The position numbers and the translations under genes were made by a program. A DNA stretch of 64,000 bases from Sphingobium sp. Z007 (lineage in GTDB: Bacteria > Pseudomonadota > Alphaproteobacteria > Sphingomonadales > Sphingomonadaceae), in the NCBI RefSeq assembly GCF_900013425.1, contig NZ_FBXK01000001.1, positions 804,501 to 868,500 of the forward strand, read 5' to 3'. The notes under the pieces are model-generated. The model searched no databases. It was not told the origin of the DNA and saw nothing but the letters and a program-made list of their open reading frames with translations. Below are positions 1 to 64,000 of this stretch, in pieces (positions within the stretch are counted from its first letter, which is position 1; each line of letters opens with the position of its first letter).

Positions 1-290
1 ACATAGCTGCGCGTCACTTGCCCTGCATCGTCAATCTCGCGGGCGAGGAACTTGATCCAGGCGTCCGATCCGCCTTTCTCGACGGCAAGACCTTTCTCGG
101 CCGAGAATTTGATATCCTCGATCTCGCCGCCCTCGCACACGACATGGTTGATGTCGCGGTTGGAGAGACGGATCCGACTGGTCTGATCGGGCAGCGCATG
201 GAGCGTCTGACCTGAGGCCGGGATCGCCAGCAGCATGAACCCGGTTAGAGCGGCGCACGCTCCTATGCGCTGATTAGCGTGTTTCGACAT
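1..290 (-). CDS. traK: TraK, F-type conjugation pore protein (partial)
   Basis: TraK is the periplasmic VirB9-like ring protein of F-type conjugation systems, acting with TraV and TraB in the outer-membrane core. Reading the minus strand from an ATG at 288-290 gives MSKHANQRIG, a hydrophobic signal segment ending near AIPASGQT, then a mature start with LHALPDQTSRIRLSNRDINH, a typical TraK opening. A GAGGAG ribosome site lies 7 bases upstream, inside the end of traE, so the two genes overlap by 17 bases. About 96 residues are present and the rest lies beyond the left edge. The annotation rests on gene order (A-L-E-K) and on this N-terminus. Confidence 0.82.
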   Translation of the reverse strand, partial: MSKHANQRIGACAALTGFMLLAIPASGQTLHALPDQTSRIRLSNRDINHVVCEGGEIEDIKFSAEKGLAVEKGGSDAWIKFLAREIDDAGQVTRSY

Positions 291-909
291 CGAACTGCTC
301 CTCGGAAAGACGCGTCAGCCAGAAACGGCCATTTTCAATGCCGTAGCCGATGCGTAAAATGCCCCGGAATTTGCGGATTACGCCGCCGATGACACGGACC
401 TTCTCGACCGGGACGACGATCTCATGGGCGGTCCAGCGGACCGGCTGATCGTTGCGGATATAGGTGGCGATCGACAGCGTAGGGTTGTTCGCCAGTTCGT
501 CGAGCATGGCGTTGAGGCTGTCGCGCATCGCGCCATAGGCGGACGGGTGAACGAGCCCCAACAGCTCCTGGAACTGCCGGTCGGCCGAGTAAGCCGACCA
601 GGTGCCCGACAGCGCGACGATGTTGCGCGTCATGGCGACGATATAGGCTTCGGATGGCGTATTACCCGAGACATGAAGATCGCCTGTGGCGCCAAAGGGG
701 ACAATCACGGTCCGGGCATTCTGGTTGGTCGTGTAGATGACCACGCCCAGCACGGCGGTGACGCCGAACATGCCCGCAATGGCAACCTTGAGCAGGCGGT
801 TTTCCTCGAACAGGTTGGCCGAGCCCTGCAGATAGCGATGGATGCCGTAGCTGGCCGGTTTGCCCAGTAGCGGATCCTCCTTTGTCTTTTTGTGCCCGAA
901 CATGCCCAT
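274..909 (-). CDS. traE: TraE, type IV secretion inner-membrane protein
   Basis: TraE is the VirB8-like bitopic inner-membrane protein of F-type transfer systems. The 211-residue product starts MGMFGHKK, has one membrane helix at about residues 30-50 (LLKVAIAGMFGVTAVLGVVIY) and a periplasmic domain that ends in RLSEEQFDVETR. The length is close to the usual 190-210. An open frame extends further upstream, but the ATG at 907-909, six bases after the traL stop, fits the family N-terminus. It lies between traL and traK in one minus-strand operon. Confidence 0.9.
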   Translation of the reverse strand: MGMFGHKKTKEDPLLGKPASYGIHRYLQGSANLFEENRLLKVAIAGMFGVTAVLGVVIYTTNQNARTVIVPFGATGDLHVSGNTPSEAYIVAMTRNIVALSGTWSAYSADRQFQELLGLVHPSAYGAMRDSLNAMLDELANNPTLSIATYIRNDQPVRWTAHEIVVPVEKVRVIGGVIRKFRGILRIGYGIENGRFWLTRLSEEQFDVETR

Positions 910-914
910 GGCGC

Positions 915-1181
915 TCACTCGAAGAAGCGGGTCTGGGTAGGACCCGGATAATAAGGAAAGGAAACAAGACCCCAGCGCCAGGCGAGATGGGGGAGATAGC
1001 CCCTGGGCTTGGTCCGCTTCCACGGGATGAAAAGGAGAAGGGCAGCGATGAGCGCCCAGCCGACAAGTCCGCCCACGATCGCGGCCACGAAAATGCTCGA
1101 GGTCGCGAGCAGAAACTCGTCAGATCCAAACCAAAGGATCTGGACGGGCCGATGCAGATATTGCGGAAGGCGTTCGTCCAT
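915..1181 (-). CDS. traL: TraL, type IV secretion protein
   Basis: TraL is the small VirB3-like inner-membrane protein needed for pilus assembly. The 88-residue product begins MDERLPQYLHRPVQILWFGSD and has paired hydrophobic stretches at about residues 25-55, followed by a basic region and a C-terminal segment ending TRFFE. An ATG eight codons upstream (1205) is possible, but an AGGAGA site sits directly before the ATG at 1179-1181, so that start was chosen. It follows traA and precedes traE by five bases. Confidence 0.88.
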   Translation of the reverse strand: MDERLPQYLHRPVQILWFGSDEFLLATSSIFVAAIVGGLVGWALIAALLLFIPWKRTKPRGYLPHLAWRWGLVSFPYYPGPTQTRFFE

Positions 1182-1310
1182 CTGCCCTTCTCCTCTTGGC
1201 TTCATGATACCTTCAAAGGTATCATCCTCCAGGAACCGACCATCGGTTCCCAGCCTGTTGCCAGTGGGGGAAGCGCCTGGTCAGCCAGGTGCGCGCCCCA
1301 CCTTCGCGTC

Positions 1311-1625
1311 TCAGATGACCATCCCGAAGGTCTGGAGAATGGAGTCCGCCTTGATGAGGCAGACAGCCGCGACGATGGTCGGGATGCCAATCATGATATT
1401 CGAGAAAAGGCGCGAAACGCCGAACAGGAAGGCAGCGACGCCGCCCACAAATCCCATCGGACCTTTCACGCCCTGGTTCACGACGATATCGTATATGTCG
1501 TAACCAAGATCGCCCTGGGCGGGTGCCGAGAAGGCATGGACCGGGCCACCGACCAGGGCCATCGCGCCTAAAGGGAGGCCGACATTGGCCACCGCCAGGA
1601 CCTTGTTGCCAAATTTCTGCATCAT
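1311..1625 (-). CDS. traA: TraA-like F-type pilin precursor
   Basis: This 104-residue protein fits the major pilin (VirB2/TraA class). It has a long basic-hydrophobic leader (MMQKFGNKVLAVANVGLP), a probable signal-peptidase site near HAFSAPAQG, and two hydrophobic helices at about residues 58-74 and 77-93 separated by a short loop. The gene order before traL-traE-traK matches F. The start is the first of two adjacent ATG codons, with GGAG seven bases upstream. The frame is open further upstream through a Pro/Asp-rich stretch, which overlaps the end of dsbC and lacks a ribosome site. Pilins diverge strongly, so the call rests mainly on context and topology. Confidence 0.78.
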   Translation of the reverse strand: MMQKFGNKVLAVANVGLPLGAMALVGGPVHAFSAPAQGDLGYDIYDIVVNQGVKGPMGFVGGVAAFLFGVSRLFSNIMIGIPTIVAAVCLIKADSILQTFGMVI

Positions 1626-1821
1626 AGCATTGCTCCAAAAAGGAGCCGTCCAACCAAAGCCTGCCGGCATCGAAGCAAGATCGGTGTCGGCCGGGGCGTC
1701 GGTGGACGGCTCCATGAGCCCGCCGCCGCCGGCATCCTGGTTCATCCGCGCTGGCCAGTTGGGGCCGGGCCGGATGCCCTCCGCAAAGAGATTGTGCGCA
1801 GCCGCGATGGCGCGCGCCCGT

Positions 1822-2634
1822 TCAGCGCCGCACATCGGACACTGCCTTTGCAAGCGCAGGCTTTGTGTGCCGATCGAGGAACGCTTCGAGTTCGGCCTGC
1901 TGAAAGCCCGAGATGAACTTGCCATCGGCGACCAGCGTCGGCGTTCCTGAAACGCCCACTTTGGCGACCAGTTCAGCGTCCTCCGCAACCTTGGCACGGC
2001 CCTGCGCGCACTGGCGCAGGACGGGGGGTGTCTGGCCGGAATAGGCCGCCCGGAAGGCCGCCTCGCGATCTGTCGAGCATAGGATATGCTCCGCCTTGGC
2101 GGCAGCGGTCGGATGGATGCCGCTCACGAAGAAGATGAGACGCCTTACCGGCTTGCCCTCTGCTGCCTTGGCGCTCCAGAACCGATCGAGCGCCTGGCAG
2201 TAAGGACAGTCCGGGTCGGTGAATTCTATGACCGTTGGCGCATCTACAGGGCCGATCGCCAATGCCTTGGCAGGGTCGATGGCTTTGACACGGCGCGTGG
2301 CACCCTGTTCCTGCGCCAGCGCGGTCAGGTTGACGCCGTTGCGGTCGTAGACCGTGGCGAACAAAAGATGCTCACTTTGCGGCGCATAATAGATGATCCG
2401 GCCGCCAGCGGTCGCCTGATAGATGGGGCCCTCGACGGGCGCCGGACCAAATTCTTCGAAGCGCAGATTGGTGAAGGTCTGGTGAAGCTGCGCTTGCGCA
2501 ATCTTTGCGGCTTCTCCCAAAGCCACAGGAGAAGTAACCGCAGTCGCCTCTTGCGCAATGCTGGGGGTCGAGAACATAATCGTTCCCGCAAAGCCGACGA
2601 GCAAGCCGACACCTACCGATAGCGTTCTGTCCAT
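1822..2634 (-). CDS. dsbC: DsbC-type periplasmic disulfide isomerase
   Basis: This is a thioredoxin-fold protein for disulfide isomerisation in the periplasm, of the kind that accompanies F-type Tra genes (TrbB/DsbC class). The 270-residue product has a signal peptide (MDRTLSVGVGLLVGFAGTIMF, cleavage near SIAQ), an N-terminal dimerisation-like region, then the active site CPYC in EFTDPDCPYCQALDRFW and the cis-Pro loop GVSGTPTLVADG. The ATG at 2632-2634 has AGGAGA about 11 bases upstream; the longer open frame upstream has no signal peptide. It is the first gene of the minus-strand dsbC-traA-L-E-K run and probably folds disulfide-containing Tra proteins. Confidence 0.9.
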   Translation of the reverse strand: MDRTLSVGVGLLVGFAGTIMFSTPSIAQEATAVTSPVALGEAAKIAQAQLHQTFTNLRFEEFGPAPVEGPIYQATAGGRIIYYAPQSEHLLFATVYDRNGVNLTALAQEQGATRRVKAIDPAKALAIGPVDAPTVIEFTDPDCPYCQALDRFWSAKAAEGKPVRRLIFFVSGIHPTAAAKAEHILCSTDREAAFRAAYSGQTPPVLRQCAQGRAKVAEDAELVAKVGVSGTPTLVADGKFISGFQQAELEAFLDRHTKPALAKAVSDVRR

Positions 2635-2830
2635 GGGCGCAAGTCTCCTGAGTAGTAGTCGAGCTTCTGGCCTTGAGAACCACTTGATGATCTGGTCCCG
2701 CGCCAAGCTTTGACGGCCTTGTCGTTTCAACCCGGCCTGAGTGACAGCAGGACCAGCCGGGTCGCAAGGCAGGAGGAACTGCCGTTCCGGTTTGAGGTAA
2801 TGAAGTGCCGATGATCGGAGCCACACTGCC

Positions 2831-2858
2831 GGAAACCGGAATTACATTTCCGGTTTCC
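2831..2858. promoter_or_regulatory. perfect 11-bp inverted repeat in divergent intergenic region
   Basis: GGAAACCGGAA and TTCCGGTTTCC flank a six-base spacer (TTACAT). A further half-site TTCCGGTTT lies at 2785-2793. The site is between dsbC (minus) and the gene at 2966 (plus), where an operator for a locally encoded regulator would be expected. Which protein binds is unknown. Confidence 0.55.
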
Positions 2859-2965
2859 TGCTTTGTTCCCATGGCCGTTCGGGTTCTACTTTAGCCGAAT
2901 CAACCGGCATGCATGGGAATGGACAAGACAAGCATGTTTTTTGCCAAGTCAGATGGAGGGCGATA

Positions 2966-3391
2966 ATGGCGCATCAGGCATCCAGAGCATATAAGCTCCA
3001 ACTGTCCGACGCAGGAATGCAACTTTTCCTGGATGATCATTGCCGGCTATGTCATTTGGTCGGGGATCTGTTGTCCTATGGTTCGACCCTGTTCGTCGCC
3101 GTCCACCTGCTGCATCTTTGCCCAGGGGGGGAAATGGCAAACGCGTTGCTCGATCCCGAACTGCACCAGTTGGGAGGTCGTAAAATCCGTCATGTCGGAA
3201 CATCCCGCATCTTATCGGATCTCGTGCACTCGATCGCAGCCGAGATCGAAACTGCGGGTGTCATCTATTCATCACCCCAAGTCTGGAAAATTTTTCTAGC
3301 GGCCCTCCTGCATATGCGGGACGCTGAAGATGTTCACATATTGAGAAGCTATCACGTCATGCTCGACAAGATTAAGCGTTCAGCGAGATAG
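2966..3391 (+). CDS. hypothetical protein
   Basis: I do not recognise this 141-residue protein. It begins MAHQASRAYKLQLSDAGMQL and has a DDHCRLCHL stretch with two cysteines, a hydrophobic alpha-helical middle (VGDLLSYGSTLFVAVHLLHL) and a C-terminal helix-rich part. No signal peptide is visible. The ATG at 2966 has GGAGG eight bases upstream, which excludes the longer frame from 2909. It diverges from the tra operon and precedes a helix-turn-helix gene, so it may be regulatory. That is inference from position only. Confidence 0.6.
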   Translation: MAHQASRAYKLQLSDAGMQLFLDDHCRLCHLVGDLLSYGSTLFVAVHLLHLCPGGEMANALLDPELHQLGGRKIRHVGTSRILSDLVHSIAAEIETAGVIYSSPQVWKIFLAALLHMRDAEDVHILRSYHVMLDKIKRSAR

Positions 3392-3404
3392 GTCATAAAA
3401 CACT

Positions 3405-3435
3405 ATCGCAGATGACAGTATTACTGATCTGCGAT
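3405..3435. promoter_or_regulatory. dyad-symmetric element upstream of HTH gene
   Basis: ATCGCAGAT (3405-3413) and ATCTGCGAT (3427-3435) are perfect 9-bp inverted arms, and the spacer holds a second small palindrome, CAGTATTACTG (3416-3426). The element begins 14 bases after the gene ending at 3391 and lies about 115 bases before the HTH gene at 3551. It could be an operator for that protein or a terminator for the upstream gene; no T-run follows, which favours an operator. Confidence 0.5.
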
Positions 3436-3550
3436 GCAAACTTACTCTCGCTCACGATACCAATATCCGTTGACCAACGGATTAATTTACAACAAAAACC
3501 GTTACAGCGATGTGGTTGGAGTTTTGAGCCGCTGCCGGGGAGACCTGCAG

Positions 3551-3955
3551 ATGACGCTTCAAAGTCCGAAAATGACGGGTAGTGAGGCCCTGTCGTTGAT
3601 CAAGGAGCTTTCCGGAAAGCTCATCGAACGCCGCCGCCGCCGGGACCGTATCACGCAACGGCACATGGCGCGCGGTATCGGGCGCAGTGAACGCTGGGTC
3701 CGCGAAATCGAAGCAGGCGTCGAAACTTCGATGATTGAGGATCATATCCGCTGCGCGCACGCGCTGCGCATGACGACACTGCATTTGTTCATTCCTTTAC
3801 TGGCCGTGGAGCATGATATGCCGATACCCAGAGAACTTTTGATGCATGACGATCTTTGGGATCTTGAGCGTGAGATGCTTGAGGTCGTAGCACGGCATCA
3901 GTCTGCTATCCTTACGCGGATCACCCAGCGATCCTTGCTGGGAGGGAGCCGCTAG
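3551..3955 (+). CDS. XRE-like helix-turn-helix protein
   Basis: This small, probably cytoplasmic DNA-binding protein of 134 residues starts at the ATG at 3551, with GGGGAG about eight bases upstream. The core SGKLIERRRRRDRITQRHMARGIGRSERWVREIEAGVETSMIEDHIRCAHAL matches a Cro/C1-type HTH: a recognition helix GRSERWVREIE preceded by QRHMARGI. The C-terminal part is predicted helical without a recognisable ligand domain. It lies just before the GntR-like gene with a 17-base gap, suggesting cotranscription. An upstream ATG at 3434 exists but has a weaker ribosome site. Confidence 0.68.
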   Translation: MTLQSPKMTGSEALSLIKELSGKLIERRRRRDRITQRHMARGIGRSERWVREIEAGVETSMIEDHIRCAHALRMTTLHLFIPLLAVEHDMPIPRELLMHDDLWDLEREMLEVVARHQSAILTRITQRSLLGGSR

Positions 3956-3972
3956 GCTCTGGTGGGGCAGAC

Positions 3973-4596
3973 ATGTCTCCCGAACCAGTCGCGGCGGATC
4001 GCGCCTATCTCCTTTTGAAGACCGATATTCTGTCGGGACGGTTCTCGCCTGGAGGGACGATTATCGAACGCGCTGTCGCGATCGAATATGGTGTATCCAT
4101 ATCGCCGATCAGAGACGCAGCGCAGCGTCTTGTGGGTGAACATCTTCTCGAAATCGGCACCGGTGGTGGATTTAGGGTTCCGATCGCAACGCCTGCCGCG
4201 GTCCGGGATCTCTACAGCTGGCACGACCATCTCGTGCGTCACCTTATCAAGGTGCAGATGTCGACCGAGCTTTTGACACCGAAGTCATTGGTTATGCAGG
4301 ATATTGTTGGAGGGGAGAAAGTCGCGCGAGCCGCCACAGGACTGTTCAGGGCGCTGGCTGATCAAGCCATTAATCGTGAACATGCCCGCTCCCTCCACGC
4401 CGCCAACGATCGTCTTCAAGCCATACGACTCCGGGAGCATCTTGTTATGGACAATCTTGATATGGAGTTGCAGCAGATTACGGCGGCGATCAATTGTGGT
4501 TCAGGTCTGAACCGTTTTTCGGTTCTACGTGCCTATCACCGCCGGCGGATGCGTCGTGCTGAAAAGATATCCGATTCACTTTGGCCGCTAGGATGA
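3973..4596 (+). CDS. GntR-family transcriptional regulator
   Basis: This 207-residue regulator has an N-terminal winged helix typical of GntR (FadR/VanR) proteins: AYLLLKTDILSGRFSPGGTI, then AVAIEYGVSISPIRDAAQRLVGEHLLEIGTGGGFRVP. The remaining 130 residues are helical and fit a reduced FCD-like effector domain, although its metal-binding histidines are not obvious. It sits immediately upstream of, and in the same direction as, the lasso precursor gene. GntR-like genes recur beside lasso loci in proteobacteria, so it is a likely regulator of that operon. Ligand unknown. Confidence 0.8.
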   Translation: MSPEPVAADRAYLLLKTDILSGRFSPGGTIIERAVAIEYGVSISPIRDAAQRLVGEHLLEIGTGGGFRVPIATPAAVRDLYSWHDHLVRHLIKVQMSTELLTPKSLVMQDIVGGEKVARAATGLFRALADQAINREHARSLHAANDRLQAIRLREHLVMDNLDMELQQITAAINCGSGLNRFSVLRAYHRRRMRRAEKISDSLWPLG

Positions 4597-4728
4597 ACAA
4601 TAAAATCAGCAAGCTATGCTCCCGCATTGACATAAAAATAGCGGAAATGCGCGCAAGTACGCAATAGCTACATGCCCGATACCTTATAAGTTCGGTCATT
4701 CTCCATTCTTCATCATAAAATCAATCTG

Positions 4729-4744
4729 GCTGCAATGGTGCAGC
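4729..4744. promoter_or_regulatory. inverted repeat in the lasso precursor leader
   Basis: GCTGCA-ATGG-TGCAGC is a perfect 6-bp inverted repeat ending 22 bases before the precursor ATG. The 170-base gap between the GntR gene and the precursor (4597-4766) is AT-rich and must hold the lasso promoter. No confident -35/-10 pair was identified. The repeat could be an operator for the adjacent GntR protein or a 5' UTR hairpin. Confidence 0.4.
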
Positions 4745-4766
4745 TGATTTCAGAATGGAGGCTATT

Positions 4767-4901
4767 ATGAATCGCGAAGAACATGTTGGATCCGAGCTGA
4801 TCGACCTCGGCTCCGTCGCGGAAGAAACCAAGGGACCCGGTTTCGACAACAGCGACGGGATCGGCGGTCAGCAGCTCGTCCCTGGACTCTCGGACGACTG
4901 A
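4767..4901 (+). CDS. lasso peptide precursor (A protein)
   Basis: This 44-residue gene encodes a probable lasso peptide precursor. Translation from the ATG at 4767, which follows a GGAGG site seven bases upstream, gives leader MNREEHVGSELIDLGSVAEE followed by T-K, then a core that starts G-P-G-F-D-N-S-D and ends GLSDD. The threonine at position -2 of the core is the conserved lasso leader feature. Gly1 and Asp8 would close an eight-residue macrolactam ring, leaving a 14-residue tail. The B and C maturation genes follow directly. From the sequence I calculate a monoisotopic mass of about 2125.96 for the cyclised 22-residue core (linear minus one water). Confidence 0.9.
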   Translation: MNREEHVGSELIDLGSVAEETKGPGFDNSDGIGGQQLVPGLSDD

Positions 4902-4909
4902 AATGCCGG

Positions 4910-4940
4910 GCACGCGGGCCATACCAGCCCGCGTGCTTTT
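4910..4940 (+). terminator. intercistronic hairpin with short T-run after lasso precursor
   Basis: GCACGCGGGC (4910-4919) pairs perfectly with GCCCGCGTGC (4927-4936) across a seven-base loop, and TTTT follows at once. It starts nine bases after the precursor stop and ends before the ribosome site of the B gene (GGAGG, 4950-4954). The position and weak T-run fit a partial terminator or mRNA-stabilising hairpin that keeps precursor mRNA in excess over the enzymes. Confidence 0.75.
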
Positions 4941-4962
4941 CGCTGTTCGGAGGAAATAGGTC

Positions 4963-5637
4963 ATGTATTTCGGTCTTCGGCCTGGCTTGAGCTTTTGCAT
5001 ATCGGTGGATCGCGTGATCCTGCTGGACCTTGCGATCGGTCGCTATTTTTCATTGCCGCCACATTTCCATGAAAGCTTTTCGCGTTGGGCATCTGGTGCG
5101 CAGCCTGCTGATGACGATCTCGATCACCTCCAGAAGCTGATAAATGAAGGCATTTTCGTTACGCTGCCTCAGCGACCTGACCCCGAACTGACGATTTCCG
5201 CAAAAGTCACTCCACCAACCACGCAAATCGATGTTGGTCACGCGCACCCGCCGCTCACATCCGTCATCGGGGCAATATGGTCTCGTTTATTGTGGTTGAG
5301 GCGAGCCAAGCGTTGGCCCTTTGCCCGGATGATCGAACAACTTGGCGAATTGGCCGATCATGTGGATAAAGGGTCTTCGGAGTTACACAATGTGAAGCTG
5401 GCGCAAATCGCCCGCTCATTCGAATATGCCGATCTGATCGTTGGTAGCCATGACCGTTGCCTGTCGCGATCGCTGGCACTCGCGGTCACTTGCCGCAGGC
5501 AGGGGTTGCCGACAATGTTGGTGATCGGCGTTCAGGCAGATCCCTTCGCAGCCCATTGCTGGGTACAGAAAGGAAGCACGATACTCAACGAAAAGCCGGA
5601 CCGTGCGAGAATGTTCTTGCCGATAATGGTGGCGTGA
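4963..5637 (+). CDS. lasso peptide maturation protease (fused B1-B2 protein)
   Basis: This 224-residue protein is the cysteine protease that removes the leader peptide. The N-terminal 80 residues fit the precursor-recognition (RRE, PqqD-like) B1 region: a VDRVILLDLAIGRYFSLP strand pattern, then helices. The C-terminal part fits the transglutaminase-like B2 protease, with Cys166 in SHDRCLSRSLAL and His198 in FAAHCWV. Glu210 in ILNE lies 12 residues after the histidine, where McjB is expected to have its acidic residue. It is full length with both halves fused. Its stop codon overlaps the C-gene start by one base, so the two are translationally coupled. Confidence 0.9.
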   Translation: MYFGLRPGLSFCISVDRVILLDLAIGRYFSLPPHFHESFSRWASGAQPADDDLDHLQKLINEGIFVTLPQRPDPELTISAKVTPPTTQIDVGHAHPPLTSVIGAIWSRLLWLRRAKRWPFARMIEQLGELADHVDKGSSELHNVKLAQIARSFEYADLIVGSHDRCLSRSLALAVTCRRQGLPTMLVIGVQADPFAAHCWVQKGSTILNEKPDRARMFLPIMVA

Positions 5638-7385
5638 TGAAGCACCGCTACCTCCTGCTCATTCTTGCTGAAGATGAAGGGCACCAAGAGCATATCCAGC
5701 ACATCGCGACTCTAACCCAGCTACCTCTCGTCTGGCGGCATGGCCGAATTATTCTGTTCTCGGATCAACTACTCGATGTTCTACTCTTACCCAAAGGGAA
5801 TGGCGTGATCATAGGCAAGCTGTTTCGCCGTCACGGATATCCTGAGCAGGTTTGCGAGCTAAAGTCTGATGATGCCGCTCGATTTGCGCCTGATCCGGTC
5901 CAATCTCTGATCGAACACTATTGGGGCAGCTATGTTGCGGCAATTTCAATTTCTAATCGTGTAACGATACTACGCGACCCATCCGGCGGAATGCCTTGCT
6001 ACTATCTATCATTGAGCGGGATCGCTGCGCTCACGTCGGACATCTCTCTCTTGATCGACACGGGGCTGTTCACGCCTTCAGTCAATTGGAATGGAGTGGG
6101 AAGGACGCTCTATTGGCACCAGTTGCCACCAGAAGAAACAGCACTTTCCGGTGTATCGCAGCTTTTGGGTGGATGTTCGCTGATCCTAGAGGGACGCGAG
6201 ATAAACAGGGCAGAAAACTGGAGTCCTTGGAACTATACCGCTTATGACGGAGATGACGATCGGAAGAAACGTAGCGAAGGGCTGGGGCGCGTTGTCCAGG
6301 CTTGCATAAGCGCGTGGGCGTCCTGTTTTCCGCGCGCGCTGGTTGGTCTATCGGGAGGACTGGACTCATCCATTGTGACTGCTTGCCTGGCTAGAAGCAG
6401 CGCCAAGGTTACGTGTTTGACCTTGGCTACTGACGATCCGGTTGGCGACGAGAGGTCATACGCCCGGTATGTCAGTGGGGCCATTGATGCCGAACTTATC
6501 GAAGACTTCTATTCAAACGACGATATCGATCTGGATAAATCAGTTGCTGCAGGCTTTCCCATCCCTTCAGGGAAAGCGCACGAACAGACCTATAACAAGA
6601 GAGTGAGAGCCGCGGCCGCAACTTCTCAAGCTGCCGCATTTTTCGTGGGTGCTGGAGGAGACAATGTTTTCTATCTTACGCATTCGGTTCGACCTTTGCT
6701 TGATCGGCTAAGGACTGAGGGATGGTCGTTGGATTTGGTCTCCACCGCGCGCGATATTTGCCGTATCACCGGCGCGAATATTTGGGAGGTGGTAGCCGAA
6801 GCTGTTAGAATTTCCCCAAGGACGACAGGGCTTCAGTGGAACGGTGCGGGAGACTATCTCAGTCGGGAATTTGTGGAGAGCGAGCGCGGCCTTCTGCCAG
6901 AACATCCCTGGCTGAATTCCCCGGCCACGGTACCGCTGGGGAAAAAGGGTCATGTAGCGATGATCTTGCGTGCTCTGCATCACATTGAGCATCGAGATAA
7001 GGCCTTGGCGGTACCGATGATCAGTCCGCTATTATCCCAACCGGTCATCGAATTCTGCCTGGGCGTTCCCTCGTGGTGGGCGTGCGAAGGAGGCATCGAC
7101 CGCGCTGTTGCTCGGCGCGCATTTGCTGACGTCTTGCCTGCCCCTGTCTCTGGTCGATCCGGAAAGGGCAGCCCGGATGGCTTTGTCGCGAGATTTATCG
7201 CTCGTCACCGTGCCGCAATAAGCGAACGCCTTCTGGAAGGAAATCTCGCCCGCCACGGGTTGCTTGATCGGGCGGCCGTCGAACGCGTAATGGCACCGAA
7301 TGCAAAGTTTGAGTTGCTTGATTGCCCTCGGGTGATGGCGCTGCTGGATACCGAAGCATGGACCAATTCTTGGTCTGCGCGATAA
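5637..7385 (+). CDS. lasso peptide cyclase, asparagine synthetase-like (C protein)
   Basis: This 582-residue protein would activate the ring Asp side chain as an acyl-AMP and form the isopeptide bond with Gly1. The C-terminal domain has the PP-loop SGGLDSS at residues 239-245 and downstream ATP-site segments (VGAGGDNVFY, GRSGKGSPDG) typical of class B asparagine synthetases. The N-terminal glutaminase-like domain has no catalytic Cys2, since the product starts MKHRYLLLI, as expected for lasso cyclases that do not use glutamine. The start ATG at 5637-5639 shares one base with the B stop. The gene is convergent with the isopeptidase, with a 48-base gap. Confidence 0.92.
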   Translation: MKHRYLLLILAEDEGHQEHIQHIATLTQLPLVWRHGRIILFSDQLLDVLLLPKGNGVIIGKLFRRHGYPEQVCELKSDDAARFAPDPVQSLIEHYWGSYVAAISISNRVTILRDPSGGMPCYYLSLSGIAALTSDISLLIDTGLFTPSVNWNGVGRTLYWHQLPPEETALSGVSQLLGGCSLILEGREINRAENWSPWNYTAYDGDDDRKKRSEGLGRVVQACISAWASCFPRALVGLSGGLDSSIVTACLARSSAKVTCLTLATDDPVGDERSYARYVSGAIDAELIEDFYSNDDIDLDKSVAAGFPIPSGKAHEQTYNKRVRAAAATSQAAAFFVGAGGDNVFYLTHSVRPLLDRLRTEGWSLDLVSTARDICRITGANIWEVVAEAVRISPRTTGLQWNGAGDYLSREFVESERGLLPEHPWLNSPATVPLGKKGHVAMILRALHHIEHRDKALAVPMISPLLSQPVIEFCLGVPSWWACEGGIDRAVARRAFADVLPAPVSGRSGKGSPDGFVARFIARHRAAISERLLEGNLARHGLLDRAAVERVMAPNAKFELLDCPRVMALLDTEAWTNSWSAR

Positions 7386-7433
7386 GATGTTGACGGACTT
7401 GACCCTCAGAAACGCTTGTTTCGTTCCAAGACT

Positions 7434-9542
7434 TCAATGTCGAATGTATTTTTTGCGCATCTCCTCCCAGCGAAGCACATCACTGTGACCTTCGGTGTCC
7501 GTGGGTCTTTGATCGTTCAACCAAAAATCGAACCAGGCAAGATTGCGGCGATATACCGCAAGTCGGTGGGCTGGTTGCCATTTGATGTGATCCTCATCCG
7601 GAAAGATATAGAGTTCACTTGGAATATTTGCCTGCGTCAGAGCCGTATGGCTTGCGACCATCGCTAAATATTCGTTGTCTGCGGCCTGAAACAGCATCGG
7701 GAACCGTACGCGTCCTGGTTGTGCCATCACCGATATTTGAGACCAGAAGTTGGTATCCATGTCCGCCAGGCGAGGCCATCCTCCATCATGATAGCTTTGT
7801 GCAACGATTGGCCCCAAAAACGCATCCTGCACGGGTTCCCATCCGCACCCCGACACCGAACCAGCGGAGAAAAGCATACTGTGAATGGCTGCGAACTGCA
7901 CCGTTGTGCATCCATCGCTCAAGCCAGTGATGCCGATCCGTTTCGGATCGACGAACCCACGGTCGATCAAAGATCGCGTCGCGGCCTCGATCGCCGAGAC
8001 TATGTGTCGGCGTCCTGCAAAATCACGATTGAATGCCGCCGTTAGAGCACCGGCTGACTTCTGTTTGCCGACGATATCCTCATAAGTCAGATTGTCGACG
8101 ACCAGCACGAAATATCCCCGATTGGCAAATGCCTGGATCGGAACTTCGTCGCCGATCCCGCCGCGCAGGAATCCCCTGGTTCGATACTGAACAATGACAA
8201 GCGGATATCGTTGTCCGGTCTTGAAGCCGACCGGATAAACCAGATCACCATAAAAGGGGACGCCAAAGCCGTTCCGCCAATTCAGACGCTCGGCTGCCCC
8301 CAGGATCAGCGACGCAAACTCTGGATTTGGATCGAAAATCTTCTGCTCTTTCGTGCGATCCAGCCCCAGCATCACAAAATGTCTCGGCGCGAGTGATTGC
8401 TCGCGCAAACAGAGAAGGTCATTGCCCAATGGCTGGCATTCAACCAGATCGTCGCTCGTCAGATATAGACGCCGCACCGTGCGACTGCCCGGTCGCCATT
8501 CGTAAATTGCCGTCAGGCTGTTCGCCCAGCCTTCCTTGCGCGCAAAGCGAAGCTGTTTGCCGTCACCCGACCACCAAAAAGAAACCGATCTGTCCGGTCG
8601 GCACAGGTCTGCCGGGCAGACTAGGCGACGGCCCGTGCCCATTTCAACGACCACTCGGTAATCTGGTGGATATACCGACCTGTTGACTGGTTCCGCATAG
8701 GCGCTCCAACTCGAAGGCCCTAACGAATAACCGATCTTATCGGCGGCGGCGGAGGCGGACGGCATAAAGATGCTGATCTCGCCAGGAGAAGCAGGGCGCT
8801 CGATACCACTGCTTATCTCGATCGTGACATAATGGCGCTCCGGGTTTGGTGTTTGCGGCCGAGCGCCGCGGACAGGAAATGCTCGCTCGTCATAGCGCCA
8901 TCCCGACAGTCCCTCCTGATCGATAGTGGCATTCATTGTGATGAGGCCAGGGCGCGCCGCATAGATTATGGCGCGCCCGTCAGACGATATACGGAAATCA
9001 TCTATATCCACTGGAGCGCGGGTTATCTGCCTCGCATCGCCACCGGTGACCTTTGCTCGCCAGACCTGTGTTCTGCCTCCTGCGCGCTTGAGATAGGCAA
9101 TCCACCGTCCGTCAGGCGCCCAGCGCGGCGTCACTGGTGCGGGGGAGCCAATAGGGAATGCCGCCCAGCCATATCTCGCCGGTTCGTCCCGGATCAGTTC
9201 GGTGCCGATATCCAGCAGCCTCGGCCGAGCCGCTGGCGCGAGAGGGAGGAGCACCAAGCCTGTGCAATAGCGGTTCTCTCCCGGATCGGCGCGATGCACT
9301 AGAAAAGCAACCGCGCGATGGTCGGGAGAGAATGTGAACAATGGGCGTGTGCGATCAGGACGGGGCGCAGGCCCAATATCCCTCAGCCTGGCTAACGCCT
9401 CAGGGGTTGCCGGGCCCGGAACACCGCTGATCGCATCCGTCTGTAGAAGCGTTTCGCAACCGTCGGCCGCCAGAGCGGGTTGGCCAATGCCTCCTAAAGC
9501 CGACGCCGTCAGCAGATGCACAATAATGAGATAATGGCGCAT
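7434..9542 (-). CDS. lasso peptide isopeptidase (prolyl oligopeptidase family)
   Basis: This 702-residue serine hydrolase has a signal peptide (MRHYLIIVHLLTASALGGIG, cleavage near ALAA), an N-terminal beta-propeller with WD-like strands (FTFSPDHRAVAFLVHRA, APDGRWIAYLKRAGG) and a C-terminal alpha/beta hydrolase domain. The predicted triad is Ser542 in GITGLSDGC, Asp622 in QAADNEYLA and His652 in DEDHIKW. Proteins of this family (AtxE2 type) cleave the isopeptide bond of cognate lasso peptides. It starts one base from the stop of the TonB receptor gene, so receptor and enzyme form one operon: import, then linearisation. The signal peptide suggests a periplasmic site of action. Confidence 0.9.
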   Translation of the reverse strand: MRHYLIIVHLLTASALGGIGQPALAADGCETLLQTDAISGVPGPATPEALARLRDIGPAPRPDRTRPLFTFSPDHRAVAFLVHRADPGENRYCTGLVLLPLAPAARPRLLDIGTELIRDEPARYGWAAFPIGSPAPVTPRWAPDGRWIAYLKRAGGRTQVWRAKVTGGDARQITRAPVDIDDFRISSDGRAIIYAARPGLITMNATIDQEGLSGWRYDERAFPVRGARPQTPNPERHYVTIEISSGIERPASPGEISIFMPSASAAADKIGYSLGPSSWSAYAEPVNRSVYPPDYRVVVEMGTGRRLVCPADLCRPDRSVSFWWSGDGKQLRFARKEGWANSLTAIYEWRPGSRTVRRLYLTSDDLVECQPLGNDLLCLREQSLAPRHFVMLGLDRTKEQKIFDPNPEFASLILGAAERLNWRNGFGVPFYGDLVYPVGFKTGQRYPLVIVQYRTRGFLRGGIGDEVPIQAFANRGYFVLVVDNLTYEDIVGKQKSAGALTAAFNRDFAGRRHIVSAIEAATRSLIDRGFVDPKRIGITGLSDGCTTVQFAAIHSMLFSAGSVSGCGWEPVQDAFLGPIVAQSYHDGGWPRLADMDTNFWSQISVMAQPGRVRFPMLFQAADNEYLAMVASHTALTQANIPSELYIFPDEDHIKWQPAHRLAVYRRNLAWFDFWLNDQRPTDTEGHSDVLRWEEMRKKYIRH

Positions 9543-9543
9543 A

Positions 9544-12132
9544 TCACCATTTCTTCGTCAAAGTGAAATTGACGAACCGGCCGTAAAGCGAGTGGTTTGT
9601 CGAATCCGCCTGCACTTCAGCGGCATAAGTGGCCCGAATTCTTGGCGGCCTGGCATTGAAGAGGTTCTGGATTCCGACCTGCCATTCTACATCGGCGAAT
9701 AGCCCGCGCTGGGCACCGCTGCGGATCGTGGCGACCGTATCCAGCGTAGTGAAGGAATCCACCTTCACGGTGGGTGAAAGGCGATTATCTTTGGTTTTGC
9801 CGATATATGTGCCTGTGGCGGACAGATTGACATTGTCCCGCTGCCAGTTTGCACCCAGCCGGCCACGCCAGTGCGGCAGGGTGAAGATGATCCCCGCCTG
9901 CTCCACCAATGGCAGGCCGGGTGCGATCTCCCGGATACTGTCGAGATAACTCGCCGATCCCTTCAACGACAATTGCCCATAGGGGCCGAGATCCCGGCGG
10001 TAGCTTGCCGAGAAGTCGACACCTTCCAGTCTTTGCACGGAGATGTTCTGAAGGTAATTCCGAAATATCGCTGAAACCGCAGCGGGGTCAAAAGTGCCGG
10101 TCGTCAGGTTCGTAAACACGCCCGTTATCCCGTCGATCGCGGACAGGACGTCCGATGCGCTGGGGTTGGCCTGTATGAAGTCGCTGTAGACTGGCTGGAA
10201 AGCCCTCCCTGATGAAGCGACGGGTGAGGCTATGCGATTGCGATAACGAATATTGAAATACCCTATCTCAGCCTTGAACCCGTCCATAAATGTCGGCGTA
10301 ATCGCCACTGAGGTCGTCCAGGTCGTTGCGCGTTCGGGTTCGAGGTCCCGATTGCCTCCAAACAGGTAGAGGACCGGGAGATTTGTCGGAGGGGCTGGAT
10401 TATATCGTGTGCTTGGAACGAGCTGTGCGTTGGTCAGCTGACCGGTCTGATACAGATTGGGAGCCTTGAACGACTTGCCCCAACTCCCTTTGAATTCGAC
10501 GCTTTCGAATGGCGAATAGAGCAGGCCCAGCTTCGGTGTGGTTACGCGATCGATATTATCATGATCTTCATACCGCAGGGCACCGATCAAATTCAACTTG
10601 CGGATGAGGCTGATGCCATTGGCGGGCGCCACCAAGGGCAGGAATAATTCACCATAGCCAAAAGCCACGTCCCGCGTTTCGCTGAGGGCTTCGGTCGCGG
10701 CCTCAATGCCGCCGACAACGGCACGTGAATCGATTGTGAGCGTGTTGGATCGATAGCCCGCTCCAACCGCCAGCCTCGCTTCGCCGCCAGGCAATGAGAA
10801 GAGCGGTCCTTCAGCGCCAAGTTCGATCGCCTTCAATTCGTTGCTGTAGTTGGGTAGCGCGCGGTAGGTTTCCGTGCCGGCAGAAAATACGCTGGTGACT
10901 ATTTCCGTATCGCTTTTGCTGTAGGTTCCCGACAGGCGGGCATTCCAATCCGCCGACAGTTCGACTTTCAGCGCCGGGGATAATGACCAGCTATCAGCGG
11001 TCGATTCCACGACGCTGCCCTGCGCGTAGCAGCTCGACGCAACGACCGCGATCAGGCATCGTGACGTGGAGCGGTGCATGTAATGACCATCGAGTTCGAA
11101 GCCAATCGCATCACTGATCGCCTGATGCCCCGCCATCACCAGACTGATCTGGTCTTGCGCGGGTATCAGCGTTGCGTCGGGAGCGACGTTGCCGGTGTAG
11201 GATCGCTGACGCGCGGTGATCTGGCTAGAATCCTGATAATCTGCCGCTACCATGAAGCCACCGGTGCGCCACGATGAACCTGCAACGATGTTATACTGCT
11301 GCGTGACGGACCCGCCATCGGTCGCCGCTCCCAGCCTAGCAGACGTGACGACACCGTCGATGTCCCGTCGCAAGGTTATGTTGGCGACACCTGCGACGGC
11401 ATCCGAGCCGTATAACGCCGATGCGCCATCGGCTACGACGTCTATCCGCTCGATCGCGGCCAGCGGGATCGATGAAATGTCGATTCCCTGGCTGATGGCA
11501 TCGAAGGCGACGCGATGGCCGTTTATCAAAGTCAGCGAGGCATCCGGTCCGAGGCCGCGCAAGTTCAGTGCCGATGAACCGGATACATTTGTGAACCCTC
11601 CTTGGCCGGCTGCGGATAGGGTCGGATTTTGACCACCGGCGAAATTCTGCGGCAAATCGCGGATGATCTGGCCAAGATCGGTCTGGCCGGCTGCCAGGGC
11701 CTCCTGGCGACCGATAGTCGTAACCGGTGAAGTTGATGGACCGCCACGAATGCGCGTGCCCGTCACTATAATGCCGATTTCGCGACCCTCGGTTTTCTCA
11801 CTTGTGGTTTCAGAAAATCGCTCCCGGATAAGAATAGCTCCATCTTGATCGACAGCTTCAAGGCCCGTCCCTTTGATCAGGGCTTCGACCGCCTCGATCG
11901 CCGTGTAGGTGCCGCGCAAAGGAGGGGCCTGCCGTCCTTTGACCGAGCGAGGCTGGAAGATGATCTCATAATTGGTCGAGCGGCCCACCAAAGCCAAGGC
12001 ATCCGCCAGATCCTGCCGATCGAGATGGAATTCCTCTCCCTGATTCAACGCTGCAATGGTCGGTATCGGGGCGGTGGCTGCCACGATCGCCATCGCTGAA
12101 CTGAATGCCCACATTGCGATCTTCATCATCAT
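9544..12132 (-). CDS. TonB-dependent receptor with STN signalling domain
   Basis: This 862-residue outer-membrane receptor begins with three ATG codons and a signal peptide (cleavage near TIAAL). An STN (secretin/TonB short N-terminal) domain at about residues 33-105 contains FHLDRQDLADALALVGRSTN. A TonB-box-like IIVTGTRIRG at 121-130 follows, then a plug domain (LNLRGLGPDASLTLINGHRV) and a 22-strand-type barrel ending VNFTLTKKW. The STN domain marks it as a transducer that contacts the FecR protein encoded just upstream. Context suggests it imports or senses a lasso peptide. A 64-base gap separates it from the FecR stop. Confidence 0.92.
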   Translation of the reverse strand: MMMKIAMWAFSSAMAIVAATAPIPTIAALNQGEEFHLDRQDLADALALVGRSTNYEIIFQPRSVKGRQAPPLRGTYTAIEAVEALIKGTGLEAVDQDGAILIRERFSETTSEKTEGREIGIIVTGTRIRGGPSTSPVTTIGRQEALAAGQTDLGQIIRDLPQNFAGGQNPTLSAAGQGGFTNVSGSSALNLRGLGPDASLTLINGHRVAFDAISQGIDISSIPLAAIERIDVVADGASALYGSDAVAGVANITLRRDIDGVVTSARLGAATDGGSVTQQYNIVAGSSWRTGGFMVAADYQDSSQITARQRSYTGNVAPDATLIPAQDQISLVMAGHQAISDAIGFELDGHYMHRSTSRCLIAVVASSCYAQGSVVESTADSWSLSPALKVELSADWNARLSGTYSKSDTEIVTSVFSAGTETYRALPNYSNELKAIELGAEGPLFSLPGGEARLAVGAGYRSNTLTIDSRAVVGGIEAATEALSETRDVAFGYGELFLPLVAPANGISLIRKLNLIGALRYEDHDNIDRVTTPKLGLLYSPFESVEFKGSWGKSFKAPNLYQTGQLTNAQLVPSTRYNPAPPTNLPVLYLFGGNRDLEPERATTWTTSVAITPTFMDGFKAEIGYFNIRYRNRIASPVASSGRAFQPVYSDFIQANPSASDVLSAIDGITGVFTNLTTGTFDPAAVSAIFRNYLQNISVQRLEGVDFSASYRRDLGPYGQLSLKGSASYLDSIREIAPGLPLVEQAGIIFTLPHWRGRLGANWQRDNVNLSATGTYIGKTKDNRLSPTVKVDSFTTLDTVATIRSGAQRGLFADVEWQVGIQNLFNARPPRIRATYAAEVQADSTNHSLYGRFVNFTLTKKW

Positions 12133-12196
12133 TTGCCCCCATCATGCCGGCCTGTTTTCCGGTTCCATGGTAGCTACGACGACGAAGACGAGTTGA

Positions 12197-13303
12197 TTAT
12201 GATGGCGGGCGGCAATTTCCCTGGGAATTGGCAGGACAATCGCGGGCAAGGGAAATCGAGGCTGGGCCGGTGATCACCGCCAGCGCAAGCAGATCGGCCA
12301 GATTACGGGCGAGGCGGGGCGTGTCGGTGATGCGGAACGTACCGGACACCCGAATTGCGCTCACCTCCGGCGTCGCGGCGATAATGGGAATCGTCGCATA
12401 GCGATTGGCCTCTTCAAACAAATCTCCGAGCCTGATGTTGGTATAGTCCCGCAAGCCGTCGGGCCAGCGTGCATCGTCTGTTGCAGCTTTTTCGATTTGC
12501 GGTGCGCTCATGGGTTTGGCCGGCAATGCCACTTGCTGCCCCGGTGAAAGTCTGATCGCTGTTTGGCTTTTGCCAAGGGCCTCGCCCTCGACGTCAACGG
12601 CACCGCGCATGAGGCTCACCCGAACGAATTTCTCGGGACTGATCGCGACATCGAAAATCGTGCCGCGCGCGACAACCGTCCTTTGACCGGCGTGTACGGT
12701 GAACGGCCTGTTTTCATGCGCAACCGTGAAACGCCCGCGTCCACGTATGAGCTGCAGATCGCGGCGGGATGCGTCATACCGCACGAGTACAAGACTATCT
12801 GTATCCAGGGCAACCACCGAGCCATCGTCGAGCTGGAAAGTGCGGATTTCACCCGAAGATGTCGCAAGCCGCAATGGTGCGGGCATGGATGCCCGCGATG
12901 CGTCGGAAGGGGCCTGCGCCATTCCGGCACCATCGAGCACGGGTGAACCCAACGCCCAATGCGCGCCGAAGGCCATCACGACAACTACGCCTGCAACCAG
13001 CAGCGCCTTTCGTTTCCGGCCCCATCGCGTCGCGGGCTGATCGACGGATACCGAGGGCGCGGGAACGGCTTCTGCCACGTCATGCCCGCCGCCTGCCTCG
13101 TCCTCCTTCAGATATTTACCGACGCTATATGTCTCGGCGATCCGGCTATAGGCGGCGCGATGCAACGCGCCGCGGGCCAGCCAGGCTTCGAATTCCTTGC
13201 GCCTGACGTCCGCTTCCTCGGGATTGCGCATGATGGCGAACCAGTCTGCGGCTTCTTCTCTTAGCTGGCCATGACGACGTGGCGGCTGGGTATCGTCCAT
13301 CAT
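12197..13303 (-). CDS. FecR-family anti-sigma factor
   Basis: This 368-residue cytoplasmic-membrane anti-sigma regulator has a DUF4880-like N-terminal helix (LREEAADWFAIMRNPEEADVRRKEFEAWLA) that binds the sigma factor. One membrane helix lies at about 100-118 (ALLVAGVVVVMAFGAHWAL). The periplasmic FecR domain includes IRTFQLDDGSVVALDTDS and FTVAHENRPFTVHAGQRTVVARGTIFDV. The C-terminal STN-contact region is present. Its ATG overlaps the sigma stop by four bases (ATGATGA arrangement), giving strong coupling. It would relay ligand binding at the TonB receptor to the sigma factor. Confidence 0.92.
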   Translation of the reverse strand: MMDDTQPPRRHGQLREEAADWFAIMRNPEEADVRRKEFEAWLARGALHRAAYSRIAETYSVGKYLKEDEAGGGHDVAEAVPAPSVSVDQPATRWGRKRKALLVAGVVVVMAFGAHWALGSPVLDGAGMAQAPSDASRASMPAPLRLATSSGEIRTFQLDDGSVVALDTDSLVLVRYDASRRDLQLIRGRGRFTVAHENRPFTVHAGQRTVVARGTIFDVAISPEKFVRVSLMRGAVDVEGEALGKSQTAIRLSPGQQVALPAKPMSAPQIEKAATDDARWPDGLRDYTNIRLGDLFEEANRYATIPIIAATPEVSAIRVSGTFRITDTPRLARNLADLLALAVITGPASISLARDCPANSQGNCRPPS

Positions 13304-13869
13304 TCCTGTTCCAAAGCTGCATCGATATGTGCAAGCGCGCGGGCGACATGATATTGCACGGTCGGGATGGAAATGCCTAGCCTGCCGGCAATCTCCTTGT
13401 AGGTCAGTTCGTCGACCCGGTGCAGCAGAAACACGTCTCGCGTCCTGTCGGGCAGCTCGCCGAGCGCACGCCGATAAGCACGCATCATGTCTTCGACTTC
13501 AATGCGAGTCGCCTGATCCGGCGCGACCGCAGGTTCATGCTGTTCGCCGATCGGCACATGGCAAGCGGCAAGGCGCGTCTCCAGCCGCTTGTATCGATCC
13601 AGCAGCAGGTTGCGCGCGATCCGCTGCAAATAGGCCGCCGGTCTTGGCAAGCTGGTCTTCGCCATGCATCCAAGAAGCCGGATAAAGGATTCCTGTACCA
13701 GGTCGCCGGCGTCATCGCTCGAAGAACGCAAACGGGCCTGGAAATAGCGGCGGAGCCGCGGCGCCTCGACTTCATAGATTTGCCGAACATCGACAAATTC
13801 CAAGCCGGTTCTTTCCTGTGTTTCATTCTCCGTCAGTTCACGCGGACGGTCGATTTCTTTTGGCGGCAT
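13300..13869 (-). CDS. ECF sigma factor (FecI-like)
   Basis: This sigma-70 family factor of 189 residues has region 2 (LRRYFQARLRSSSDDAGDLVQESFIRLL, then AYLQRIARNLLLDRYKR) and region 4 (RALGELPDRTRDVFLLHRVDELTYKEIAGRLGISIPTVQYHVARAL). The start MPPKEIDRP at 13869 has GAGGAA upstream. The longer open frame to 14034 has no ribosome site. It heads the sigma-FecR-receptor-isopeptidase operon and would activate that operon and perhaps the precursor promoter. The upstream 240 bases (13870-14109) have no gene and should hold its own promoter; I saw no certain ECF-type -35 element. Confidence 0.92.
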   Translation of the reverse strand: MPPKEIDRPRELTENETQERTGLEFVDVRQIYEVEAPRLRRYFQARLRSSSDDAGDLVQESFIRLLGCMAKTSLPRPAAYLQRIARNLLLDRYKRLETRLAACHVPIGEQHEPAVAPDQATRIEVEDMMRAYRRALGELPDRTRDVFLLHRVDELTYKEIAGRLGISIPTVQYHVARALAHIDAALEQE

Positions 13870-14109
13870 GAAAACACGGTTCCTCACGATACGGCAGTGC
13901 TGGCCCACGCGCATGGCGAGGGAGAAGCTGTGTGAGGTGAACCTTACGCTCCAGAATTTGGAGGTAGGCCGTCCGACCCGTATGTCGAACGTCGAAATAC
14001 CTGACAGGATAATCCTGCGGGTGGCTGCCAGCACTCCAGCCCGTAAGGCCGATGTTATCGAGGGAGGAAGGGCGGATCAAGCCTTTGCAGGGCGAAATTG
14101 CTCCATCGG

Positions 14110-15039
14110 CTAACTCTCCAGCCGGTCAGCAGCAGCTTTCAATTCGGCGATATGATTGGTGCAGATTTCATGCACGCACTCCCCTAGCGTCTGGATGTGC
14201 GCCTGCAACCAGGTAAGTTCCTCGAGCGAAATCTTGAAGTGCTTGGAATATTGCGCTTTGCGATAGGCTTCCTTGAGCTTCTGAAACAAGGAACGTTCGG
14301 CCTTTGTACCGCGCGGCCAGACATCGAAAAGCTTCCTGTCGAGGCCTTCGGCCAGGGATCGTAGAAAGATGATATTATGGTCGTATGGCGTATAGAAAGT
14401 CAGGGTCAGCAGAACACATTGGTACAACCGTTCCGTGGCCTGCTGGAGATCGTAAGCTGCGTCGCGATGATAGCCTTCAGAGGTATAGAATTGAGCGCCT
14501 TTAAAACGCCTCATGCCAGCAGGAAACATTTCTTCGAAATATTCTTTTGCTGCGAGATAAGCCTGCTCTGGCGTCTTGGGCTTTGCCGACGCCAGCAATC
14601 GATCGTCTGATTGATAAAGGATTGCACCGTCCTTGACGATCTCCGAGAACAGGACGCGTCCATGGGCCAGCGCGTCGTTTACCTCCTGGAGTGAGTGCAC
14701 GATGAAATTGACGGGCGTCCGAATGCTTCTTTCGACAAGATAGGCATCGACGAGGCGCTGCTCGGTCTCGGCCCAATAAGCGGCCCGATCTGCAAGTTCC
14801 TTCTGATTGACGATCACCAATATGTCGTAATCGGATTTGAATTGATTCGCATCCAGTGGTGCATCAACCCAGTCGCCTCGCGCATAGGAGCCAAAAAGGA
14901 TGACCTTGAGAATGCGAGCAGACTTTTTCCTGCCCTTGGCATCCTGTGTCGCTTCGCGGAAGCCCTGGAAAAGCATTTCGACGACATGGTCGAGTTCGCG
15001 CTGCTTGTTGGCAGGGATATGATTGATATCCGTCTTCAT
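14110..15039 (-). CDS. fused MNT-HEPN protein (nucleotidyltransferase plus HEPN)
   Basis: This 309-residue protein joins two halves usually encoded as separate toxin-antitoxin genes. The N-terminal nucleotidyltransferase has ILFGSYARGDWVD and, further on, KSDYDILVIV, giving the G-S-x10+-D-x-D arrangement of minimal nucleotidyltransferases. The C-terminal half is a helical HEPN domain with the R-x4-6-H motif in AYRKAQYSKHFKI. In split systems the MNT partner AMPylates and silences the HEPN RNase; a single-chain version may be self-regulated or act on tRNA. The start is the ATG at 15037-15039; the codon before it is TTG. It lies beside a PIN/AbrB pair. Confidence 0.82.
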   Translation of the reverse strand: MKTDINHIPANKQRELDHVVEMLFQGFREATQDAKGRKKSARILKVILFGSYARGDWVDAPLDANQFKSDYDILVIVNQKELADRAAYWAETEQRLVDAYLVERSIRTPVNFIVHSLQEVNDALAHGRVLFSEIVKDGAILYQSDDRLLASAKPKTPEQAYLAAKEYFEEMFPAGMRRFKGAQFYTSEGYHRDAAYDLQQATERLYQCVLLTLTFYTPYDHNIIFLRSLAEGLDRKLFDVWPRGTKAERSLFQKLKEAYRKAQYSKHFKISLEELTWLQAHIQTLGECVHEICTNHIAELKAAADRLES

Positions 15040-15067
15040 CAATTCGTTCTCATATCATACTTATCAA

Positions 15068-15457
15068 TCATCGCGCATGTTCGACCTGAATTGGGATGTC
15101 CAGCATGGCCCAGGCCTGATTGACTGTAACAGCAACGCCGCCACGGATTTGCGCCAAAGCCAGGCACGAGCGATCTCCAAGCGACAAGCCAGCGCTGCGG
15201 GTAACAGCGCGGAAAGCTCCGCCAATATTCGCCTGTTCCCGATCGACAGCGATGATGTCGATATCCAGTTCCGCCAGCATCGCGCTCGCCTCGTTCGGCT
15301 CGACGCCGCGGTCGATCAATTTCGCCAGCACTTCATGATAATTCACCGCTGAAACCAAGGCACGAGGAAGCCGCGCTTCCACATAAGCGGCACCCGGCTC
15401 CTGAAATAGCAAGGAGAGAAGCGCCGACGCATCCAGCACATAAATCCTATCAGTCAC
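15068..15457 (-). CDS. vapC: VapC-family PIN-domain toxin
   Basis: This 129-residue PIN-domain ribonuclease has conserved acidic residues in the expected places: YVLDASALLSLL (first Asp), NYHEVLAKL (Glu), LSLGDRSCLALAQ (Asp) and a later VTVNQAW in place of the usual TADxxW/F. The ATG at 15455-15457 overlaps the upstream antitoxin stop by eight bases, the usual VapBC arrangement. It probably cleaves tRNA or rRNA when free of antitoxin. The missing fourth Asp (VTVNQAW) is worth noting but common in the family. Confidence 0.87.
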   Translation of the reverse strand: MTDRIYVLDASALLSLLFQEPGAAYVEARLPRALVSAVNYHEVLAKLIDRGVEPNEASAMLAELDIDIIAVDREQANIGGAFRAVTRSAGLSLGDRSCLALAQIRGGVAVTVNQAWAMLDIPIQVEHAR

Positions 15458-16193
15458 TCGACGCCTCGGCTCGCCGTTCGGCGATCAGTTCCTCGGATAC
15501 CAATCCCTCACTCGGGGCAAAGGCGCGCAGCCGATCCTGAATTCGACGGAGGGCAGATCGGGCTGGCCGTATCCGGATCGCCTCATCATTTATCTCGATC
15601 AGCACAGTATCGCCGTTTTGCAGACCAAGCGTACGCCTCATATCAGCTGGGAGCGCAACGCGCCCACCCGCGATGATCTTCCCTCGAACGATGTTCATGA
15701 CAGGTCCTCCGGCAATGGTACCGTTGTAGGCACAGTACCGTATTCCATTATCGCGTATCAAGTTCGTTGCAAACCGTTGCAACGATTCGTGATCGCCAGC
15801 CATTCCCGGCAGTAAGAACAAAGCGTCGATCGCTTCGTCGAGCAGGCGGCGTATCTGAGGTACCATTGCGAGATTGTTTCGCCGAAAATCGCCGGGGTCG
15901 CGTTCACGAGTAAGGATTCCCATTTCAACAAGTTTGCCAGTCCTGCGATGCGCATTCACTGCGGGCTCTCCATCCGCAATCGACAGCCCGGTTTGATAGA
16001 GGGTCTTTCCTTCGAGTTCCGCAAGATAGATCACTAGCAGCGATGGCCAATAAGCGCGTGACAGTAGTGCGCGGCCCACCAGCTTTTCCAGCTTCCCATC
16101 CAGAGCAATGAGCTGCCGACAGGCCGCCGCGCGGACATCATCGGCCACAATGGTGCGGCCATCTGGATTTTGCTCATTCGGAACAGAAGTCAT
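15450..16193 (-). CDS. antitoxin with N-terminal winged helix fused to AbrB domain
   Basis: The C-terminal 82 residues, from MNIVRGKIIAGGRVALPADM, form a SpoVT-AbrB swapped-hairpin antitoxin matching the PIN toxin downstream. Instead of ending there, the frame is open for 165 more residues, starting MTSVPNEQNP at 16193 behind a strong AAGGAGGT site. That part resembles a MarR-type winged helix (LISRAYWPSLL-like helix, HRRTGKLVEMGILTRERDPGDFRRN). An internal ATG at 15698 with GGAGG upstream could also produce the short antitoxin alone. So one gene may yield two products, a 247-residue fusion and an 82-residue VapB. Confidence 0.78.
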   Translation of the reverse strand: MTSVPNEQNPDGRTIVADDVRAAACRQLIALDGKLEKLVGRALLSRAYWPSLLVIYLAELEGKTLYQTGLSIADGEPAVNAHRRTGKLVEMGILTRERDPGDFRRNNLAMVPQIRRLLDEAIDALFLLPGMAGDHESLQRFATNLIRDNGIRYCAYNGTIAGGPVMNIVRGKIIAGGRVALPADMRRTLGLQNGDTVLIEINDEAIRIRPARSALRRIQDRLRAFAPSEGLVSEELIAERRAEASSD

Positions 16194-16261
16194 CGCATCG
16201 ACCTCCTTTTCACGGATGCTCTCGCTCCGTGGCAAAACAGGGATATCTAGAGACCGGAGAC

Positions 16262-16930
16262 CTAAAGGTAACCGGCCCCTCGGAAGCTGATCGTCCCGTT
16301 GCGGGCAACGATCAGATGATCGTGAAGCACGATATTGAAACAGCGCGCGGCGTACGCGATCTTGTCTGTGAGGTCGCGATCGGCTCTCGACGGCGTTGGG
16401 CAACCGGAGGGATGATTATGGACGAGGAGAATCGCTGTTGCCTCCAGATCCAGGCAGCGTTTCAGTATTTCGCGGGGCCAGGCCTGAACTGCCGATACCG
16501 TTCCGACGCCCATCACCTCGTCTGCAATCAACTCGTTGCCCGCATTAAGAAACAGAACCCGAAACCGCTCGATCGGGTCATAGGCCATTTGCGCCCTCAA
16601 ATAATCGAGCACCGACTGATCGCTGGATAATATGGGCCGCTGCATGAGTGAGGCCCTCAGCATCCGTGTCATCGCACGCCTGAAGCTGAGGAAGGTTTGC
16701 TCGACCTGGATCGAGCCATCCAGCAATTCGATCCTGGCGGTCGAACGCGCTGAGACAGCCTCGCCAAGAGAGCCAAATCTCGCAAGGAGGCGTTCCGAAA
16801 ATTCCTGCGCGCGATCAGGGCAGGTAAGGCCGATCAGTTCTTCCAGGGCGCGTCGACACCCAGATGCGTCAATCGCATCTGGTGCCGCCAGGTGGCGATG
16901 AGCAGGCCCAGTTGGGCGAACCAACTCCAT
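16262..16930 (-). CDS. radC: RadC-family JAB-domain protein
   Basis: This protein of about 222 residues carries the RadC/JAB1 metalloprotease-like fold: DPIERFRVLFLNAGNELIADEVMGVGTV, then ILLVHNHPSGCPTPSRADRDLTD with the H-x-H plus Asp metal ligands. Plasmid and phage RadC proteins are widespread but of unclear function. The N-terminal HTH-like part is short. The start is uncertain: the frame is open to 17065 and overlaps the upstream membrane-protein gene. The ATG at 16930 lacks a good ribosome site, so translation may be coupled to that gene. Confidence 0.8.
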   Translation of the reverse strand: MELVRPTGPAHRHLAAPDAIDASGCRRALEELIGLTCPDRAQEFSERLLARFGSLGEAVSARSTARIELLDGSIQVEQTFLSFRRAMTRMLRASLMQRPILSSDQSVLDYLRAQMAYDPIERFRVLFLNAGNELIADEVMGVGTVSAVQAWPREILKRCLDLEATAILLVHNHPSGCPTPSRADRDLTDKIAYAARCFNIVLHDHLIVARNGTISFRGAGYL

Positions 16931-17328
16931 ACCGCCAGCGCCTGCATGTAGGCACGGGGAACCACAGCTGGTGCAACCATCAGCGCTACATGAATGACGA
17001 CTTCGGCACCCAACATCCCGGCGATCCAGATCGGCCAAAAGCGGGTGCTCCGAATTGATAGCCATAGGAAAATGCCCAATATCAGCAAATCAATGATCAG
17101 AATGCCGGCTTCGACCCCCTGAAACCGGATTCCGAAAGGCGACGCGACAAACACAGTCAGGCTTGCGCCGCATAAAAGCGTGGCCGCACCGATACGTTCG
17201 GGTTGGCCGCCCTTTATGAAGGCATAGGCGCTGCTCAGAAGCAGAAGAGCCAGAAACAGGGCTTGTCGCGTCATGACGTAGAGGAACGACAAAAGTCCCG
17301 ATCCGTCAATTTCTCTCGACGAAAGCAT
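16834..17328 (-). CDS. hypothetical multi-pass membrane protein
   Basis: This 164-residue protein has four to five hydrophobic segments (QALFLALLLLSSAYAFI, AATLLCGASLTVFVAS, GILIIDLLILGIFLWLSI, IWIAGMLGAEVVIHVALMVA, AVWSWFAQLGLLIATW) and no known catalytic motif. It begins at an ATG (17326-17328) that overlaps the upstream gene stop by one base, and its 3' end overlaps the radC region. I cannot assign a function; the topology would allow a small immunity or pore-like protein. Confidence 0.7.
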   Translation of the reverse strand: MLSSREIDGSGLLSFLYVMTRQALFLALLLLSSAYAFIKGGQPERIGAATLLCGASLTVFVASPFGIRFQGVEAGILIIDLLILGIFLWLSIRSTRFWPIWIAGMLGAEVVIHVALMVAPAVVPRAYMQALAVWSWFAQLGLLIATWRHQMRLTHLGVDAPWKN

Positions 17329-17672
17329 CACACCGCTCGGAGATGCTGTCCCTGGGCGGGCGACCCTGCCCGTGCCACCTTGAGAAGGTCGCCATAGCTG
17401 GTCTCCGGTAATCCCATTGCGTCACTGGCATGTTTGAGATTGGCGTGGGTGGTGACGATCTTCTCGCGCGTTTCTGCAACAAGCAGCATGGCCGAGGCGG
17501 AGCTTTGGATGGCGTCCTGGCCGATCATGGCCGAGAGGCGGGCATCCAGGCGCGCGAGCGGCAACGCCGCGTTGAGTTCGGCGATACGCGCAGCTGCGAT
17601 GTCGATGGCCTCTTCGGCAGCGAACAAACGCTCGGCAACATGTTTGGCGACGGATTGGCGTTGAGCACGCAT
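17328..17672 (-). CDS. hypothetical helical protein
   Basis: This 114-residue, alanine-rich protein is predicted almost wholly helical (VAKHVAERLFAAEEAIDIAAARIAELNAALPLARLDARLSAMIG), with heptad-like spacing that suggests a coiled coil. It has an AAGGAGAAACC ribosome site before the ATG at 17670-17672. It is translationally coupled to the downstream membrane protein and follows the LuxR-type gene by 59 bases, so these probably form one operon. No function is recognisable. Confidence 0.65.
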   Translation of the reverse strand: MRAQRQSVAKHVAERLFAAEEAIDIAAARIAELNAALPLARLDARLSAMIGQDAIQSSASAMLLVAETREKIVTTHANLKHASDAMGLPETSYGDLLKVARAGSPAQGQHLRAV

Positions 17673-17731
17673 GGTTTCTCCTTCCCGCCCATCAGGGCAG
17701 GCTATGGTGATGGATTTGAGGATTTGTTGCT

Positions 17732-18307
17732 CTATTTTGCCACGAGGTCGTTGAGTACCAACAGGAGGGATATTCCGGCCCCTACGGCAAAGAGCATCAT
17801 GGGAGTGAGGATCGCGAAGGCGATCAGGGTGGAGGGTCCATTCAGGTCATTACGTTGCCTCCCGGCTACGCGGAGTGGCACAATGTCGAGCAAGGAGGAG
17901 GGCTGTTTGCGAACGCCATATGGGCGTTGTCCTTCTGCGAACAGATCCTTGAGTTCCTCGTGTGTCGGCTGTGCGTCCGCCTTGGTTTCGATGGACGCAT
18001 TTGACCCGCAATTGGCTCCGCCGGGAATAGTCATCGGATAGGGGGGTATAATCTGCCCCCCCTTGCCAGCCTCCCAATCAACGAAAAGCTGGGCTGCTTT
18101 CCATCGCGACACGTTCCCAAGTATCTGTCGGGTTTCGAGAATATGATTGTTCACTGTATGAGGGGACAGATTCAGGACCCGCCCGATCTCTTTGGACGAT
18201 AGGCCTTTGGCGGCTTCTCGCAGGCAGTCGCCCTTGCGCGTGCTGAGCCGTTCAAGCCGGTCCGAATAGTCTTCCTCGTTCAAGGGCGTGTCCCTTCGCC
18301 AGTTCAT
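17732..18307 (-). CDS. LuxR-type HTH regulator with C-terminal membrane anchor
   Basis: This protein of about 191 residues has an N-terminal LuxR/GerE HTH: LERLSTRKGDCLREAAKGLSSKEIGRVLNLSPHTVNNHILETRQILGNVSRWKAAQLFVDWEAG. A proline-rich linker and a single hydrophobic C-terminal helix follow (LIAFAILTPMMLFAVGAGISLLLVL). There is no receiver or autoinducer domain. A DNA-binding head tethered to the membrane by its tail is unusual for this family. The start is uncertain (ATG at 18305-18307 or 18341-18343; neither has a strong ribosome site). Confidence 0.78.
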   Translation of the reverse strand: MNWRRDTPLNEEDYSDRLERLSTRKGDCLREAAKGLSSKEIGRVLNLSPHTVNNHILETRQILGNVSRWKAAQLFVDWEAGKGGQIIPPYPMTIPGGANCGSNASIETKADAQPTHEELKDLFAEGQRPYGVRKQPSSLLDIVPLRVAGRQRNDLNGPSTLIAFAILTPMMLFAVGAGISLLLVLNDLVAK

Positions 18308-18641
18308 GGCAACCGGAAGCGGCGTCCTCTCCAACCATATCATTCGCGTTTATTTTGCCGTCAGTATCCGGTTGCAGCCATTCTGTTTCAAACAAAAACC
18401 TTTCGAAAACATAATCGTTCTGCATCCGGTTTAACAGATTGTTTTGCAAGCAATCCAAACCGGTCACGCTACGACAGCGACGCCAGAGGATCATAGCTAG
18501 AGATAGGCTTGGCGCTTCACGAACCCCTCCCATGGTCGCCGGACACAAGACGGTCGGCCGGGCGCTGCTCTGCAGCGATCGAGCCTCGCGAAGGAGGGAG
18601 GGGGCAAGGCGAGCGGAAGAACCCAGAGGAATCCGGTTGCC
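18308..18641. other. divergent intergenic region without a gene
   Basis: 334 bases separate the LuxR-type gene (minus) from the sigma-like gene (plus). The left half is AT-rich (aaacaaaaacctttcgaaaacataatcg region, about 18380-18450) and should hold promoters for both directions. The right half is GC- and purine-rich (AAGGAGGGAGGGGGCAAGGCG at 18591-18611) and resembles, in the plus direction, the purine-rich leaders found further right. Confidence 0.5.
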
Positions 18642-19130
18642 ATGCAATATTTAGAAGTCCGTGCTCTGCTGCAAGACATCAAAACATATCTTGTGACCGG
18701 AGGCTGGCCGCCGTCACGCCGTCGGCGCCGCGCGCATCTGCTGCGGCGTCTCGATGCCATTGCAGCGCTATTGGACGTGGGGGCGCATCCAGCAGTCGCA
18801 GTCGCCATGACCAGACTCGAAGGCGCGCCGGTCCTGCGCATCGACGCAGAAGAGGCCTATATCGAGGAGACGCCTGAAGGCGTGTGGGTCAGTGGATGGA
18901 TATGGGTGGAGCAGCAAGCCTTGGCGTCCTGCGATGCCATGCGAATGATGAAGTTGCGCAACGCGATTGCGGATTTGCCGCAGCAAACGCGCGCCGTTTT
19001 CCTTGCCCATTGCGTCGAGGGTTCTGCCTACCCGGCGATAGCCCGCAGGCTGAGTCTCGAAGTTGCTGAGGCCCAGCGCGAACTGGCGTCGGCGCTTTTG
19101 ATACTTTCGCAGGCCCTCGACGAAACATGA
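18642..19130 (+). CDS. sigma-70 region 4-like protein
   Basis: This 162-residue protein has a C-terminal segment that resembles sigma region 4: RNAIADLPQQTRAVFLAHCVEGSAYPAIARRLSLEVAEAQRELASALLIL. The N-terminal half is basic (PPSRRRRRAHLLRRLDAIAALLDVG) and shows no region 2, so it is not a complete sigma factor. It might be an anti- or co-regulator or act like a small DNA-binding adaptor. Its stop overlaps the next ATG (ATGA), giving coupling to the Toprim gene. Confidence 0.65.
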   Translation: MQYLEVRALLQDIKTYLVTGGWPPSRRRRRAHLLRRLDAIAALLDVGAHPAVAVAMTRLEGAPVLRIDAEEAYIEETPEGVWVSGWIWVEQQALASCDAMRMMKLRNAIADLPQQTRAVFLAHCVEGSAYPAIARRLSLEVAEAQRELASALLILSQALDET

Positions 19131-20035
19131 AGGATAATTCGCCAGGGCGGCTGACAACGATGAAATCTCTTGAACTGGAATTTGAGGGCGAAGCCCTTTG
19201 CCGAAAGCTAGGCGGAACATGGCAAAAGGATCGTGGTCTGTGCCTATGTCCGGCTCATGATGACCATAATCCCAGCCTGTCTATCCGTGTTGGCAGAAGC
19301 GCGCTGCTGTTCAAATGCTTTGCCGGTTGCGACAGGAGAGACGTTCTGCGAGCAATCCGGCATTTACGCCTGCCTTTTGCGGACCGGCACATTTCCGATT
19401 TGTCGCGCAACGTGCCCTCGCCTCGCGCGGGTGCAGGGCCAGCCCTACGCATATGGAACGCATCCGCATCCCTCGTGGGCACGCCTGCGCAAAGCTACCT
19501 GTCTGGGCGCCTGCTCACGCCGCCCTGGCATGATCTGCGCTATAATCTACGCACGCCGCTGGGACGAGGCAGCCGCGCGCTGTTCCGGCCCGCCATGATA
19601 GCAGCCGTGCGGGAGAGACGACGGCTCGTCGCCATTCACCGCACCTTCCTTGATCCCGCAACCGCCACCAAAGCAAAGGATCTTGCCGATCCCCGCATGA
19701 TGCTCGGACGTCCGGGGCGCGGCGCGGTACAACTCATGCCTCCCGGCCCGGTCCTCGGCTTGGCCGAAGGCATCGAGACCGCGCTGGCGGCGATGCAACT
19801 GCACAAGATCCCGGTATGGGCGATCCTCGGGACAGAACGGGCCGGACATATCCTGCTACCCGACAGTCTCGAACGCCTCGTTCTGCTGTTCGACCGGGAT
19901 GAGGCTGGATGGAAAGCGAACAAAAGTGCGCGCCTTGCCTATGAGCGTCCTGGCCTTGAGATCATCAGCGCGTGGCCGCCGCCGCCCAATAATGATTGGG
20001 CGGATGTGCTGGAAGTGCAGTCACGCGCTGCCTGA
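19127..20035 (+). CDS. Toprim-domain primase-like protein
   Basis: This 302-residue protein has a CHC2-like zinc finger (CLCPAHDDHNPSLSIRVGRSALLFKCFAGCDRRDVLRAI) and a Toprim domain: VLGLAEGIETALAAMQLHKIPVWAILG with the conserved Glu, and VLLFDRDEAGWKANKSA with D-x-D. It corresponds to the DUF7146/Toprim proteins common on alphaproteobacterial mobile elements. A role in priming after conjugative entry, or in element replication, is likely. The start is the ATG overlapping the upstream stop; an internal ATG at 19160 is an alternative. Confidence 0.84.
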   Translation: MKDNSPGRLTTMKSLELEFEGEALCRKLGGTWQKDRGLCLCPAHDDHNPSLSIRVGRSALLFKCFAGCDRRDVLRAIRHLRLPFADRHISDLSRNVPSPRAGAGPALRIWNASASLVGTPAQSYLSGRLLTPPWHDLRYNLRTPLGRGSRALFRPAMIAAVRERRRLVAIHRTFLDPATATKAKDLADPRMMLGRPGRGAVQLMPPGPVLGLAEGIETALAAMQLHKIPVWAILGTERAGHILLPDSLERLVLLFDRDEAGWKANKSARLAYERPGLEIISAWPPPPNNDWADVLEVQSRAA

Positions 20036-20085
20036 TAACAGGTTCCGCTGCCCTGCCCCTGTTGGCAGCAGAGCAGCGATATTGG

Positions 20086-20361
20086 TCAGCCGTTGAGACG
20101 GTCCTTGATCGCCTTTGCGGGCGTGAACGTCAGCTTCTTGGACGCCTTGATCGCGATAGTTTCGCCGGTGGCCGGATTGCGGCCCTCGCGCGCCGCTGTG
20201 TCCTTCACCTTGAACTTGCCGAAGCCGTTCAGCGAAATTTCGTCGCCTTTGGCCGCCGCGTCGGCAATGACCCCAAACAGGGCGTCGACGAGTTTGCGTG
20301 CGTCAGCCTTGGTCAGTCCATGATCGACGCTGAGCGCTTCAGCCAGCTCGGAATTGTTCAT
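20086..20361 (-). CDS. HU-family nucleoid protein
   Basis: This 91-residue protein fits the full HU/IHF fold: MNNSELAEALSVDHGLTKADARKLVDALFGVI, the DEISLNGFGKFKVKDTAAREGRNPATGETIAI arm with the conserved R-N-P, and KLTFTPAKAIKDRLN. An AGGAGGA site lies ten bases before the ATG at 20359-20361. It is convergent with the Toprim gene (50-base gap holding a GCTGCC/GGCAGC hairpin) and divergent from the ParB-like gene. Plasmid-borne HU may silence or compact the incoming element. Confidence 0.93.
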   Translation of the reverse strand: MNNSELAEALSVDHGLTKADARKLVDALFGVIADAAAKGDEISLNGFGKFKVKDTAAREGRNPATGETIAIKASKKLTFTPAKAIKDRLNG

Positions 20362-20399
20362 AAAACGTCCTCCTGAAATTATGCAGCTGCCGTGTCTAG

Positions 20400-20417
20400 C
20401 GGCACGGCGCCGTGCCG
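20400..20417. promoter_or_regulatory. 18-bp perfect palindrome between HU and ParB genes
   Basis: CGGCACGGCGCCGTGCCG reads identically on both strands. It is 39 bases from the HU start and 94 bases from the ParB-like start, in the only space available for both promoters. This is a likely operator, or a binding site for the ParB-like protein itself. Confidence 0.6.
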
Positions 20418-20440
20418 TCACGCCCCAAACCGGTGCAAAC

Positions 20441-20465
20441 GAAAGGAGAGGGGGAAGGAAGCGAA
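20441..20465 (+). repeat. purine-rich leader element, copy 1
   Basis: GAAAGGAGAGGGGGAAGGAA and the next five bases form an almost pure G/A run, 46 bases before the ParB-like start. Similar runs precede at least five other plus-strand operons in the window (copies at 23821, 29274, 32761, 37114 and 43786). Confidence 0.55.
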
Positions 20466-20510
20466 TGCGCGGTTCGATGTGCGGGCCGCAGCTTTTGCGG
20501 AGTTTGTTGC

Positions 20511-22550
20511 ATGACCAAGCCATCCATCCTCGTCCCGGCAACCCATCTCACCAAGTCGCCCGTCAATGTGCGCAAGCGGACCGATCCGCGCGCTGACGCT
20601 GAACTCGAAGCCAGCATCGCCGGACATGGGCTCATCCAGAATCTCGTCGGCGTGCCGGTCTCCCGTAAGAAAGGTCATTATCGCATCACGGCCGGTGGCC
20701 GCCGCCTCGATGCGATTCATCGCCTGATTGAGAAGGGAACGCTGCCTGCCGATTATGATGTCCCCGTCCTTGTTCTTGCCAAAGCGAAGGACGGCCGCGA
20801 AATCAGCCTTGCTGAAAATTATGACCGACTGCAGATGTCGCCTGCCGAAGATTGTCTGGCATTTCGCGATCTGATCGAGGTCGAGGGCCGCAGCACGGCG
20901 GAGATCGCCAAGCGCTTCGGCATCGAGGAACGCTTTGTCGTCGGGCGCTTGCGTCTCGCGAACCTCGCCCAGCCGATCTTCGATGCGCTCGAGGCTGACG
21001 AAATCACGCTCGATGTGGCCAAGGCCTATGCGACGACCGCGGACACCGCCCGTCAAACGGCGATATGGGAATCGCTGAGAGGCAGCTATTCCCGCGACAA
21101 TGTGAATGAAATCCGGCGGGCGCTCAATGGCTACAGCTATCGCGCAACCGACCCCAAGGCCCTGCTGGTCGGGCGGGATTCCTACATCGCGGCAGGTGGC
21201 CGTGTCGAGGACGCCGACCTGTTCTCCACTGCAGCCGACGAGCGCTGGATCGACACTCATATTCTCGATGATCTGGCGGAGACGAAACTTGCCGCGCAGG
21301 CCGAGGCACTGCGTGAGCGCGAAGGCCTGGGGGAAGTGCGCATCGTCACCGGCGCGCGAATCCCCTATATGGAAACCTATGCGCTGCAACCGCTGACCGG
21401 CGTCGCCGAACCGCTCACGCAGGATCAGGAAGCGCGTAAACGGGAGATTGAGGAGGAGATTGCCGAGATCGAACTGCTTGCCGAAAACGAGGGCTATGAG
21501 CCGGAAGAGGATGAGGAACAGCGCTATGCTGCCCTCCACGCGGAACTCACGGCGATCACTGAGCGCGACGTTGTGATCGATCCTGAGCAGAAAGCGACCG
21601 CTCTTGGCTATGTGGTGCTCGGCCAAGACGGCACGCCGCAAATCCATCATCAACTCTATATCGCGCCGGTGTCTGACGAGGAGAGCGGCGAGGCCGATGA
21701 TGACGGCGACGAGGGCGACGATAATACCAGCGTTGAAACGCAGGAGAACGATACCGCCAATGACGCTCGCCCGGTGATGAGCCAGCGCCTTCGTGAAATG
21801 CTGGCGATGATGAAGACAGAACTTCTTGCGGTCCACGTCGCCAGTGATCCCGCATTCGCGTTAGATCTGGGTACCTTCATCATGGTTGATCGTGAATCCC
21901 GCCTGGCGTCCTTCGACATGCCGAGCGATCTGCGGGCCTCGGTGCCTTCCCGTCTCTTGCCCGACTTCAAGCCGGAAACGGCGGCGGCGGGTGAATGGAC
22001 GAAGCTCGACGAGGCGCTCGATCGGAGCTGGCTCCACCACCAGGCCGTTCCAGATCGTTATGATGCCTTCTGTGCGCTGCCCGACGATGCACGTGCGGCC
22101 TGGCTCGGATGGGCGATCGCGCGCACGCTTAATGCCGTTCCTGCCGGACGACGCGAGGCAGGCTTTCTCGATCATCTGGGGCGCAAGCTCGGGATCGATG
22201 TCGCGGCCTGGTGGCGGCCGACGGCGCTCACCTACTTCGACAAGCTGACCAAGCCTGGCATCCTCGCCTTGTTCGAGGAGATTGGCGGACTGGAACTTCG
22301 CATGCGTTATTCCGGGTCGAAGAAGCACGATCTGGCCGCGTCGGCCGAGCGGCTATTTGGTGGCGATGTCATCATCGAGCCGGAAATCCAGGAACGGGCG
22401 CTCGTCTGGCTACCCGATGAAATGCGGTTCGCTGCCCCTGATAGCGGCGAAGAGCCGACCTCGCCCGACAATAGAGAGCACGACCTGGCGGACATGGTGA
22501 ACAAGGAAGGTGGCAACGAAGGCGACCAAAGCTTCGCGCAAGCCGCCTGA
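20511..22550 (+). CDS. ParB-like DNA-binding protein
   Basis: This 679-residue protein has an N-terminal ParB/Srx domain: ILVPATHLTKSPVNVRKRTD, IAGHGLIQNLVGVPV, HYRITAGGRRLDAIHRLIEKG, then DGREISLAENYDRLQMSPAEDCLAFRDLIE and a KorB-like HTH (RSTAEIAKRFGIEERFVVGRLRLANL). The C-terminal half contains an acidic low-complexity stretch (EESGEADDDGDEGDDNTSVE) and a basic helical tail. Chromosomal ParB proteins are about 300 residues, so this belongs to the long accessory class found on sphingomonad and rhizobial plasmids, not to a partition pair; no parA is near. The ATG at 20511 follows GGAG. Confidence 0.88.
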   Translation: MTKPSILVPATHLTKSPVNVRKRTDPRADAELEASIAGHGLIQNLVGVPVSRKKGHYRITAGGRRLDAIHRLIEKGTLPADYDVPVLVLAKAKDGREISLAENYDRLQMSPAEDCLAFRDLIEVEGRSTAEIAKRFGIEERFVVGRLRLANLAQPIFDALEADEITLDVAKAYATTADTARQTAIWESLRGSYSRDNVNEIRRALNGYSYRATDPKALLVGRDSYIAAGGRVEDADLFSTAADERWIDTHILDDLAETKLAAQAEALREREGLGEVRIVTGARIPYMETYALQPLTGVAEPLTQDQEARKREIEEEIAEIELLAENEGYEPEEDEEQRYAALHAELTAITERDVVIDPEQKATALGYVVLGQDGTPQIHHQLYIAPVSDEESGEADDDGDEGDDNTSVETQENDTANDARPVMSQRLREMLAMMKTELLAVHVASDPAFALDLGTFIMVDRESRLASFDMPSDLRASVPSRLLPDFKPETAAAGEWTKLDEALDRSWLHHQAVPDRYDAFCALPDDARAAWLGWAIARTLNAVPAGRREAGFLDHLGRKLGIDVAAWWRPTALTYFDKLTKPGILALFEEIGGLELRMRYSGSKKHDLAASAERLFGGDVIIEPEIQERALVWLPDEMRFAAPDSGEEPTSPDNREHDLADMVNKEGGNEGDQSFAQAA

Positions 22551-22658
22551 ACATGGCCGGGGGCACGGCTTAGTCCCCGCCCCCGGTTTCGGCCTTGGAT
22601 GGAACTGTGCAATGGTCTAAAATGAGCCGCTGCTCTTAATCGCCAGGGATAATGGCCT

Positions 22659-22916
22659 ATGCATATTTCCATATCTGATGCGGCAGGCCAACTCATCGAC
22701 CTTGTTCGGCGCTCGGAAGCTGGGGAAGAAATCATCCTGACCCGTGAGGGGCACGCTGCTGTCCGTCTTGTTCCGGTCAATATGCCTACTGATAGGGCCA
22801 GCCGCCGCGTTTTGCTGGAAGAGAAGCGCTTGGCGGCCACACCCAAGACGACAACTGGCCCCAATGCGGCAAATAGCCAGGACTTTCTTTATGGCGATGA
22901 GGGCATGCCCGGATGA
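22659..22916 (+). CDS. Phd/YefM-type antitoxin (orphan)
   Basis: This 85-residue protein matches the Phd/YefM/VapB class: MHISISDAAGQLIDLVRRSEAGEEIILTREGHAAVRLVPV is the DNA-binding N-terminal fold, followed by a flexible toxin-binding tail ending DFLYGDEGMPG. The stop overlaps an ATG (ATGA) as in intact phd/vapC pairs, but the toxin gene that should follow ends after six codons. The antitoxin therefore appears orphaned. Confidence 0.83.
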   Translation: MHISISDAAGQLIDLVRRSEAGEEIILTREGHAAVRLVPVNMPTDRASRRVLLEEKRLAATPKTTTGPNAANSQDFLYGDEGMPG

Positions 22917-22933
22917 TTGCGGTCGGCACGTGA
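22913..22933 (+). pseudogene. truncated VapC toxin start
   Basis: An ATG overlapping the antitoxin stop begins MIAVGT and then stops. VapC toxins paired with this antitoxin type normally begin MIAVDTSAL. A short stretch further on, around 22945-23000, can be read as SAAFVGDDFSR in another frame, resembling the GDDF-x-x-T-D end of such toxins. This suggests that an internal deletion removed most of the gene. The 22934-23085 interval otherwise holds no gene. Confidence 0.6.
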
Positions 22934-23085
22934 AAGAGCGAACGTGTCTGCTGCTTTTGTCGGAGACGATTTCAGCCGGGGCGAATGTCGATCGCCGTTT
23001 AACTTCATCGGGTTGACGGGTTTGGAAGCGCGCACAGGAAGACCCAGCTGACGGTCATGCCGCGCCCGCAGTTGTCCGCGATCAT

Positions 23086-23751
23086 TTAGTTCAAACCGCA
23101 GCACTTCTTGTACTTGACGCCCGACCCGCAGGGACATGGATCGTTACGCCCCGTCTTTTCGCGCTTGATGGTGACCGGTCGGTAGGGGTCATTTTCAATC
23201 CGCCACTGGTGCAGCATCTCGACCCAAATCGGGATCAGGTCAGGTGCTTCCCGATCCCATCGGTCTTCCGCAGTGAGAGTCAGCTTTTTCGTCCCATCGG
23301 CAAACGAGCGAAGTTCGCGAATACCCTCGATCGCGGCGCGGCAACCGGGATCATCGTCATTGAGGACACGCTGCCAGCCCGAAGGGGCAAGATCCATCGC
23401 CTGTCCAAAGCCCTCGATCCACATCTCCCACAATGTCTCGTCCGACCGTGTGTCGATCTCCAGCACGGGTTCGAAGCTGCCCGGCTGACCCAGGCAGGCC
23501 AGGATGACATGATAATGGTGCATGATGAGGTCTGTGAAATGCTGGAAACCGCCCATTTCACTAAACTGCAGCATGCCCGTGCCGTCATCACCAGCCCAGA
23601 TCTTCTTCAGCCATTGGCTGGGTGCAAGCAGATCGGGGCTGACGAGGATGCCGGTGAGGAAGCCGTCCAGCTGCGACAGCAGCATGCAATCCTCGCCCTG
23701 GTCAAGCAGCAGCCGGTCGAGTTCGCCGAGATAGTCGAGTGGAAGAGCCAT
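23086..23751 (-). CDS. YecA/UPF0149-family protein with SEC-C motif
   Basis: This 221-residue protein has an N-terminal YecA-like region ([28 protein letters not shown]) and a C-terminal SEC-C zinc-binding motif ([21 protein letters not shown]), as found at the end of SecA and many adaptor proteins. It may bind ribosomes or act as a chaperone adaptor, but its element-specific role is unknown. The ATG at 23749-23751 has GGAAGAG upstream and is divergent from the methylase-helicase gene. Confidence 0.85.
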
Positions 23752-23820
23752 GCTCTTCCATAGCCTCGAGCCGATCCCCCGTCACCGGTTCTGATCTATC
23801 CTTCCTGCACGTCAGGGGCC

Positions 23821-23853
23821 GGAATGAAGGAGAGCGGGAAGGGGAGAGCCGGA
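23821..23853 (+). repeat. purine-rich leader element, copy 2
   Basis: GAAGGAGAGCGGGAAGGGGA lies within this G/A-rich run, about 30-55 bases before the methylase-helicase start at 23880. It matches the other leader copies in composition and spacing. Confidence 0.55.
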
Positions 23854-23879
23854 TTGTCCTATTCTCGCATGAGGTGCCC

Positions 23880-26800
23880 ATGACCTTGCCCCAACTCGCT
23901 TTGTCGCAAACCCACGACGCGCCCGAACGCCTGTTCGAGGTTGCGCAGTCCCTTGCCCACCGCCTGCGCAATGGCGGCATCGTCAATCGCCAGTCCCTCA
24001 AGCGCATGATGACCCAGGCGTTCGGCGAAGATGATGCCGGCGGTCCATGGTCGATGCGCGATGCATATGATGCGCTAGAAACCGCGCAGGTCCTGCACCT
24101 CGCCGATCCGCAATGCGCGCTTCTGGCAGGAACACCTGCCGACATCTTCCAACGACTGCGGCAATTTGAGCGCGGATTGCCAACGCAGACCTACCGCTCT
24201 GAAAAGCAGGTCGAGCTCCAGCAGTTCAGCACGCCCCTCAGCCTCGCCTGGCTCGCAGCCATGGCGGCACGCTGTCGCTCGGACGATATCCTGCTCGAGC
24301 CCTCGGCCGGCACCGGCCTGCTGGCAGTCCATGGCGCACGCGCAGGCGCGCGGCTGCTGCTCAATGAGCATGATCCCGCCCGCGCCGACCTGCTGTCCCG
24401 AAGCTTGGGCGAGATCGTGACACGCCATGATGCCGAACATATTCAGGATATGCTGACCACCGAGCAGATTCCCACGCTGGTGCTGATCAATCCTCCCTTC
24501 AGTCGGAGCGTTGGCCGCGGGATCGATCGCCATGCCGGCGCGCGCCACCTGCGCGGCGCGCTTGCATCTCTCGCACAAGGCGGGCGATGCGTCGCCATCA
24601 TGCCGACAAGCTTCTCGCCAGAAGGTTCGGCCGCGCTTGGCTACAATGTAGTCGTGGAGCTTGTGCCGCCCCGCATCGAAATCGCCATATCGGGTAGCCC
24701 CTATGCCAAACATGGAACGGGGATCGATGTGCGTCTGCTGATCTTCGACAAGGGATGGATCGGCGTGCCGGAGCGTCACGTCGCCCGCGACATCGAGGCA
24801 GCACTGGACCTTGTCCTCGCCATCCCTGATCGGCTGGATCCCCTGCAGCCTCCACCTCTCCTTCCTCCGCCAGCCGTTGGTCTTTTGCCTTCCCGACCAG
24901 CCACTAATGTCGCGCGAGGAAGCCTCTTTGGGCATATGAGCGGGCAAAGGCTTGCGCCGCCGTCGCGCGTTGCAGCGGTGGCAAAGGACGCGCGGCCAAT
25001 CACATATGTGGTTCGGGAGGCGCCGCTTGCTCCCGGCGAGACCGTGGGCATCTATTCTGCCTGGCGGCCCGCACGGATCTCCATCGATGCTGCCTCCAGG
25101 CATCCCGATGTTCTTGTCGAATCCATTGCCATGGCCTCGGTGTCCCTGCCGGTGCCGCGCTATCAACCCCTGCTCCAGGACCGCGCGGCCAAGGCGCTGT
25201 CAGAGGCGCAGCTTGAAACCGTCATTTATGCCGGGGAAGCGCATACGCGCGATCTTGTCGGCCGCTTTTCATCTAACCTCGCCGGCGATCGCCTGATCGA
25301 GGACAGGGAAGGCAAAGCCTATCGGACCGGCTTTTTCATCGCTGACGGTACTGGTGTGGGCAAGGGTCGCGAGGCGGCGGGCATCATCCTTGATCAATGG
25401 AACCGGGCAAATCGCCGCGCGATCTGGATTTCCATGGCCGACCTCATCGAGGACGCCCGCCGCGACTGGACGGCGCTGGGCGGGCTTGCCATCGATATTC
25501 AGCCGATTTCAAACTTTCCCCTGGGTACGTCGATCACGATGGAAAGCGGCATTATCTTCCTCACTTACGCCGCCTTGCGCTCCGCGCGCCACGATACAGC
25601 CTCCCGCCTGCAACAACTACTGGACTGGACGGGCGAGGATTTCGTCGGCGTGATCGTCTTCGACGAGTCTCACGCGATGGCGCACGCAGGCGGGACCGAG
25701 ACGGATTTTGGCAAAGCGCAAGGCTCGGAACAGGGGCTTGCCGGCGTTCGATTGCAAAATGCGCTTCCGCGCGCTCGCATTCTCTATATGTCCGCGACCG
25801 GCGCGGCCAGGCCGGACAATCTCTCCTATGCTGTTCGCCTGGGGCTCTGGGGACCGGGCACTGCCTTTGCCACACGCGACATGTTCATGAAGGCGATGGA
25901 AGAGGGTGGTATTGCAGCCCTTGAGGTTGTCTGCCGCGATCTCAAGGCAATGGGCCTCTACACGGCCCGGGCGTTGAGCTTTGCGGGCGTCGAATATGAG
26001 CCGTTGGAACATGCGCTGACGCCAGATCAGATTTCGATCTACGATGCTTATGCCGATAGCTGGAGTATTATTCATCGCGGATTGCGCGATGTGCTGGCCG
26101 AGATCGGCATAGTCGACAGGATATCCGGCAAGACCCAGAACGCCCGGGCGCGGGGATCAGCCCTCAGCGCCTTTGAATCCGCGAAATTGCGCTTCTTTTC
26201 CAGTCTTCTGGTCAGCATGAAAATGCCCTCGCTCATCAAGGCGATAGAGCAGGAACTGGCGTCGGACAACGCCGTGCTGGTACAACTCGCCAGCACGGGC
26301 GAGGCTATCATGGATCGGCGTCTCTCCGAACTCTCCGCCCAGGAACGGGCGACGATGGACGTTGAGGTTTCGCCAAAGGAAACCCTGATCGACTATTTGA
26401 AGAATGGCTTTCCTGTGCGCCAGATGCGGGTCTTTCGTGCCGACGATGGCGCGATGCGCGCCGAACCAATGACCGATGCGCAAGGCAATCCGGTGCTTTG
26501 TCGGCAGGCGATAGCCGCACGTGACGAACTGATCGAGGAACTATGTGCGCTGCCCGCGATCCCGACCGCGCTCGATGCACTTATCGCGCATTTCGGGACC
26601 GACCGCGTCGCCGAGATCACGGGGCGCTCGCGGCGCATCGTGACCGACACCATCGGGCGACAAAAGGTCGAGAGGCGCAGCGCTCGGGCCAATCTGTTCG
26701 AGGTTCAGGCGTTTCAGGATGGCCGCAAGCCCATCGCCGCCTTTTCCCTGGCCGGAAGTACCGGACGATCCATGCATTCTGATCGGAACTGTGCCAGCGC

Positions 26801-28160
26801 GCACAGGCGCCGCGCGCATTTTCTGCTGGAACTTGGGTTCCGCATCCTCTCGGCGGTACAGGGCTTTGGTCGTAGCCATCGGACGAACCAGCTGACGCCG
26901 CCCGTCTATCGCCCGCTCACCACCGATTGCCGGGGGGAGCGGCGCTTCCTCAGCACCATCATCCGCGGTCTGGAAGCGTTGGGCGCATTGACCAGGGGGC
27001 AACGCCAGACCGGATCGCAAAACCTGTTCGATCCTTCCGACAATCTGGAATCCGACTATGCCCGCGATGCGCTCGTTCAATGGTTCCATCTCCTCTATGA
27101 GGGCAAACTCCGCAGCGTCTCGCTCGCTGATTTCCAGGAGATGACGGGCCTTGAGCTTTGCGACGAAGGCGGGGAACTTTTGGAACGTCTGCCGCCCATT
27201 CATCGCTGGCTCAACCGCATATTGCCACTGCGGATCGCAACGCAGAATAGCATATTCGAGGAGTTTCTGGGGTTGGTCGAGGACCGCGTCGAAGCGGCGC
27301 GCGCTGCCGGCACGCTTGACCTGGGCATTGAAACCATCCGCGCCGAGAAAGTGGTTCTGCTTTCCGACAGTCTGCTGCGCACCGATCCTGTAATCGGCGC
27401 CGAGACACGGCTTTTGCGTCTGGAACTGCACCGGCGGCCACCGATTACCAACTGGGCTGCGTTGCAGCTTATTTGCAAGAACACGGACAATACTGCCTGG
27501 CTCCGCAATGCCCGGTCCGGCCGGGTCGCACTGTGCATGCCGACATGGCCGGGACAGGACGATGATGGCAAATGGATCGAACGCTGCTATCTCATTCGTC
27601 CCAGCGGTCAGCTCCGCATGGATAGAGCGGCCCTAAAAGCCAGCCATTGGAGCGAGATCGAACCCGATGTTTTCCAGGTCTTTTGGGAGCAGGAAGCGGC
27701 CGAAGCGACGAAAAATCTCATGGTCGAAACGATCACGATGGCCACCGGGCTGCTGCTGCCCGTATGGCATAAATTGCCGGAAGATGACGTGCGCGTCTGG
27801 CGGATCGACGATGGCGCTGGCGGTTCAATCCTGGGTCGCATCATCCATCCAGCGGCCGTGGAACGGATTCAAAGGGAGTTCGGCCTCGATGGCGCGACAG
27901 CTCTTGGTCCCGACGAAATCATCGATGGTGCGCGTTCGGTGGGCGGAGTATCGATCCCAGGTCTTGGTCCGGCCAGACTTGCCCGGGTTCATGTCAACGA
28001 CAGTGCGCGCCTCGAAATACGAGACTATCGACCCGAGGATCGGACCTGGTTGAAGGCTTGCGGAGCATTCAGTGAGGTCGTCGCCTTCAAGACCAGGATT
28101 TTCCTGCCTCCTGACCGTGCGGGCGACATCCTTGCCAGGATTATGGCGGAGCGGAGCTAG
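23880..28160 (+). CDS. strawberry-notch-type helicase with N6-adenine methylase domain
   Basis: This 1426-residue protein combines two enzyme regions. An N-terminal S-adenosylmethionine methyltransferase domain has LLEPSAGTGLLAVHGARAG and the catalytic NPPFS at about residue 204. A superfamily 2 helicase follows, with Walker A in DGTGVGKGREAAG at about 488 and a DEAH-like box FDESHAMAHAGG at about 593. The C-terminal strawberry-notch helicase domain includes GFGRSHRTNQLTPPVYRPL. Such proteins recur on large alphaproteobacterial plasmids and are proposed to protect or remodel element DNA. The ATG at 23880 follows GAGGTG; it is a monocistronic gene ending at a long hairpin. Confidence 0.88.
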   Translation: MTLPQLALSQTHDAPERLFEVAQSLAHRLRNGGIVNRQSLKRMMTQAFGEDDAGGPWSMRDAYDALETAQVLHLADPQCALLAGTPADIFQRLRQFERGLPTQTYRSEKQVELQQFSTPLSLAWLAAMAARCRSDDILLEPSAGTGLLAVHGARAGARLLLNEHDPARADLLSRSLGEIVTRHDAEHIQDMLTTEQIPTLVLINPPFSRSVGRGIDRHAGARHLRGALASLAQGGRCVAIMPTSFSPEGSAALGYNVVVELVPPRIEIAISGSPYAKHGTGIDVRLLIFDKGWIGVPERHVARDIEAALDLVLAIPDRLDPLQPPPLLPPPAVGLLPSRPATNVARGSLFGHMSGQRLAPPSRVAAVAKDARPITYVVREAPLAPGETVGIYSAWRPARISIDAASRHPDVLVESIAMASVSLPVPRYQPLLQDRAAKALSEAQLETVIYAGEAHTRDLVGRFSSNLAGDRLIEDREGKAYRTGFFIADGTGVGKGREAAGIILDQWNRANRRAIWISMADLIEDARRDWTALGGLAIDIQPISNFPLGTSITMESGIIFLTYAALRSARHDTASRLQQLLDWTGEDFVGVIVFDESHAMAHAGGTETDFGKAQGSEQGLAGVRLQNALPRARILYMSATGAARPDNLSYAVRLGLWGPGTAFATRDMFMKAMEEGGIAALEVVCRDLKAMGLYTARALSFAGVEYEPLEHALTPDQISIYDAYADSWSIIHRGLRDVLAEIGIVDRISGKTQNARARGSALSAFESAKLRFFSSLLVSMKMPSLIKAIEQELASDNAVLVQLASTGEAIMDRRLSELSAQERATMDVEVSPKETLIDYLKNGFPVRQMRVFRADDGAMRAEPMTDAQGNPVLCRQAIAARDELIEELCALPAIPTALDALIAHFGTDRVAEITGRSRRIVTDTIGRQKVERRSARANLFEVQAFQDGRKPIAAFSLAGSTGRSMHSDRNCASAHRRRAHFLLELGFRILSAVQGFGRSHRTNQLTPPVYRPLTTDCRGERRFLSTIIRGLEALGALTRGQRQTGSQNLFDPSDNLESDYARDALVQWFHLLYEGKLRSVSLADFQEMTGLELCDEGGELLERLPPIHRWLNRILPLRIATQNSIFEEFLGLVEDRVEAARAAGTLDLGIETIRAEKVVLLSDSLLRTDPVIGAETRLLRLELHRRPPITNWAALQLICKNTDNTAWLRNARSGRVALCMPTWPGQDDDGKWIERCYLIRPSGQLRMDRAALKASHWSEIEPDVFQVFWEQEAAEATKNLMVETITMATGLLLPVWHKLPEDDVRVWRIDDGAGGSILGRIIHPAAVERIQREFGLDGATALGPDEIIDGARSVGGVSIPGLGPARLARVHVNDSARLEIRDYRPEDRTWLKACGAFSEVVAFKTRIFLPPDRAGDILARIMAERS

Positions 28161-28218
28161 TCTTCGCCGCGGTGCGCCCCATCGCGCGACCGATGACGCT
28201 CGCAAGGTCAGCGTTCAG

Positions 28219-28252
28219 ACGAGATATGGGTTTGGATAAACCCATATCTCGT
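28219..28252. terminator. perfect 15-bp hairpin between convergent genes
   Basis: ACGAGATATGGGTTT pairs perfectly with AAACCCATATCTCGT across a GGAT loop. It is located between the helicase stop (28160) and the MucR stop (28262), where both genes must terminate. No T-run follows on either strand, so it is either an intrinsic terminator of unusual type, an mRNA-stabilising hairpin or a protein site. Confidence 0.7.
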
Positions 28253-28261
28253 CGGTGACCA

Positions 28262-29149
28262 TTATTCCGTAGATGTCGGTGCTGGAACAGGCGCTTTCTT
28301 CTGCTTTACACCGGATACCTGCCGCCCTGCGCCTTTCGGCTTCGTGGATGCTGGAGCTTTTGGCGTTGCAGTCTTTCCAACTGTCCTTTTCCCGGTGGCT
28401 GGCTTGGCAGGTTTGGCCTTTGCGGGCTCTGATACTGCGGGTTCCACCGGTTCCTTCAGGGCTGTTGCCGGGGCCTTTGCAGTTCTTACGCCCAGCTTCT
28501 TCCTGGCAGGCTTTATTGTCGCGGCCTCCGCTTTTGCGGGCACAGTCGCAGGTTCAGGCTTTGGCTCGGACGCCACGATTTCGGCCTGTTCGCTGGGTTT
28601 GGCAGCGGCCGCCTTACCACGGCCGCGCTTTGGCTTTGCTTCCGTCGGAATTGGCGGCGCGGCTTCGACAACCGGTGTCGCTTCGACAACTGGCGCCGCC
28701 TCTACTACGGGTGATGCTTCCACCACCGGAGCAGCATCCTGCGCTTTCGCGCCAACCCGCCGTCCAAGGCCGAGTTTTTGCGCGACGGTGCGCCGCTGTT
28801 CCGAATAGGCAGGCGCGACCATGGGATAATCCTTGGGAAGCTTATAGCGCTCGCGATATTCCGCGGGTGTCAGTCCATTGACCGCCAGATGCCGTTTGAG
28901 GGTCTTGTACGGCTTTCCATCGAGCATGCTGATGATGTGCTCGCGTGAACCAAGGCTCTTGCGGATCGATACAGCAGGAACATGCTCGGGTGCCGCTGGC
29001 ACTTCCGCGTCAGCCTTCCGTTCAAGCGCGCCGCGGGTCGCTTCGATGATGCCAGCGATGTCGCCGGCTGGAACCTGATTGTTGGAGAAATAGGCGCTCA
29101 ATAACTGCACCGTCATTGCGGTGAAATCAGGCTGCTCGGTATCGGCCAC
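28262..29149 (-). CDS. MucR/Ros-family regulator with histone-like tail
   Basis: The 295-residue product starts at a GTG (29147-29149) with AGGAG eight bases upstream. Residues 1-130 form a MucR domain: FTAMTVQLLSAYFSNNQVPAGDIAGIIEATRGAL, then SIRKSLGSREHIISMLDGKPYKTLKRHLAVNGLTPAEYRERYKLPKDYPMVAPAYSEQR. The expected zinc-ligand cysteine is a serine (IISMLDG) and the second histidine is missing (RHLAVNG), so zinc binding is unlikely. Residues 130-295 are an Ala/Pro/Lys-rich, histone H1-like tail with four copies of PVVEAx. MucR proteins are H-NS-like silencers; this one could act on the element. Confidence 0.88.
   Translation of the reverse strand: MADTEQPDFTAMTVQLLSAYFSNNQVPAGDIAGIIEATRGALERKADAEVPAAPEHVPAVSIRKSLGSREHIISMLDGKPYKTLKRHLAVNGLTPAEYRERYKLPKDYPMVAPAYSEQRRTVAQKLGLGRRVGAKAQDAAPVVEASPVVEAAPVVEATPVVEAAPPIPTEAKPKRGRGKAAAAKPSEQAEIVASEPKPEPATVPAKAEAATIKPARKKLGVRTAKAPATALKEPVEPAVSEPAKAKPAKPATGKRTVGKTATPKAPASTKPKGAGRQVSGVKQKKAPVPAPTSTE
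28658..28729 (-). repeat. four 18-bp repeats encoding PVVEAx
   Basis: Four tandem hexapeptide units (PVVEAS, PVVEAA, PVVEAT, PVVEAA; residues 141-164 of the MucR protein) are encoded by near-identical 18-base units. Tandem in-frame repeats of this kind can vary in copy number between strains. Confidence 0.8.
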
Positions 29150-29273
29150 GAAAGGACTCCTGGTTGAGGAACGAATGGAGGATGCCGGTTATCGCCGGAC
29201 TGGAACTGCGCTGTAGCTATGCGGGAATCTGCAGCTCATGCAAGACGGGAATGAGTGACGGTCATACGGTCCG

Positions 29274-29303
29274 GTAAAGGGGAGGGGGGGAGGATGGAGA
29301 GAC
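29274..29303 (+). repeat. purine-rich leader element, copy 3
   Basis: GGTAAAGGGGAGGGGGGGAG followed by GATGGAGAGA is a 30-base G/A run in the 187-base gap between mucR and the gene at 29337. It ends 33 bases before that start codon. Confidence 0.55.
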
Positions 29304-29336
29304 CGACTGGAGTCCAGTAACTACGAAAGGCATATC

Positions 29337-29822
29337 ATGGCCGACCGTGTATCCGCGCATATCATGATAGGCGGTGTGATTCCACGCTCGCAATATCCCG
29401 TTCTCGTTCAGGCGATCGGCAACGACAATGTGGCTGTCGACTGGGACGGAACGCCCTTCGATCCCGCCTATCTTCCTGGAAATTATCCTCTCACCTTGAT
29501 GGATCACGAAGTGGCCAATGGATGCTTCGAGAGAATCGAAGAAAGATGTCGACGTCTTGGCTTTCATTATGTCCGATGGTCGGGCGGATATACGGGAAGC
29601 TTCCCCTCTGTCCGCGTCATTTACAGGGGCCATGGCGAACCGCGACACTATCTGACGACTGAAGATGACCAGCAGCTCTTCTCGATCGAACGCATTAGGG
29701 AACTGGGAAGCATCGTGGCAATCGAAAATGACTACCAGCTTGCACGCCAGAACCCGCCGCCGCTGGTGCTCATCGATGAAGAACCGATCGATGAAGCAAT
29801 GATGGAGCCGGTCCATGGCTGA
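29337..29822 (+). CDS. hypothetical protein
   Basis: This 161-residue acidic protein is not recognised. It contains HIMIGGVIPRSQYPVLVQAIGNDNVAVDWDGTPFDPAYL and a mixed alpha/beta pattern with no membrane segment. AAAGG precedes the ATG at 29337. Its 3' end overlaps the next gene by eight bases, so both are probably cotranslated. Size and position match accessory proteins of conjugative plasmids that lack assigned roles. Confidence 0.65.
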   Translation: MADRVSAHIMIGGVIPRSQYPVLVQAIGNDNVAVDWDGTPFDPAYLPGNYPLTLMDHEVANGCFERIEERCRRLGFHYVRWSGGYTGSFPSVRVIYRGHGEPRHYLTTEDDQQLFSIERIRELGSIVAIENDYQLARQNPPPLVLIDEEPIDEAMMEPVHG

Positions 29823-30477
29823 CCATTATGTTCAAGCTTCCTTCGCCTTCACCTGCATGGCACGTGAAGCTGCGTTGATCGAGGAGGCGTGGCAGCACGC
29901 GTCCGATCTATTGGGTGATTTTGCCCCGGGGGAACCGAGCGCTGAATTCCTCGCCGCCTTCATGCCGACCGATCTCGCCAATCCGTTCAACGGCCTGCTC
30001 GAAATCTTCGATGATCCCGACTTCCCGCATTTCGGGGCTGAGATCGAGATTGCGGGTGCAGCCGAGTGCATCGTCGCCATTTATGGCACGACCGACTTCC
30101 AGCCTGGTCCGATTGCTGAACTCATTCGGCGCTGTTGCCAGGAGAGCTTGCAGACCGCGCCTGTCGGGTTCGACTGGAGCTATGGCTGTTCGCGCCCACG
30201 TCGTGACGCTTTTGGCGGAGGATGGTGCGCGATATTTGCCGATCATGTCGAATTTGCCAGCACCCAGGAGGAACTGGCGCGCCGGTTGGTCCGATCTGCA
30301 GTGGCGCCACCGGTGGAACCGCCTGATCCATGGATCGACTATCCACAATATCCCTCGGCCGATTGGCAGGCCGAGGTCGCCAACGGCGACACGCGTCTTG
30401 GCTATCTCGGCTGGGCTCTTGCCCGAAATGAAGCAGACCACAGCTTGCCTCCCTCAATGGAATCGCCGTTGGCCTGA
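29815..30477 (+). CDS. hypothetical protein
   Basis: This 220-residue acidic protein has an N-terminal helical stretch (CMAREAALIEEAWQHASDLLGDFAPGEPSAEFLAAF) and a middle part rich in aromatics and Asp. A C-terminal alpha-helical region is preceded by a proline-rich linker (APPVEPPDPWIDYPQYPSADW). No catalytic motif or membrane segment is visible. It overlaps the upstream gene (GGAG before the ATG at 29815) and precedes the gene at 30522 by 44 bases, within one apparent operon. Confidence 0.65.
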   Translation: MADHYVQASFAFTCMAREAALIEEAWQHASDLLGDFAPGEPSAEFLAAFMPTDLANPFNGLLEIFDDPDFPHFGAEIEIAGAAECIVAIYGTTDFQPGPIAELIRRCCQESLQTAPVGFDWSYGCSRPRRDAFGGGWCAIFADHVEFASTQEELARRLVRSAVAPPVEPPDPWIDYPQYPSADWQAEVANGDTRLGYLGWALARNEADHSLPPSMESPLA

Positions 30478-30521
30478 CGCACTCGCCCCTCCAAATCTGA
30501 TCGAGCCATAAGGATGACATC

Positions 30522-31220
30522 ATGACCGACGCTAACGCGCCGGGCGCGTCCGCGCGCCTGTATAGCCAGACCGACCATGACGAACGCGGCAATTTCCATT
30601 ATGAAGGTGATCTCTATCGCGCCGGCGAAGCGCTGCCATCGCTCGCCTCCCGGATCGAACGCCATCTCGCCCGGCATTTTACTGGCACCAGCTTTGCGAT
30701 CCGCACCGAGACATTTGCTGGCGGACGCAAGGTCATCGCGGAAATCCTCGATACACCTGACGACCTCACCGTCCGTGAAGCGCAGGACGCCTTTATTGGC
30801 GAGGTGCGCGATCAAATGGAACGGTTCGGGTTCACGCGGACCAATCCCTTGCAGGATTTTTGGTCATGCAGTTTCTACTGCGAGGTCCGCATCGGCCAGG
30901 CTTATTGGGCGGCATTGGCAAAACGTCAGGGTATCCGCAACCCCGTCGACCCAGTCATATCGTTGGCGGCGTTCAAGAAGCGCATCAAAGCGGGTGACCG
31001 GTTGAAGCTGATCGACGCGCCCGCCGGTCATCGTCTTCTCGGAACGACCCGCGAAATCACGAAAGTGCGCTCCGGCGACCTTATCCTCGAAGGTCGTTCC
31101 TACCTTTCGTTTCCCCGGGCATCTGCCTTTGCCTGCGATGGTCGCCTTGTCCGGATCGCCATCGGTTCGCAATATGGTCCCGACGATCACCTTCTCTACG
31201 AATGGCAAAAGGATTCATGA
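30522..31220 (+). CDS. hypothetical protein
   Basis: This 232-residue soluble protein is unassigned. The N-terminal half contains LASRIERHLARHFTGTSFAIRTETFAGGRKVIAEILDTPDDL, which looks like an alpha/beta domain. The C-terminal half has a beta-rich stretch (GDRLKLIDAPAGHRLLGTTREITKVRSGDLILEGRSYLSFPRASAFACDGRLVRI), possibly a small barrel. An AAGGA site precedes the ATG. The stop overlaps the next ATG (ATGA). Confidence 0.65.
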   Translation: MTDANAPGASARLYSQTDHDERGNFHYEGDLYRAGEALPSLASRIERHLARHFTGTSFAIRTETFAGGRKVIAEILDTPDDLTVREAQDAFIGEVRDQMERFGFTRTNPLQDFWSCSFYCEVRIGQAYWAALAKRQGIRNPVDPVISLAAFKKRIKAGDRLKLIDAPAGHRLLGTTREITKVRSGDLILEGRSYLSFPRASAFACDGRLVRIAIGSQYGPDDHLLYEWQKDS

Positions 31221-31414
31221 GCACACCGGCCCATATTCTGGGTGGATGGGATGCCCGGCTGGCCGTTCGTCGATGTCACGAGCCTCTGGCCGCGGCGGCG
31301 CCACATGCTACCAAGAAGGCAGGTCCGCCATCACCACCGCGAGATGCCGTTCCGCCATCGCGCGAAGCAAGGGCATCGCAGCGATCCATGCCGCGACAGC
31401 TGAGCCTCTTCTGA
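31217..31414 (+). CDS. small hypothetical protein
   Basis: This 65-residue basic, proline- and alanine-rich protein (ends RSMPRQLSLF) starts at an ATG overlapping the upstream stop. The low-complexity middle (APHATKKAGPPSPPRDAVPPSREARAS) suggests disorder. The closing QLSLF motif resembles a beta-clamp-binding peptide (QLx-L/F type). That is a speculative reading from one short motif. Confidence 0.5.
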   Translation: MSTPAHILGGWDARLAVRRCHEPLAAAAPHATKKAGPPSPPRDAVPPSREARASQRSMPRQLSLF

Positions 31415-31446
31415 CCTTCTCACGCCTCACATCATAGGAGATTGGC

Positions 31447-31788
31447 ATGTCCCGACATGTCCATATCGACGCCCTGGGCCGGATACCGACTGGCACAACA
31501 ATCATTACCCTGGCCATCTGCGGACCGCGCGGCGGCATGCGTGCGATCGAGGATATTTCGATCGATGAAGCCGAGAAAATGGTGACGCAGCTTCAGGCTG
31601 CGGTCGCTCACGTTCGAGCCGGGGCCGCCATCGCTCCAGTCGATCGCTTCATGCAGGACGTCATCGACCGGCTCGCCGATCCGGGACTCGCGCTCGATCC
31701 TTCTTTTCGTTCATGGTGCGCCGGCAATCATGGCCTGCTCAGTCCACGCCAGGCGGCTGAACGCTGGTGCTGCTGGCATGTTGCCTGA
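31447..31788 (+). CDS. hypothetical protein
   Basis: This 113-residue protein with an AGGAG site before the ATG at 31447 has a beta-rich N-terminus (GRIPTGTTIITLAICGPRGGMRAIEDISIDEAEKMVTQLQAAVAH) and a C-terminal region with two cysteines (WCAGNHGLL, RWCCWHVA). No family is recognised. It closes the plus-strand run 29337-31788 ahead of a convergent toxin gene. Confidence 0.62.
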   Translation: MSRHVHIDALGRIPTGTTIITLAICGPRGGMRAIEDISIDEAEKMVTQLQAAVAHVRAGAAIAPVDRFMQDVIDRLADPGLALDPSFRSWCAGNHGLLSPRQAAERWCCWHVA

Positions 31789-31839
31789 CCGATCCTGGCG
31801 GTCGCGAGCATGGTCGGGTTCCCGCGCCTATGTGACGGG

Positions 31840-32415
31840 TCAATACAGGATGACGCCCGTCCCAGGAATGATCTGATCGAAAAAATCGAAATCGCGCCGG
31901 TTGCCTGTCAGCAGGTCACAGCCGGTCGCCGCAGCCTGTAGAAACAGCAGGGCATCGTTGAGAAGGGCGATTGAATGCGGTTGGCCGCAAAGCCGTGTGA
32001 CCATGCCTGCCAGCATACCGGCCTCTCCGAACATGCGGGAGGAGGGGGCGCTCAGACGATGCTCCGGGATATCGTCGATTGTCCGTCCCAGCGTCTTGAG
32101 GACCGACGCGGTGCGTTTGTCGGCCGGATCGAGCGCGCCCATCAGGTGGGTCATCTCGGCAAGCGCCACGCAGGAATGATTGACGATCCTGTTTTCCAGC
32201 AAACAGTCTACTTCAACCGGTGTCTTGCCCTGGAGCACATCAATATAGACACACGTGTCGAGCAGAAGCTCGCGGCCTATGACAGCTGCCTTGTGAACGA
32301 GCGGCAATGCCTCTTCGGGTCGTCGCGCCAGCCTGGCAGCAGATCGCTGCGGCCTGATCCTGCGCAACGAGGCCTTGCGATCAAATCCCAAGCGCAATGT
32401 CCGCAGGGATCGCAC
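31840..32415 (-). CDS. PIN-domain toxin (VapC-like)
   Basis: This protein of up to 191 residues has a PIN domain: LLLDTCVYIDVLQGK (first Asp), SCVALAEMTHLMGAL (Glu), LNDALLFLQAAATGCDLLTGNRRDFDFFDQI (Asp and the GNRRDFD metal-site segment). The N-terminal 45 residues are basic (RRIRPQRSAARLARRPEEALPL). The ATG at 32415 overlaps the antitoxin gene by 35 bases; a TTG at 32391 would reduce the overlap. It is the second PIN toxin in the window and pairs with the gene upstream. Confidence 0.8.
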   Translation of the reverse strand: MRSLRTLRLGFDRKASLRRIRPQRSAARLARRPEEALPLVHKAAVIGRELLLDTCVYIDVLQGKTPVEVDCLLENRIVNHSCVALAEMTHLMGALDPADKRTASVLKTLGRTIDDIPEHRLSAPSSRMFGEAGMLAGMVTRLCGQPHSIALLNDALLFLQAAATGCDLLTGNRRDFDFFDQIIPGTGVILY

Positions 32416-32653
32416 CCTTCCGCCTCACAAGCCTGGTTCCGAAATCATCTTCGAGCGCCACTTTGGCGAGCGCATATTCGACAAGATCGGTGGTCGAGGC
32501 GATGCCGCTGCGCATCTTGGCGCGATCGATGAGTTCGCGTGGCACGCGGGCGCCGACCGCGCTGTTCGTGCCCGACAGCAAACCCGCCGCCTTGGCAGCG
32601 GCCACGACCGCTTCATGTCGCTGAGACAGATGATCCTCGTGCTTCGTCGCCAT
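32381..32653 (-). CDS. antitoxin-like partner of the PIN toxin
   Basis: This 90-residue protein begins MATKHEDHLSQRHEAVVAAAKAAGLL and contains VPRELIDRAKMRSGIASTTDLVEYALAKVALEDDFG, a segment reminiscent of ribbon-helix-helix antitoxins. The ATG at 32651-32653 has an excellent AAGGAGGT site. Its end overlaps the PIN toxin start, the usual antitoxin-first order. A much longer open frame to 33973 is the complement of the DUF932 gene and is not real. Confidence 0.75.
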   Translation of the reverse strand: MATKHEDHLSQRHEAVVAAAKAAGLLSGTNSAVGARVPRELIDRAKMRSGIASTTDLVEYALAKVALEDDFGTRLVRRKGAIPADIALGI

Positions 32654-32760
32654 CACGACCTCCTTTCGTTGAACATATACGCCAATTTGTAAAACATACA
32701 AGCCGCCGTCGTACCTGCTGCCGCCGATCGGGGTCTCGTGAACCCATATCGCGATGCGCG

Positions 32761-32784
32761 AAAGGGAAGGGAGGGGCGGGAATG
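32761..32784 (+). repeat. purine-rich leader element, copy 4
   Basis: AAAGGGAAGGGAGGGGCGGG followed by AATG forms a G/A run about 55 bases before the DUF932 start at 32837. It is preceded by GAACCCATATCGCGATGCGCG, which may belong to the promoter. Confidence 0.55.
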
Positions 32785-32836
32785 TGACAGGGGCCGTGAA
32801 GCACCTGTCGCTTTGCATCTCAAGGAGACGATTTCC

Positions 32837-34033
32837 ATGGCGACCCTTGCCCCCATGAACGAAAACCCCTGCGTTACGGCGCCCTATCGGATCGATGTCT
32901 CGCGCGGACGCATGAGCAGCCGCGTATCGTCCGAGTGGTTCTCCCGTCCCGACGATGAGAAATATCTCTCGCTGACCAATCTTTATGATGCCGTGCGCGG
33001 CCGCGCGGACCGTGCGACCACGCGTATCGTTGAAAGCCGGTCGATCCGGGTCGAGGCGAAAAGCGACAATCCAGAGCGGCTGATGCTGGTGGCGCCGGGC
33101 GATGATCGACCGCTTGCACCCACTAACTGGTCCTTTGGCCAGGTAGCAAGTCTCGTCGGTGCCCCGGCCTCTTATCTGCGGCAGCTGCCTGCCGCGCTTG
33201 CCGGCATCAACCTGCAGCATGGGTTGATCAACCACCGGGGCGAGCAGGTCAAACTGCTCCAGACCGAGAATGGTCGCACCGAATTGCGGGCGGCGACTGG
33301 GTCGGAATATGGCAGGATCTTCGACTGGGAACTGGTCCAGGCGGTGATGGCCTTTGCCGGCGATGGCGTCGGCGACACGCGCTGGAAGGTGCCCGGAACC
33401 ATCGATTGGGGCAGCATGACCTACAACCCTTATGTCGATATCACCAGGGAGACGACCACGCTCTACGCATCGGACCGGGACATTTTCCTGTTCCTCGTGG
33501 ATGACACGCACCCTATCGAAGCCGGCAAGCTCCCTAATGGCGATCCCGACCTTTATTTTCGAGGGTTCTACGCCTGGAACAGTGAGGTCGGCTCTAAAAC
33601 ACTCGGGATCGCGACCTTCTATCTGCGCGGCGTGTGCGCCAACCGGTGCCTGTGGGGTGTCGAGAATTTCGAGGAGGTCAATATCCGCCACTCGAAATTC
33701 GCCGCCGCCCGTTTCGCGCATCAGGCCGCGCCCGCGCTTGAGCATTTCGCAAACTCCTCGCCGTCGCATTTCATCTCCGGCATCAAGGCCGCTCGCGAGC
33801 GGATCGTCGCGCGCAAGGAGGAAGAGCGCGAACCCTTCCTGCGCAAACGCGGCTTTTCCAAGGCCGAGACGGCAAAGATCATCCAGACCGTGCTGGCCGA
33901 GGAAGGCCGTCCGCCGGAATCCATCTATGACTTCGTCCAGGGCATAACGGCGCTGGCGCGCGCGAAGCCGCATCAGGACAGCCGCCTCGATCTGGAAAAC
34001 AAGGCCAGAAAGCTGCTCGAACAGGCGCTTTGA
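32837..34033 (+). CDS. DUF932 family protein
   Basis: This 398-residue protein matches DUF932 plasmid/phage proteins: YLSLTNLYDAVRGRADRATTRIVESRSIRVEAKSD near the start, then TNWSFGQVASLVGAPASYLRQLPAAL, FAGDGVGDTRWKVPGT, and ATFYLRGVCANRCLWGVENFEEVNIRHSKFAAARF. The family is common on conjugative plasmids and phages and may concern anti-restriction, but no activity is firmly assigned. The ATG at 32837 has AAGGAGA nine bases upstream. Confidence 0.88.
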   Translation: MATLAPMNENPCVTAPYRIDVSRGRMSSRVSSEWFSRPDDEKYLSLTNLYDAVRGRADRATTRIVESRSIRVEAKSDNPERLMLVAPGDDRPLAPTNWSFGQVASLVGAPASYLRQLPAALAGINLQHGLINHRGEQVKLLQTENGRTELRAATGSEYGRIFDWELVQAVMAFAGDGVGDTRWKVPGTIDWGSMTYNPYVDITRETTTLYASDRDIFLFLVDDTHPIEAGKLPNGDPDLYFRGFYAWNSEVGSKTLGIATFYLRGVCANRCLWGVENFEEVNIRHSKFAAARFAHQAAPALEHFANSSPSHFISGIKAARERIVARKEEEREPFLRKRGFSKAETAKIIQTVLAEEGRPPESIYDFVQGITALARAKPHQDSRLDLENKARKLLEQAL

Positions 34034-34126
34034 GGCCCGACGCCGCCGCTCTCATGCCTTCTCCACCTCCCTCCTCGCCATCCCGGTCATTCGCCGGGGT
34101 GGCCATCGTCATGAAAGGATGCCGCC

Positions 34127-34339
34127 ATGCGCGCCCAATCGTCCCTTACCCTGCCGCAATTTATCGTCGACATCGCCTTCTTCAGCGGCGGCGAATACTA
34201 TGCCACCGAGACTTACACCGTTCCTGCATCCACCTGGTTTGCTGCGGAGCAACAGGCGCTGCAGATGTCGGTAAACAGCGTCTATGACGATGCGCGCATT
34301 CCTGACCTCAGCCGAACCGCCACTGTCCGCACGGCCTGA
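34127..34339 (+). CDS. small hypothetical protein
   Basis: This 70-residue protein (MRAQSSLTLPQFIVDIAFFSGGEYYATETYTVPASTW and onward) has a GAAAGGA site before the ATG. The sequence looks beta-rich. It lies between the DUF932 gene and the gene at 34460, in the same direction, and is likely cotranscribed. Function unknown. Confidence 0.55.
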   Translation: MRAQSSLTLPQFIVDIAFFSGGEYYATETYTVPASTWFAAEQQALQMSVNSVYDDARIPDLSRTATVRTA

Positions 34340-34459
34340 TCATGCTCTGCGATCAATCTCGATGACAGAACTTCCGAGCCGGAATCCTGGGACGGGTGTG
34401 CCGATCCAGCCGCTGTCCGAACCGTGGGCGCTGTGCCACCTCCTCCTGGAGCCATCTCC

Positions 34460-35416
34460 ATGACCCGCTACACATTATCCCATCTCGAAACCGCTGCTTG
34501 TCTTTGGGAAGCCGTCCTAGAACTGCGCGATCGTGCTGCGACCACTCCCGATGCAAGCAGTCTAGCGCTTGCCTTGCGCACATGCTTCGATACGCTCGGT
34601 ACAGCGGCGCTGCGTCTGATCGTGGCAGGCTGGGTCGATGCGGTCGAGGCTGCATGGCGCACTGTCGACGGCGAATATCCGTTGTCGTTCGATTGGGATT
34701 TCGTGCCCCGTTGGATTGCCGACACGATCGACTGGTCAGATCCGCGCCGTCCGGTCATTCGCGCAACTGCGCCCGTTCGGTACGTCAGATCGACGTCGTT
34801 TCCACCTATAGGATATGACGCACCCCGCCAAACCGCGATCGGGACCAGCCATGAGGACCATCCGGCGATAGAGGTCCACACTGCCGTGATTGAACATCGG
34901 CATGGAATGAATATCCACGTCGCAGTCGATGCGATGGCTCTCGACGTGGAAATCGCTGCTTATTGCCGTGAATATTGGAGCGAGATCGACGACGCGCGCG
35001 ACCCGAACGCTCTGTCCGACACCGAAGCTATATCAAGCTATTTCGAATGTCATCCGTCGGAAAGCTGCACGAAGGATCGCATGCGTATTGCGCCCGTCGC
35101 ACACCCGTATCCCCTTGCTGCCGGATCGATCGAGCAAGGCCGCTATTGTGTATTATCGACCGCCCATCTGACGGTTCATACCGCCTCATGCCTCGATAAA
35201 TGGGCGTCCTGGCCGCCCAGTGATCGACCGATCGACATCGCGGCTTCGGTCTATGGCTGGTTCGTGCCGACGCGCGCCATTGATGATGACCGCCGTGCGC
35301 AATTGCCGCAGGATCTACTGCGGCTCATCGCCTTCGGCCGCGCGCACGGCTTCCAGTTCCTGCTCTTCGACTGTGACGGCAGTGACGTCGACGGACTGCC
35401 GCTCCACCATTGGTAG
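34460..35416 (+). CDS. hypothetical protein
   Basis: This 318-residue acidic, tryptophan-rich protein is not recognised. Its start MTRYTLSHLETAACLWEAVLELRDRAATTPDASSLALALRTCFDTLGTAALRLIV suggests a helical domain. The C-terminal part (DIAASVYGWFVPTRAIDDDRRAQLPQDLLRLIAFGRAHGFQFLLFDCDGSDVDGLPLHHW) has a conserved-looking LLFDCDG stretch. That C-terminal style resembles the protein at 38904, which ends a similar block, suggesting a shared domain. GGAG precedes the ATG. Confidence 0.62.
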   Translation: MTRYTLSHLETAACLWEAVLELRDRAATTPDASSLALALRTCFDTLGTAALRLIVAGWVDAVEAAWRTVDGEYPLSFDWDFVPRWIADTIDWSDPRRPVIRATAPVRYVRSTSFPPIGYDAPRQTAIGTSHEDHPAIEVHTAVIEHRHGMNIHVAVDAMALDVEIAAYCREYWSEIDDARDPNALSDTEAISSYFECHPSESCTKDRMRIAPVAHPYPLAAGSIEQGRYCVLSTAHLTVHTASCLDKWASWPPSDRPIDIAASVYGWFVPTRAIDDDRRAQLPQDLLRLIAFGRAHGFQFLLFDCDGSDVDGLPLHHW

Positions 35417-35454
35417 GGAGGTTTCCAATCTGGCCGCCCCGGCATTCTCCGCGA

Positions 35455-36852
35455 TTATCCGAATTTCCCCGCGACCTGATTCCAGAAGCCGATCTTGCGT
35501 CCATGCACCTTGCGAAGATCGGCCAGCCAGTCATCATGCGGTACGACATCGACATCGCCTGCGATACGGTCGGCCAAATCCGTCGCGGCTGCAAAGTCCC
35601 GCGCGGCATAGGGGTAGTATTTCGAACTCGCCCGGTCGAGCACGCCAGTCACCAGTCGGCGATATAGCAAGGTGGCCCCGCCCGGATCGGCCTGAGACAA
35701 AGCCTCGGCGGCAGGACGCAGAGTGTCATAGCTCCGGGCTTCCAGCTCTTCGAACCGCTCCCTGGTCAGCTTCCCAGCGCGTTTGAGATCAGGCCAGGCG
35801 ATGAGGAGCGCCAGTGCCGATGTCGCTCGATCATAGGTCATGGCCTGATCGAGAGCCTGCCTTTCCGCAGCGACATCCTCGAAATCAGGCAAAGCCCTGA
35901 GCCATTCGCGTAGCGCCTGAGCGTCGAGCCAGCGGTCGAAGATCGCCTTGCGCTGCGCCTGCACATCGTCCCTGCGGCCCAGCGCCTCAAAGGCGCGTAA
36001 TTTGAGATCGGCGAGTTCGCGCTCATTATGGCAGCGCTCAACCGGAGCGTCGATCCAGTCGAGAGCTTCTGCCGCACGATCCTGCGCGATCAGGCGGGCG
36101 GCAACCTGCGCATTGAGCAGCGTATTACGCCGTTCAGGATCGACTGTCGCAATATAGGCGTCCACATCGCCGTCGAGGTCGGCGAGCTTGGGCAACAGCC
36201 AGCCGACCTTATAATCGAATTGCCGTCGCTCCGGGCCGGTCAGCCCCGCCTGCCGCTCCAGCAGCATCCGTCGCAAGGCTGCGCGGCCTGTCTGTCCCAG
36301 AGCCGGGGAGGCTGCGTCCGGCAGGTCGTCGAACACGCCATAGCCATCCCCTTCGATCAGCGTTAAAATATCCCCGGCGAGCTGCTCGACATCGGGTACA
36401 TCGGCTCGGGCCCACAGCCCGCCCAGATCTTCGCCGCCTTGCCGGAACACCGTGCCCAGCGAACCGCTGCTGTCGTCTGACCTTTCGAACACCGGTTCGG
36501 CAAGGCTCAGCAGCAGCTTCATGCAATCGACCGCCTGGCTCAGCGAGGTTTGGGCCAGTGGTCCTAATATGGTTTCCCGCAACTGGTCGAGTTCGCGCGC
36601 GAGCGGACCTACCTTGTCCCATTCGACGAACCCGCGCGAACGCCGAATGGTCTTCAGCCGCTTGTCGATTTCGTGGGCCAGGGCCCCGCTATCGTCCTTC
36701 GCCGCCAGCTCCATGCGGATCGCGCGGGCGAATATGGCGTCACGCTCCGCCTGGGCCAGGACAAGCCGGGCAAGGCGCGCGGGTCCCAGCGCTTGGAGCG
36801 CATCGAGCGTCACCCTGCCCGTGCCGCGTTTACCACTGCCAGAGGTCGCCAT
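35455..36852 (-). CDS. DUF6880-like helical repeat protein
   Basis: This 465-residue protein appears built of helical hairpins, for example LIEGDGYGVFDDLPDAASPALGQTGRAALRRMLLERQAGLTGPERRQFDYKVGWLLPKLADLDGDVDAYIATVDPERRNTLLNAQVAARLIAQDRAAEALDWIDAP. It matches the DUF6880 type seen in proteobacterial accessory regions. An interaction scaffold is plausible; no catalytic motif is visible. It is translationally coupled to the small gene upstream, its ATG sharing one base with that stop. Confidence 0.72.
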   Translation of the reverse strand: MATSGSGKRGTGRVTLDALQALGPARLARLVLAQAERDAIFARAIRMELAAKDDSGALAHEIDKRLKTIRRSRGFVEWDKVGPLARELDQLRETILGPLAQTSLSQAVDCMKLLLSLAEPVFERSDDSSGSLGTVFRQGGEDLGGLWARADVPDVEQLAGDILTLIEGDGYGVFDDLPDAASPALGQTGRAALRRMLLERQAGLTGPERRQFDYKVGWLLPKLADLDGDVDAYIATVDPERRNTLLNAQVAARLIAQDRAAEALDWIDAPVERCHNERELADLKLRAFEALGRRDDVQAQRKAIFDRWLDAQALREWLRALPDFEDVAAERQALDQAMTYDRATSALALLIAWPDLKRAGKLTRERFEELEARSYDTLRPAAEALSQADPGGATLLYRRLVTGVLDRASSKYYPYAARDFAAATDLADRIAGDVDVVPHDDWLADLRKVHGRKIGFWNQVAGKFG

Positions 36853-37028
36853 CAGATGTCTTCACCTCCCGACCGTCCTGTCCCCTTGACCAGCGCAAGC
36901 AGCATGGCGTGCAGCGCCTCTTCCGCGCGCTCACGCCGCGCCGGGTCGGCGGCGGAAATGTCCCGCCGCATCCAGTCCGGCAGGCGGCGCAGAAAGTCGG
37001 TGAGTTGCGAATCCAGATCCTGAGGCAT
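36852..37028 (-). CDS. small hypothetical protein
   Basis: This 58-residue protein (MPQDLDSQLTDFLRRLPDWMRRDISAADPARRERAEEAL and onward) is charged and helical. It is likely the first gene of a two-gene operon with the DUF6880-like gene, since its stop shares one base with the next ATG. An AGGACAAGGA site precedes the ATG at 37026-37028. The larger open frame to 37172 overlaps the divergent GHKL leader and is less likely. Confidence 0.58.
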   Translation of the reverse strand: MPQDLDSQLTDFLRRLPDWMRRDISAADPARRERAEEALHAMLLALVKGTGRSGGEDI

Positions 37029-37113
37029 TCCTTGTCCTTCGCAGTCCGGGACCGCTGCCGCAATATCGGATGCACAGTGCCATCCGCGGGCGGCATGGCC
37101 CTCGAAGACAAAC

Positions 37114-37138
37114 GGAGGGAAGGAAGAGGGGAGGGGTG
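37114..37138 (+). repeat. purine-rich leader element, copy 5
   Basis: GGAGGGAAGGAAGAGGGGAG followed by GGGTG forms an almost pure G/A run starting 57 bases before the GHKL ATPase start at 37171. It is very similar to the copy at 20441. Confidence 0.55.
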
Positions 37139-37170
37139 ATGGGTTCCAGTCCGGAACCAGGGAGACCGTC

Positions 37171-38838
37171 ATGCCCCTTCCCGCAACGATCCATAGCGCC
37201 GTCAGCCCGGACGCGATCCGCCGCGCTTCACGCCTTTTTTCAGGCGATAGCCGGGACTGCCTTCATGAGATGTTCCAGAATGCCAGACGCGCCGGCGCCA
37301 CCTGCATCGCGGTCGATCTGACCGAACAGGAAGGCCGATCCCTTCTGCACATCCGGGATGATGGCTGCGGCATCGACGATCCAGCCGCCCTGCTGATGTT
37401 GGGACATTCAGGCTGGGGCGATGACATTGCCCGCAGCGAAGACCCGGCCGGCATGGGCATGTTCAGCCTGGCCGGCCGCGCGGTCGACATCCAGTCCTTC
37501 TCCCCCTCTGCGGGCGCGGCCTGGAAAGTCGAGATTCCGGCAGACGCATGGGACAGCGGCGCACCGCTGGCCCTTGGGCAGGGAATGATCGATCAGGGCA
37601 CGCTGATCTCGATCGAAATGCCGGACGAATGGATACATGGCCTGCACGCCGCCGTTGCCGATGCCGCCCGCCATTTTCCCATACCGATTATGTTGAACGG
37701 CGCGATGCTGCTCCGAGAAGACTTTCTCAAGGACGCCATGTTTGTCGAAAACGCCTGCGGCTGCCGTATCGGTGTCTATGACCGGGATCCTGATTGGCCA
37801 AGAGACCAACGCATCAATTTTCACGGGCACCGCGTCAAATGCGCCTTGCCGACGGTTCGGGAAGAAAAAGACAATGGCAGTCTCTGGACGGTCCGGATCG
37901 ATATTATGGATGCGCCGGAAATTCATATGGTTCTGCCGGCGCGCAAGGAGGTTATCGACAACGCGGCATTGAAGGCCCTTCGCGACGCTGCCGAGCAGAT
38001 CCTGTACAAGGCCATCGCGACCCGACCGGACCATCGGCTGCCCTTTACTGCCTGGCAGCGGGCGTGCGAGCTGAGCGTCACGCTGCCGCAGGCGCGCTCA
38101 GGGCTGGCGATCTGGCGGCCGCAGACCGCCGACGACTGTCATGGGCGCAGCAGCCGCATGATCGCTCCTGAAGGCGCAATGCTGATCGTGCCGGCGCTGG
38201 AGTCCGATATCGCGCAGGCGCTTGCGCTGGCGCGGGGCAAACCGCCCATTGAGGATGTGCAACTCGTCGAGGCGGAAGACGCGCTGCAAGGCTACGCCTG
38301 GTATGATGATCTCCCGGTCATCCGGGATATTTCACTGCGCATCGACCGGGAAGGCTCCGTGCATCGCTATGACGACGACATGTGTCTCCCCGCCGATTTC
38401 GCTTGTGGCCTGGTCGACCGGATCGTCATCGAGCTGACGGTTTGTGAAACCGGTCGCACGGACGCGCCACGCAGCGTCCATTCCATCGAAATCCCGGCGC
38501 TCGTCTGCCGCAATGGCGGTTGGGATATTGCGGAGGCCATAATCCTGGCCACGCGCGATGATGGTATCACCCCGGACAGACTGAGCCGCATGATCTATGC
38601 GACGTTCTTCTGTGGGGCTGATGATGGCGACTGCGACAGCTGGGACACCCAGTCGCGATCCTTCGAACGCGAGGCGCGGCAGCACGCTACGCATATCCTC
38701 CTTGGGGAGGACGCTGCCACCCTCGAAGCCATCAACATGAGCGCATGGGATAATCTGAGCTGGCTGATCCCGCTCGATCGCAAGATCGTTATTCACGCCG
38801 AGCGCGGTGCCATCACGGTCGATTTCTTGCCGAATTGA
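37171..38838 (+). CDS. GHKL (HSP90-like) ATPase-domain protein
   Basis: This 555-residue protein has a GHKL ATP-binding domain in the first 130 residues: LHEMFQNARRAGATCIAVDL (N box with the catalytic Glu and ligand Asn), LLHIRDDGCGIDDPAALLMLG (G1 box) and PAGMGMFSLAGRAVDI (G2 box). No histidine kinase dimerisation or receiver domain follows; the other 400 residues are unassigned and include VLPARKEVIDNAALKALRDAAEQIL. It resembles MORC- or HSP90-like accessory ATPases of mobile elements and defence islands. An AGGGAGA site precedes the ATG. It heads a plus-strand series. Confidence 0.8.
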   Translation: MPLPATIHSAVSPDAIRRASRLFSGDSRDCLHEMFQNARRAGATCIAVDLTEQEGRSLLHIRDDGCGIDDPAALLMLGHSGWGDDIARSEDPAGMGMFSLAGRAVDIQSFSPSAGAAWKVEIPADAWDSGAPLALGQGMIDQGTLISIEMPDEWIHGLHAAVADAARHFPIPIMLNGAMLLREDFLKDAMFVENACGCRIGVYDRDPDWPRDQRINFHGHRVKCALPTVREEKDNGSLWTVRIDIMDAPEIHMVLPARKEVIDNAALKALRDAAEQILYKAIATRPDHRLPFTAWQRACELSVTLPQARSGLAIWRPQTADDCHGRSSRMIAPEGAMLIVPALESDIAQALALARGKPPIEDVQLVEAEDALQGYAWYDDLPVIRDISLRIDREGSVHRYDDDMCLPADFACGLVDRIVIELTVCETGRTDAPRSVHSIEIPALVCRNGGWDIAEAIILATRDDGITPDRLSRMIYATFFCGADDGDCDSWDTQSRSFEREARQHATHILLGEDAATLEAINMSAWDNLSWLIPLDRKIVIHAERGAITVDFLPN

Positions 38839-38903
38839 AAGGGCGCCCGAGTTTGCTCGCCGCGCCTGTCGCCCCTGTCCCAACCCAATCAAGGAGACCG
38901 GCC

Positions 38904-39446
38904 ATGCGCCGCTTCCCCGTCTGCGCCTGTTCGACAGCGCATCTTCCCCGCGCCGAGAATGACGCCATCGACCGGCTGATCCAGTACGCGCCGCGAAGGA
39001 GCGGCCGGATCATCGTCGATCATCCGATCTTGTCGATCGAGGCCCACCAATATGGCTTCTGGGTCCATCTTGGCTTCATCGATGACTGGCCAGAGCGTCC
39101 CGATGGGCTTTCGCCCCAATTCTGGGCTTTGCTGTCGGACGCCCGCAAGGCAGGCGCGAATTGGCTGAGCTTCGACCGTGATGAACCGCCTTCCGATCGG
39201 TTCCCGGTCTTCGCGGCCGGGCAGGGGGAGGCAACGGGCGACGCCGGGAAATCGGTCAATGCCGCAAACCCCGCTGCCAGGATCACGATCCGCTGTTCTG
39301 CATGTGGCAGCGCCGAGGTGATGCGCGATGCCTGGGCGCGCTGGGACGATGATGCCCAGGACTGGGCGCTTGGCGCTGTCTTCGACGCAGCTTTTTGCGA
39401 GGCCTGTGAAAAGGACGCCACGCTGTCCGAACAGTCGATCGAGTGA
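38904..39446 (+). CDS. hypothetical protein with zinc-ribbon-like cysteines
   Basis: This 180-residue protein has a C-terminal four-cysteine pattern: TIRCSACGSAEVMRDAWARWDDDAQDWALGAVFDAAFCEACEKDATL, giving C-x2-C...C-x2-C, likely a zinc ribbon. The N-terminal part contains ISIEAHQYGFWVHLGFIDDWPERPDGLSPQFWALLSDARKAGANWLSFDRDEPPSDRFPVF, whose end resembles that of the gene at 34460. AAGGAGA precedes the ATG at 38904. Function unknown; operon position between two ATPases. Confidence 0.68.
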   Translation: MRRFPVCACSTAHLPRAENDAIDRLIQYAPRRSGRIIVDHPILSIEAHQYGFWVHLGFIDDWPERPDGLSPQFWALLSDARKAGANWLSFDRDEPPSDRFPVFAAGQGEATGDAGKSVNAANPAARITIRCSACGSAEVMRDAWARWDDDAQDWALGAVFDAAFCEACEKDATLSEQSIE

Positions 39447-39561
39447 TCGCAGCACAAGCATCCCTGATCGCCAGGCCGCCAGCCATTTATCGCCTCAAGC
39501 CCATTCCCTCGACCAGCATCTCCGGCCGCTCTGCGCGACGCCGGGTGAAGAAGGACATCAG

Positions 39562-40764
39562 ATGACCATCGCCAACCATGATTTCACCCGTGACACGAAA
39601 GTCCCGCTCGGCCGCTCTTCGACGGGTCCGCTCGAACTGGATCTCGGCAAGCTGATGTCGGGGCGCTGTCTGATTCAGGGATCTTCGGGCGCGGGCAAAA
39701 GCCAGACGCTGCGCCGGATCATCGAAGAAGCCTTCGACTATCTCACGACCATCATCATAGACCCGGAAGGCGAGTTCGCCAACCTTGCTACCCATATCGG
39801 CGCAACGACGGTCATCGCACGCGAATATGCCAATGATGGTCTCACAGCGCTCGCGCTGCGAACGCGGCAGCATCGTATCGCCCTCCATCTCGACCTTACC
39901 GATCTGGAGCCCGATCATCGCATCGAGAAAGCGGCGGCCTTCTTTGCGGGCCTGCTTTCGACGCCGCGCGAACATTGGGCTCACACCGTGCTGGTATGTA
40001 TCGACGAGGCGCATCTGCTCGCGCCACATATGGCAGCCTCGGCCCGCGACGCGGAGACCCGCCGTCTGGGCGTCGCCACCTTGACGGATATGTGCGCGCG
40101 GGGTCGCAAGCGCGGCATTGGCACGATAATCGCGACCCAGCGTCTCGCCAAGCTCGCAAGTTCGGTGGTTTCCGAACTGCACAATCATCTGATCGGCCTC
40201 AATGTCTTTGATCGCGACGTGGCACGTGCTGCCGATCTTCTCGGGTTCGGCAGCGATCAGGCGGCGCTGTTGCGCCAGCTTCCGCCCGGCGAATTCTTCG
40301 CCTTTGGCCCCGCGCTCGCGGCAACGCCGGTGCTGGCGAAGATCGATACCACGATCACTCCCCATATCGGGCGAACGCCAGATCTCGTCGCTGCCGCCGA
40401 TCTTGATGCCGATGAGAGCCGAACCCTGCTTGATCTTGACGCCCTGCGCGAGGTCATGCCGACAAAGGGCGATCGGGTGACCATGCGAGGCCAACGTGCG
40501 CTCGACGCCTTCCTCCTCGATCCCGCCGCCCCCGCCGCAGCCCGCATTGTCGGCGCGCTGGGCAGCATAGCGCCCAACGCCACCACGGCGGACGATCTGG
40601 TGCGGCACCTTGCCCTGCCTGCGAACGATATCGATGCCGGGCTCGACCTGCTCGCCGCGATCGGTGCGTCCGACACCATGCCGCGCGGCGATACGCGGAT
40701 CGCGCGGCTGTCTGCCCGGTTGCGCCTGCGTGTCGTCGATACGCCCGTTATCGGCCTGGTCTGA
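39562..40764 (+). CDS. HerA-like (DUF87) ATPase
   Basis: This 400-residue P-loop ATPase has Walker A in CLIQGSSGAGKSQTLRRII (residues 36-54), TIIIDPEGEF, Walker B in HTVLVCIDEAHLLAP (about 142-156), and RGRKRGIGTIIATQRLAKLASSVVSELHNHLIGLNVFDRDVARAADLLGF, a classic HerA/VirB4-type sensor region. HerA proteins are hexameric DNA translocases. Here it lacks a NurA partner and lies three genes after a GHKL ATPase and next to a SANT-repeat protein. An AAGGA site is present before the ATG. Confidence 0.83.
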   Translation: MTIANHDFTRDTKVPLGRSSTGPLELDLGKLMSGRCLIQGSSGAGKSQTLRRIIEEAFDYLTTIIIDPEGEFANLATHIGATTVIAREYANDGLTALALRTRQHRIALHLDLTDLEPDHRIEKAAAFFAGLLSTPREHWAHTVLVCIDEAHLLAPHMAASARDAETRRLGVATLTDMCARGRKRGIGTIIATQRLAKLASSVVSELHNHLIGLNVFDRDVARAADLLGFGSDQAALLRQLPPGEFFAFGPALAATPVLAKIDTTITPHIGRTPDLVAAADLDADESRTLLDLDALREVMPTKGDRVTMRGQRALDAFLLDPAAPAAARIVGALGSIAPNATTADDLVRHLALPANDIDAGLDLLAAIGASDTMPRGDTRIARLSARLRLRVVDTPVIGLV

Positions 40765-40776
40765 ACGGAGAGTGCC

Positions 40777-42075
40777 ATGAAAGAGACAAGCTTCGATCTC
40801 GACGCTGAAATCGTCGAACTCATCCCGTTCGTCCCTGACCAGCAAACGGGTACAACCGCGCCACTTGCCGAACTGGCTTTCCGTGCCGACGCATGGCTCC
40901 CCGATGAAACGCTGCGTTTGCGCGCCGCCTTCGCCGATGACTGCACGCTAGAGGAGATTGCCACAATGCTGGGCCGATCGCGTGCCAGCATCGCCACGCG
41001 TATCTATGATCTTGGCCTGCGCCGAAACTCGCGGCGATCCTGGATCGCGTGGGAGGATGAGGAACTGGCGCGCTGCTATATGCACGAACCAACCGCGACA
41101 CTGGCTGCCCGCCTAGGCCGCGCTGTGAGCGCCCTCTATGCCCGTGCGCAACTGCTCGGACTCTCAGAACCGGGATCGCCGCCCTATAGCGGTTGGGAAG
41201 ATGCACAGCTTCGCGCCGGGTACGCCAAGGGTGTTCCCGTCGCCCAGATTGCCAGCCTCATCGGCCGTCCCTTCGCTGGCGTCATCTCCCGCGCTTCGGC
41301 GCTGGGTCTGCGCCATGCCTGCCAGCCGGACGACTGGAGCGACGCGGAAATGGCTCGCGCACTCGCACTCGCGGCCACCGGCGCGCGCTATGTCGCCATC
41401 GCGCAGGCGCTTGCCGCCGAAGGTTTTCCGACCCGGAACAGTCGCAGCCTTGGCCAACGCCTTCGCAAACTGGGTTACGGCAGAGGGTGGGGCAGGCCGT
41501 GGATCATCGAGGAAGACGAGCTGCTGCGCCACGCCTACGCTACCGGGGCGAGCCTTACGCCCCTGCGGGAGCGGCTTGGCCGCAGCCCGCATTCCATCCG
41601 CTGGCGTGCAGAGGCGCTTGGCTTGCGCGGCACGCATGTCCGCCGCGACGGGTTTCGGCAGGGACCTGTCTGGACGGCCGGGGAAGAAGCTCGGTTGCGA
41701 GCGGATTATGGCAAGGTACCGACACGGGACATTGCCAAAGACCTTGGTCGCGGCGTGCGCGCTGTCCTTTATCATGCCAACCGCCTGGGGCTGGTGCATG
41801 GCTTCATGCGCGCATTCAGCGCGCATGAGGACCGGGCGATCCGCAATGCCTGGACCCATGGCGTCTCGATGGTCGATGTCGCCCAGGCGCTTGGCCGCGA
41901 TCCCGCCGTCATCGGTAAGCATGCCGCGCGTATCGGTTGCCGGTTCAACGATCCGGCCAGGCCGTCCCGAGGCCCCAGGACCCGGCGGGCAAATCGCACA
42001 CCCGTCACGCTCCAAAGTCTTCTTGCACTTAACGCCGCTGCGGCGGTCGATGTCGACCGGTCAATCGCTGCCTGA
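40777..42075 (+). CDS. seven-repeat SANT/Myb-like DNA-binding protein
   Basis: The 432-residue protein contains about seven tandem helix-turn-helix units of 43-50 residues, each with an aromatic start, an E/D-E/D-x-x-L helix and a G-R-S/D-x-x-x-I-x-x-R-x-x-x-L-G-L recognition helix. Examples are WEDEELARCYMHEPTATLAARLGR, EEDELLRHAYATGASLTPLRERLGR and EDRAIRNAWTHGVSMVDVAQALGR. Single repeats of this sort occur in GcrA-like and SANT proteins; seven in one chain suggests binding to a long or repeated DNA site. It starts 12 bases after the HerA stop, with CGGAGAG before the ATG. Confidence 0.78.
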   Translation: MKETSFDLDAEIVELIPFVPDQQTGTTAPLAELAFRADAWLPDETLRLRAAFADDCTLEEIATMLGRSRASIATRIYDLGLRRNSRRSWIAWEDEELARCYMHEPTATLAARLGRAVSALYARAQLLGLSEPGSPPYSGWEDAQLRAGYAKGVPVAQIASLIGRPFAGVISRASALGLRHACQPDDWSDAEMARALALAATGARYVAIAQALAAEGFPTRNSRSLGQRLRKLGYGRGWGRPWIIEEDELLRHAYATGASLTPLRERLGRSPHSIRWRAEALGLRGTHVRRDGFRQGPVWTAGEEARLRADYGKVPTRDIAKDLGRGVRAVLYHANRLGLVHGFMRAFSAHEDRAIRNAWTHGVSMVDVAQALGRDPAVIGKHAARIGCRFNDPARPSRGPRTRRANRTPVTLQSLLALNAAAAVDVDRSIAA

Positions 42076-42096
42076 ATCTATTCCTGCATGGAGGCC

Positions 42097-42306
42097 ATGA
42101 TGCCCTCGTCCGATCTGCCCGCCCGGTTGTCACTTTGCCGGCACCGCTTATGCTCATTCGATCACGCCTATAAAATCGCCCTCAACCTCCGGCGGGACAC
42201 GGGTATCCCGCATTATGTCATTCGCGGGATCGTGCCCCTTCAGGCCTATCGGGTAACGACAAGGCCGCCGGTGTGGCCGGACCGCTGGCTGGCGATGGCC
42301 GCATGA
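42097..42306 (+). CDS. small hypothetical protein
   Basis: This 69-residue protein starts MMPSSDLPARLSLCRHRLCSFDHAYKIALNLRRDTGIPHYVIR, preceded by GGAGG. The DHAYKIALNLRRDTG stretch fits a short helical domain. Its stop overlaps the ATG of the following PAPS-reductase-like gene, indicating coupled translation. Function unknown. Confidence 0.6.
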   Translation: MMPSSDLPARLSLCRHRLCSFDHAYKIALNLRRDTGIPHYVIRGIVPLQAYRVTTRPPVWPDRWLAMAA

Positions 42307-43228
42307 GCGCGGGCAAGCGTGCGCCCGTCGTCGCGGCATGGGGGGCAGGCACCAACTCGACCGCGATGATCATCGAACTTGTCCGTCGGGGCGAAATCCC
42401 TGACATGACCTTGTTGGCGGCAATGCCCGAGCAGCCTCACACCCGCCGGCTTATCCCTGCCTTCCGTCAGTGGATGGACGATCATGGCGTTCCCAACGAG
42501 ATCGTCGAATATCAGGCCCGGTTCTTCAAGCATTGGCCGCCCTATACCTCGCTGCTCGATGCCTGTTTGACGAATGGCACATTGCCCTCGATCGCATTTG
42601 GGCAGCATAGTTGTTCGGCACGGCATAAAATTTCGCCACAGGACAAATGGGTCAAGGCCTGGCCTCCGGCACAGCATGCCTGGGCCAATGGCCAGAAAGT
42701 TGTCCGGCTGATCGGTTACGACTGCTCGGCCCGGGACAATCAGCGTTACGCCCACCGCGTAGGACATAGCTCGGACCTCTATGAATACCGGTACCCGCTT
42801 CGGGATTGGGGCTTCACGCGTGAAGATTGCGAGCGTGTGATAGCCCAGCAGGGTTGCCGGCCTTTCATAAAAGCTCGTGCTTCTTTTGTACCGCCATGCA
42901 GGTGTCGGAGGTGCGCGCGCTGCCGCGCGAGGAATTGCGCCTTATCGTGCTGCTCGAATCCCGCGCGGCGCCCCGCCTGCGTACGATAGAGGGACTATGG
43001 CGCAAATCGACCCGAAAGCGGCCGGGATCGATGACGGCCTTCATCCGCGCCGAGGGCTTGCTCGATGGCACCGAGATCGACGAGATCATGGCGAATGCTC
43101 CGCTCGATCTTGTCGAGTTCCAGCGTGCAGCGGCAGCTGTCCCGATCGAGCAACGTTCCCACATCAACACATGGATCGAACGCTTCAATGCCGGGCGGGC
43201 CTGCGCTTCACGGCCTGGCAAGGACTGA
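42303..43228 (+). pseudogene. PAPS-reductase-like (adenine nucleotide alpha hydrolase) gene, frameshifted
   Basis: The N-terminal part (MSAGKRAPVVAAWGAGTNSTAMIIELVRRG, FGQHSCSARHKISPQDKW, RLIGYDCSARDNQRYAH) fits a phosphoadenosine-phosphosulfate reductase-like PP-loop protein. Around 42852 the frame breaks: the expected continuation AQQGLPAFHKSSCFFCTAMQ is found only in the +1 frame, which runs on to 43228. One base seems missing near CAGCAGGGTTGCC. Restoring it gives one protein of about 308 residues with CFFC cysteines. Such plasmid-borne enzymes may take part in DNA thio-modification or sulfur metabolism. A sequencing error cannot be excluded. Confidence 0.75.
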
Positions 43229-43861
43229 GGTGGCCACGCCCGGATAAGGTGACGTCCTGGAATTTCCCTGCATGTCGCATACCCGCCATCACCAGGCCTG
43301 CCGCCACTACGGAGTTTGCCCGGCAAGACCATGTGGTTGGGCCGCAGGGCGTGATCCATGCTTGATAGGCACATAGGAGCCATGTGCTTGCTGTCGGTCC
43401 CGCAAGCGTCGCCAATCTGATCTATGTCCTGGCGTTTTCCCCAGCGGTCCGCGGCCATCAACCGCGCGATACTGGAAATGTACCGGTCGGTGCCGGTCAT
43501 TACAACTCTGCCGGTTCGGCCTTTAGGAATCGCCCGGCCTCGCCTTGCGCACCACTACCGCTACTCCCCCGACCGTAGCGCCCGCGCGGCTACCGCCGCG
43601 CCTCCAACCTCGCGTCTCATCCACCCTCGCTGCCCCCGGCGGCCCTGCATTCGCGGCCCGTCTTGCCGGGGGTTTGCGCAGAATTGTGGGCCGGTCGCAG
43701 GGCTGCGGGTGGTGGAGGGGCGAGCGTCGCGCGGGAGGGATGGGGAGCGCTGTTCCTTCGACGGGCGGTGCGCGGGGCAAGGGCGGGACAGAGAGGAGAG
43801 AAGGGACGGGGAGGGTGTCGCCGGAAAATGGATTTCGAGCGACATTCGAAAGGTCAAGACG
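43229..43861. other. 633-base region without a credible gene
   Basis: No open frame here carries a recognisable protein. The right half is strikingly G-rich on the plus strand from 43680 on (for example GGTGGTGGAGGGG and GGGAGGGATGGGG, 43710-43746), consistent with possible G-quadruplexes. It ends with the purine-rich leader of the DUF736 gene. An open frame from 43424 runs into DUF736 in frame but is low complexity. Confidence 0.5.
43786..43816 (+). repeat. purine-rich leader element, copy 6
   Basis: GAGAGGAGAGAAGGGACGGG followed by GAGGG lies inside this run, about 46 bases before the DUF736 start at 43862. It has the same composition and spacing as copies 1-5. Confidence 0.55.
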
Positions 43862-44332
43862 ATGAACATCGGTGAAATCTTCAATCAGAACGGCCGCCTG
43901 ACGGGCTCGATCGCCACCCGCACGATCGATCTCCCGCGCATTGGGCTGCGCAAGGTCATGAGCGAGAATGAGAAGGCTCCGGTCTACGAAATCCTGGCGC
44001 TCAACGTCGCGCGTCGCTGGGTTCAGGTCGGCGCATTGTGGGAGGCTGCGTCCAAGCGCACCGGCGAGGTCTTCCTTGCCGGCAATATCGACGATCCCAG
44101 CCTGCCTGAACCGCTGCCGATCGCGCTCTTCCCGGCCGATCATGGCGGCTACATGGTCGCATGGCGGCGCGACACCATGCGCTCCGACTTCGGGGGCAGC
44201 ATGGGGACCAGCCGCACCAATTATGACGATCGCGGTTCGCGCGACGAAGGCGGCTTCGGCGACAGCACCGCAGGGGCTGACGGCGAGCTGGCCGGTGCAG
44301 GCGCGCCGTTTGGCGAGGAGGACCCGTTCTGA
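43862..44332 (+). CDS. DUF736 family protein
   Basis: This 156-residue protein is a member of the DUF736 family of small proteins found next to conjugation genes in alphaproteobacteria. It starts MNIGEIFNQNGRLTGSIATRTIDLPRIGLRKVMSENEKAPVYEILALNV, which fits the family domain, and ends in a Gly/Asp-rich tail (GSRDEGGFGDSTAGADGELAGAGAPFGEEDPF). The biochemical role is not established. AAAGG precedes the ATG, and a rho-independent terminator follows. Confidence 0.86.
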   Translation: MNIGEIFNQNGRLTGSIATRTIDLPRIGLRKVMSENEKAPVYEILALNVARRWVQVGALWEAASKRTGEVFLAGNIDDPSLPEPLPIALFPADHGGYMVAWRRDTMRSDFGGSMGTSRTNYDDRGSRDEGGFGDSTAGADGELAGAGAPFGEEDPF

Positions 44333-44357
44333 TCACCCGTTGATCGGAACCCGTTCG

Positions 44358-44400
44358 GGGCCGGGGAGGCGTCAGGTTTCCCCGGCCCATTTCCTTTCTT
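44358..44400 (+). terminator. rho-independent terminator after DUF736 gene
   Basis: GGGCCGGGGA (44358-44367) and TCCCCGGCCC (44379-44388) form a perfect 10-bp stem with an 11-base loop, followed by the pyrimidine run ATTTCCTTTCTT. It lies 26 bases after the DUF736 stop. Confidence 0.8.
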
Positions 44401-44418
44401 CGCATGAGGAGACAGTCC

Positions 44419-44700
44419 ATGCCGCTTCCTTCTTTTCATGACATCGCGCCGTTGTCCGATCTCTCGGCGCTCTGCGCCGCGATCATCGCCAGTCCCGCTA
44501 TCCGGGATCTGCTGGCACCCCAAAACACGCTTGCGGTCCGCTCGCTGGAAATACCTGGCGGCGTTACATGCGGCGAGATCATCGCTGCTATCTATGACCT
44601 GCTCGAAGGCACGCCCTTTGCGCCCCATGCGGCGCAAATCGTCGATGCCGTCCTGACGCGCTCAACCGCTTTCGCCAGCGTACGGGCGAACATGCACTGA
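44419..44700 (+). CDS. small paralogue of the SLOG-protein N-terminal domain
   Basis: This 93-residue protein (MPLPSFHDIAPLSDLSALCAAIIASPAIRDLLAP, then VTCGEIIAAIYDLLEGTPFAPHAAQIVDAVLTRSTAFASVRANMH) aligns with the first 95 residues of the next gene (VIATIFDLLTDTRLDALASEIAWGMVNSFHFVAGK). It therefore appears to be the same helical domain without the SLOG part. GAGGAGA precedes the ATG at 44419. It may regulate or assemble with the two larger paralogues. Confidence 0.7.
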   Translation: MPLPSFHDIAPLSDLSALCAAIIASPAIRDLLAPQNTLAVRSLEIPGGVTCGEIIAAIYDLLEGTPFAPHAAQIVDAVLTRSTAFASVRANMH

Positions 44701-44771
44701 TCGACATAATGGGGCGGGACGCTTTTGCGCGTTCGCGCCTCTTTTCCTTTTCCATGATGAGGAGAAGTCCC

Positions 44772-45782
44772 ATGACCCACGACCATTCGCGGCGTATCAG
44801 CCACTTTGCAGACCTGCCGGCGCTGTTTGCGCAGATGACGGCGACACCGGAATTCAAGCGCGCCTTTGGCGACCCCATCCCGCTTTCGATCATCGCGCCG
44901 GGCGACGAGCCGGGCGAGCATGATATGCCCGAACCGCTCCACGCGCAGGCCGATTGCGCGGGTGTGATCGCCACCATCTTCGATCTTTTGACCGATACCC
45001 GCCTGGACGCGCTCGCGTCCGAGATCGCCTGGGGCATGGTCAACAGCTTCCACTTCGTCGCTGGCAAGCTTGAAAGACAGGAAGACATGCTGGCCAATGA
45101 GCTGCGCGACATGATCCGGCGGATCGAGCCTTCCGAGGTCTTCAACAGCGAACTGGAGGAGAAACAGCTCCTGTGCCAGTCGCTGACCGAACAGCGCGAG
45201 GCGGTCGAGTGTATGCGCGATTATGCCGCCGAAACTTTCCACGTGCTATCGGGTCGTCCCTGGTCGCCGGCGCGTGGATCGCGCGTCTCGAAGGCCGCTA
45301 CCGCTACGCAGGTGTCGATACAGGATTTCCTGCGCGCCCGGGAACTGGCCGAACGCGAGCGGTATCGTCCCCGTGGACCGATCGTTATCGCCTCAGGCCA
45401 TGCGGAATGGCATGACTGGCAATTGCTCTGGGATCGGCTCGACACGATCCTCGAACGTATCCCGCATATGACGCTGGTGACGACTGCGCAGCGCAAGGGC
45501 TTCGACGCGATCGTGGCCTCTTGGGCTGGCAATCGGGAGGTGCAACTTGTGATATATTCGCTGACGGGGTCGGGGCGCGGTGCGCCCTTCGCCCGCAATC
45601 GCAAGCTTGTGGACCTGAAACCCGTCGAAGCCTTGCTGGGTGAGGGATCGGGTATTCAGGCCAATCTTTATCAGGCCCTGCGCAAGGCCGGCGTTCCGAT
45701 CCATGCCTTCCGCAAGGCCGATCAGGTTCCGGTCGAAAAGGTCGCTCCGCCCCAACGCAACCGACTTCGCCGCGCCGCCTGA
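44772..45782 (+). CDS. DUF2493 (SLOG-like) protein 1
   Basis: This 336-residue protein has an N-terminal helical domain (HFADLPALFAQMTATPEFKRAFGDPIP; VIATIFDLLTDTRL) and a C-terminal DUF2493/SLOG Rossmann-like domain: GPIVIASGHAEWHDWQLLWDRLDTILERIPHMTLVTTAQRKGFDAIVASWA, then FARNRKLVDLKPVEALLGEGSGIQANLYQALRK. SLOG domains bind nucleotides or nucleotide-derived signals. The helical domain recurs in the neighbours. GAGGAGAAG precedes the ATG. Confidence 0.8.
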   Translation: MTHDHSRRISHFADLPALFAQMTATPEFKRAFGDPIPLSIIAPGDEPGEHDMPEPLHAQADCAGVIATIFDLLTDTRLDALASEIAWGMVNSFHFVAGKLERQEDMLANELRDMIRRIEPSEVFNSELEEKQLLCQSLTEQREAVECMRDYAAETFHVLSGRPWSPARGSRVSKAATATQVSIQDFLRARELAERERYRPRGPIVIASGHAEWHDWQLLWDRLDTILERIPHMTLVTTAQRKGFDAIVASWAGNREVQLVIYSLTGSGRGAPFARNRKLVDLKPVEALLGEGSGIQANLYQALRKAGVPIHAFRKADQVPVEKVAPPQRNRLRRAA

Positions 45783-45805
45783 CATTACATCGCTCGCATT
45801 CCGTT

Positions 45806-45838
45806 CGGGGACAGCGCTACGCGCGCCGTCCCCGTTTT
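45806..45838 (+). terminator. rho-independent terminator after SLOG protein 1
   Basis: CGGGGAC (45806-45812) pairs with GTCCCCG (45828-45834), with a second inner GCGC stem, and TTTT follows. It begins 24 bases after the stop codon. Confidence 0.72.
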
Positions 45839-46197
45839 CATGGAACAGATGCTGACCCTGGCGATGAGGGCAAGCGTGGCTGGCGCTCTCCCGCAAGGGC
45901 AGCGCCTGGAGGCACCCATTTGCGAATCAGGGGCATCGAGCCCCAGATTCGCAACGCCTCTTCTCTCTCTCAAGAATTCCAAGGGTGGCACGGGACCGCG
46001 TCGGCCTCAAGGACGACGGGGCCCCACCATTTTTCGGGGCGGGTCAGGCATTGCGTCCAGCCTTCCACCCTTGTGGCCGCCCCAAAAAATCGTGACCCCC
46101 ATCGCCGGCTGCGCCGGTCGCGTTCCGCGATCCTTGACCCCGCCGCTCGGAGCCCGTGCCCAAGGGGGAACCTCTTTCGCTTCAAAAGGAGGTTCTC
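45839..46197. other. intergenic region with long near-perfect hairpin
   Basis: This 359-base stretch between the terminator and the second SLOG gene has no credible gene. At 45920-45954 it contains TTGCGAATC-a-GGGGC-atcga-GCCCC-a-GATTCGCAA, a 14-bp inverted repeat with a single A:A mismatch and a five-base loop, followed by the pyrimidine run cgcctcttctctctctc. A promoter for the second SLOG gene should also lie here. Confidence 0.55.
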
Positions 46198-47178
46198 ATG
46201 ACGAAGATCAACCACGCCGACCGCACGCCTTCCGACATTGCTACATTCATCACGCAGGAGACAGCGGCCACCACCGACGATTTCCATGCCGCCTTCGCGT
46301 CCGATCTAGATGGTGTCCGCATCGGACGAGGCGGTGAGGAGATGGCGACCGACATGCCCGATCCGAGGGAAGCCCAGCTCGCCGTCGAACTGATCGTCAC
46401 GACACTTTTCGATGTCCTGCGAGACACGCGCTTGGAGCCCGCCGCGCAACGCCTGGCATGGGGTATCGTCAACAGCTTCCATCACGTTGCCGACCAGTGG
46501 GAGGGCCAGGCCGACAAGGCGACACGGCAGGTTCAGGACCTGCTGCGTCGCGCCGATGGCAGCGAAATCCACAGCGTCGAACTCGAGCAGGCACGCGACG
46601 AGCTCGAATATCTCGACGAAGCTACCGATGCGCTGCGGTGCATGCGCGACCATGCCGCCGACGTCTTTCACACCGAAACCGGGCGGCCATGGTCAGCGCC
46701 GAAGGGATCGCTGGTGTCGAGCAAGCGCACCGCGTCGGTGATTGCCGCCACCGATTTCCTCGCCGCCCGTCGCCAGCGCAAGACCGACGCGCACAATCCG
46801 CAAGGGCCCGTCGTGATCTTCTCAGGAGGAGCGGAATGCTGGTTCGACGACCGCCTCATCTGGGAGAAGCTCGATGAAGCCAAATCCCGAAATCCGATGA
46901 TGGTGCTGGCGACGACCGCGCAGGACAAGGGGTGCGACGCCATGGCCGCAGTCTGGGCAGCGTCGCGCAAGGTGACGCTCATCACATTCCGCCTCAGCGC
47001 GAAGCTGGGCAAGCGGGCGGGGTTCGTACGCAACGAGCAGATGGTCGGATTACGTCCCGTCGAAGCGCTGGTGTGCGAAGGATCAGGATTGCAATCGCAC
47101 CTTGCGCGACTGGTCAGGGAGAAGCGTATCCCGGCGCGGTTTGTCAGGCTCAGCGATCAGGAATGGGAGGCGCAATGA
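46198..47178 (+). CDS. DUF2493 (SLOG-like) protein 2
   Basis: This 326-residue protein is a paralogue of the protein at 44772. The shared helical domain appears as VELIVTTLFDVLRDTRLEPAAQRLAWGIVNSFHHVADQWEGQADKA, and the SLOG part as GPVVIFSGGAECWFDDRLIWEKLDEAKSRNPMMVLATTAQDKGCDAMAAVWAA and VRNEQMVGLRPVEALVCEGSGLQSHLARLVREKRIPARFV. AAAGGAGG precedes the ATG at 46198. The two paralogues differ enough that the duplication is not recent. Nucleotide or signal binding is inferred from the fold only. Confidence 0.8.
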   Translation: MTKINHADRTPSDIATFITQETAATTDDFHAAFASDLDGVRIGRGGEEMATDMPDPREAQLAVELIVTTLFDVLRDTRLEPAAQRLAWGIVNSFHHVADQWEGQADKATRQVQDLLRRADGSEIHSVELEQARDELEYLDEATDALRCMRDHAADVFHTETGRPWSAPKGSLVSSKRTASVIAATDFLAARRQRKTDAHNPQGPVVIFSGGAECWFDDRLIWEKLDEAKSRNPMMVLATTAQDKGCDAMAAVWAASRKVTLITFRLSAKLGKRAGFVRNEQMVGLRPVEALVCEGSGLQSHLARLVREKRIPARFVRLSDQEWEAQ

Positions 47179-47186
47179 AGCCCCGA

Positions 47187-47230
47187 GAGGATCGGTCCGG
47201 TTTACCGGGCCGATCCTCATTTCTTTTTTC
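47187..47230 (+). terminator. rho-independent terminator after SLOG protein 2
   Basis: GAGGATCGGTCCGG (47187-47200) and CCGGGCCGATCCTC (47205-47218) form a 14-bp stem with one T:G wobble and a TTTA loop, followed by ATTTCTTTTTTC. It starts eight bases after the stop and is the strongest intrinsic terminator in the window. Confidence 0.88.
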
Positions 47231-47637
47231 GAGCGCAGCACTCGCCCCCGCTCAGGGACCCGCGCGCGGGCCCGTCGCGGAGGCGATGCGGAACCGCCAG
47301 CGCGGTCCCGGCCTCCTGCGCGCGGCTTCGCCGTGCTCGTCGCAGGGACACCCTTCGGGTGCGGTTTGGGAGGGCGGGTCGTCGCGAAAATGTTCAGCGT
47401 GACCATCAGAGGAGGGAAGGGCCATAGCGGGGAATGCCTCCTATGGCTTTATCATCTGGAATGATCGGAGCAGGGGAAGTCTCGCCAATATCCGTCGATG
47501 TGCAGAACGGGGATGCTTCGTCCCTATCTGGTTTGCCCGGAAGACCGCATCGTCATCCTGTGCTCTGATACCGACAGGAATGGGCTTCTTATGCTCCACC
47601 CCTGCCGGTCATCTTCAGATTGCCGCTTCGCGGCGGG
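47231..47637. other. 407-base region without a gene
   Basis: The region is GC-rich and includes a short purine run GAGGAGGGAAGGG (47409-47421) like the leader elements upstream of other operons, but no credible coding sequence follows it on the plus strand before the minus-strand gene at 47638. It may be the remnant of a leader whose gene was lost. Confidence 0.4.
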
Positions 47638-47874
47638 TCAGGTCACCGGCGGCAACTTTTTCAGGGCCGTCAGCGCTGCGCCGCCACCAACCCGGATCGC
47701 CTGCATCAGAAGCTCGCGAAACTCACGTTCCGTAAGCGTCTCTATCGGCAAGTCGTTCACCATGGCCGCATATTTGCCGCGCAGAGCGCGGCGAGCGGTT
47801 TCCAGATCTTCCGTCAGCTTGCGCTGACGTGTTTCGAGATCGGCAAGCCGATCCCTTTCGGTCATCTTTGGCAT
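47638..47874 (-). CDS. small TraD-like mobilisation protein
   Basis: This 78-residue protein (MTERDRLADLETRQRKLTEDLETARRALRGKYAAM after the first three codons; then VNDLPIETLTEREFRELLMQAIRVGGGAALTALKKL) has a charged N-terminal coiled coil and an ERE-F-REL motif seen in small TraD/TraC-type proteins encoded beside oriT in rhizobial plasmids. That TraD is unrelated to the large coupling protein. The ATG at 47872-47874 has GGAAGGACG upstream. It is divergent from the relaxase operon and would be a relaxosome accessory. Confidence 0.62.
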   Translation of the reverse strand: MPKMTERDRLADLETRQRKLTEDLETARRALRGKYAAMVNDLPIETLTEREFRELLMQAIRVGGGAALTALKKLPPVT

Positions 47875-47880
47875 TTCCAT

Positions 47881-48525
47881 CGTCCTTCCGCGATGGGCTG
47901 CCCGTCACACGCAACTGTGCCATATCGACGGGCCAAAGCAAGAGCGGCTCGCCGCTTCCTGCGGAATTGGCGGGGTGTACGGCGCGCCGACGGGACGGCG
48001 ATGCTGGCATGCGAAGCCTGTCGTTAAATCCCCTGATGACGGTAATCACGCTATCGGGACCGGGCCTTATATCCGGCCTCCTTTTTTAGATTCTGGGAGA
48101 AAAAGCTCATGAGTTCTACCCTCAAACCACCCCGATATCGGCCCCCGAAAATCAGCAGAAAGGTTGCCCCGCGCCTACCGGCACGAGGCAGCGCAGCGCG
48201 AGCGCGCTGCGTAAGGCGGGACGCACGGCGCAAGGCCGTTTTGTAATGGACCCTACGCACGGGTGCTGCGGCCACATTATACCCTGAAAACATTAAGATA
48301 AGTCTGTATTACATGTCTCACGGCGATCCGGCGCGCTGTCGTACGCGGAACACAGGGTTCACACGGGGCCACATATCGTATTGAAACGACTTCGGGAATT
48401 TTGTGATACGCGTCGTACACCATTGCGGATTCCAGAATGCTGTGTCGCCGGAACCATCGGGGCGACGCCCGTTGAATCCTGGCCGAATTCATGGTCTTTT
48501 TTGTCGCGGCAGAAAGGACAGCACC
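47881..48525. other. candidate oriT region
   Basis: 645 bases without a credible gene separate the divergent small TraD-like gene and the transfer operon. It has a perfect hairpin GCAGCGCG-AG-CGCGCTGC (48193-48210), further direct and inverted GCGC-rich repeats to 48255, and an abrupt AT-rich segment at 48283-48312 (ACCCTGAAAACATTAAGATA). Inverted repeats beside an AT-rich tract next to relaxase genes are typical of oriT. I could not identify a certain nic site, so the call is positional. Confidence 0.4.
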
Positions 48526-48852
48526 ATGACGGAATTGAACGAGGACTATATCAGCGACCTCCGCCAGGCGGTGGTCAAGGCCATCTGCGAAGTGTCGGCG
48601 CAAAGGCAACACGCCCCGGAAGCGGGCAAGGGGGATACCCTCTATATCGGCTCAGCCGAAGTCTGTCAGATGCTCACGATTTTGCTGGCCGAGTTTCTGG
48701 AGGGCGTCCCTGGTCTCGATACGCCTAGTGAGGTGCGGCGCATGTCGGAGGTCGTGGCCAAGAAGATCAGACTGGGGATCGGCGAAATCCGTCGACACCG
48801 CGGGGAGACAGGCGGAACGCCGCCGCCTTCCATCATCATCAGAGGCAACTGA
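48526..48852 (+). CDS. hypothetical protein in transfer operon
   Basis: This 108-residue protein (MTELNEDYISDLRQAVVKAICEVSAQRQ; YIGSAEVCQMLTILLAEFLEGVPGLDTPSEVRRMSEVVAKKIRLGIGEIRRHR) is helical with a basic C-terminus. An AAAGGA site lies upstream of the ATG. Its position 159 bases before the RHH gene and beside the putative oriT suggests a relaxosome or regulatory role, but no family is recognised. Confidence 0.62.
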   Translation: MTELNEDYISDLRQAVVKAICEVSAQRQHAPEAGKGDTLYIGSAEVCQMLTILLAEFLEGVPGLDTPSEVRRMSEVVAKKIRLGIGEIRRHRGETGGTPPPSIIIRGN

Positions 48853-48981
48853 CAGAGTCCGCTCAGCCTGTTTTCCTGTCGGCACTTATTCTCAACGCTA
48901 AATCTCTGGATCAACCTGGTGATAGGGCGGCTTGCACCAACATTGCCGTTCCGGTAATATGTGTTCGCTTCATGATATTTT

Positions 48982-49010
48982 CGAAGGTCTCCGGATAAGG
49001 AGACCCTTCG
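48982..49010 (+). promoter_or_regulatory. hairpin enclosing the ribosome site of the RHH gene
   Basis: CGAAGGTCTCC (48982-48992) and GGAGACCCTTCG (48999-49010) pair with a single-base bulge around a GGATAA loop. The AAGGAG ribosome site (48997-49002) lies within it and the TTG start follows one base later. This could limit translation of the TTG-started RHH protein, or be its DNA operator. Confidence 0.6.
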
Positions 49011-49011
49011 C

Positions 49012-49311
49012 TTGCCCAAGCTTAATTTTCGCCTCGATGAATCGCTGCATGCCGCCTTGATGCGCCGTGCGCTCGGTGCGAACCTGTCCTTATCGGGGTT
49101 CATCCGTCAGCTACTTGAGCAGGCGGTCGATGAGCGCAAACGCTATGTCTTCTCCTCCCAGGATGAGATCCTCGCCACCTCGATCCAGATCCTGTCAATC
49201 GTCGCGACGTCCGTCGGCGAGCAATCTCCCAGCGCGCTCGAGCAGGGCATGGCGCAGGCCCGAATGATCCTTGCCGAACGCGGACTGCTTGGCAGGGAGG
49301 ATGTCCCATGA
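49012..49311 (+). CDS. ribbon-helix-helix accessory protein (TTG start)
   Basis: This 99-residue protein starts at TTG 49012. The sequence PKLNFRLDESLHAALMRRALGANLSLSGFIRQLLEQAVDERKRY fits a ribbon-helix-helix DNA-binding domain; the C-terminal half is helical. RHH proteins such as TraY, MobC or NikA bind oriT and help load the relaxase. Its stop overlaps the ATG of traD, placing it in the traD-traI operon. The TTG start behind a structured ribosome site points to low, controlled expression. Confidence 0.76.
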   Translation: MPKLNFRLDESLHAALMRRALGANLSLSGFIRQLLEQAVDERKRYVFSSQDEILATSIQILSIVATSVGEQSPSALEQGMAQARMILAERGLLGREDVP

Positions 49312-51398
49312 GCATCTTTCGCAACGACACACTGGGCTCCTGGACGCGCGGCGGACAGGCGATCGTCCACAATGTCCGCATGACGACCCAGGTCTTTTAC
49401 CAGACCATATTGGCCGGTTGCATCATCTGGATCATCGGCACGCTCTGGTATGCGTTCGAGAAGTCGACCGAATATGAGCGGTTCGTTCTGATCAAATTGG
49501 CTGAGGCCACGATCAAGGTGGATGCGGCCGCCGGGACCAATGATCCGGTGCAGTTTCGCACCCCCGACGGCCAGGCCTACTGGACCTCGGCGGACTGGCT
49601 GGTTGCCTCCACCCTTGCGAAAAAGACCCTGCATGCATTTGAAGTCTATCTGCTGCATGGCGCACTGCTCTCTGGCCTGTTCACCCTTGTTATGCTTGCC
49701 TGGGCCTGGTTCTACTTCACCCGGACGGGTAGGGGCCTGGGCTCCAACGAATATCTGCGAGGGGCAAGGTTCGGCACGATCCGCCAGGTGAAACGCGCGC
49801 TATGGCGACAGACCAAGGGACCTCTGGTGATCGGCAATGTGCCGGTGCCTGAGGCCTATGAGCCTGAGCATATCCTGCTGTGCGGTGCGCCTGGCACGGG
49901 CAAGACAAACCTCATCGTCGGCATGCTCGACGGCATCCGCAAATCGGGTCGGCGCGCCATCGTCTATGATACCGCCGGTACCTTCGTCGAGAAATTCTAT
50001 CGGCAGGGCACTGACATGTTGCTCAACCCGCTCGACCAGCGCGCGGCGCGCTGGTCGCCCTGGGTCGATGTGCCACGCGATTATCATTATGATCAGATCG
50101 CGGAATCGACCATTCCCGACAAGCATGGCGATCCCTTCTGGGCGAAGGCGGCGCGGGGGACGCTGGTTGCAGTCATGCGCAAGCTGGCGCGCCAGAAACA
50201 TACCTATGTCTCGGTCCTCCTCGACCGTCTGCTGCGCTCGAAACTGAAAGACCTTGCCGCCTTCGTGACCGGCACCGATGCCGCCGCCTTCATCAGCACC
50301 GAAGGCGAAAGGACATCCGCCGGCATCCAGGCCGAACTTGCATCGGTCATGCGCAGTTTTGGTTATCTCGATGATACCGAGGACGGCTTCTCGATCCGCG
50401 ACTGGGTGGATAAGGGCGCAGACGGGAGCTGGCTCTTCATCACCGTGAAGGCCGACCAGCTTCCCTCGCTACGCCCGCTTATCACCGTCTGGCTCGACAT
50501 CGCAATCAGCGCCATCATGAGCCTGACGCCCGATCGCGACCGACGGCTTTATTGCGTGATCGACGAACTGCCGACGCTGCATAAGCTGCCGTCGCTCTCG
50601 GACTTTCTCGCCCGTGCCCGCAAATATGGCGGCTGCGGCATATTGGGTTTCCAGTCTTATCCCCAGCTCAAGGCGACCTACGGCAAGGACGATGCGGCTG
50701 CGATCACTGGCTATTGCTCGACTTGGGTGGCGCTGCGCGCGAACGACACCGATACCGCCGAGCATGTCTCGATCAACCTCGGTCAGGCAGAACAGGTCGA
50801 GGCCAATGAGGGCATGTCCTATGGCGTCAACGATATGCGCGACGGTGTCAATTTGTCGCGCATGCAGGTGACGCGGCCACTGGTCATGTCGACCGAGGTC
50901 ACCAACCTGCCCAACCTGGTGGGCTTCCTGCGCTTTGGCCGCAATTTGCCCGTGGTGCGGTTCGATAGCCGGTTCAACGAGGCACCCTCTTTGGGACCAG
51001 CCTTTCTCGAACGCACGACACCCCCCATTCAGATCGACAAGGCCGGGATGCTCGTTCGCATCGCCCACGCCGAAGCGCGTGTTCGTGAAGCGATGGAGCG
51101 GGAAGCCACGCAGTCATCTCCGCCAGCGACACATGGCGAGATCAAGCCAGCGAAGCCTTCGACATCTTCAGAACCCGCCCCGACGCCACCACCCCAGCCG
51201 GATCTGTTTACGCCTCCATCGCCGAACATCGACCCGCAGCGTGTGGAAGATATATTGCTCAATAACGAGAATGCCGAGCTTCCCGCGCCCGCGCGCACCC
51301 TTTGGACGATCCTTGCTGGCAGGCAGGGAGAAATCCGGTCCGATCTTGTCCAGCATGGCCGCGATGACGGACCGCGTGAGCGGGCGAGGCCAGCATGA
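49308..51398 (+). CDS. traD: TraD coupling protein (type IV coupling ATPase)
   Basis: The 696-residue inner-membrane ATPase links the relaxosome to the secretion channel. It has two N-terminal membrane helices (QVFYQTILAGCIIWIIGTLWY and VYLLHGALLSGLFTLVMLAWAWFYF), Walker A in ILLCGAPGTGKTNLIVGML at about residue 190, Walker B in LYCVIDELPTLHKLPSL and the arginine-rich ARKYGGCGILGFQSYPQLKATYG sensor region. The Pro-rich C-terminal tail (TSSEPAPTPPPQPDLFTPPSPN) is typical of TraD. The start overlaps the RHH stop; the stop overlaps the traI ATG. Confidence 0.93.
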   Translation: MSIFRNDTLGSWTRGGQAIVHNVRMTTQVFYQTILAGCIIWIIGTLWYAFEKSTEYERFVLIKLAEATIKVDAAAGTNDPVQFRTPDGQAYWTSADWLVASTLAKKTLHAFEVYLLHGALLSGLFTLVMLAWAWFYFTRTGRGLGSNEYLRGARFGTIRQVKRALWRQTKGPLVIGNVPVPEAYEPEHILLCGAPGTGKTNLIVGMLDGIRKSGRRAIVYDTAGTFVEKFYRQGTDMLLNPLDQRAARWSPWVDVPRDYHYDQIAESTIPDKHGDPFWAKAARGTLVAVMRKLARQKHTYVSVLLDRLLRSKLKDLAAFVTGTDAAAFISTEGERTSAGIQAELASVMRSFGYLDDTEDGFSIRDWVDKGADGSWLFITVKADQLPSLRPLITVWLDIAISAIMSLTPDRDRRLYCVIDELPTLHKLPSLSDFLARARKYGGCGILGFQSYPQLKATYGKDDAAAITGYCSTWVALRANDTDTAEHVSINLGQAEQVEANEGMSYGVNDMRDGVNLSRMQVTRPLVMSTEVTNLPNLVGFLRFGRNLPVVRFDSRFNEAPSLGPAFLERTTPPIQIDKAGMLVRIAHAEARVREAMEREATQSSPPATHGEIKPAKPSTSSEPAPTPPPQPDLFTPPSPNIDPQRVEDILLNNENAELPAPARTLWTILAGRQGEIRSDLVQHGRDDGPRERARPA

Positions 51399-54349
51399 TT
51401 CAGCCGCAACGCCTCCATGGCACACCAGCCAATATCGCCCGCTACTACACGGTTGGCGATTACTACACCAAGGGCGGCAATGAACCGTCTGCATGGGGTG
51501 GGCAGCTTGCAGCCGATCTCGGCATCTTCGGCGCTGTTGATCCGAAGCTGCTGCGCGACCTTCTTGCTGGAAAAGTCGGCGATCAACAACTCGGGCGGCA
51601 CCGCGCGGATGGCGAAATTCAGCATCACCCCGGTTGGGATTTTGCGGTCAATGCGCCAAAGTCGGTTTCGATCATGGGGCTGGTGGCAGGTGACGAACGC
51701 GTGCTCGCCGCCCATGAGCGCGCGGTGACCGCGGCTATCTCCTATCTGGAAGAGCAGGCGCAGTTGCGCCGCCGTGATGAAGGGAAGATCGTCCACGAAA
51801 CAACGGGCCGGATCCTGGTTGCTCGTTTCACCGAGCATGGCAGCCGGGAACTCGATCCACATCTGCATACGCATCTCGTCGTGCTCAACATGACGAACCA
51901 CGAGAATGGCGATCCCATGGCAAGCCTGGAAAGCCGGGTCATGTATGGCGAACAGCGCGTGGCCGGGCAGATCTATCGCAACGCGCTGGCCTTCGGTTTG
52001 CGCGAAGCGGGCTATGAAATCGATACTGATCCGCGTTCCGGATTGTTCGAGATACAAGGCGTGCCGAAGGACCTGATCGACCAATTCTCGCAGCGCGCCG
52101 AAGCGATCGAGGATCATGCGCGCGAGCATGGTCTGGTGGGCCAGAAAGCCCAGCGCGCTTCTTTCTATGCCACCCGCAAGGCGAAGGTGAAGGTCGGCGA
52201 GGCCGAACTCAGCGCGCAATGGCATCAGCGGACAGGCAAGCGTCTCGAAACGCTGCAGGAGGTTGCTGCGCTGGCGCGGGGTCGGGAAGGGGAGCATCCG
52301 GCGCCCACGGAACGCGATGCGTCGCGTGCGGCTCTTTTCGGCTTGCGGCAACTGGAGACATCCGAGGCGGTCAACAATTTAGGCGATATATTGCGCACTG
52401 GTCTTGCTGCCTATGTCGGTGAAGTCCGGCTCGACCATATCCGTCCCCGGATCGCAGCGCATGAGGTCCTGCGCAAATTGCTGCCGACCCATGCGCAGAC
52501 CGGTGACAGGTTGTTGACCCGTGGCCGCACCAGCCGGAAGTCCTGGCGCCTGGAACTGGCATTGACTCAGCATATCGCGCTGGGTCTCAATGACGCGCGT
52601 CCAATCGCCACCAGCGATCGCTTGCTGGCCGTGCTCGACGGGACGTTGCTCAACACGCAGCAGCAGCGCGCACTTGTCGAGACGGCGCTGACGCGGGATC
52701 GGGTCACGGCGATTCACGGTGTTGCCGGTTCTGGAAAATCGACGCTGGTGAGAGTTCTCGCTGAGGCTGCCGAGCCGGGAACGGCATTGATTGCATTAGC
52801 ACCCACATCATCGGCCGCTGCGGAACTGGGAAGCAAGGCGAACATCATGTCCCATACTGTCGCCAGCTTCGTCGCGCGCGGCGGGCAGGGGATCACGGAC
52901 CGCCATGTGCTGGTTCTCGATGAAGCAGGGCAGCTCAGCAACCGCCAAGCCCAGCGGATGCTCGAGATCAGCAGGACGACCGGGGCACGGCTGCTTTTCC
53001 TCGGAGACGAGAAACAGACCGGGGCTATCGAGCAGGGCAAACCCTTCTGGTTGATGCGGAGGCTGGGCTTGCCGACGGTCGAGTTGACGCAAGCTGTGCG
53101 GCAGGAAACGAAATCGATCAAGGCGGCCGTTACTGCCGCGCGGACGGGGAACTTTGCCGAGGCATTGGCGAAGCTCGATAGCGTCAGCATCGTTGACGAC
53201 AATGAAAAGATGGCGGAGCAGGTCGTCAATGCCTGGATACGGCTCAAGCCGGACTCGCGGGCCGGGACCAATATCCTTGTTCTCGACAATGCGACCCGGC
53301 TGATCGTCAACAGTAAGATTCGCGAAGCGCTGAAAAACGAGAATGGGCTGGCCGCCGAGGATAGTAGGTTTTCCATCCTGGCCCCAGCGGGCTCGACCGA
53401 TATCCAGAAGCATATGGCCCGCTTCTACGGGGCAGGACAGGTGGTGCGTTTCGAGCGGGACATTGCAGACCTCGGTATCGCACGGCACGCCGACTATCGG
53501 GTCGCTGGACTAGGCCGGGAGGCCAATGGGCGCCAGGTTGTGCGTTTTGTCGACGATCAGGGGCGCGTCATACGCTGGGATCCGCAGACGACGAAGGCCC
53601 GCCACATCAATGTGTTCAATCCTGAAGAACGGGATATTGCGGAGGGTGACCGTATGCAGTGGCGGCTCGTCAATCGCGAACTCGGGCTACGCAATGCGGA
53701 GCGCGGCACCGCAGAAAAACTTGATGGGCCGGTAGCGACGATCCGCTGGGATCGAGATGGGCGCGTGCAGCAGGTTAATCTGTCGGAACACCGGACCTGG
53801 GATCATGGTTATGCAGAGACGGTCTATTCCGCCCAGTCCAAAACCTATCCGCGCGTTTTCGTGCTGGCGCCGGTCGAATCGCCGCTGGTCAACGCCCAGA
53901 ATTTCTACACTGCCATTACCCGCGCGGCATTCGGTGCCAGGCTATGGACCAACAACGTCAAGGAACTGATTGGCAAGCTCGAGCGCCAATCAGGAGAGAA
54001 GACGTCTTCGTCGGAAGGGTTGGGCCGGTTAAAGACTGACCGCGTAGATGCCTTCTCGAAACGCCGGGAAGGCCATCTGGAAAATTTGAGGGCCGAGCAG
54101 GAGCGAGACCGAAACGAGCGGCGCGATCGGGCGCTCGAGCGACAACTCCACTATCGTGACCGCTCACCCCGTGGCGCGGCTGAGCATCTTGCCGACGGTG
54201 CCCGGAACATCGCGCGGGTGCTCGACAGGTTTCTCGCAGGCATTCTCGACCATGCGCGCGCCGAATGGACAGCGCCGAAAACCGGCATCGACCGGGAAAG
54301 CGAATCTCCTGCGCATCGACCCGAACCCTCCCATGGCCCCGAACGATAA
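51395..54349 (+). CDS. traI: TraI/TrwC-type MOBF relaxase-helicase
   Basis: The 984-residue protein nicks oriT and unwinds the transferred strand. The relaxase domain has tyrosine pairs in IARYYTVGDYYTKGG (Tyr17/18 and Tyr23/24) and the metal-binding histidines 156, 158 and 160 in LDPHLHTHLVVLN. The C-terminal SF1 helicase has Walker A in GVAGSGKSTLVRVLA at about residue 443, VLVLDEAGQLS, LLFLGDEKQT and VYSAQSKTYPRVFVLAP. It is complete and coupled to traD. The final 100 residues are basic and rich in Arg/Glu. Confidence 0.95.
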   Translation: MIQPQRLHGTPANIARYYTVGDYYTKGGNEPSAWGGQLAADLGIFGAVDPKLLRDLLAGKVGDQQLGRHRADGEIQHHPGWDFAVNAPKSVSIMGLVAGDERVLAAHERAVTAAISYLEEQAQLRRRDEGKIVHETTGRILVARFTEHGSRELDPHLHTHLVVLNMTNHENGDPMASLESRVMYGEQRVAGQIYRNALAFGLREAGYEIDTDPRSGLFEIQGVPKDLIDQFSQRAEAIEDHAREHGLVGQKAQRASFYATRKAKVKVGEAELSAQWHQRTGKRLETLQEVAALARGREGEHPAPTERDASRAALFGLRQLETSEAVNNLGDILRTGLAAYVGEVRLDHIRPRIAAHEVLRKLLPTHAQTGDRLLTRGRTSRKSWRLELALTQHIALGLNDARPIATSDRLLAVLDGTLLNTQQQRALVETALTRDRVTAIHGVAGSGKSTLVRVLAEAAEPGTALIALAPTSSAAAELGSKANIMSHTVASFVARGGQGITDRHVLVLDEAGQLSNRQAQRMLEISRTTGARLLFLGDEKQTGAIEQGKPFWLMRRLGLPTVELTQAVRQETKSIKAAVTAARTGNFAEALAKLDSVSIVDDNEKMAEQVVNAWIRLKPDSRAGTNILVLDNATRLIVNSKIREALKNENGLAAEDSRFSILAPAGSTDIQKHMARFYGAGQVVRFERDIADLGIARHADYRVAGLGREANGRQVVRFVDDQGRVIRWDPQTTKARHINVFNPEERDIAEGDRMQWRLVNRELGLRNAERGTAEKLDGPVATIRWDRDGRVQQVNLSEHRTWDHGYAETVYSAQSKTYPRVFVLAPVESPLVNAQNFYTAITRAAFGARLWTNNVKELIGKLERQSGEKTSSSEGLGRLKTDRVDAFSKRREGHLENLRAEQERDRNERRDRALERQLHYRDRSPRGAAEHLADGARNIARVLDRFLAGILDHARAEWTAPKTGIDRESESPAHRPEPSHGPER

Positions 54350-54360
54350 GGTAACTGCCT

Positions 54361-54669
54361 ATGCTTCGCTGTAAGTTTGCCGTTCAGCTGACCCAGGGAA
54401 AGCGCTTCGCAGGCGCTGTCCCACCTCTGCATGGGTTTGAATTCCGTACGTCGCGCCTGACCGGAAGGTGTAGAGTTTCCTTCAGACGCATTGGATGGAC
54501 CGGGCCTGACAGCTGGACTTCTTTCGCTCGTAGCGCCGCCGCCGAGATCAGTTCGGGGAGAGCGCTCTATGCATTTCTGAAAGGTGGCCCAGTTGCGGCG
54601 CTGTCACTTTACAGTGATCCGACCAATACGATCACTACGCCTGGAACCGCTATCAGGAGGGTCGGATGA
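54361..54669 (+). CDS. hypothetical protein coupled to transglycosylase gene
   Basis: This 102-residue basic protein (MLRCKFAVQLTQGKRFAGAVPPLHGFEFRTSRLTGRCRVSF and onward) is unassigned. It may be real because its stop overlaps the ATG of the lytic transglycosylase gene and it follows traI by 11 bases. No membrane segment or motif is evident. Confidence 0.5.
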   Translation: MLRCKFAVQLTQGKRFAGAVPPLHGFEFRTSRLTGRCRVSFRRIGWTGPDSWTSFARSAAAEISSGRALYAFLKGGPVAALSLYSDPTNTITTPGTAIRRVG

Positions 54670-55172
54670 GGTCATACGGCATCCCCAGGCTGCTATGCAC
54701 TGCCGTCATCACTATGGCATTGTACACCGCCCCCACACTTTCGAAGTCTTCTGACGAGGGGGACTTGCGGATCTCCGCCTGTATTCGGCGAGCCTCGCTT
54801 GGTCAGCCCTGGCTCGAGAAAACGCTTTGGGGATTGCGCGATCAGGAAGCGGGCTGGATCGGCGCTGAGGTTCGTAACATCAATGGCTCTTACGATCTTG
54901 GTCCCTTGCAGATCAACAGTTGGTGGATACCTCGCATCGCTGCGCTTGTTGGGCGTGCACCTGTTCAGGTTCGACATTGGCTGCGGTTTGATCCCTGCTT
55001 CAACGCGGAGGCTGCAAGGTGGATATTCTTATCTGCCCTGCGCTCGAACGGCAATTACTGGAAGGCGATTGGCGTCTATCACAGCCCGACGACGTGGCGG
55101 CAGAGACGCTATCGTAGTTCGGTAGCTCAGCATATGCGGACGAGATACGGAGATGCTGTCTTTCGCCCGTGA
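54666..55172 (+). CDS. lytic transglycosylase (TrbN/VirB1-like)
   Basis: This 168-residue periplasmic enzyme has a signal peptide (MRSYGIPRLLCTAVITMALYTA) and a single SLT-type lysozyme-like domain. RDQEAGWIGAEVRNINGSYDLGPLQINSWWIPRIAAL contains the catalytic Glu region and the N-G-S-Y-D-L-G-P-L-Q-I-N signature; later, NGNYWKAIGVYHSPT contains the usual A-x-x-Y-N/H pattern. It opens peptidoglycan locally for the transfer apparatus. It ends the traD-traI run. Confidence 0.86.
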   Translation: MRSYGIPRLLCTAVITMALYTAPTLSKSSDEGDLRISACIRRASLGQPWLEKTLWGLRDQEAGWIGAEVRNINGSYDLGPLQINSWWIPRIAALVGRAPVQVRHWLRFDPCFNAEAARWIFLSALRSNGNYWKAIGVYHSPTTWRQRRYRSSVAQHMRTRYGDAVFRP

Positions 55173-55657
55173 GTGACCTTGATTTGCCAGACCGAGTGCA
55201 CAGAGTGTTTCGTGAGTAGCATGTGCTTTCACCCGCAGCTGGCGCAGCGGAGTCGATCCCCAAGTCGCTGTGTGGATGAACCATGCTACGTGGCGCTGCT
55301 AAGATAATGCGCCTCACGTCGCGTTGAAATCACTCGCCTTTTATAAAATTATCTAGATACTATGATGGCTTAGAGTCTTCTCTGATTGGGGCCCTTTGGG
55401 TCAAGCTGCTTCCTCGATTACGTGATCGTTCCCATGGATCACTCGCTTCTCTCCGCGGTCGGCGCAAGGCCCCCGCATATTGGGGTCATGGAGAGCAAGG
55501 CGTCTCAATCTGTTTCGCGACCTTCAGCTGGGCTGATGTTCCGGACTCTAAGCGAGATCGTCTTGCCCTTCGTCCCCATGGGAACGACGCTACCCGTCTT
55601 CTCAGGCAGGATCTTGTTCGGGCCTCCTCATGCTATCTGGCCTGCTGGAACCTTCCC
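55173..55657. other. 485-base region without a gene, entry to the IS mosaic
   Basis: No open frame here resembles a protein. Base composition is lower in GC than in the Tra block, with an AT-rich patch at 55330-55375. It separates the transfer operon from degraded insertion sequences and probably includes remnants of IS110 flanks. Confidence 0.5.
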
Positions 55658-56651
55658 CTAGCGAAACTCGGTCTGATCGCTGCACATGCGATGCAGAATC
55701 ACCGCGAGCTTGCGGGCGACAGCGACGCGGGCCTTTGCCATCCCCCGCCGCTTGGCAATGCCCATGCCCCAGGCCTTGAGCGCCGACCATTTCTTGCATC
55801 GGGTCAGTAACGTATGGGCCGCCTCGTAAAGCAATGTGCGCGCGAGTTCGTCTCCGCACCGGCTGACGCGTCCCTGCATATCTGTTTCACCCGATTGATA
55901 TCGCCTTGGAGTCAGGCCCAGATGGGCGCCGACATCGCGAGATCGTCGGAAGCGTTCAGGTCGATCCACGGTCGCGCGAAAGGCGACGTCAGCGGCCCCA
56001 CGCCGGGCACAGTCATCAACTGTCGGCAGATCGGTTCAACTCGAACGGCCTCAAGAACACGGCGTGTCAGTCGTTCAAGTTGACAGTGCATGGCGGCGAT
56101 GATGGCCAGTAAGGGTTCTGTAATATCCGCCAGCGAAGGGTCGGTTTCAGCGAGTTCGCGCACCCGCGTGGCGAACAGCTTGCGCCCTGGAGTTCCAACT
56201 TTTAGCCCACTTTCGCGTAGTACAGCACGCACCGCATTCTCCATGTCCCGCACTTTACAGAGCACCGTCCGGCACGCCACAAGTAAAGAGCGAGACATCC
56301 GTGACGGGGCACTCTTGACGTGAACCTGCCGATACCAGCCCGTGCGGATAATTTGCGCTAATCCCCGCGCGTCATTGCGGTCAGTCTTGTTCGGCATTGC
56401 TCCCATGGCCGCTTTTGCCTATCGTATTTCAATGCACAACACCGGCAAGCCGGACCGAGCCATGCCCTGGTGAAGCCACGCCGATTGCGAACAGGCCTCC
56501 AGTCCGATCCGCACCATCGGCAAAGCAACGCCGCTATCAAGCTTTCAGGATCGCTGGGCGCGCGTAGCTCGCGTACGATCGCGCCCGTCTCATCGACAAT
56601 ACAGATGGCCGTCTCTTCCAACGAAACATCCAATCCGGCATAGTAGTTCAC
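55658..56651 (-). pseudogene. IS110-family transposase, multiply frameshifted
   Basis: Pieces of a DEDD transposase lie in three frames: [38 protein letters not shown] (N-terminal, from 56651), [29 protein letters not shown] with DPSLADITEPLLAIIAAMHCQLERLTRRV (56406 to 55912), and [46 protein letters not shown] (end at 55658). Frameshifts occur near 56530, 56400 and 55950. At least three independent lesions show an old, inactive copy. No clear termini were recognised, in keeping with IS110 elements, which lack terminal inverted repeats. Confidence 0.85.
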
Positions 56652-56755
56652 GGTTGCTTCTCCTCATGGTTGTGGCCGCTCGATACGGACCACGTTCTAC
56701 CATTTGCGAGGAGCAGCCACATCTCCGACTCGGTGACGAGCCCCAATCACCCCAT

Positions 56756-57702
56756 CTGATTCATAATTATCCTTCGTGATTTCATATCCTTGCGATGCGC
56801 CGTGCGAAGAGCTGGATTGAGGCAATGAACAGCCATGCGGTTGCAGAAGCGATGGTTTGCTCGAAGTCCTTGGCGAGGCGGCGGTTTCGATTGAGCCAAG
56901 CCAGTGTGCGTTCTACGACCCAACGGCGCGGGAGAACCACGAAGCCTTTTGCGGCATCGGATCGCTTGATGATTTCGATGGTCCATTTTCCGATCCGGCG
57001 CAGCGCGTCCTTGAGCTTGTCACCGGCATAGCCGCCATCGGCGAAGACGTGCCGCAGCCACGGGAAGCGCTTGATGATCTCAGCCAGCACCAGCGGAGCG
57101 CCATCACGATCCTGGATGTCGGCGGTGTGGACAACGGCATGGACGAGATTGCCGTCGGTGTCGGTCAGGATGTGGCGTTTGCGGCCCTTGGTCTTCTTGC
57201 CCGCGTCATAACCCCGTGGCCCGCCACTTTCCGTGGTTTTGACGCTCTGGCTGTCGATCACCCCGGCGCTGGGCGAGGCCTCGCGGCCTGCCGCTTCGCG
57301 CCCGATCAACAGAAGGGCATGGTTCAATGACAACCACAGCCTGTTGTCCCGCCAAAGGTAGAACCAGCGTCGCACCGTCGAGACCGGCGGAAAACACGGA
57401 GGAAGCATCCGCCACGGCAGACCCCCGCGCAGCAGATACAGGATCGCCTCGACAATCCGCCTGAGCGGCCACTTGCGCGGACGCCCCACAAACGATGCTG
57501 GCGGGAAAAACGGTTCCAAGAGCGCCCATTCGTCATCGGTCAAATCGCTTGGCAAAGCCAAGTCCGCACGGGCATACTGCGCCCGAGTGGTGTCGGTCCA
57601 CATCGTTGATCTCCGGAAGTTTTCGCAAAAACCCCTGAATCAATGACTTGGGATAGCGTCAAGCTAACCCGCTGATACCACTCAACTTAATTTCGGATCA
57701 GG
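56756..57702. mobile_element. IS5-family insertion sequence, apparently intact
   Basis: Imperfect terminal inverted repeats CTGATTCATAATTA (56756-56769) and TAATTTCGGATCAG (57689-57702) match at 11 of 14 positions when one is reversed. They enclose the transposase gene at 56782-57603. The ends could extend a few bases further (for example AGGCTC at 57701). No clear target duplication was read by eye. Confidence 0.72.
56782..57603 (-). CDS. IS5-family transposase
   Basis: This 273-residue DDE transposase appears complete: DLTDDEWALLEPFFPPASFVGRPRKWPLRRIVEAILYLLRGGLPWRMLPPCFPPVSTVRRWFYLWRDN, then the first Asp in SAGVIDSQSVKTTESGG, the second in VFADGGYAGDKL and the Glu in RRWVVERTLAWLNRNRRL, with the Y-(2)-R-(3)-E-like spacing of IS4/IS5. 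No internal stop is present. The element is the only apparently functional insertion sequence in this mosaic. Confidence 0.92.
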   Translation of the reverse strand: MWTDTTRAQYARADLALPSDLTDDEWALLEPFFPPASFVGRPRKWPLRRIVEAILYLLRGGLPWRMLPPCFPPVSTVRRWFYLWRDNRLWLSLNHALLLIGREAAGREASPSAGVIDSQSVKTTESGGPRGYDAGKKTKGRKRHILTDTDGNLVHAVVHTADIQDRDGAPLVLAEIIKRFPWLRHVFADGGYAGDKLKDALRRIGKWTIEIIKRSDAAKGFVVLPRRWVVERTLAWLNRNRRLAKDFEQTIASATAWLFIASIQLFARRIARI

Positions 57703-57879
57703 CTCTTATAAAAAATATTTTAGCTCGCACACCAAATAATAAAACAACATTTATGACTATAAATAATTCAATTATTTACAATATTATTTGCTTCTTACTC
57801 TGTAAGAATACTTGATAATTGCAGTTATCATATGTTCATATTTGACCTCTCTTTATAAGGTGCGCTACACATTGCGCCG
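57703..57879. other. very AT-rich intergenic segment
   Basis: From 57705 to 57850 the sequence is dominated by A and T (AAAAAATATTTTAGC; ATTTATGACTATAAATAATTC; TACAATATTATTTGC), in sharp contrast to its surroundings. It precedes the tyrosine recombinase gene and likely contains its promoter or attachment or crossover sequences. Foreign origin is likely. Confidence 0.6.
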
Positions 57880-59111
57880 ATGGATCACCCCGCGCACCTC
57901 GACGACAACGTCTTGATCGCGGCGAAAACGGCGGTAGCTCCTATGGCGGCGGCCGACGATCTCTCCTGGGCGGTGGTGAAGATGCACGCGGTCGAGCGCA
58001 TCGTCGTCAACGAGCCGCTGATCGCCGCCTACCAAGCGGCGTCGTCGCCCCACAGCATCCGCGCGCTCAAGTCCGACCTCAAGGCGTTCGACTTCTGGTG
58101 CCGCCGCCACAATCGCATATCGCTTCCGGCAACCTCGGAGACCGTGGCGGACTATCTTGATGCACGCGCGGAAAAGGGCAGCAAGCCAGCCTCGCTCGGC
58201 CGCTACAAGGCGTCGATCGCCAAGATCCACCTGTTACTCGAACTCAAGGATCCAACGCCGGCCTCGCTGGTGAAGTTGCGGCTGCAGGCGATCCGTCGGC
58301 GGCTTGGCACAGTACAGAAGCAGGCGCGGCCCCTCCGGTTCAAGGGCCCGGTGCGCAACGTCGAGCGTGACGAGCCCCGTGGATTGAATTTGCGGGCGCT
58401 GCTCGAAAGCTGCGCGGAAGATTCCCGGGCCTGCGCGATCGCGCGCTGTTGTCGGCCGGCTATGACACCGGGCTGCGCGCCTCGGAGCTGGTCGCGATCG
58501 CGGTCGAGCACATTATCGAGGCGATCGATCCGGATGCGCGGCTGCTCAGCATAGCGCGCAGCAAGGGTGATCAGGACGGGGAGGGGGCAACCGCCTATCT
58601 CAGCCCACGTACCGTTCGGGCGATCGCCGCCTGGCTGGAGGCGGCCGGCATTGCCGCGGGGCCGGTGTTTCGGCGTGTGAACGTGCGACGCTACAAGGCC
58701 AAGGCAGCGGTGCGGGGCCGGTCGATCGACAGCATTTCTGGGCGCGAGAGCTGGGATCTGCGCAAGACGCTGCCCAAGAAAGCGGTGCCAGCGCGGGTCG
58801 AATATGATGTGGGGGAGGGGGCGCTGCATCCGGCGTCGGTCGGGCCGATCTATCGCGCGATGATCCAACGGGCATTCGACGCTGGCGCGTTGTCAGACCT
58901 GACGATGGACGATTTGGCAAAGTTGCTCAAAGGGATCAGCGCGCATTCGACGCGGGTCGGGCTCAACCAGGACCTGTTCACGAGCGGTGAGGATCTCGCC
59001 GGTATCATGGATGCTTTGCGCTGGAAGTCGCCGCGAATGCCGCTCGCGTACAATCGCAATTTGGCGGCTGAATCCGGGGCGGCCGGTCGCCTGTTGCGCG
59101 TTCTCGAATGA
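57880..59111 (+). pseudogene. tyrosine recombinase (integrase), frameshifted
   Basis: The N-terminal half (IRALKSDLKAFDFWCRRHNRISLPATSETVADYLDARAEKGSKPASLGRYKASIAKIH) is a SAM-like core-binding domain. The catalytic half is in the next frame: DTGLRASELVAIAVEH (Arg), SAHSTRVGLNQDL (H-x-x-R) and PRMPLAYNRNL (nucleophile Tyr). The frame breaks near 58425, where GAAGATTCCCGGGCCTGCG appears to lack one C. Restoring it gives PGLRDRALLSAGYDTGLRASE, a normal junction. So one integrase of about 410 residues lost a base, or the read is wrong. It may have mobilised this region. Confidence 0.82.
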
Positions 59112-59383
59112 TCTTGGCCGATCAATGTGCACGTCGTCGTCGTGCTCGAAATGCGGCGACTTTTTTTGAACGCCATTGAATGAACGCTCAAATGACCGCA
59201 TAACATGGCCCTAACATGGTATGTTCGGTCATAATAGTGGACTTTGCAAGATGTATGAGTTTTCGGCAGCGAAAGAAGATCGTGGAGAGTCTTGTCATAG
59301 CTACCCAATTATCCGTCTCAGATAGACTAAAATCAGCCATATCTTTTATTTCATCGAAATTGGCATCTCAGAAAGGAAATACT

Positions 59384-59821
59384 ATGTTTCGTTTTTTATT
59401 TACAGCTGTAACCGTGTTCTTCTGTATTCCCGCAACTGTTTGTGCAAAAGACATTATTATCGAAATGAAAAATAATGGCATAGATGGCGTTATGGTGTTT
59501 GAGCCCTCCTATATCAAGGCACGGCCTGGCGACCGGATTATTTTCAAGCCTACTGATAAAGGGCACAATGCAGAGACCATTCCAGCATTCTATCCAAAGG
59601 GTGCAACGCCATTAAGGGGCGCGATTAACAAGGAAATCGTGTTCACTACCAAACTCCAAGGCCTTTATGGCATCAGATGCCTGCCCCACTTTGGAATGGG
59701 CATGATTGCATTAATACAGATTGGGTCGGTTAAGTCGGCGGATGTAGATGCCGCTAAGGCTGTCAAATTGCCGCCTCTTGCTAAAAAGAGGATGATTGCG
59801 GCAATTGCAAGGATCAGGTAG
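59384..59821 (+). CDS. pseudoazurin, type 1 blue copper protein
   Basis: This 145-residue periplasmic electron carrier has a signal peptide (MFRFLFTAVTVFFCIPATVCA) and a cupredoxin fold. The copper ligands are in the expected places: His in DKGHNAETIP, then Cys, His and Met in IRCLPHFGMGMIAL. The length fits the family. AAAGGAAA precedes the ATG. Pseudoazurins feed nitrite or nitrous oxide reductases, but no denitrification gene is nearby. The gene and flanks are AT-richer than neighbours, so it looks like a stray acquired gene between mobile elements. Confidence 0.92.
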   Translation: MFRFLFTAVTVFFCIPATVCAKDIIIEMKNNGIDGVMVFEPSYIKARPGDRIIFKPTDKGHNAETIPAFYPKGATPLRGAINKEIVFTTKLQGLYGIRCLPHFGMGMIALIQIGSVKSADVDAAKAVKLPPLAKKRMIAAIARIR

Positions 59822-60023
59822 GCGTTCAGCGCGCAGAACAATTCGATGTCCGGCCATCGTTAGCGATCAGCCAAGAACCCCTCCCGGTGGTCATTGCGTC
59901 GCAGCTGAAACTTTAAATAATGCTAGCGGCGCTTCCGCAAATGTCTCAGGTGAAAATAGCAATGAATTTTCGAGATAGAAATTTGCCATTGGTGGGGTAG
60001 GAGTGCGTAATAGCCGAATCTGA

Positions 60024-60533
60024 TTATCGACTATCGGGAAAAAGCTTATCCTCAATCTGGAGCCGCGCTTGCAGTAAGAAGGGAATTCGTTCCAGGAGCG
60101 CGGTTAGTGTTGGCAGGGGATCTATGATACTGACTGAGATCGCAGCATGAGCCTTCCCTATCCGATCGACAATCGGAACAGCTAAGCACATTAGGTGCGG
60201 CGATGTTTCCTCGATTTCGGCCGCCCAGCCCCGCTCACGAGCTTGAGCTAGTTGTTCCCTAATATCTCGTGGTTCTATAATGGTGGCGGAGGTGAGCCGA
60301 ATGAATGGCGCACTTGTGAGATAAGCGTTCTGCTCGGATGGCTCGAGGTGCGCCAGCAACATCTTGCCGATCGCGGTGCAATAGGCCTCGAGTTGGATAT
60401 TTTCTGCTGAATGTATGTCGCCTCGACCGTAACGTTGTTTTACGAGATAGGTAACCATGTCGCCATCTAGGACGGCAAGATGCGCATGCGCTCTCGCAGC
60501 GCGGGCTAGACTCATGAGGGGACGGCGCCCTAC
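60024..60533 (-). pseudogene. IclR-family regulator, N-terminus removed by IS256 element
   Basis: The remaining 163-170 residues cover the IclR effector-binding domain: ARAHAHLAVLDGDMVTYLVKQRYGRGDIHSAENIQLEAYCTAIGKMLLAHLEP, then CLAVPIVDRIGKAHAAISVSI. The winged-helix N-terminus is missing; the frame stays open up to the IS256 end (reading VGRRPL before MSLARA), which shows that the insertion cut the gene. It cannot bind DNA as it stands. Confidence 0.82.
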
Positions 60534-61304
60534 GGGACTGTCAGGATTTCCGTGTGTGACCGGGCATAATGGGCAACAAGGAGTCCCACTATGTCACGAC
60601 GTAAAGAACCCGTTATTCCCAATGCGCTTCTCGACCAGCTTTTGGCCGGAGGCGCTGCCAGTGCCGCATTTGAACAAGGTGGCTTGCTGGATTCGCTGAA
60701 GAAGGCGCTCACGGAGCGCGCGTTAAACGCGGAGATGGATCACCATCTTGCGACAGGGGAAGGCGTCGGCAACACGCGCAACGGCTATGGCCGGAAGACC
60801 GTAATGACCGAGACCGGCAAGCTGGAGATTGATGTCCCGCGCGACCGCCAGTGCAGCTTCGACCCGCAGCTGATAGCCAAGTATCAGCGCCGCTTTCCCG
60901 GCTTCGATGAGAAGATTGTTTCGATGTATGCGCGGGGCATGAGCACCCGGGAGATTGCCGGGCATCTGCAGGATCTGTACGGCATCGATGTGTCGCCCGA
61001 TCTCATCAGCACGGTGACGGACGCGGTGCTCGATGAAGTCGCCGTCTGGCAGCAACGCCCGCTCGATGCGATCTATCCGCTGGTCTTTTTCGATGCGATC
61101 CGGGTAAAAATCCGAGACGAAGGCATGGTCCGCAATAAAGCGATCCATATCGCCCTTGGCGTCCGCGCCGATGGCGCCAAGGAAGTGCTCGGGCTGTGGC
61201 TTGAGCAAAACGAGGGTGCCAAGTTCTGGCTGCGGGTCATGAACGAGCTGCGCAACCGTGGCACAGAGGATATCCTGCTCGCTGTCGTCGATGGCCTCAA
61301 AGGC
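60534..61304. mobile_element. IS256-family insertion sequence, right end lost
   Basis: The left end begins around GGGACTGTCAGGATTTCCG (60534), typical of IS256 inverted repeats. The transposase follows and is cut at about 61304, where IS66-type sequence begins. The right end is not present in the window, so target duplications cannot be checked. Confidence 0.72.
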
Positions 61305-61319
61305 GTATCGCTCCGGTGA
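60591..61319 (+). pseudogene. IS256-family (Mutator) transposase, truncated
   Basis: The 242-residue remnant begins MSRRKEPVIPNALLDQLLAGGAASAAFEQGGLLDSLKKALTERALNAEMDHHL and includes the first catalytic Asp in IYPLVFFDAIRVKIRDEG. It runs normally to LAVVDGLKG (second Asp), then continues with the foreign VSLR and a stop from the IS66 end. Full-length members have about 400 residues, so the C-terminal third with the catalytic Glu is missing. An AAGGAG site precedes the ATG. Confidence 0.88.
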
Positions 61320-61403
61320 GGGCCGCCTTGCGGTGATCGGCTGATATTTCGAGATGGCACCGGTGCAAGCGCTGGTGTTTGCACCGGTACTAGGGACGGT
61401 GCG

Positions 61404-61733
61404 ATGAGTCAGATCACGGTAATTTCAGGCCCGGAGCGGCGGCGGGTGTGGACCGACCAGCAGAAGCGTGAGTTGGTCGCGGCTGTTTCGGCGCCCGGCG
61501 CGAACGTGGCGGAGATTGCCCGCCGTGCTGATCTTCGGCCGAACCAGATCTACAGATGGCGGCGGCAGATGGATCAGGCAGCGCAGGGCTTTGCAGAGGT
61601 GCAGGTGCAGCCCGATCCAGTGCCGGTGATCGGATCGGCGATCATCGTGGAGTTCGAGCGGGCGATCGTACGCATCCCCGCTGGCGCATCGCCTGGGTTG
61701 GTGTCGGCAGTGTTGCGGTCGGTCAAGCCGTGA
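61404..61733 (+). CDS. tnpA: IS66 accessory protein TnpA (Orf1)
   Basis: This 109-residue HTH protein (RRRVWTDQQKRELVAAVSAPGANVAEIARRADLRPNQIYRWRRQM) is the IS3/IS911-type HTH subunit of IS66 elements and appears intact. Its stop overlaps a GTG start of tnpB (GTGA), the usual coupling in IS66. Confidence 0.9.
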   Translation: MSQITVISGPERRRVWTDQQKRELVAAVSAPGANVAEIARRADLRPNQIYRWRRQMDQAAQGFAEVQVQPDPVPVIGSAIIVEFERAIVRIPAGASPGLVSAVLRSVKP

Positions 61734-62120
61734 TCCCAGTTCCCTCCGGCGTCCGGATATGGATCGCGACCGGGCATACCGATATGAGGAACTATGCGCT
61801 GACCATGATTATGCGGAGCTCCACATAAGCGCAAGGGTTTTGACGGCCTTGCCGTGATGACGCAGCAGGTCCTGGAGCAAAGCCCGCATTCCGGCGCGCT
61901 ATTCGCCTTTCGCGGCAAGCGCGGCGATCTGGTGAAGCTGCTCTGGTATGACGGCCAGGGCATGTGCCTGTTCTCCAAGCGGATGGACCGAGGGCGCTTT
62001 GTGTGGCCGTCGACCAAGACGGGGTCGGTGGTGATGACGGCGGCCCAGCTTTCAATGCTATTGGAAGGCATCGACTGGCGGCGACCGGAACGCACTTTCA
62101 CCCCTTCATTGGCGGGGTAA
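61730..62120 (+). pseudogene. tnpB: IS66 TnpB (Orf2), interrupted by 43-bp insertion
   Basis: Starting at GTG 61730, the product reads VIPVPSGVRIWIATGHTDMR and then derails into NYALTMIMRSST and a stop. Removing bases 61791-61833 restores DMRKGFDGLAVMTQQVLEQSPHSGALFAFRGKRGDLVKLLWYDGQG, a perfect TnpB. The C-terminal part continues to 62120. Confidence 0.88.
61791..61833. repeat. 43-bp palindrome-bearing insertion in tnpB
   Basis: The segment AACTATGCGCTGACCATGAT, TATGCGGAGCTCCACATAAG, CGC interrupts tnpB between codons for M-R and K-G-F-D. It contains an imperfect palindrome, TTATGcgGAGCTCcaCATAA (61810-61829). It is too short for a known insertion sequence and may be a recombination-site-like element or a miniature element scar. 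Confidence 0.62.
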
Positions 62121-62180
62121 AACGCCCATTTTCTGGCACTTTTATTAGCATTGCGACCGCCGATCTGCTATATAATCGCG

Positions 62181-63506
62181 GTGTCGGACGCAGGCCTTTT
62201 CACTCCTGACAAAGATGCTCGGATCGCCGAGCTTGAAGCTGCATTGGCCGCCGCCCATGCCGATATTTCCGCCCGCGATATCCTGATTGATACGCTGCGC
62301 GTGCAGATCGCACGCCTCAAGCGGATGCAGTTCGGCAAGTCGTCCGAGAAGCTCGATACCCAGATCGCTCAGCTTGAGCTGGCGCTCGAAGAACTTGAAG
62401 GCGAGGCCATCGCCGCCGCCGCACGTCGAGGCGATCCGGCCGTCGATCGGCCGTCGCCGGTTCGAGCGCTGCCCGCCCATCTGCCGCGCGAGGAACAGCG
62501 GATCGAGCCTGAGCAGGGTAACTGCACCTGTCCCGACTGCGGCGGCGAGCTGCGGCCGCTGGGACAAGATAGCGATGAGATGCTCGATGCTGTGCCTGTG
62601 CAGTGGCGTGTCGTTCGGACCATCCGCCCCAAGTATAGCTGCCGGTCCTGCGAGAAGATCGTGCAGGCGCCCGCGCCGGTAAAGGCGATAGCGCGGGGCA
62701 AGGCGACCTTCGGCACGCTGGCCCATGTCGTCGTCTCCAAGTTCGACCATCATCTGCCGCTTTACCGTCAGGCCGAGATCATGGCCGCCCAAGGCATCGA
62801 GATCGACCGCTCGACGCTGGCAGGGTGGGTCGGGCAAGCATCTGTCCTGCTCGATCCGATCATCAGCCGCATCCGGGAGGTTGGGCTGACCGCTTCAAAG
62901 ATCCACACCGACGATACGCCGGTGCCTATGCTCGATCCAGGACGTGGCAAGACGGCGACTGGCAGGCTCTGGACCTATGCCGTCGATGATCGCGGCTCTG
63001 GTGCGACCTCGCCGCCGTTGGTCTGGTATGAGTTCACCACCGACCGCACCGGCGCGCATCCCCAACGACAGCTAGCCAACTTCACCGGCTATCTCCAGGC
63101 CGATGGCTATGCCGGATACGACAAGCTCTACGACACCAACCGCGTCACCGAGGTCGCCTGCTGGGCGCATTTTCGTCGCAAGATCTTCGACATCCACGCC
63201 ACCAAGCCGACACCGCTCACCACTGATCTGCTGGAACGCATCGGCCAACTCTATGAGATCGAGGCAGAGGTTCGCGGCCATCAGCCCGATATCCGACGAC
63301 GAAGCCGGCAGGAACGCACCAAGCCATTGATCGACGAACTGCACGAGGCGCTCGACGATGCCCTGCGCCGTCTTTCGCCCAAGTCGGAGATGGCCAAGGC
63401 GATCGCTTATGGCCGCAAGCGCTGGATCGCGCTCACGCGCTTCCTCGACGATGGCCGACTGGAGATTGACAATAACATAGCCGAGCGCGCCATGCGCTGC
63501 GTGGCA
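62181..63506 (+). pseudogene. tnpC: IS66 transposase TnpC, 3' end missing
   Basis: From GTG 62181 the product includes LKRMQFGKSSEKLDTQIAQLELALEELE (leucine-zipper-like), the zinc finger CTCPDCGGELRPLG with YSCRSCEK, and the DDE core: first Asp in KIHTDDTPVPML, second in YLQADGYAGYDKLYD, with VACWAHFRRKIFDIH following, and Glu in LEIDNNIAERAMRCVA. The normal continuation (about 50 residues) is missing after 63506. The frame then reads antisense to the recombinase gene, so it is open but meaningless. Confidence 0.86.
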
Positions 63507-63533
63507 ACGACCGATTCATACTACACCTCCTCT

Positions 63534-64000
63534 TCAAATGTCCGGAAACAGGGACTTTTGGTTTTCCATTTTGATGCGACACGGGCCTCTGTGACGCGGG
63601 AACTGGGTCACTTCGTCCTTTTCCAGGTCCGTGGCTCGGATTTGGTGCGGCGCATCGGGTACAACTTGGTCGGTAGGGAGCACGCCCTCCTTGATCAGTC
63701 GACGGACCCGATGGGCAGTAACCCCAAGCTTTTTGGCGGCTTCGGTCAGCGTGAGCCACTCTCCATTCTTTTCGGCGGATCGGTAGCCGTGGATTTTGTG
63801 GACAGTGCGCAGCGAGCCGACACGGCGCGCTGTCCAGGTCATGCCTTGTCCGGTTTGCATTCCCATCCGGTTGAGAGTGGCGGCAATGTCTGCATCGGAC
63901 CACCGGGTGGCCATGGATCGAATGATGGCAAGGGCGGCTTCGGGCGTACTCTGGCCATGTTCGCCGGCCCTGGGTTTGCGAATGCGCAGCTGGGAGTGCT
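63534..64000 (-). CDS. serine recombinase-type protein, C-terminal part (partial)
   Basis: The minus-strand frame is open from the right edge of the window. It reads LRIRKPRAGEHGQSTPEAALAIIRSMATRWSDADIAATLNRMGMQTGQGMTWTARRVGSLRTVHKIHGYRSAEKNGEWLTLTEAAKKLGVTAHRVRRLIKEGVLPTDQVV. The WSDADIAATLNRMGM and HTH-type TLTEAAKKLGVTAHRVRRLI segments are typical of the C-terminal part of large serine recombinases associated with transposons. The N-terminal resolvase domain lies beyond base 64000, so an ATG at 63912-63914 is not the true start. Confidence 0.78.
   Translation of the reverse strand, partial: HSQLRIRKPRAGEHGQSTPEAALAIIRSMATRWSDADIAATLNRMGMQTGQGMTWTARRVGSLRTVHKIHGYRSAEKNGEWLTLTEAAKKLGVTAHRVRRLIKEGVLPTDQVVPDAPHQIRATDLEKDEVTQFPRHRGPCRIKMENQKSLFPDI

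Follow-up and report, generated by a model that had tools for sequence, protein, structure and literature searches.

Among lasso peptide clusters that encode an isopeptidase, gene order is almost constant: according to the available text of PMC9266682, a GntR-like regulator stands before the precursor gene, and a TonB transporter together with sigma and anti-sigma factors comes after the isopeptidase. The same text calls the function of these peptides enigmatic. Judged by sequence, the nearest published relative found for the peptide described below is sphingocin (SpgA, Sphingomonas sp. BPH), predicted with RiPPMiner and described, in the accessible part of PMC11006600, with a 22-residue core: 14 of 22 residues are identical to the core reported here (GPGF.N.DG.GG.....GLSDD) and eight are unlike it, the end of the leader is similar, and A, B and C genes are accompanied by a divergent isopeptidase gene and a TonB receptor gene, as in the present case. 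Insertion of Tn5 in the sphingocin B gene abolished growth on phenanthrene (PMC11006600). Sphingonodin I, given in the accessible text of PMC12427821 as the 17-mer GPGGITGDVGLGENNFG, has the same GPG start and Asp at position 8, but otherwise shows little similarity. Benenodin-1, which gave the family its name, has an eight-residue ring and an isopeptidase (BenE), and was isolated in truncated form (PMC13352647, PMC9266682) – minus five tail residues according to the part of PMC13352647 available. The astexin-2/-3 cluster has a similar setting of GntR, TonB and sigma genes, and its isopeptidase, AtxE2, is homologous along most of its length to the one reported here; the astexin-3 ring is one residue larger than the ring of a benenodin-1 chimera (the setting and the ring size from the available text of PMC9266682).

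The window – the whole stretch of DNA that was analysed – comprises 64,000 nucleotides from Sphingobium sp. Z007, and the features discussed are collected in Table 1. The core encoded by its precursor gene (A) is different from the cores of both benenodin-1 (a peptide that shows thermal switching) and astexin-2/-3. The cluster is complete and conforms to the canonical isopeptidase-type order, as set out in the available text of PMC9266682: the GntR, A, B and C genes lie on the forward strand, and the genes for the isopeptidase, TonB receptor, FecR regulator and ECF sigma factor on the reverse strand. The same order, A-B-C followed by the opposed isopeptidase-TonB-FecR-sigma block, is found in Sphingobium sp. 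RAC03, S. fribergensis and Sphingopyxis DBS4; Novosphingobium PP1Y has it too, but with no GntR gene directly before A. Alignment of the isopeptidase with the AtxE2 crystal sequence (5txc) extends over residues 28-696 (E 2e-118), and the GLSDG serine motif and a C-terminal histidine motif are retained (residue roles read by eye). Searches by sequence for solved relatives of C and of B found none.

Table 1. Features of the lasso locus and its surroundings (positions are those of the window).
Feature	Position	Strand	Basis
F-type conjugation module end: TraE, TraL, DsbC-like	274..2634	-	identity to RAC03 pBSY17_1
HTH regulator (start uncertain)	3551..3955	+	HTH models matched below cut-offs only
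GntR-family regulator, upstream of A	3973..4596	+	PF00392
CTTATAAG motif, possible operator or promoter element	4683..4690	+	exact in 6/58 family upstream regions
5' leader of A: inverted repeat GCTGCA-ATGG-TGCAGC (probable RNA hairpin)	4729..4744	+	stem census, compensatory changes
Ribosome site of A, GGAGG	4757..4761	+	sequence; kept in RAC03 and YR768
A, lasso precursor gene	4767..4901	+	44 aa and stop; NF033522 and PF24178 matches
A-B intergenic hairpin, 12-bp stem, probable attenuator	4908..4938	+	fold energy
B, leader peptidase (transglutaminase-like)	4963..5637	+	NF033537, 74 bits (cut-off 33); PF13471
C, predicted lasso cyclase (asparagine-synthetase-like)	5637..7385	+	PF00733 above threshold
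Atxe2-type lasso isopeptidase	7434..9542	-	NF033523, 764 bits (cut-off 400)
TonB-dependent receptor with N-terminal STN domain	9544..12132	-	PF00593, PF07715, PF07660
FecR-type anti-sigma regulator	12197..13303	-	PF04773, PF16220
ECF sigma factor (start codon uncertain)	13300..13941	-	PF04542, PF08281

Translation of A yields a 22-residue leader (MNREEHVGSELIDLGSVAEETK, 4767-4832) followed by a 22-residue core (GPGFDNSDGIGGQQLVPGLSDD, 4833-4898). What the sequence-only reading had picked out here – the open reading frame, the GGAGG ribosome site, Thr at leader position -2 (T21 of the precursor), Gly1 (G23), Asp8 (D30) and the GLSDD end – was all found as claimed, and profile matches of the neighbouring genes confirmed that A lies directly 5' of B and C. 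The ribosome site ends five bases upstream of the ATG, and because of its position the start at 4767 is preferred over a longer in-frame alternative at 4755. A matches NF033522 (benenodin family lasso peptide) across positions 1-43 of 43 with 48.2 bits (curated cut-off 33), and PF24178 (subterisin) with 61.2 bits (curated cut-off 27); since both scores exceed the cut-offs and the gene stands directly before B and C, we consider A genuine. The opposite case, that A is a chance reading frame and the true gene an antisense ORF, could appeal to the RAC03 record, in which the precursor is absent from the listed features and WP_237236207.1 is listed antisense over it (NZ_CP016453.1, 275186-275440; that gene table describes itself as incomplete). 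Two curated families, synteny and the fact that changes within the core are exclusively synonymous (see below) rule it out, and we assign it a vanishingly small probability.

Class II lasso peptides have cysteine-free cores, and GPGFDNSDGIGGQQLVPGLSDD contains no cysteine. Across 53 family precursors (54 extracted minus one fragment, with the T-x-G cut imposed by the search pattern) an acid is present at core position 7, 8 or 9 in every case: at 8 in 49, and only at 9 in four. Together with the two family matches and synteny, this supports the earlier proposal of a lasso precursor with a predicted Gly1-Asp8 ring. Asp5 also lies within the ring region, but since lasso rings close at positions 7-9 according to the accessible text of PMC11006600, closure there would not match. 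One point tells against the assignment: C falls below the cut-offs of the NCBIfam lasso-cyclase models (best NF033561, 92 bits against 300; another 50.8 against 525), though it is an Asn_synthase by Pfam and syntenic. With all of this weighed, A very probably encodes a class II lasso precursor of the benenodin/subterisin family with a Gly1-Asp8 ring, in a cluster with an isopeptidase and a TonB-FecR-sigma system, beside transfer genes.

Homology suggests how the parts would work together. B would cut after Lys22 (Thr at -2) to release the 22-residue leader, and C would join the Gly1 amino group to the Asp8 side chain, giving an eight-residue ring with a tail of up to 14 residues; the isopeptidase, which takes the place of an ABC exporter, would reopen the ring. 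The TonB receptor, FecR and sigma factor may detect or take up the peptide, or else a cargo bound to it, and may also control the isopeptidase/receptor side. Among the genes from 3551 to 13941 there was no match to an ABC transporter (the D gene of the microcin J25 type), and the ABC-exporter type of antibacterial cluster was rejected for want of an exporter. An antibacterial role resembling that of microcin J25 would suit a member of the lasso class, and astexin-1 has narrow-spectrum activity; but with no exporter among the cluster genes, and with isopeptidase-type lasso peptides other than astexin-1 described as being without antimicrobial activity (both statements on activity from the available text of PMC9266682), the chances of such a role appear slim.

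The recomputed monoisotopic mass of the cyclised core is 2125.955 (MH+ 2126.963). The MH+ of 2126.96 that had been put forward is therefore right as arithmetic, but it presumes an intact C terminus, which relatives lose: the sphingonodin I precursor extends past the listed 17-mer, and benenodin-1 was isolated shortened. The ion found may thus not be that of 2126.96. For C-terminally shortened forms the predicted MH+ values are 2011.936, 1896.909, 1809.877, 1696.793 (ending ...LVPG) and 1639.771.

The suggestion that the core may be new did not survive comparison: identical cores are present in three public Sphingobium genomes, those of Sphingobium sp. RAC03, S. limneticum and Sphingobium sp. 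YR768. The core is thus already known as a sequence, and the peptide is a further member of the known benenodin/subterisin family with a standard cluster; a full-text search of open-licence literature for the core start GPGFDNSD returned no paper with this sequence. The RAC03 copy resides on plasmid pBSY17_1, and its precursor differs from A by one leader residue. In S. limneticum DSM 25076 the whole precursor is identical to A, and the cluster from GntR through sigma factor shows 99-100% protein identity to the window, so that the DNA probably comes from S. limneticum or a near relative of it. In YR768 all 22 core residues are kept, with three synonymous codon changes and no others, whereas B shows differences at 55 of its 224 residues and C at 103 of its 582: that the core stays invariant next to diverged B and C points to its being under selection. 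With the NF033522 profile, 63 of 397 genomes from the family of the window gave matches (E <= 1e-4), 45 of them above cut-off; to this large family the peptide contributes one predicted core, which public genomes already contain. Cores at two loci (L107, L098) resemble what we take to be sphingopyxin I and subterisin. Solved relatives of the core, sought by sequence, were not found, and positions 4700-5000 had no match among phage records. The DNA pattern coding for the ring matched four stretches outside Sphingobium (L163, L164, L165, L168), of which L163, L164 and L168 proved on translation to lie inside unrelated frames.

DNA identity to RAC03 varies along the window. It is approximately 96-99% over GntR-A-B and 73-90% over isopeptidase-TonB-FecR-sigma (7751-14000), with one 250-base stretch at 96% within the TonB gene; it is 96-97% at 14001-15000, then 83-91% beyond, and 85-89% in DsbC. 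This profile may reflect mosaic recombination or a faster change of the receptor half.

The other side of the precursor is occupied by transfer genes. TraE, TraL and DsbC are 96%, 99% and 92% identical, respectively, to those of RAC03 pBSY17_1, and part of TraK precedes position 274; the cluster is carried beside the transfer genes of a large, probably plasmid-like Sphingobium replicon. Comparison of lasso regions with random windows (19.5 kb, one per contig, contigs of at least 150 kb only) shows that at least one T4SS match is present in 17 of 52 lasso regions, and at least three in 13, compared to one of the 34 random windows (Fisher's test, one-sided: p 0.0005 and 0.005); with lasso regions likewise confined to contigs of at least 150 kb, at least three T4SS genes are found in 12/36 versus 1/34. 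In reading these counts, and the 35 of 52 regions without any T4SS match, it should be borne in mind that the regions lack independence (one core is common to three P-type regions and another to two), that the 52 include L027 (precursor of 32.5 bits, under the cut-off), L110 (whose precursor copy is fragmentary) and L109 (where part of a precursor lies at the end of a contig and no cluster gene was found) and leave out L041 and L042 (weak single-sequence matches, no cluster gene), and that regions cut by contig ends include L033, L079, L080, L103, L107, L109, L147, L149, L174 and L175.

Distances are likewise recurrent. The 397 genomes contain 22 strong F-type TraE loci (a figure that excludes seven matches with E of approximately 1e-6 to 1e-8): a precursor lies 3.1-4.1 kb away in nine (those of G144, 29.9 bits, and G171, 32.5 bits, are below the cut-off of 33, and G011 is cut by a contig end), and none lies nearby in 13 (including L147, which ends at DsbC, too early to tell whether a lasso cluster follows). 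Combined, S. limneticum and YR768 have four TraE loci, three of them with a precursor nearby. In P-type trb modules the precursor lies approximately 0.6 kb downstream of TrbI in at least nine loci, with the precursors of G004, G382 and G164 below the family cut-off. F-type tra genes occur at a similar distance from lasso clusters at window positions 1-3400 and in L004, L024, L027, L028, L030, L045, L047, L080, L084, L109, L145, L171, L173 and L174; P-type elements with a precursor after TrbI are L029, L034, L038, L046, L087, L088, L091 and L159-L161. No paper on a link between lasso clusters and conjugation was found in the open-licence literature searched (including the available parts of PMC8600333 and PMC6771000). 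Lanthipeptides have been described beside genetic-exchange and defence genes (PMC12715929, from the part available).

A tree of five transfer proteins (25 modules, midpoint-rooted) places nine lasso-bearing modules, including that of the window, in a single all-positive group (support 0.986). Two further lasso-bearing modules pair (one of these, L109, being positive only by its precursor fragment), and one stands apart as sister to a lasso-less module. Among tra modules whose TraE is 84-96% identical to that of RAC03, identity of C to the window ranges from 94-99% down to 32%: 94% in RAC03, 82% and 53% in the two YR768 modules, 36-37% in the second cluster of the window's own genome, 34% in N. 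humi and 32% in G144. F-type linkage as a label changes five times on each of two trees, that of C (59 usable loci of 65; shuffled mean 9.4, minimum 7) and that of the isopeptidase (57 of 65; mean 8.5, minimum 6). These changes are fewer than in shuffles, yet number five on each tree: F-type linkage is clustered but was gained or swapped several times. Co-resident pairs of lasso clusters were seen in the window's genome and in YR768, and in both the two clusters differ. The second, different benenodin-family cluster of the window's genome lies on the same 1.17-Mb contig (L024; G000:C1:206001-226000), where it adjoins a tra module of close similarity (TraE 91% identical to RAC03); a stretch with three transposase-like genes interrupts the B gene of this cluster (identified by eye).

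Modules that carry no lasso cluster show what else may occupy this place. An HTH gene stands beside DsbC in 11 of 13 lasso-less tra modules; the genes that come after it vary (read by eye in 11 of the 13), and the site may thus be a hotspot for insertions. As its relatives are found beside tra modules without a lasso cluster, the HTH regulator of the window probably belongs to the tra side. These observations favour a reading in which the lasso cluster is ordinary cargo at a plasmid or ICE transfer-module hotspot and serves the host, for example in siderophore-like scavenging or hydrocarbon use; the loss of growth on phenanthrene caused by Tn5 in the sphingocin B gene (PMC11006600) agrees with it. 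By itself, however, cargo status leaves unexplained both the nine lasso-positive modules in one tra group and the swap of one lasso cluster for another at one position. We put its chances at about even.

The alternative is that the cluster has a function within conjugative elements: it would supply a peptide signal or discriminator, produced by cells harbouring the transfer module, perceived through the TonB/FecR/sigma system of similar or dissimilar carriers and terminated by the isopeptidase. The T4SS enrichment on contigs of at least 150 kb, the constant distances from TraE (including those in S. limneticum and YR768) and from TrbI, and the fact that similar tra modules keep the place but differ in lasso cluster are all as it would predict. 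Set against these are the 13 of 22 TraE loci without a precursor, the 35 of 52 regions without a T4SS match, the relatedness of the loci, the several counted precursors under the family cut-off, and the HTH and varied genes of lasso-less modules, which may mark a hotspot; moreover, no gene links peptide and transfer. We hold a role in conjugation to be unlikely. Its general form – isopeptidase-type lasso clusters as recurrent, position-fixed modules of F- and P-type elements, providing an element-specific signal or discriminator whose specificities are exchanged and differ when co-resident – is equally speculative and carries a low probability. Nevertheless, enrichment beside two conjugation machineries, fixed positions and interchangeable specificity make it a directly testable hypothesis on lasso function, and why such clusters sit so often, and interchangeably, at the ends of transfer modules is a question worth pursuing.

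Several DNA and RNA elements surround A. The fold of 4895-4965, which spans the A-B hairpin, has an energy of -31.3 kcal/mol (z -3.18), and the hairpin is absent from the output of a terminator scan; for astexin-1 expression, a table in PMC7549694 (in the part available) mentions that a hairpin was removed. A sigma-70 promoter scan of 4590-5000 found none, and Rfam gave no match to 4600-5100. The inverted repeat in the 5' leader begins 38 and finishes 23 bases upstream of the ATG. Of 58 distinct family regions upstream of the precursor, 40 contain a perfect stem of at least five pairs between 55 and 9 bases from the start; in 100 mononucleotide shuffles the count averaged 8.4 and never exceeded 14. 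With one G-T in its stem, the YR768 copy next to the identical core fails this strict criterion. By the same criterion, with starts chosen automatically, stems occur before B in 34/52 (the A-B hairpin) and before C, GntR, isopeptidase, TonB, FecR and sigma genes, pooled, in 71/264.

In an alignment of 53 of the 58 upstream regions (omitting RAC03, Sphingobium V4, the second YR768 module, G144 and L088, which shares the same 48 bases with L087), and with a structure taken from the window, 81.8% of cells pair and 42 cells are changed on both sides, a count for which shuffles give 17.4 and slid controls no more than 10. Two of five covariation measures (pairs with both-side change, further pair types) lie within the shuffle range (141/500 reach them). 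RNAalifold predicted no pairs on this alignment, and the case for a hairpin thus comes from the stem census and from pair counts made with the window structure. We consider the repeat a probable covarying RNA stem; alternatively, it may be a palindromic regulator site. A covarying stem suggests shared control, and expression constructs that replace the 5' leader would lose it. Further upstream, 84 bases from A, lies the palindrome CTTATAAG, which also occurs exactly in RAC03, both YR768 modules, L024 and Sphingobium V4; in shuffled upstream regions its mean count is 0.11 and its maximum 2, compared to the six real regions, making it a candidate GntR operator or promoter element.
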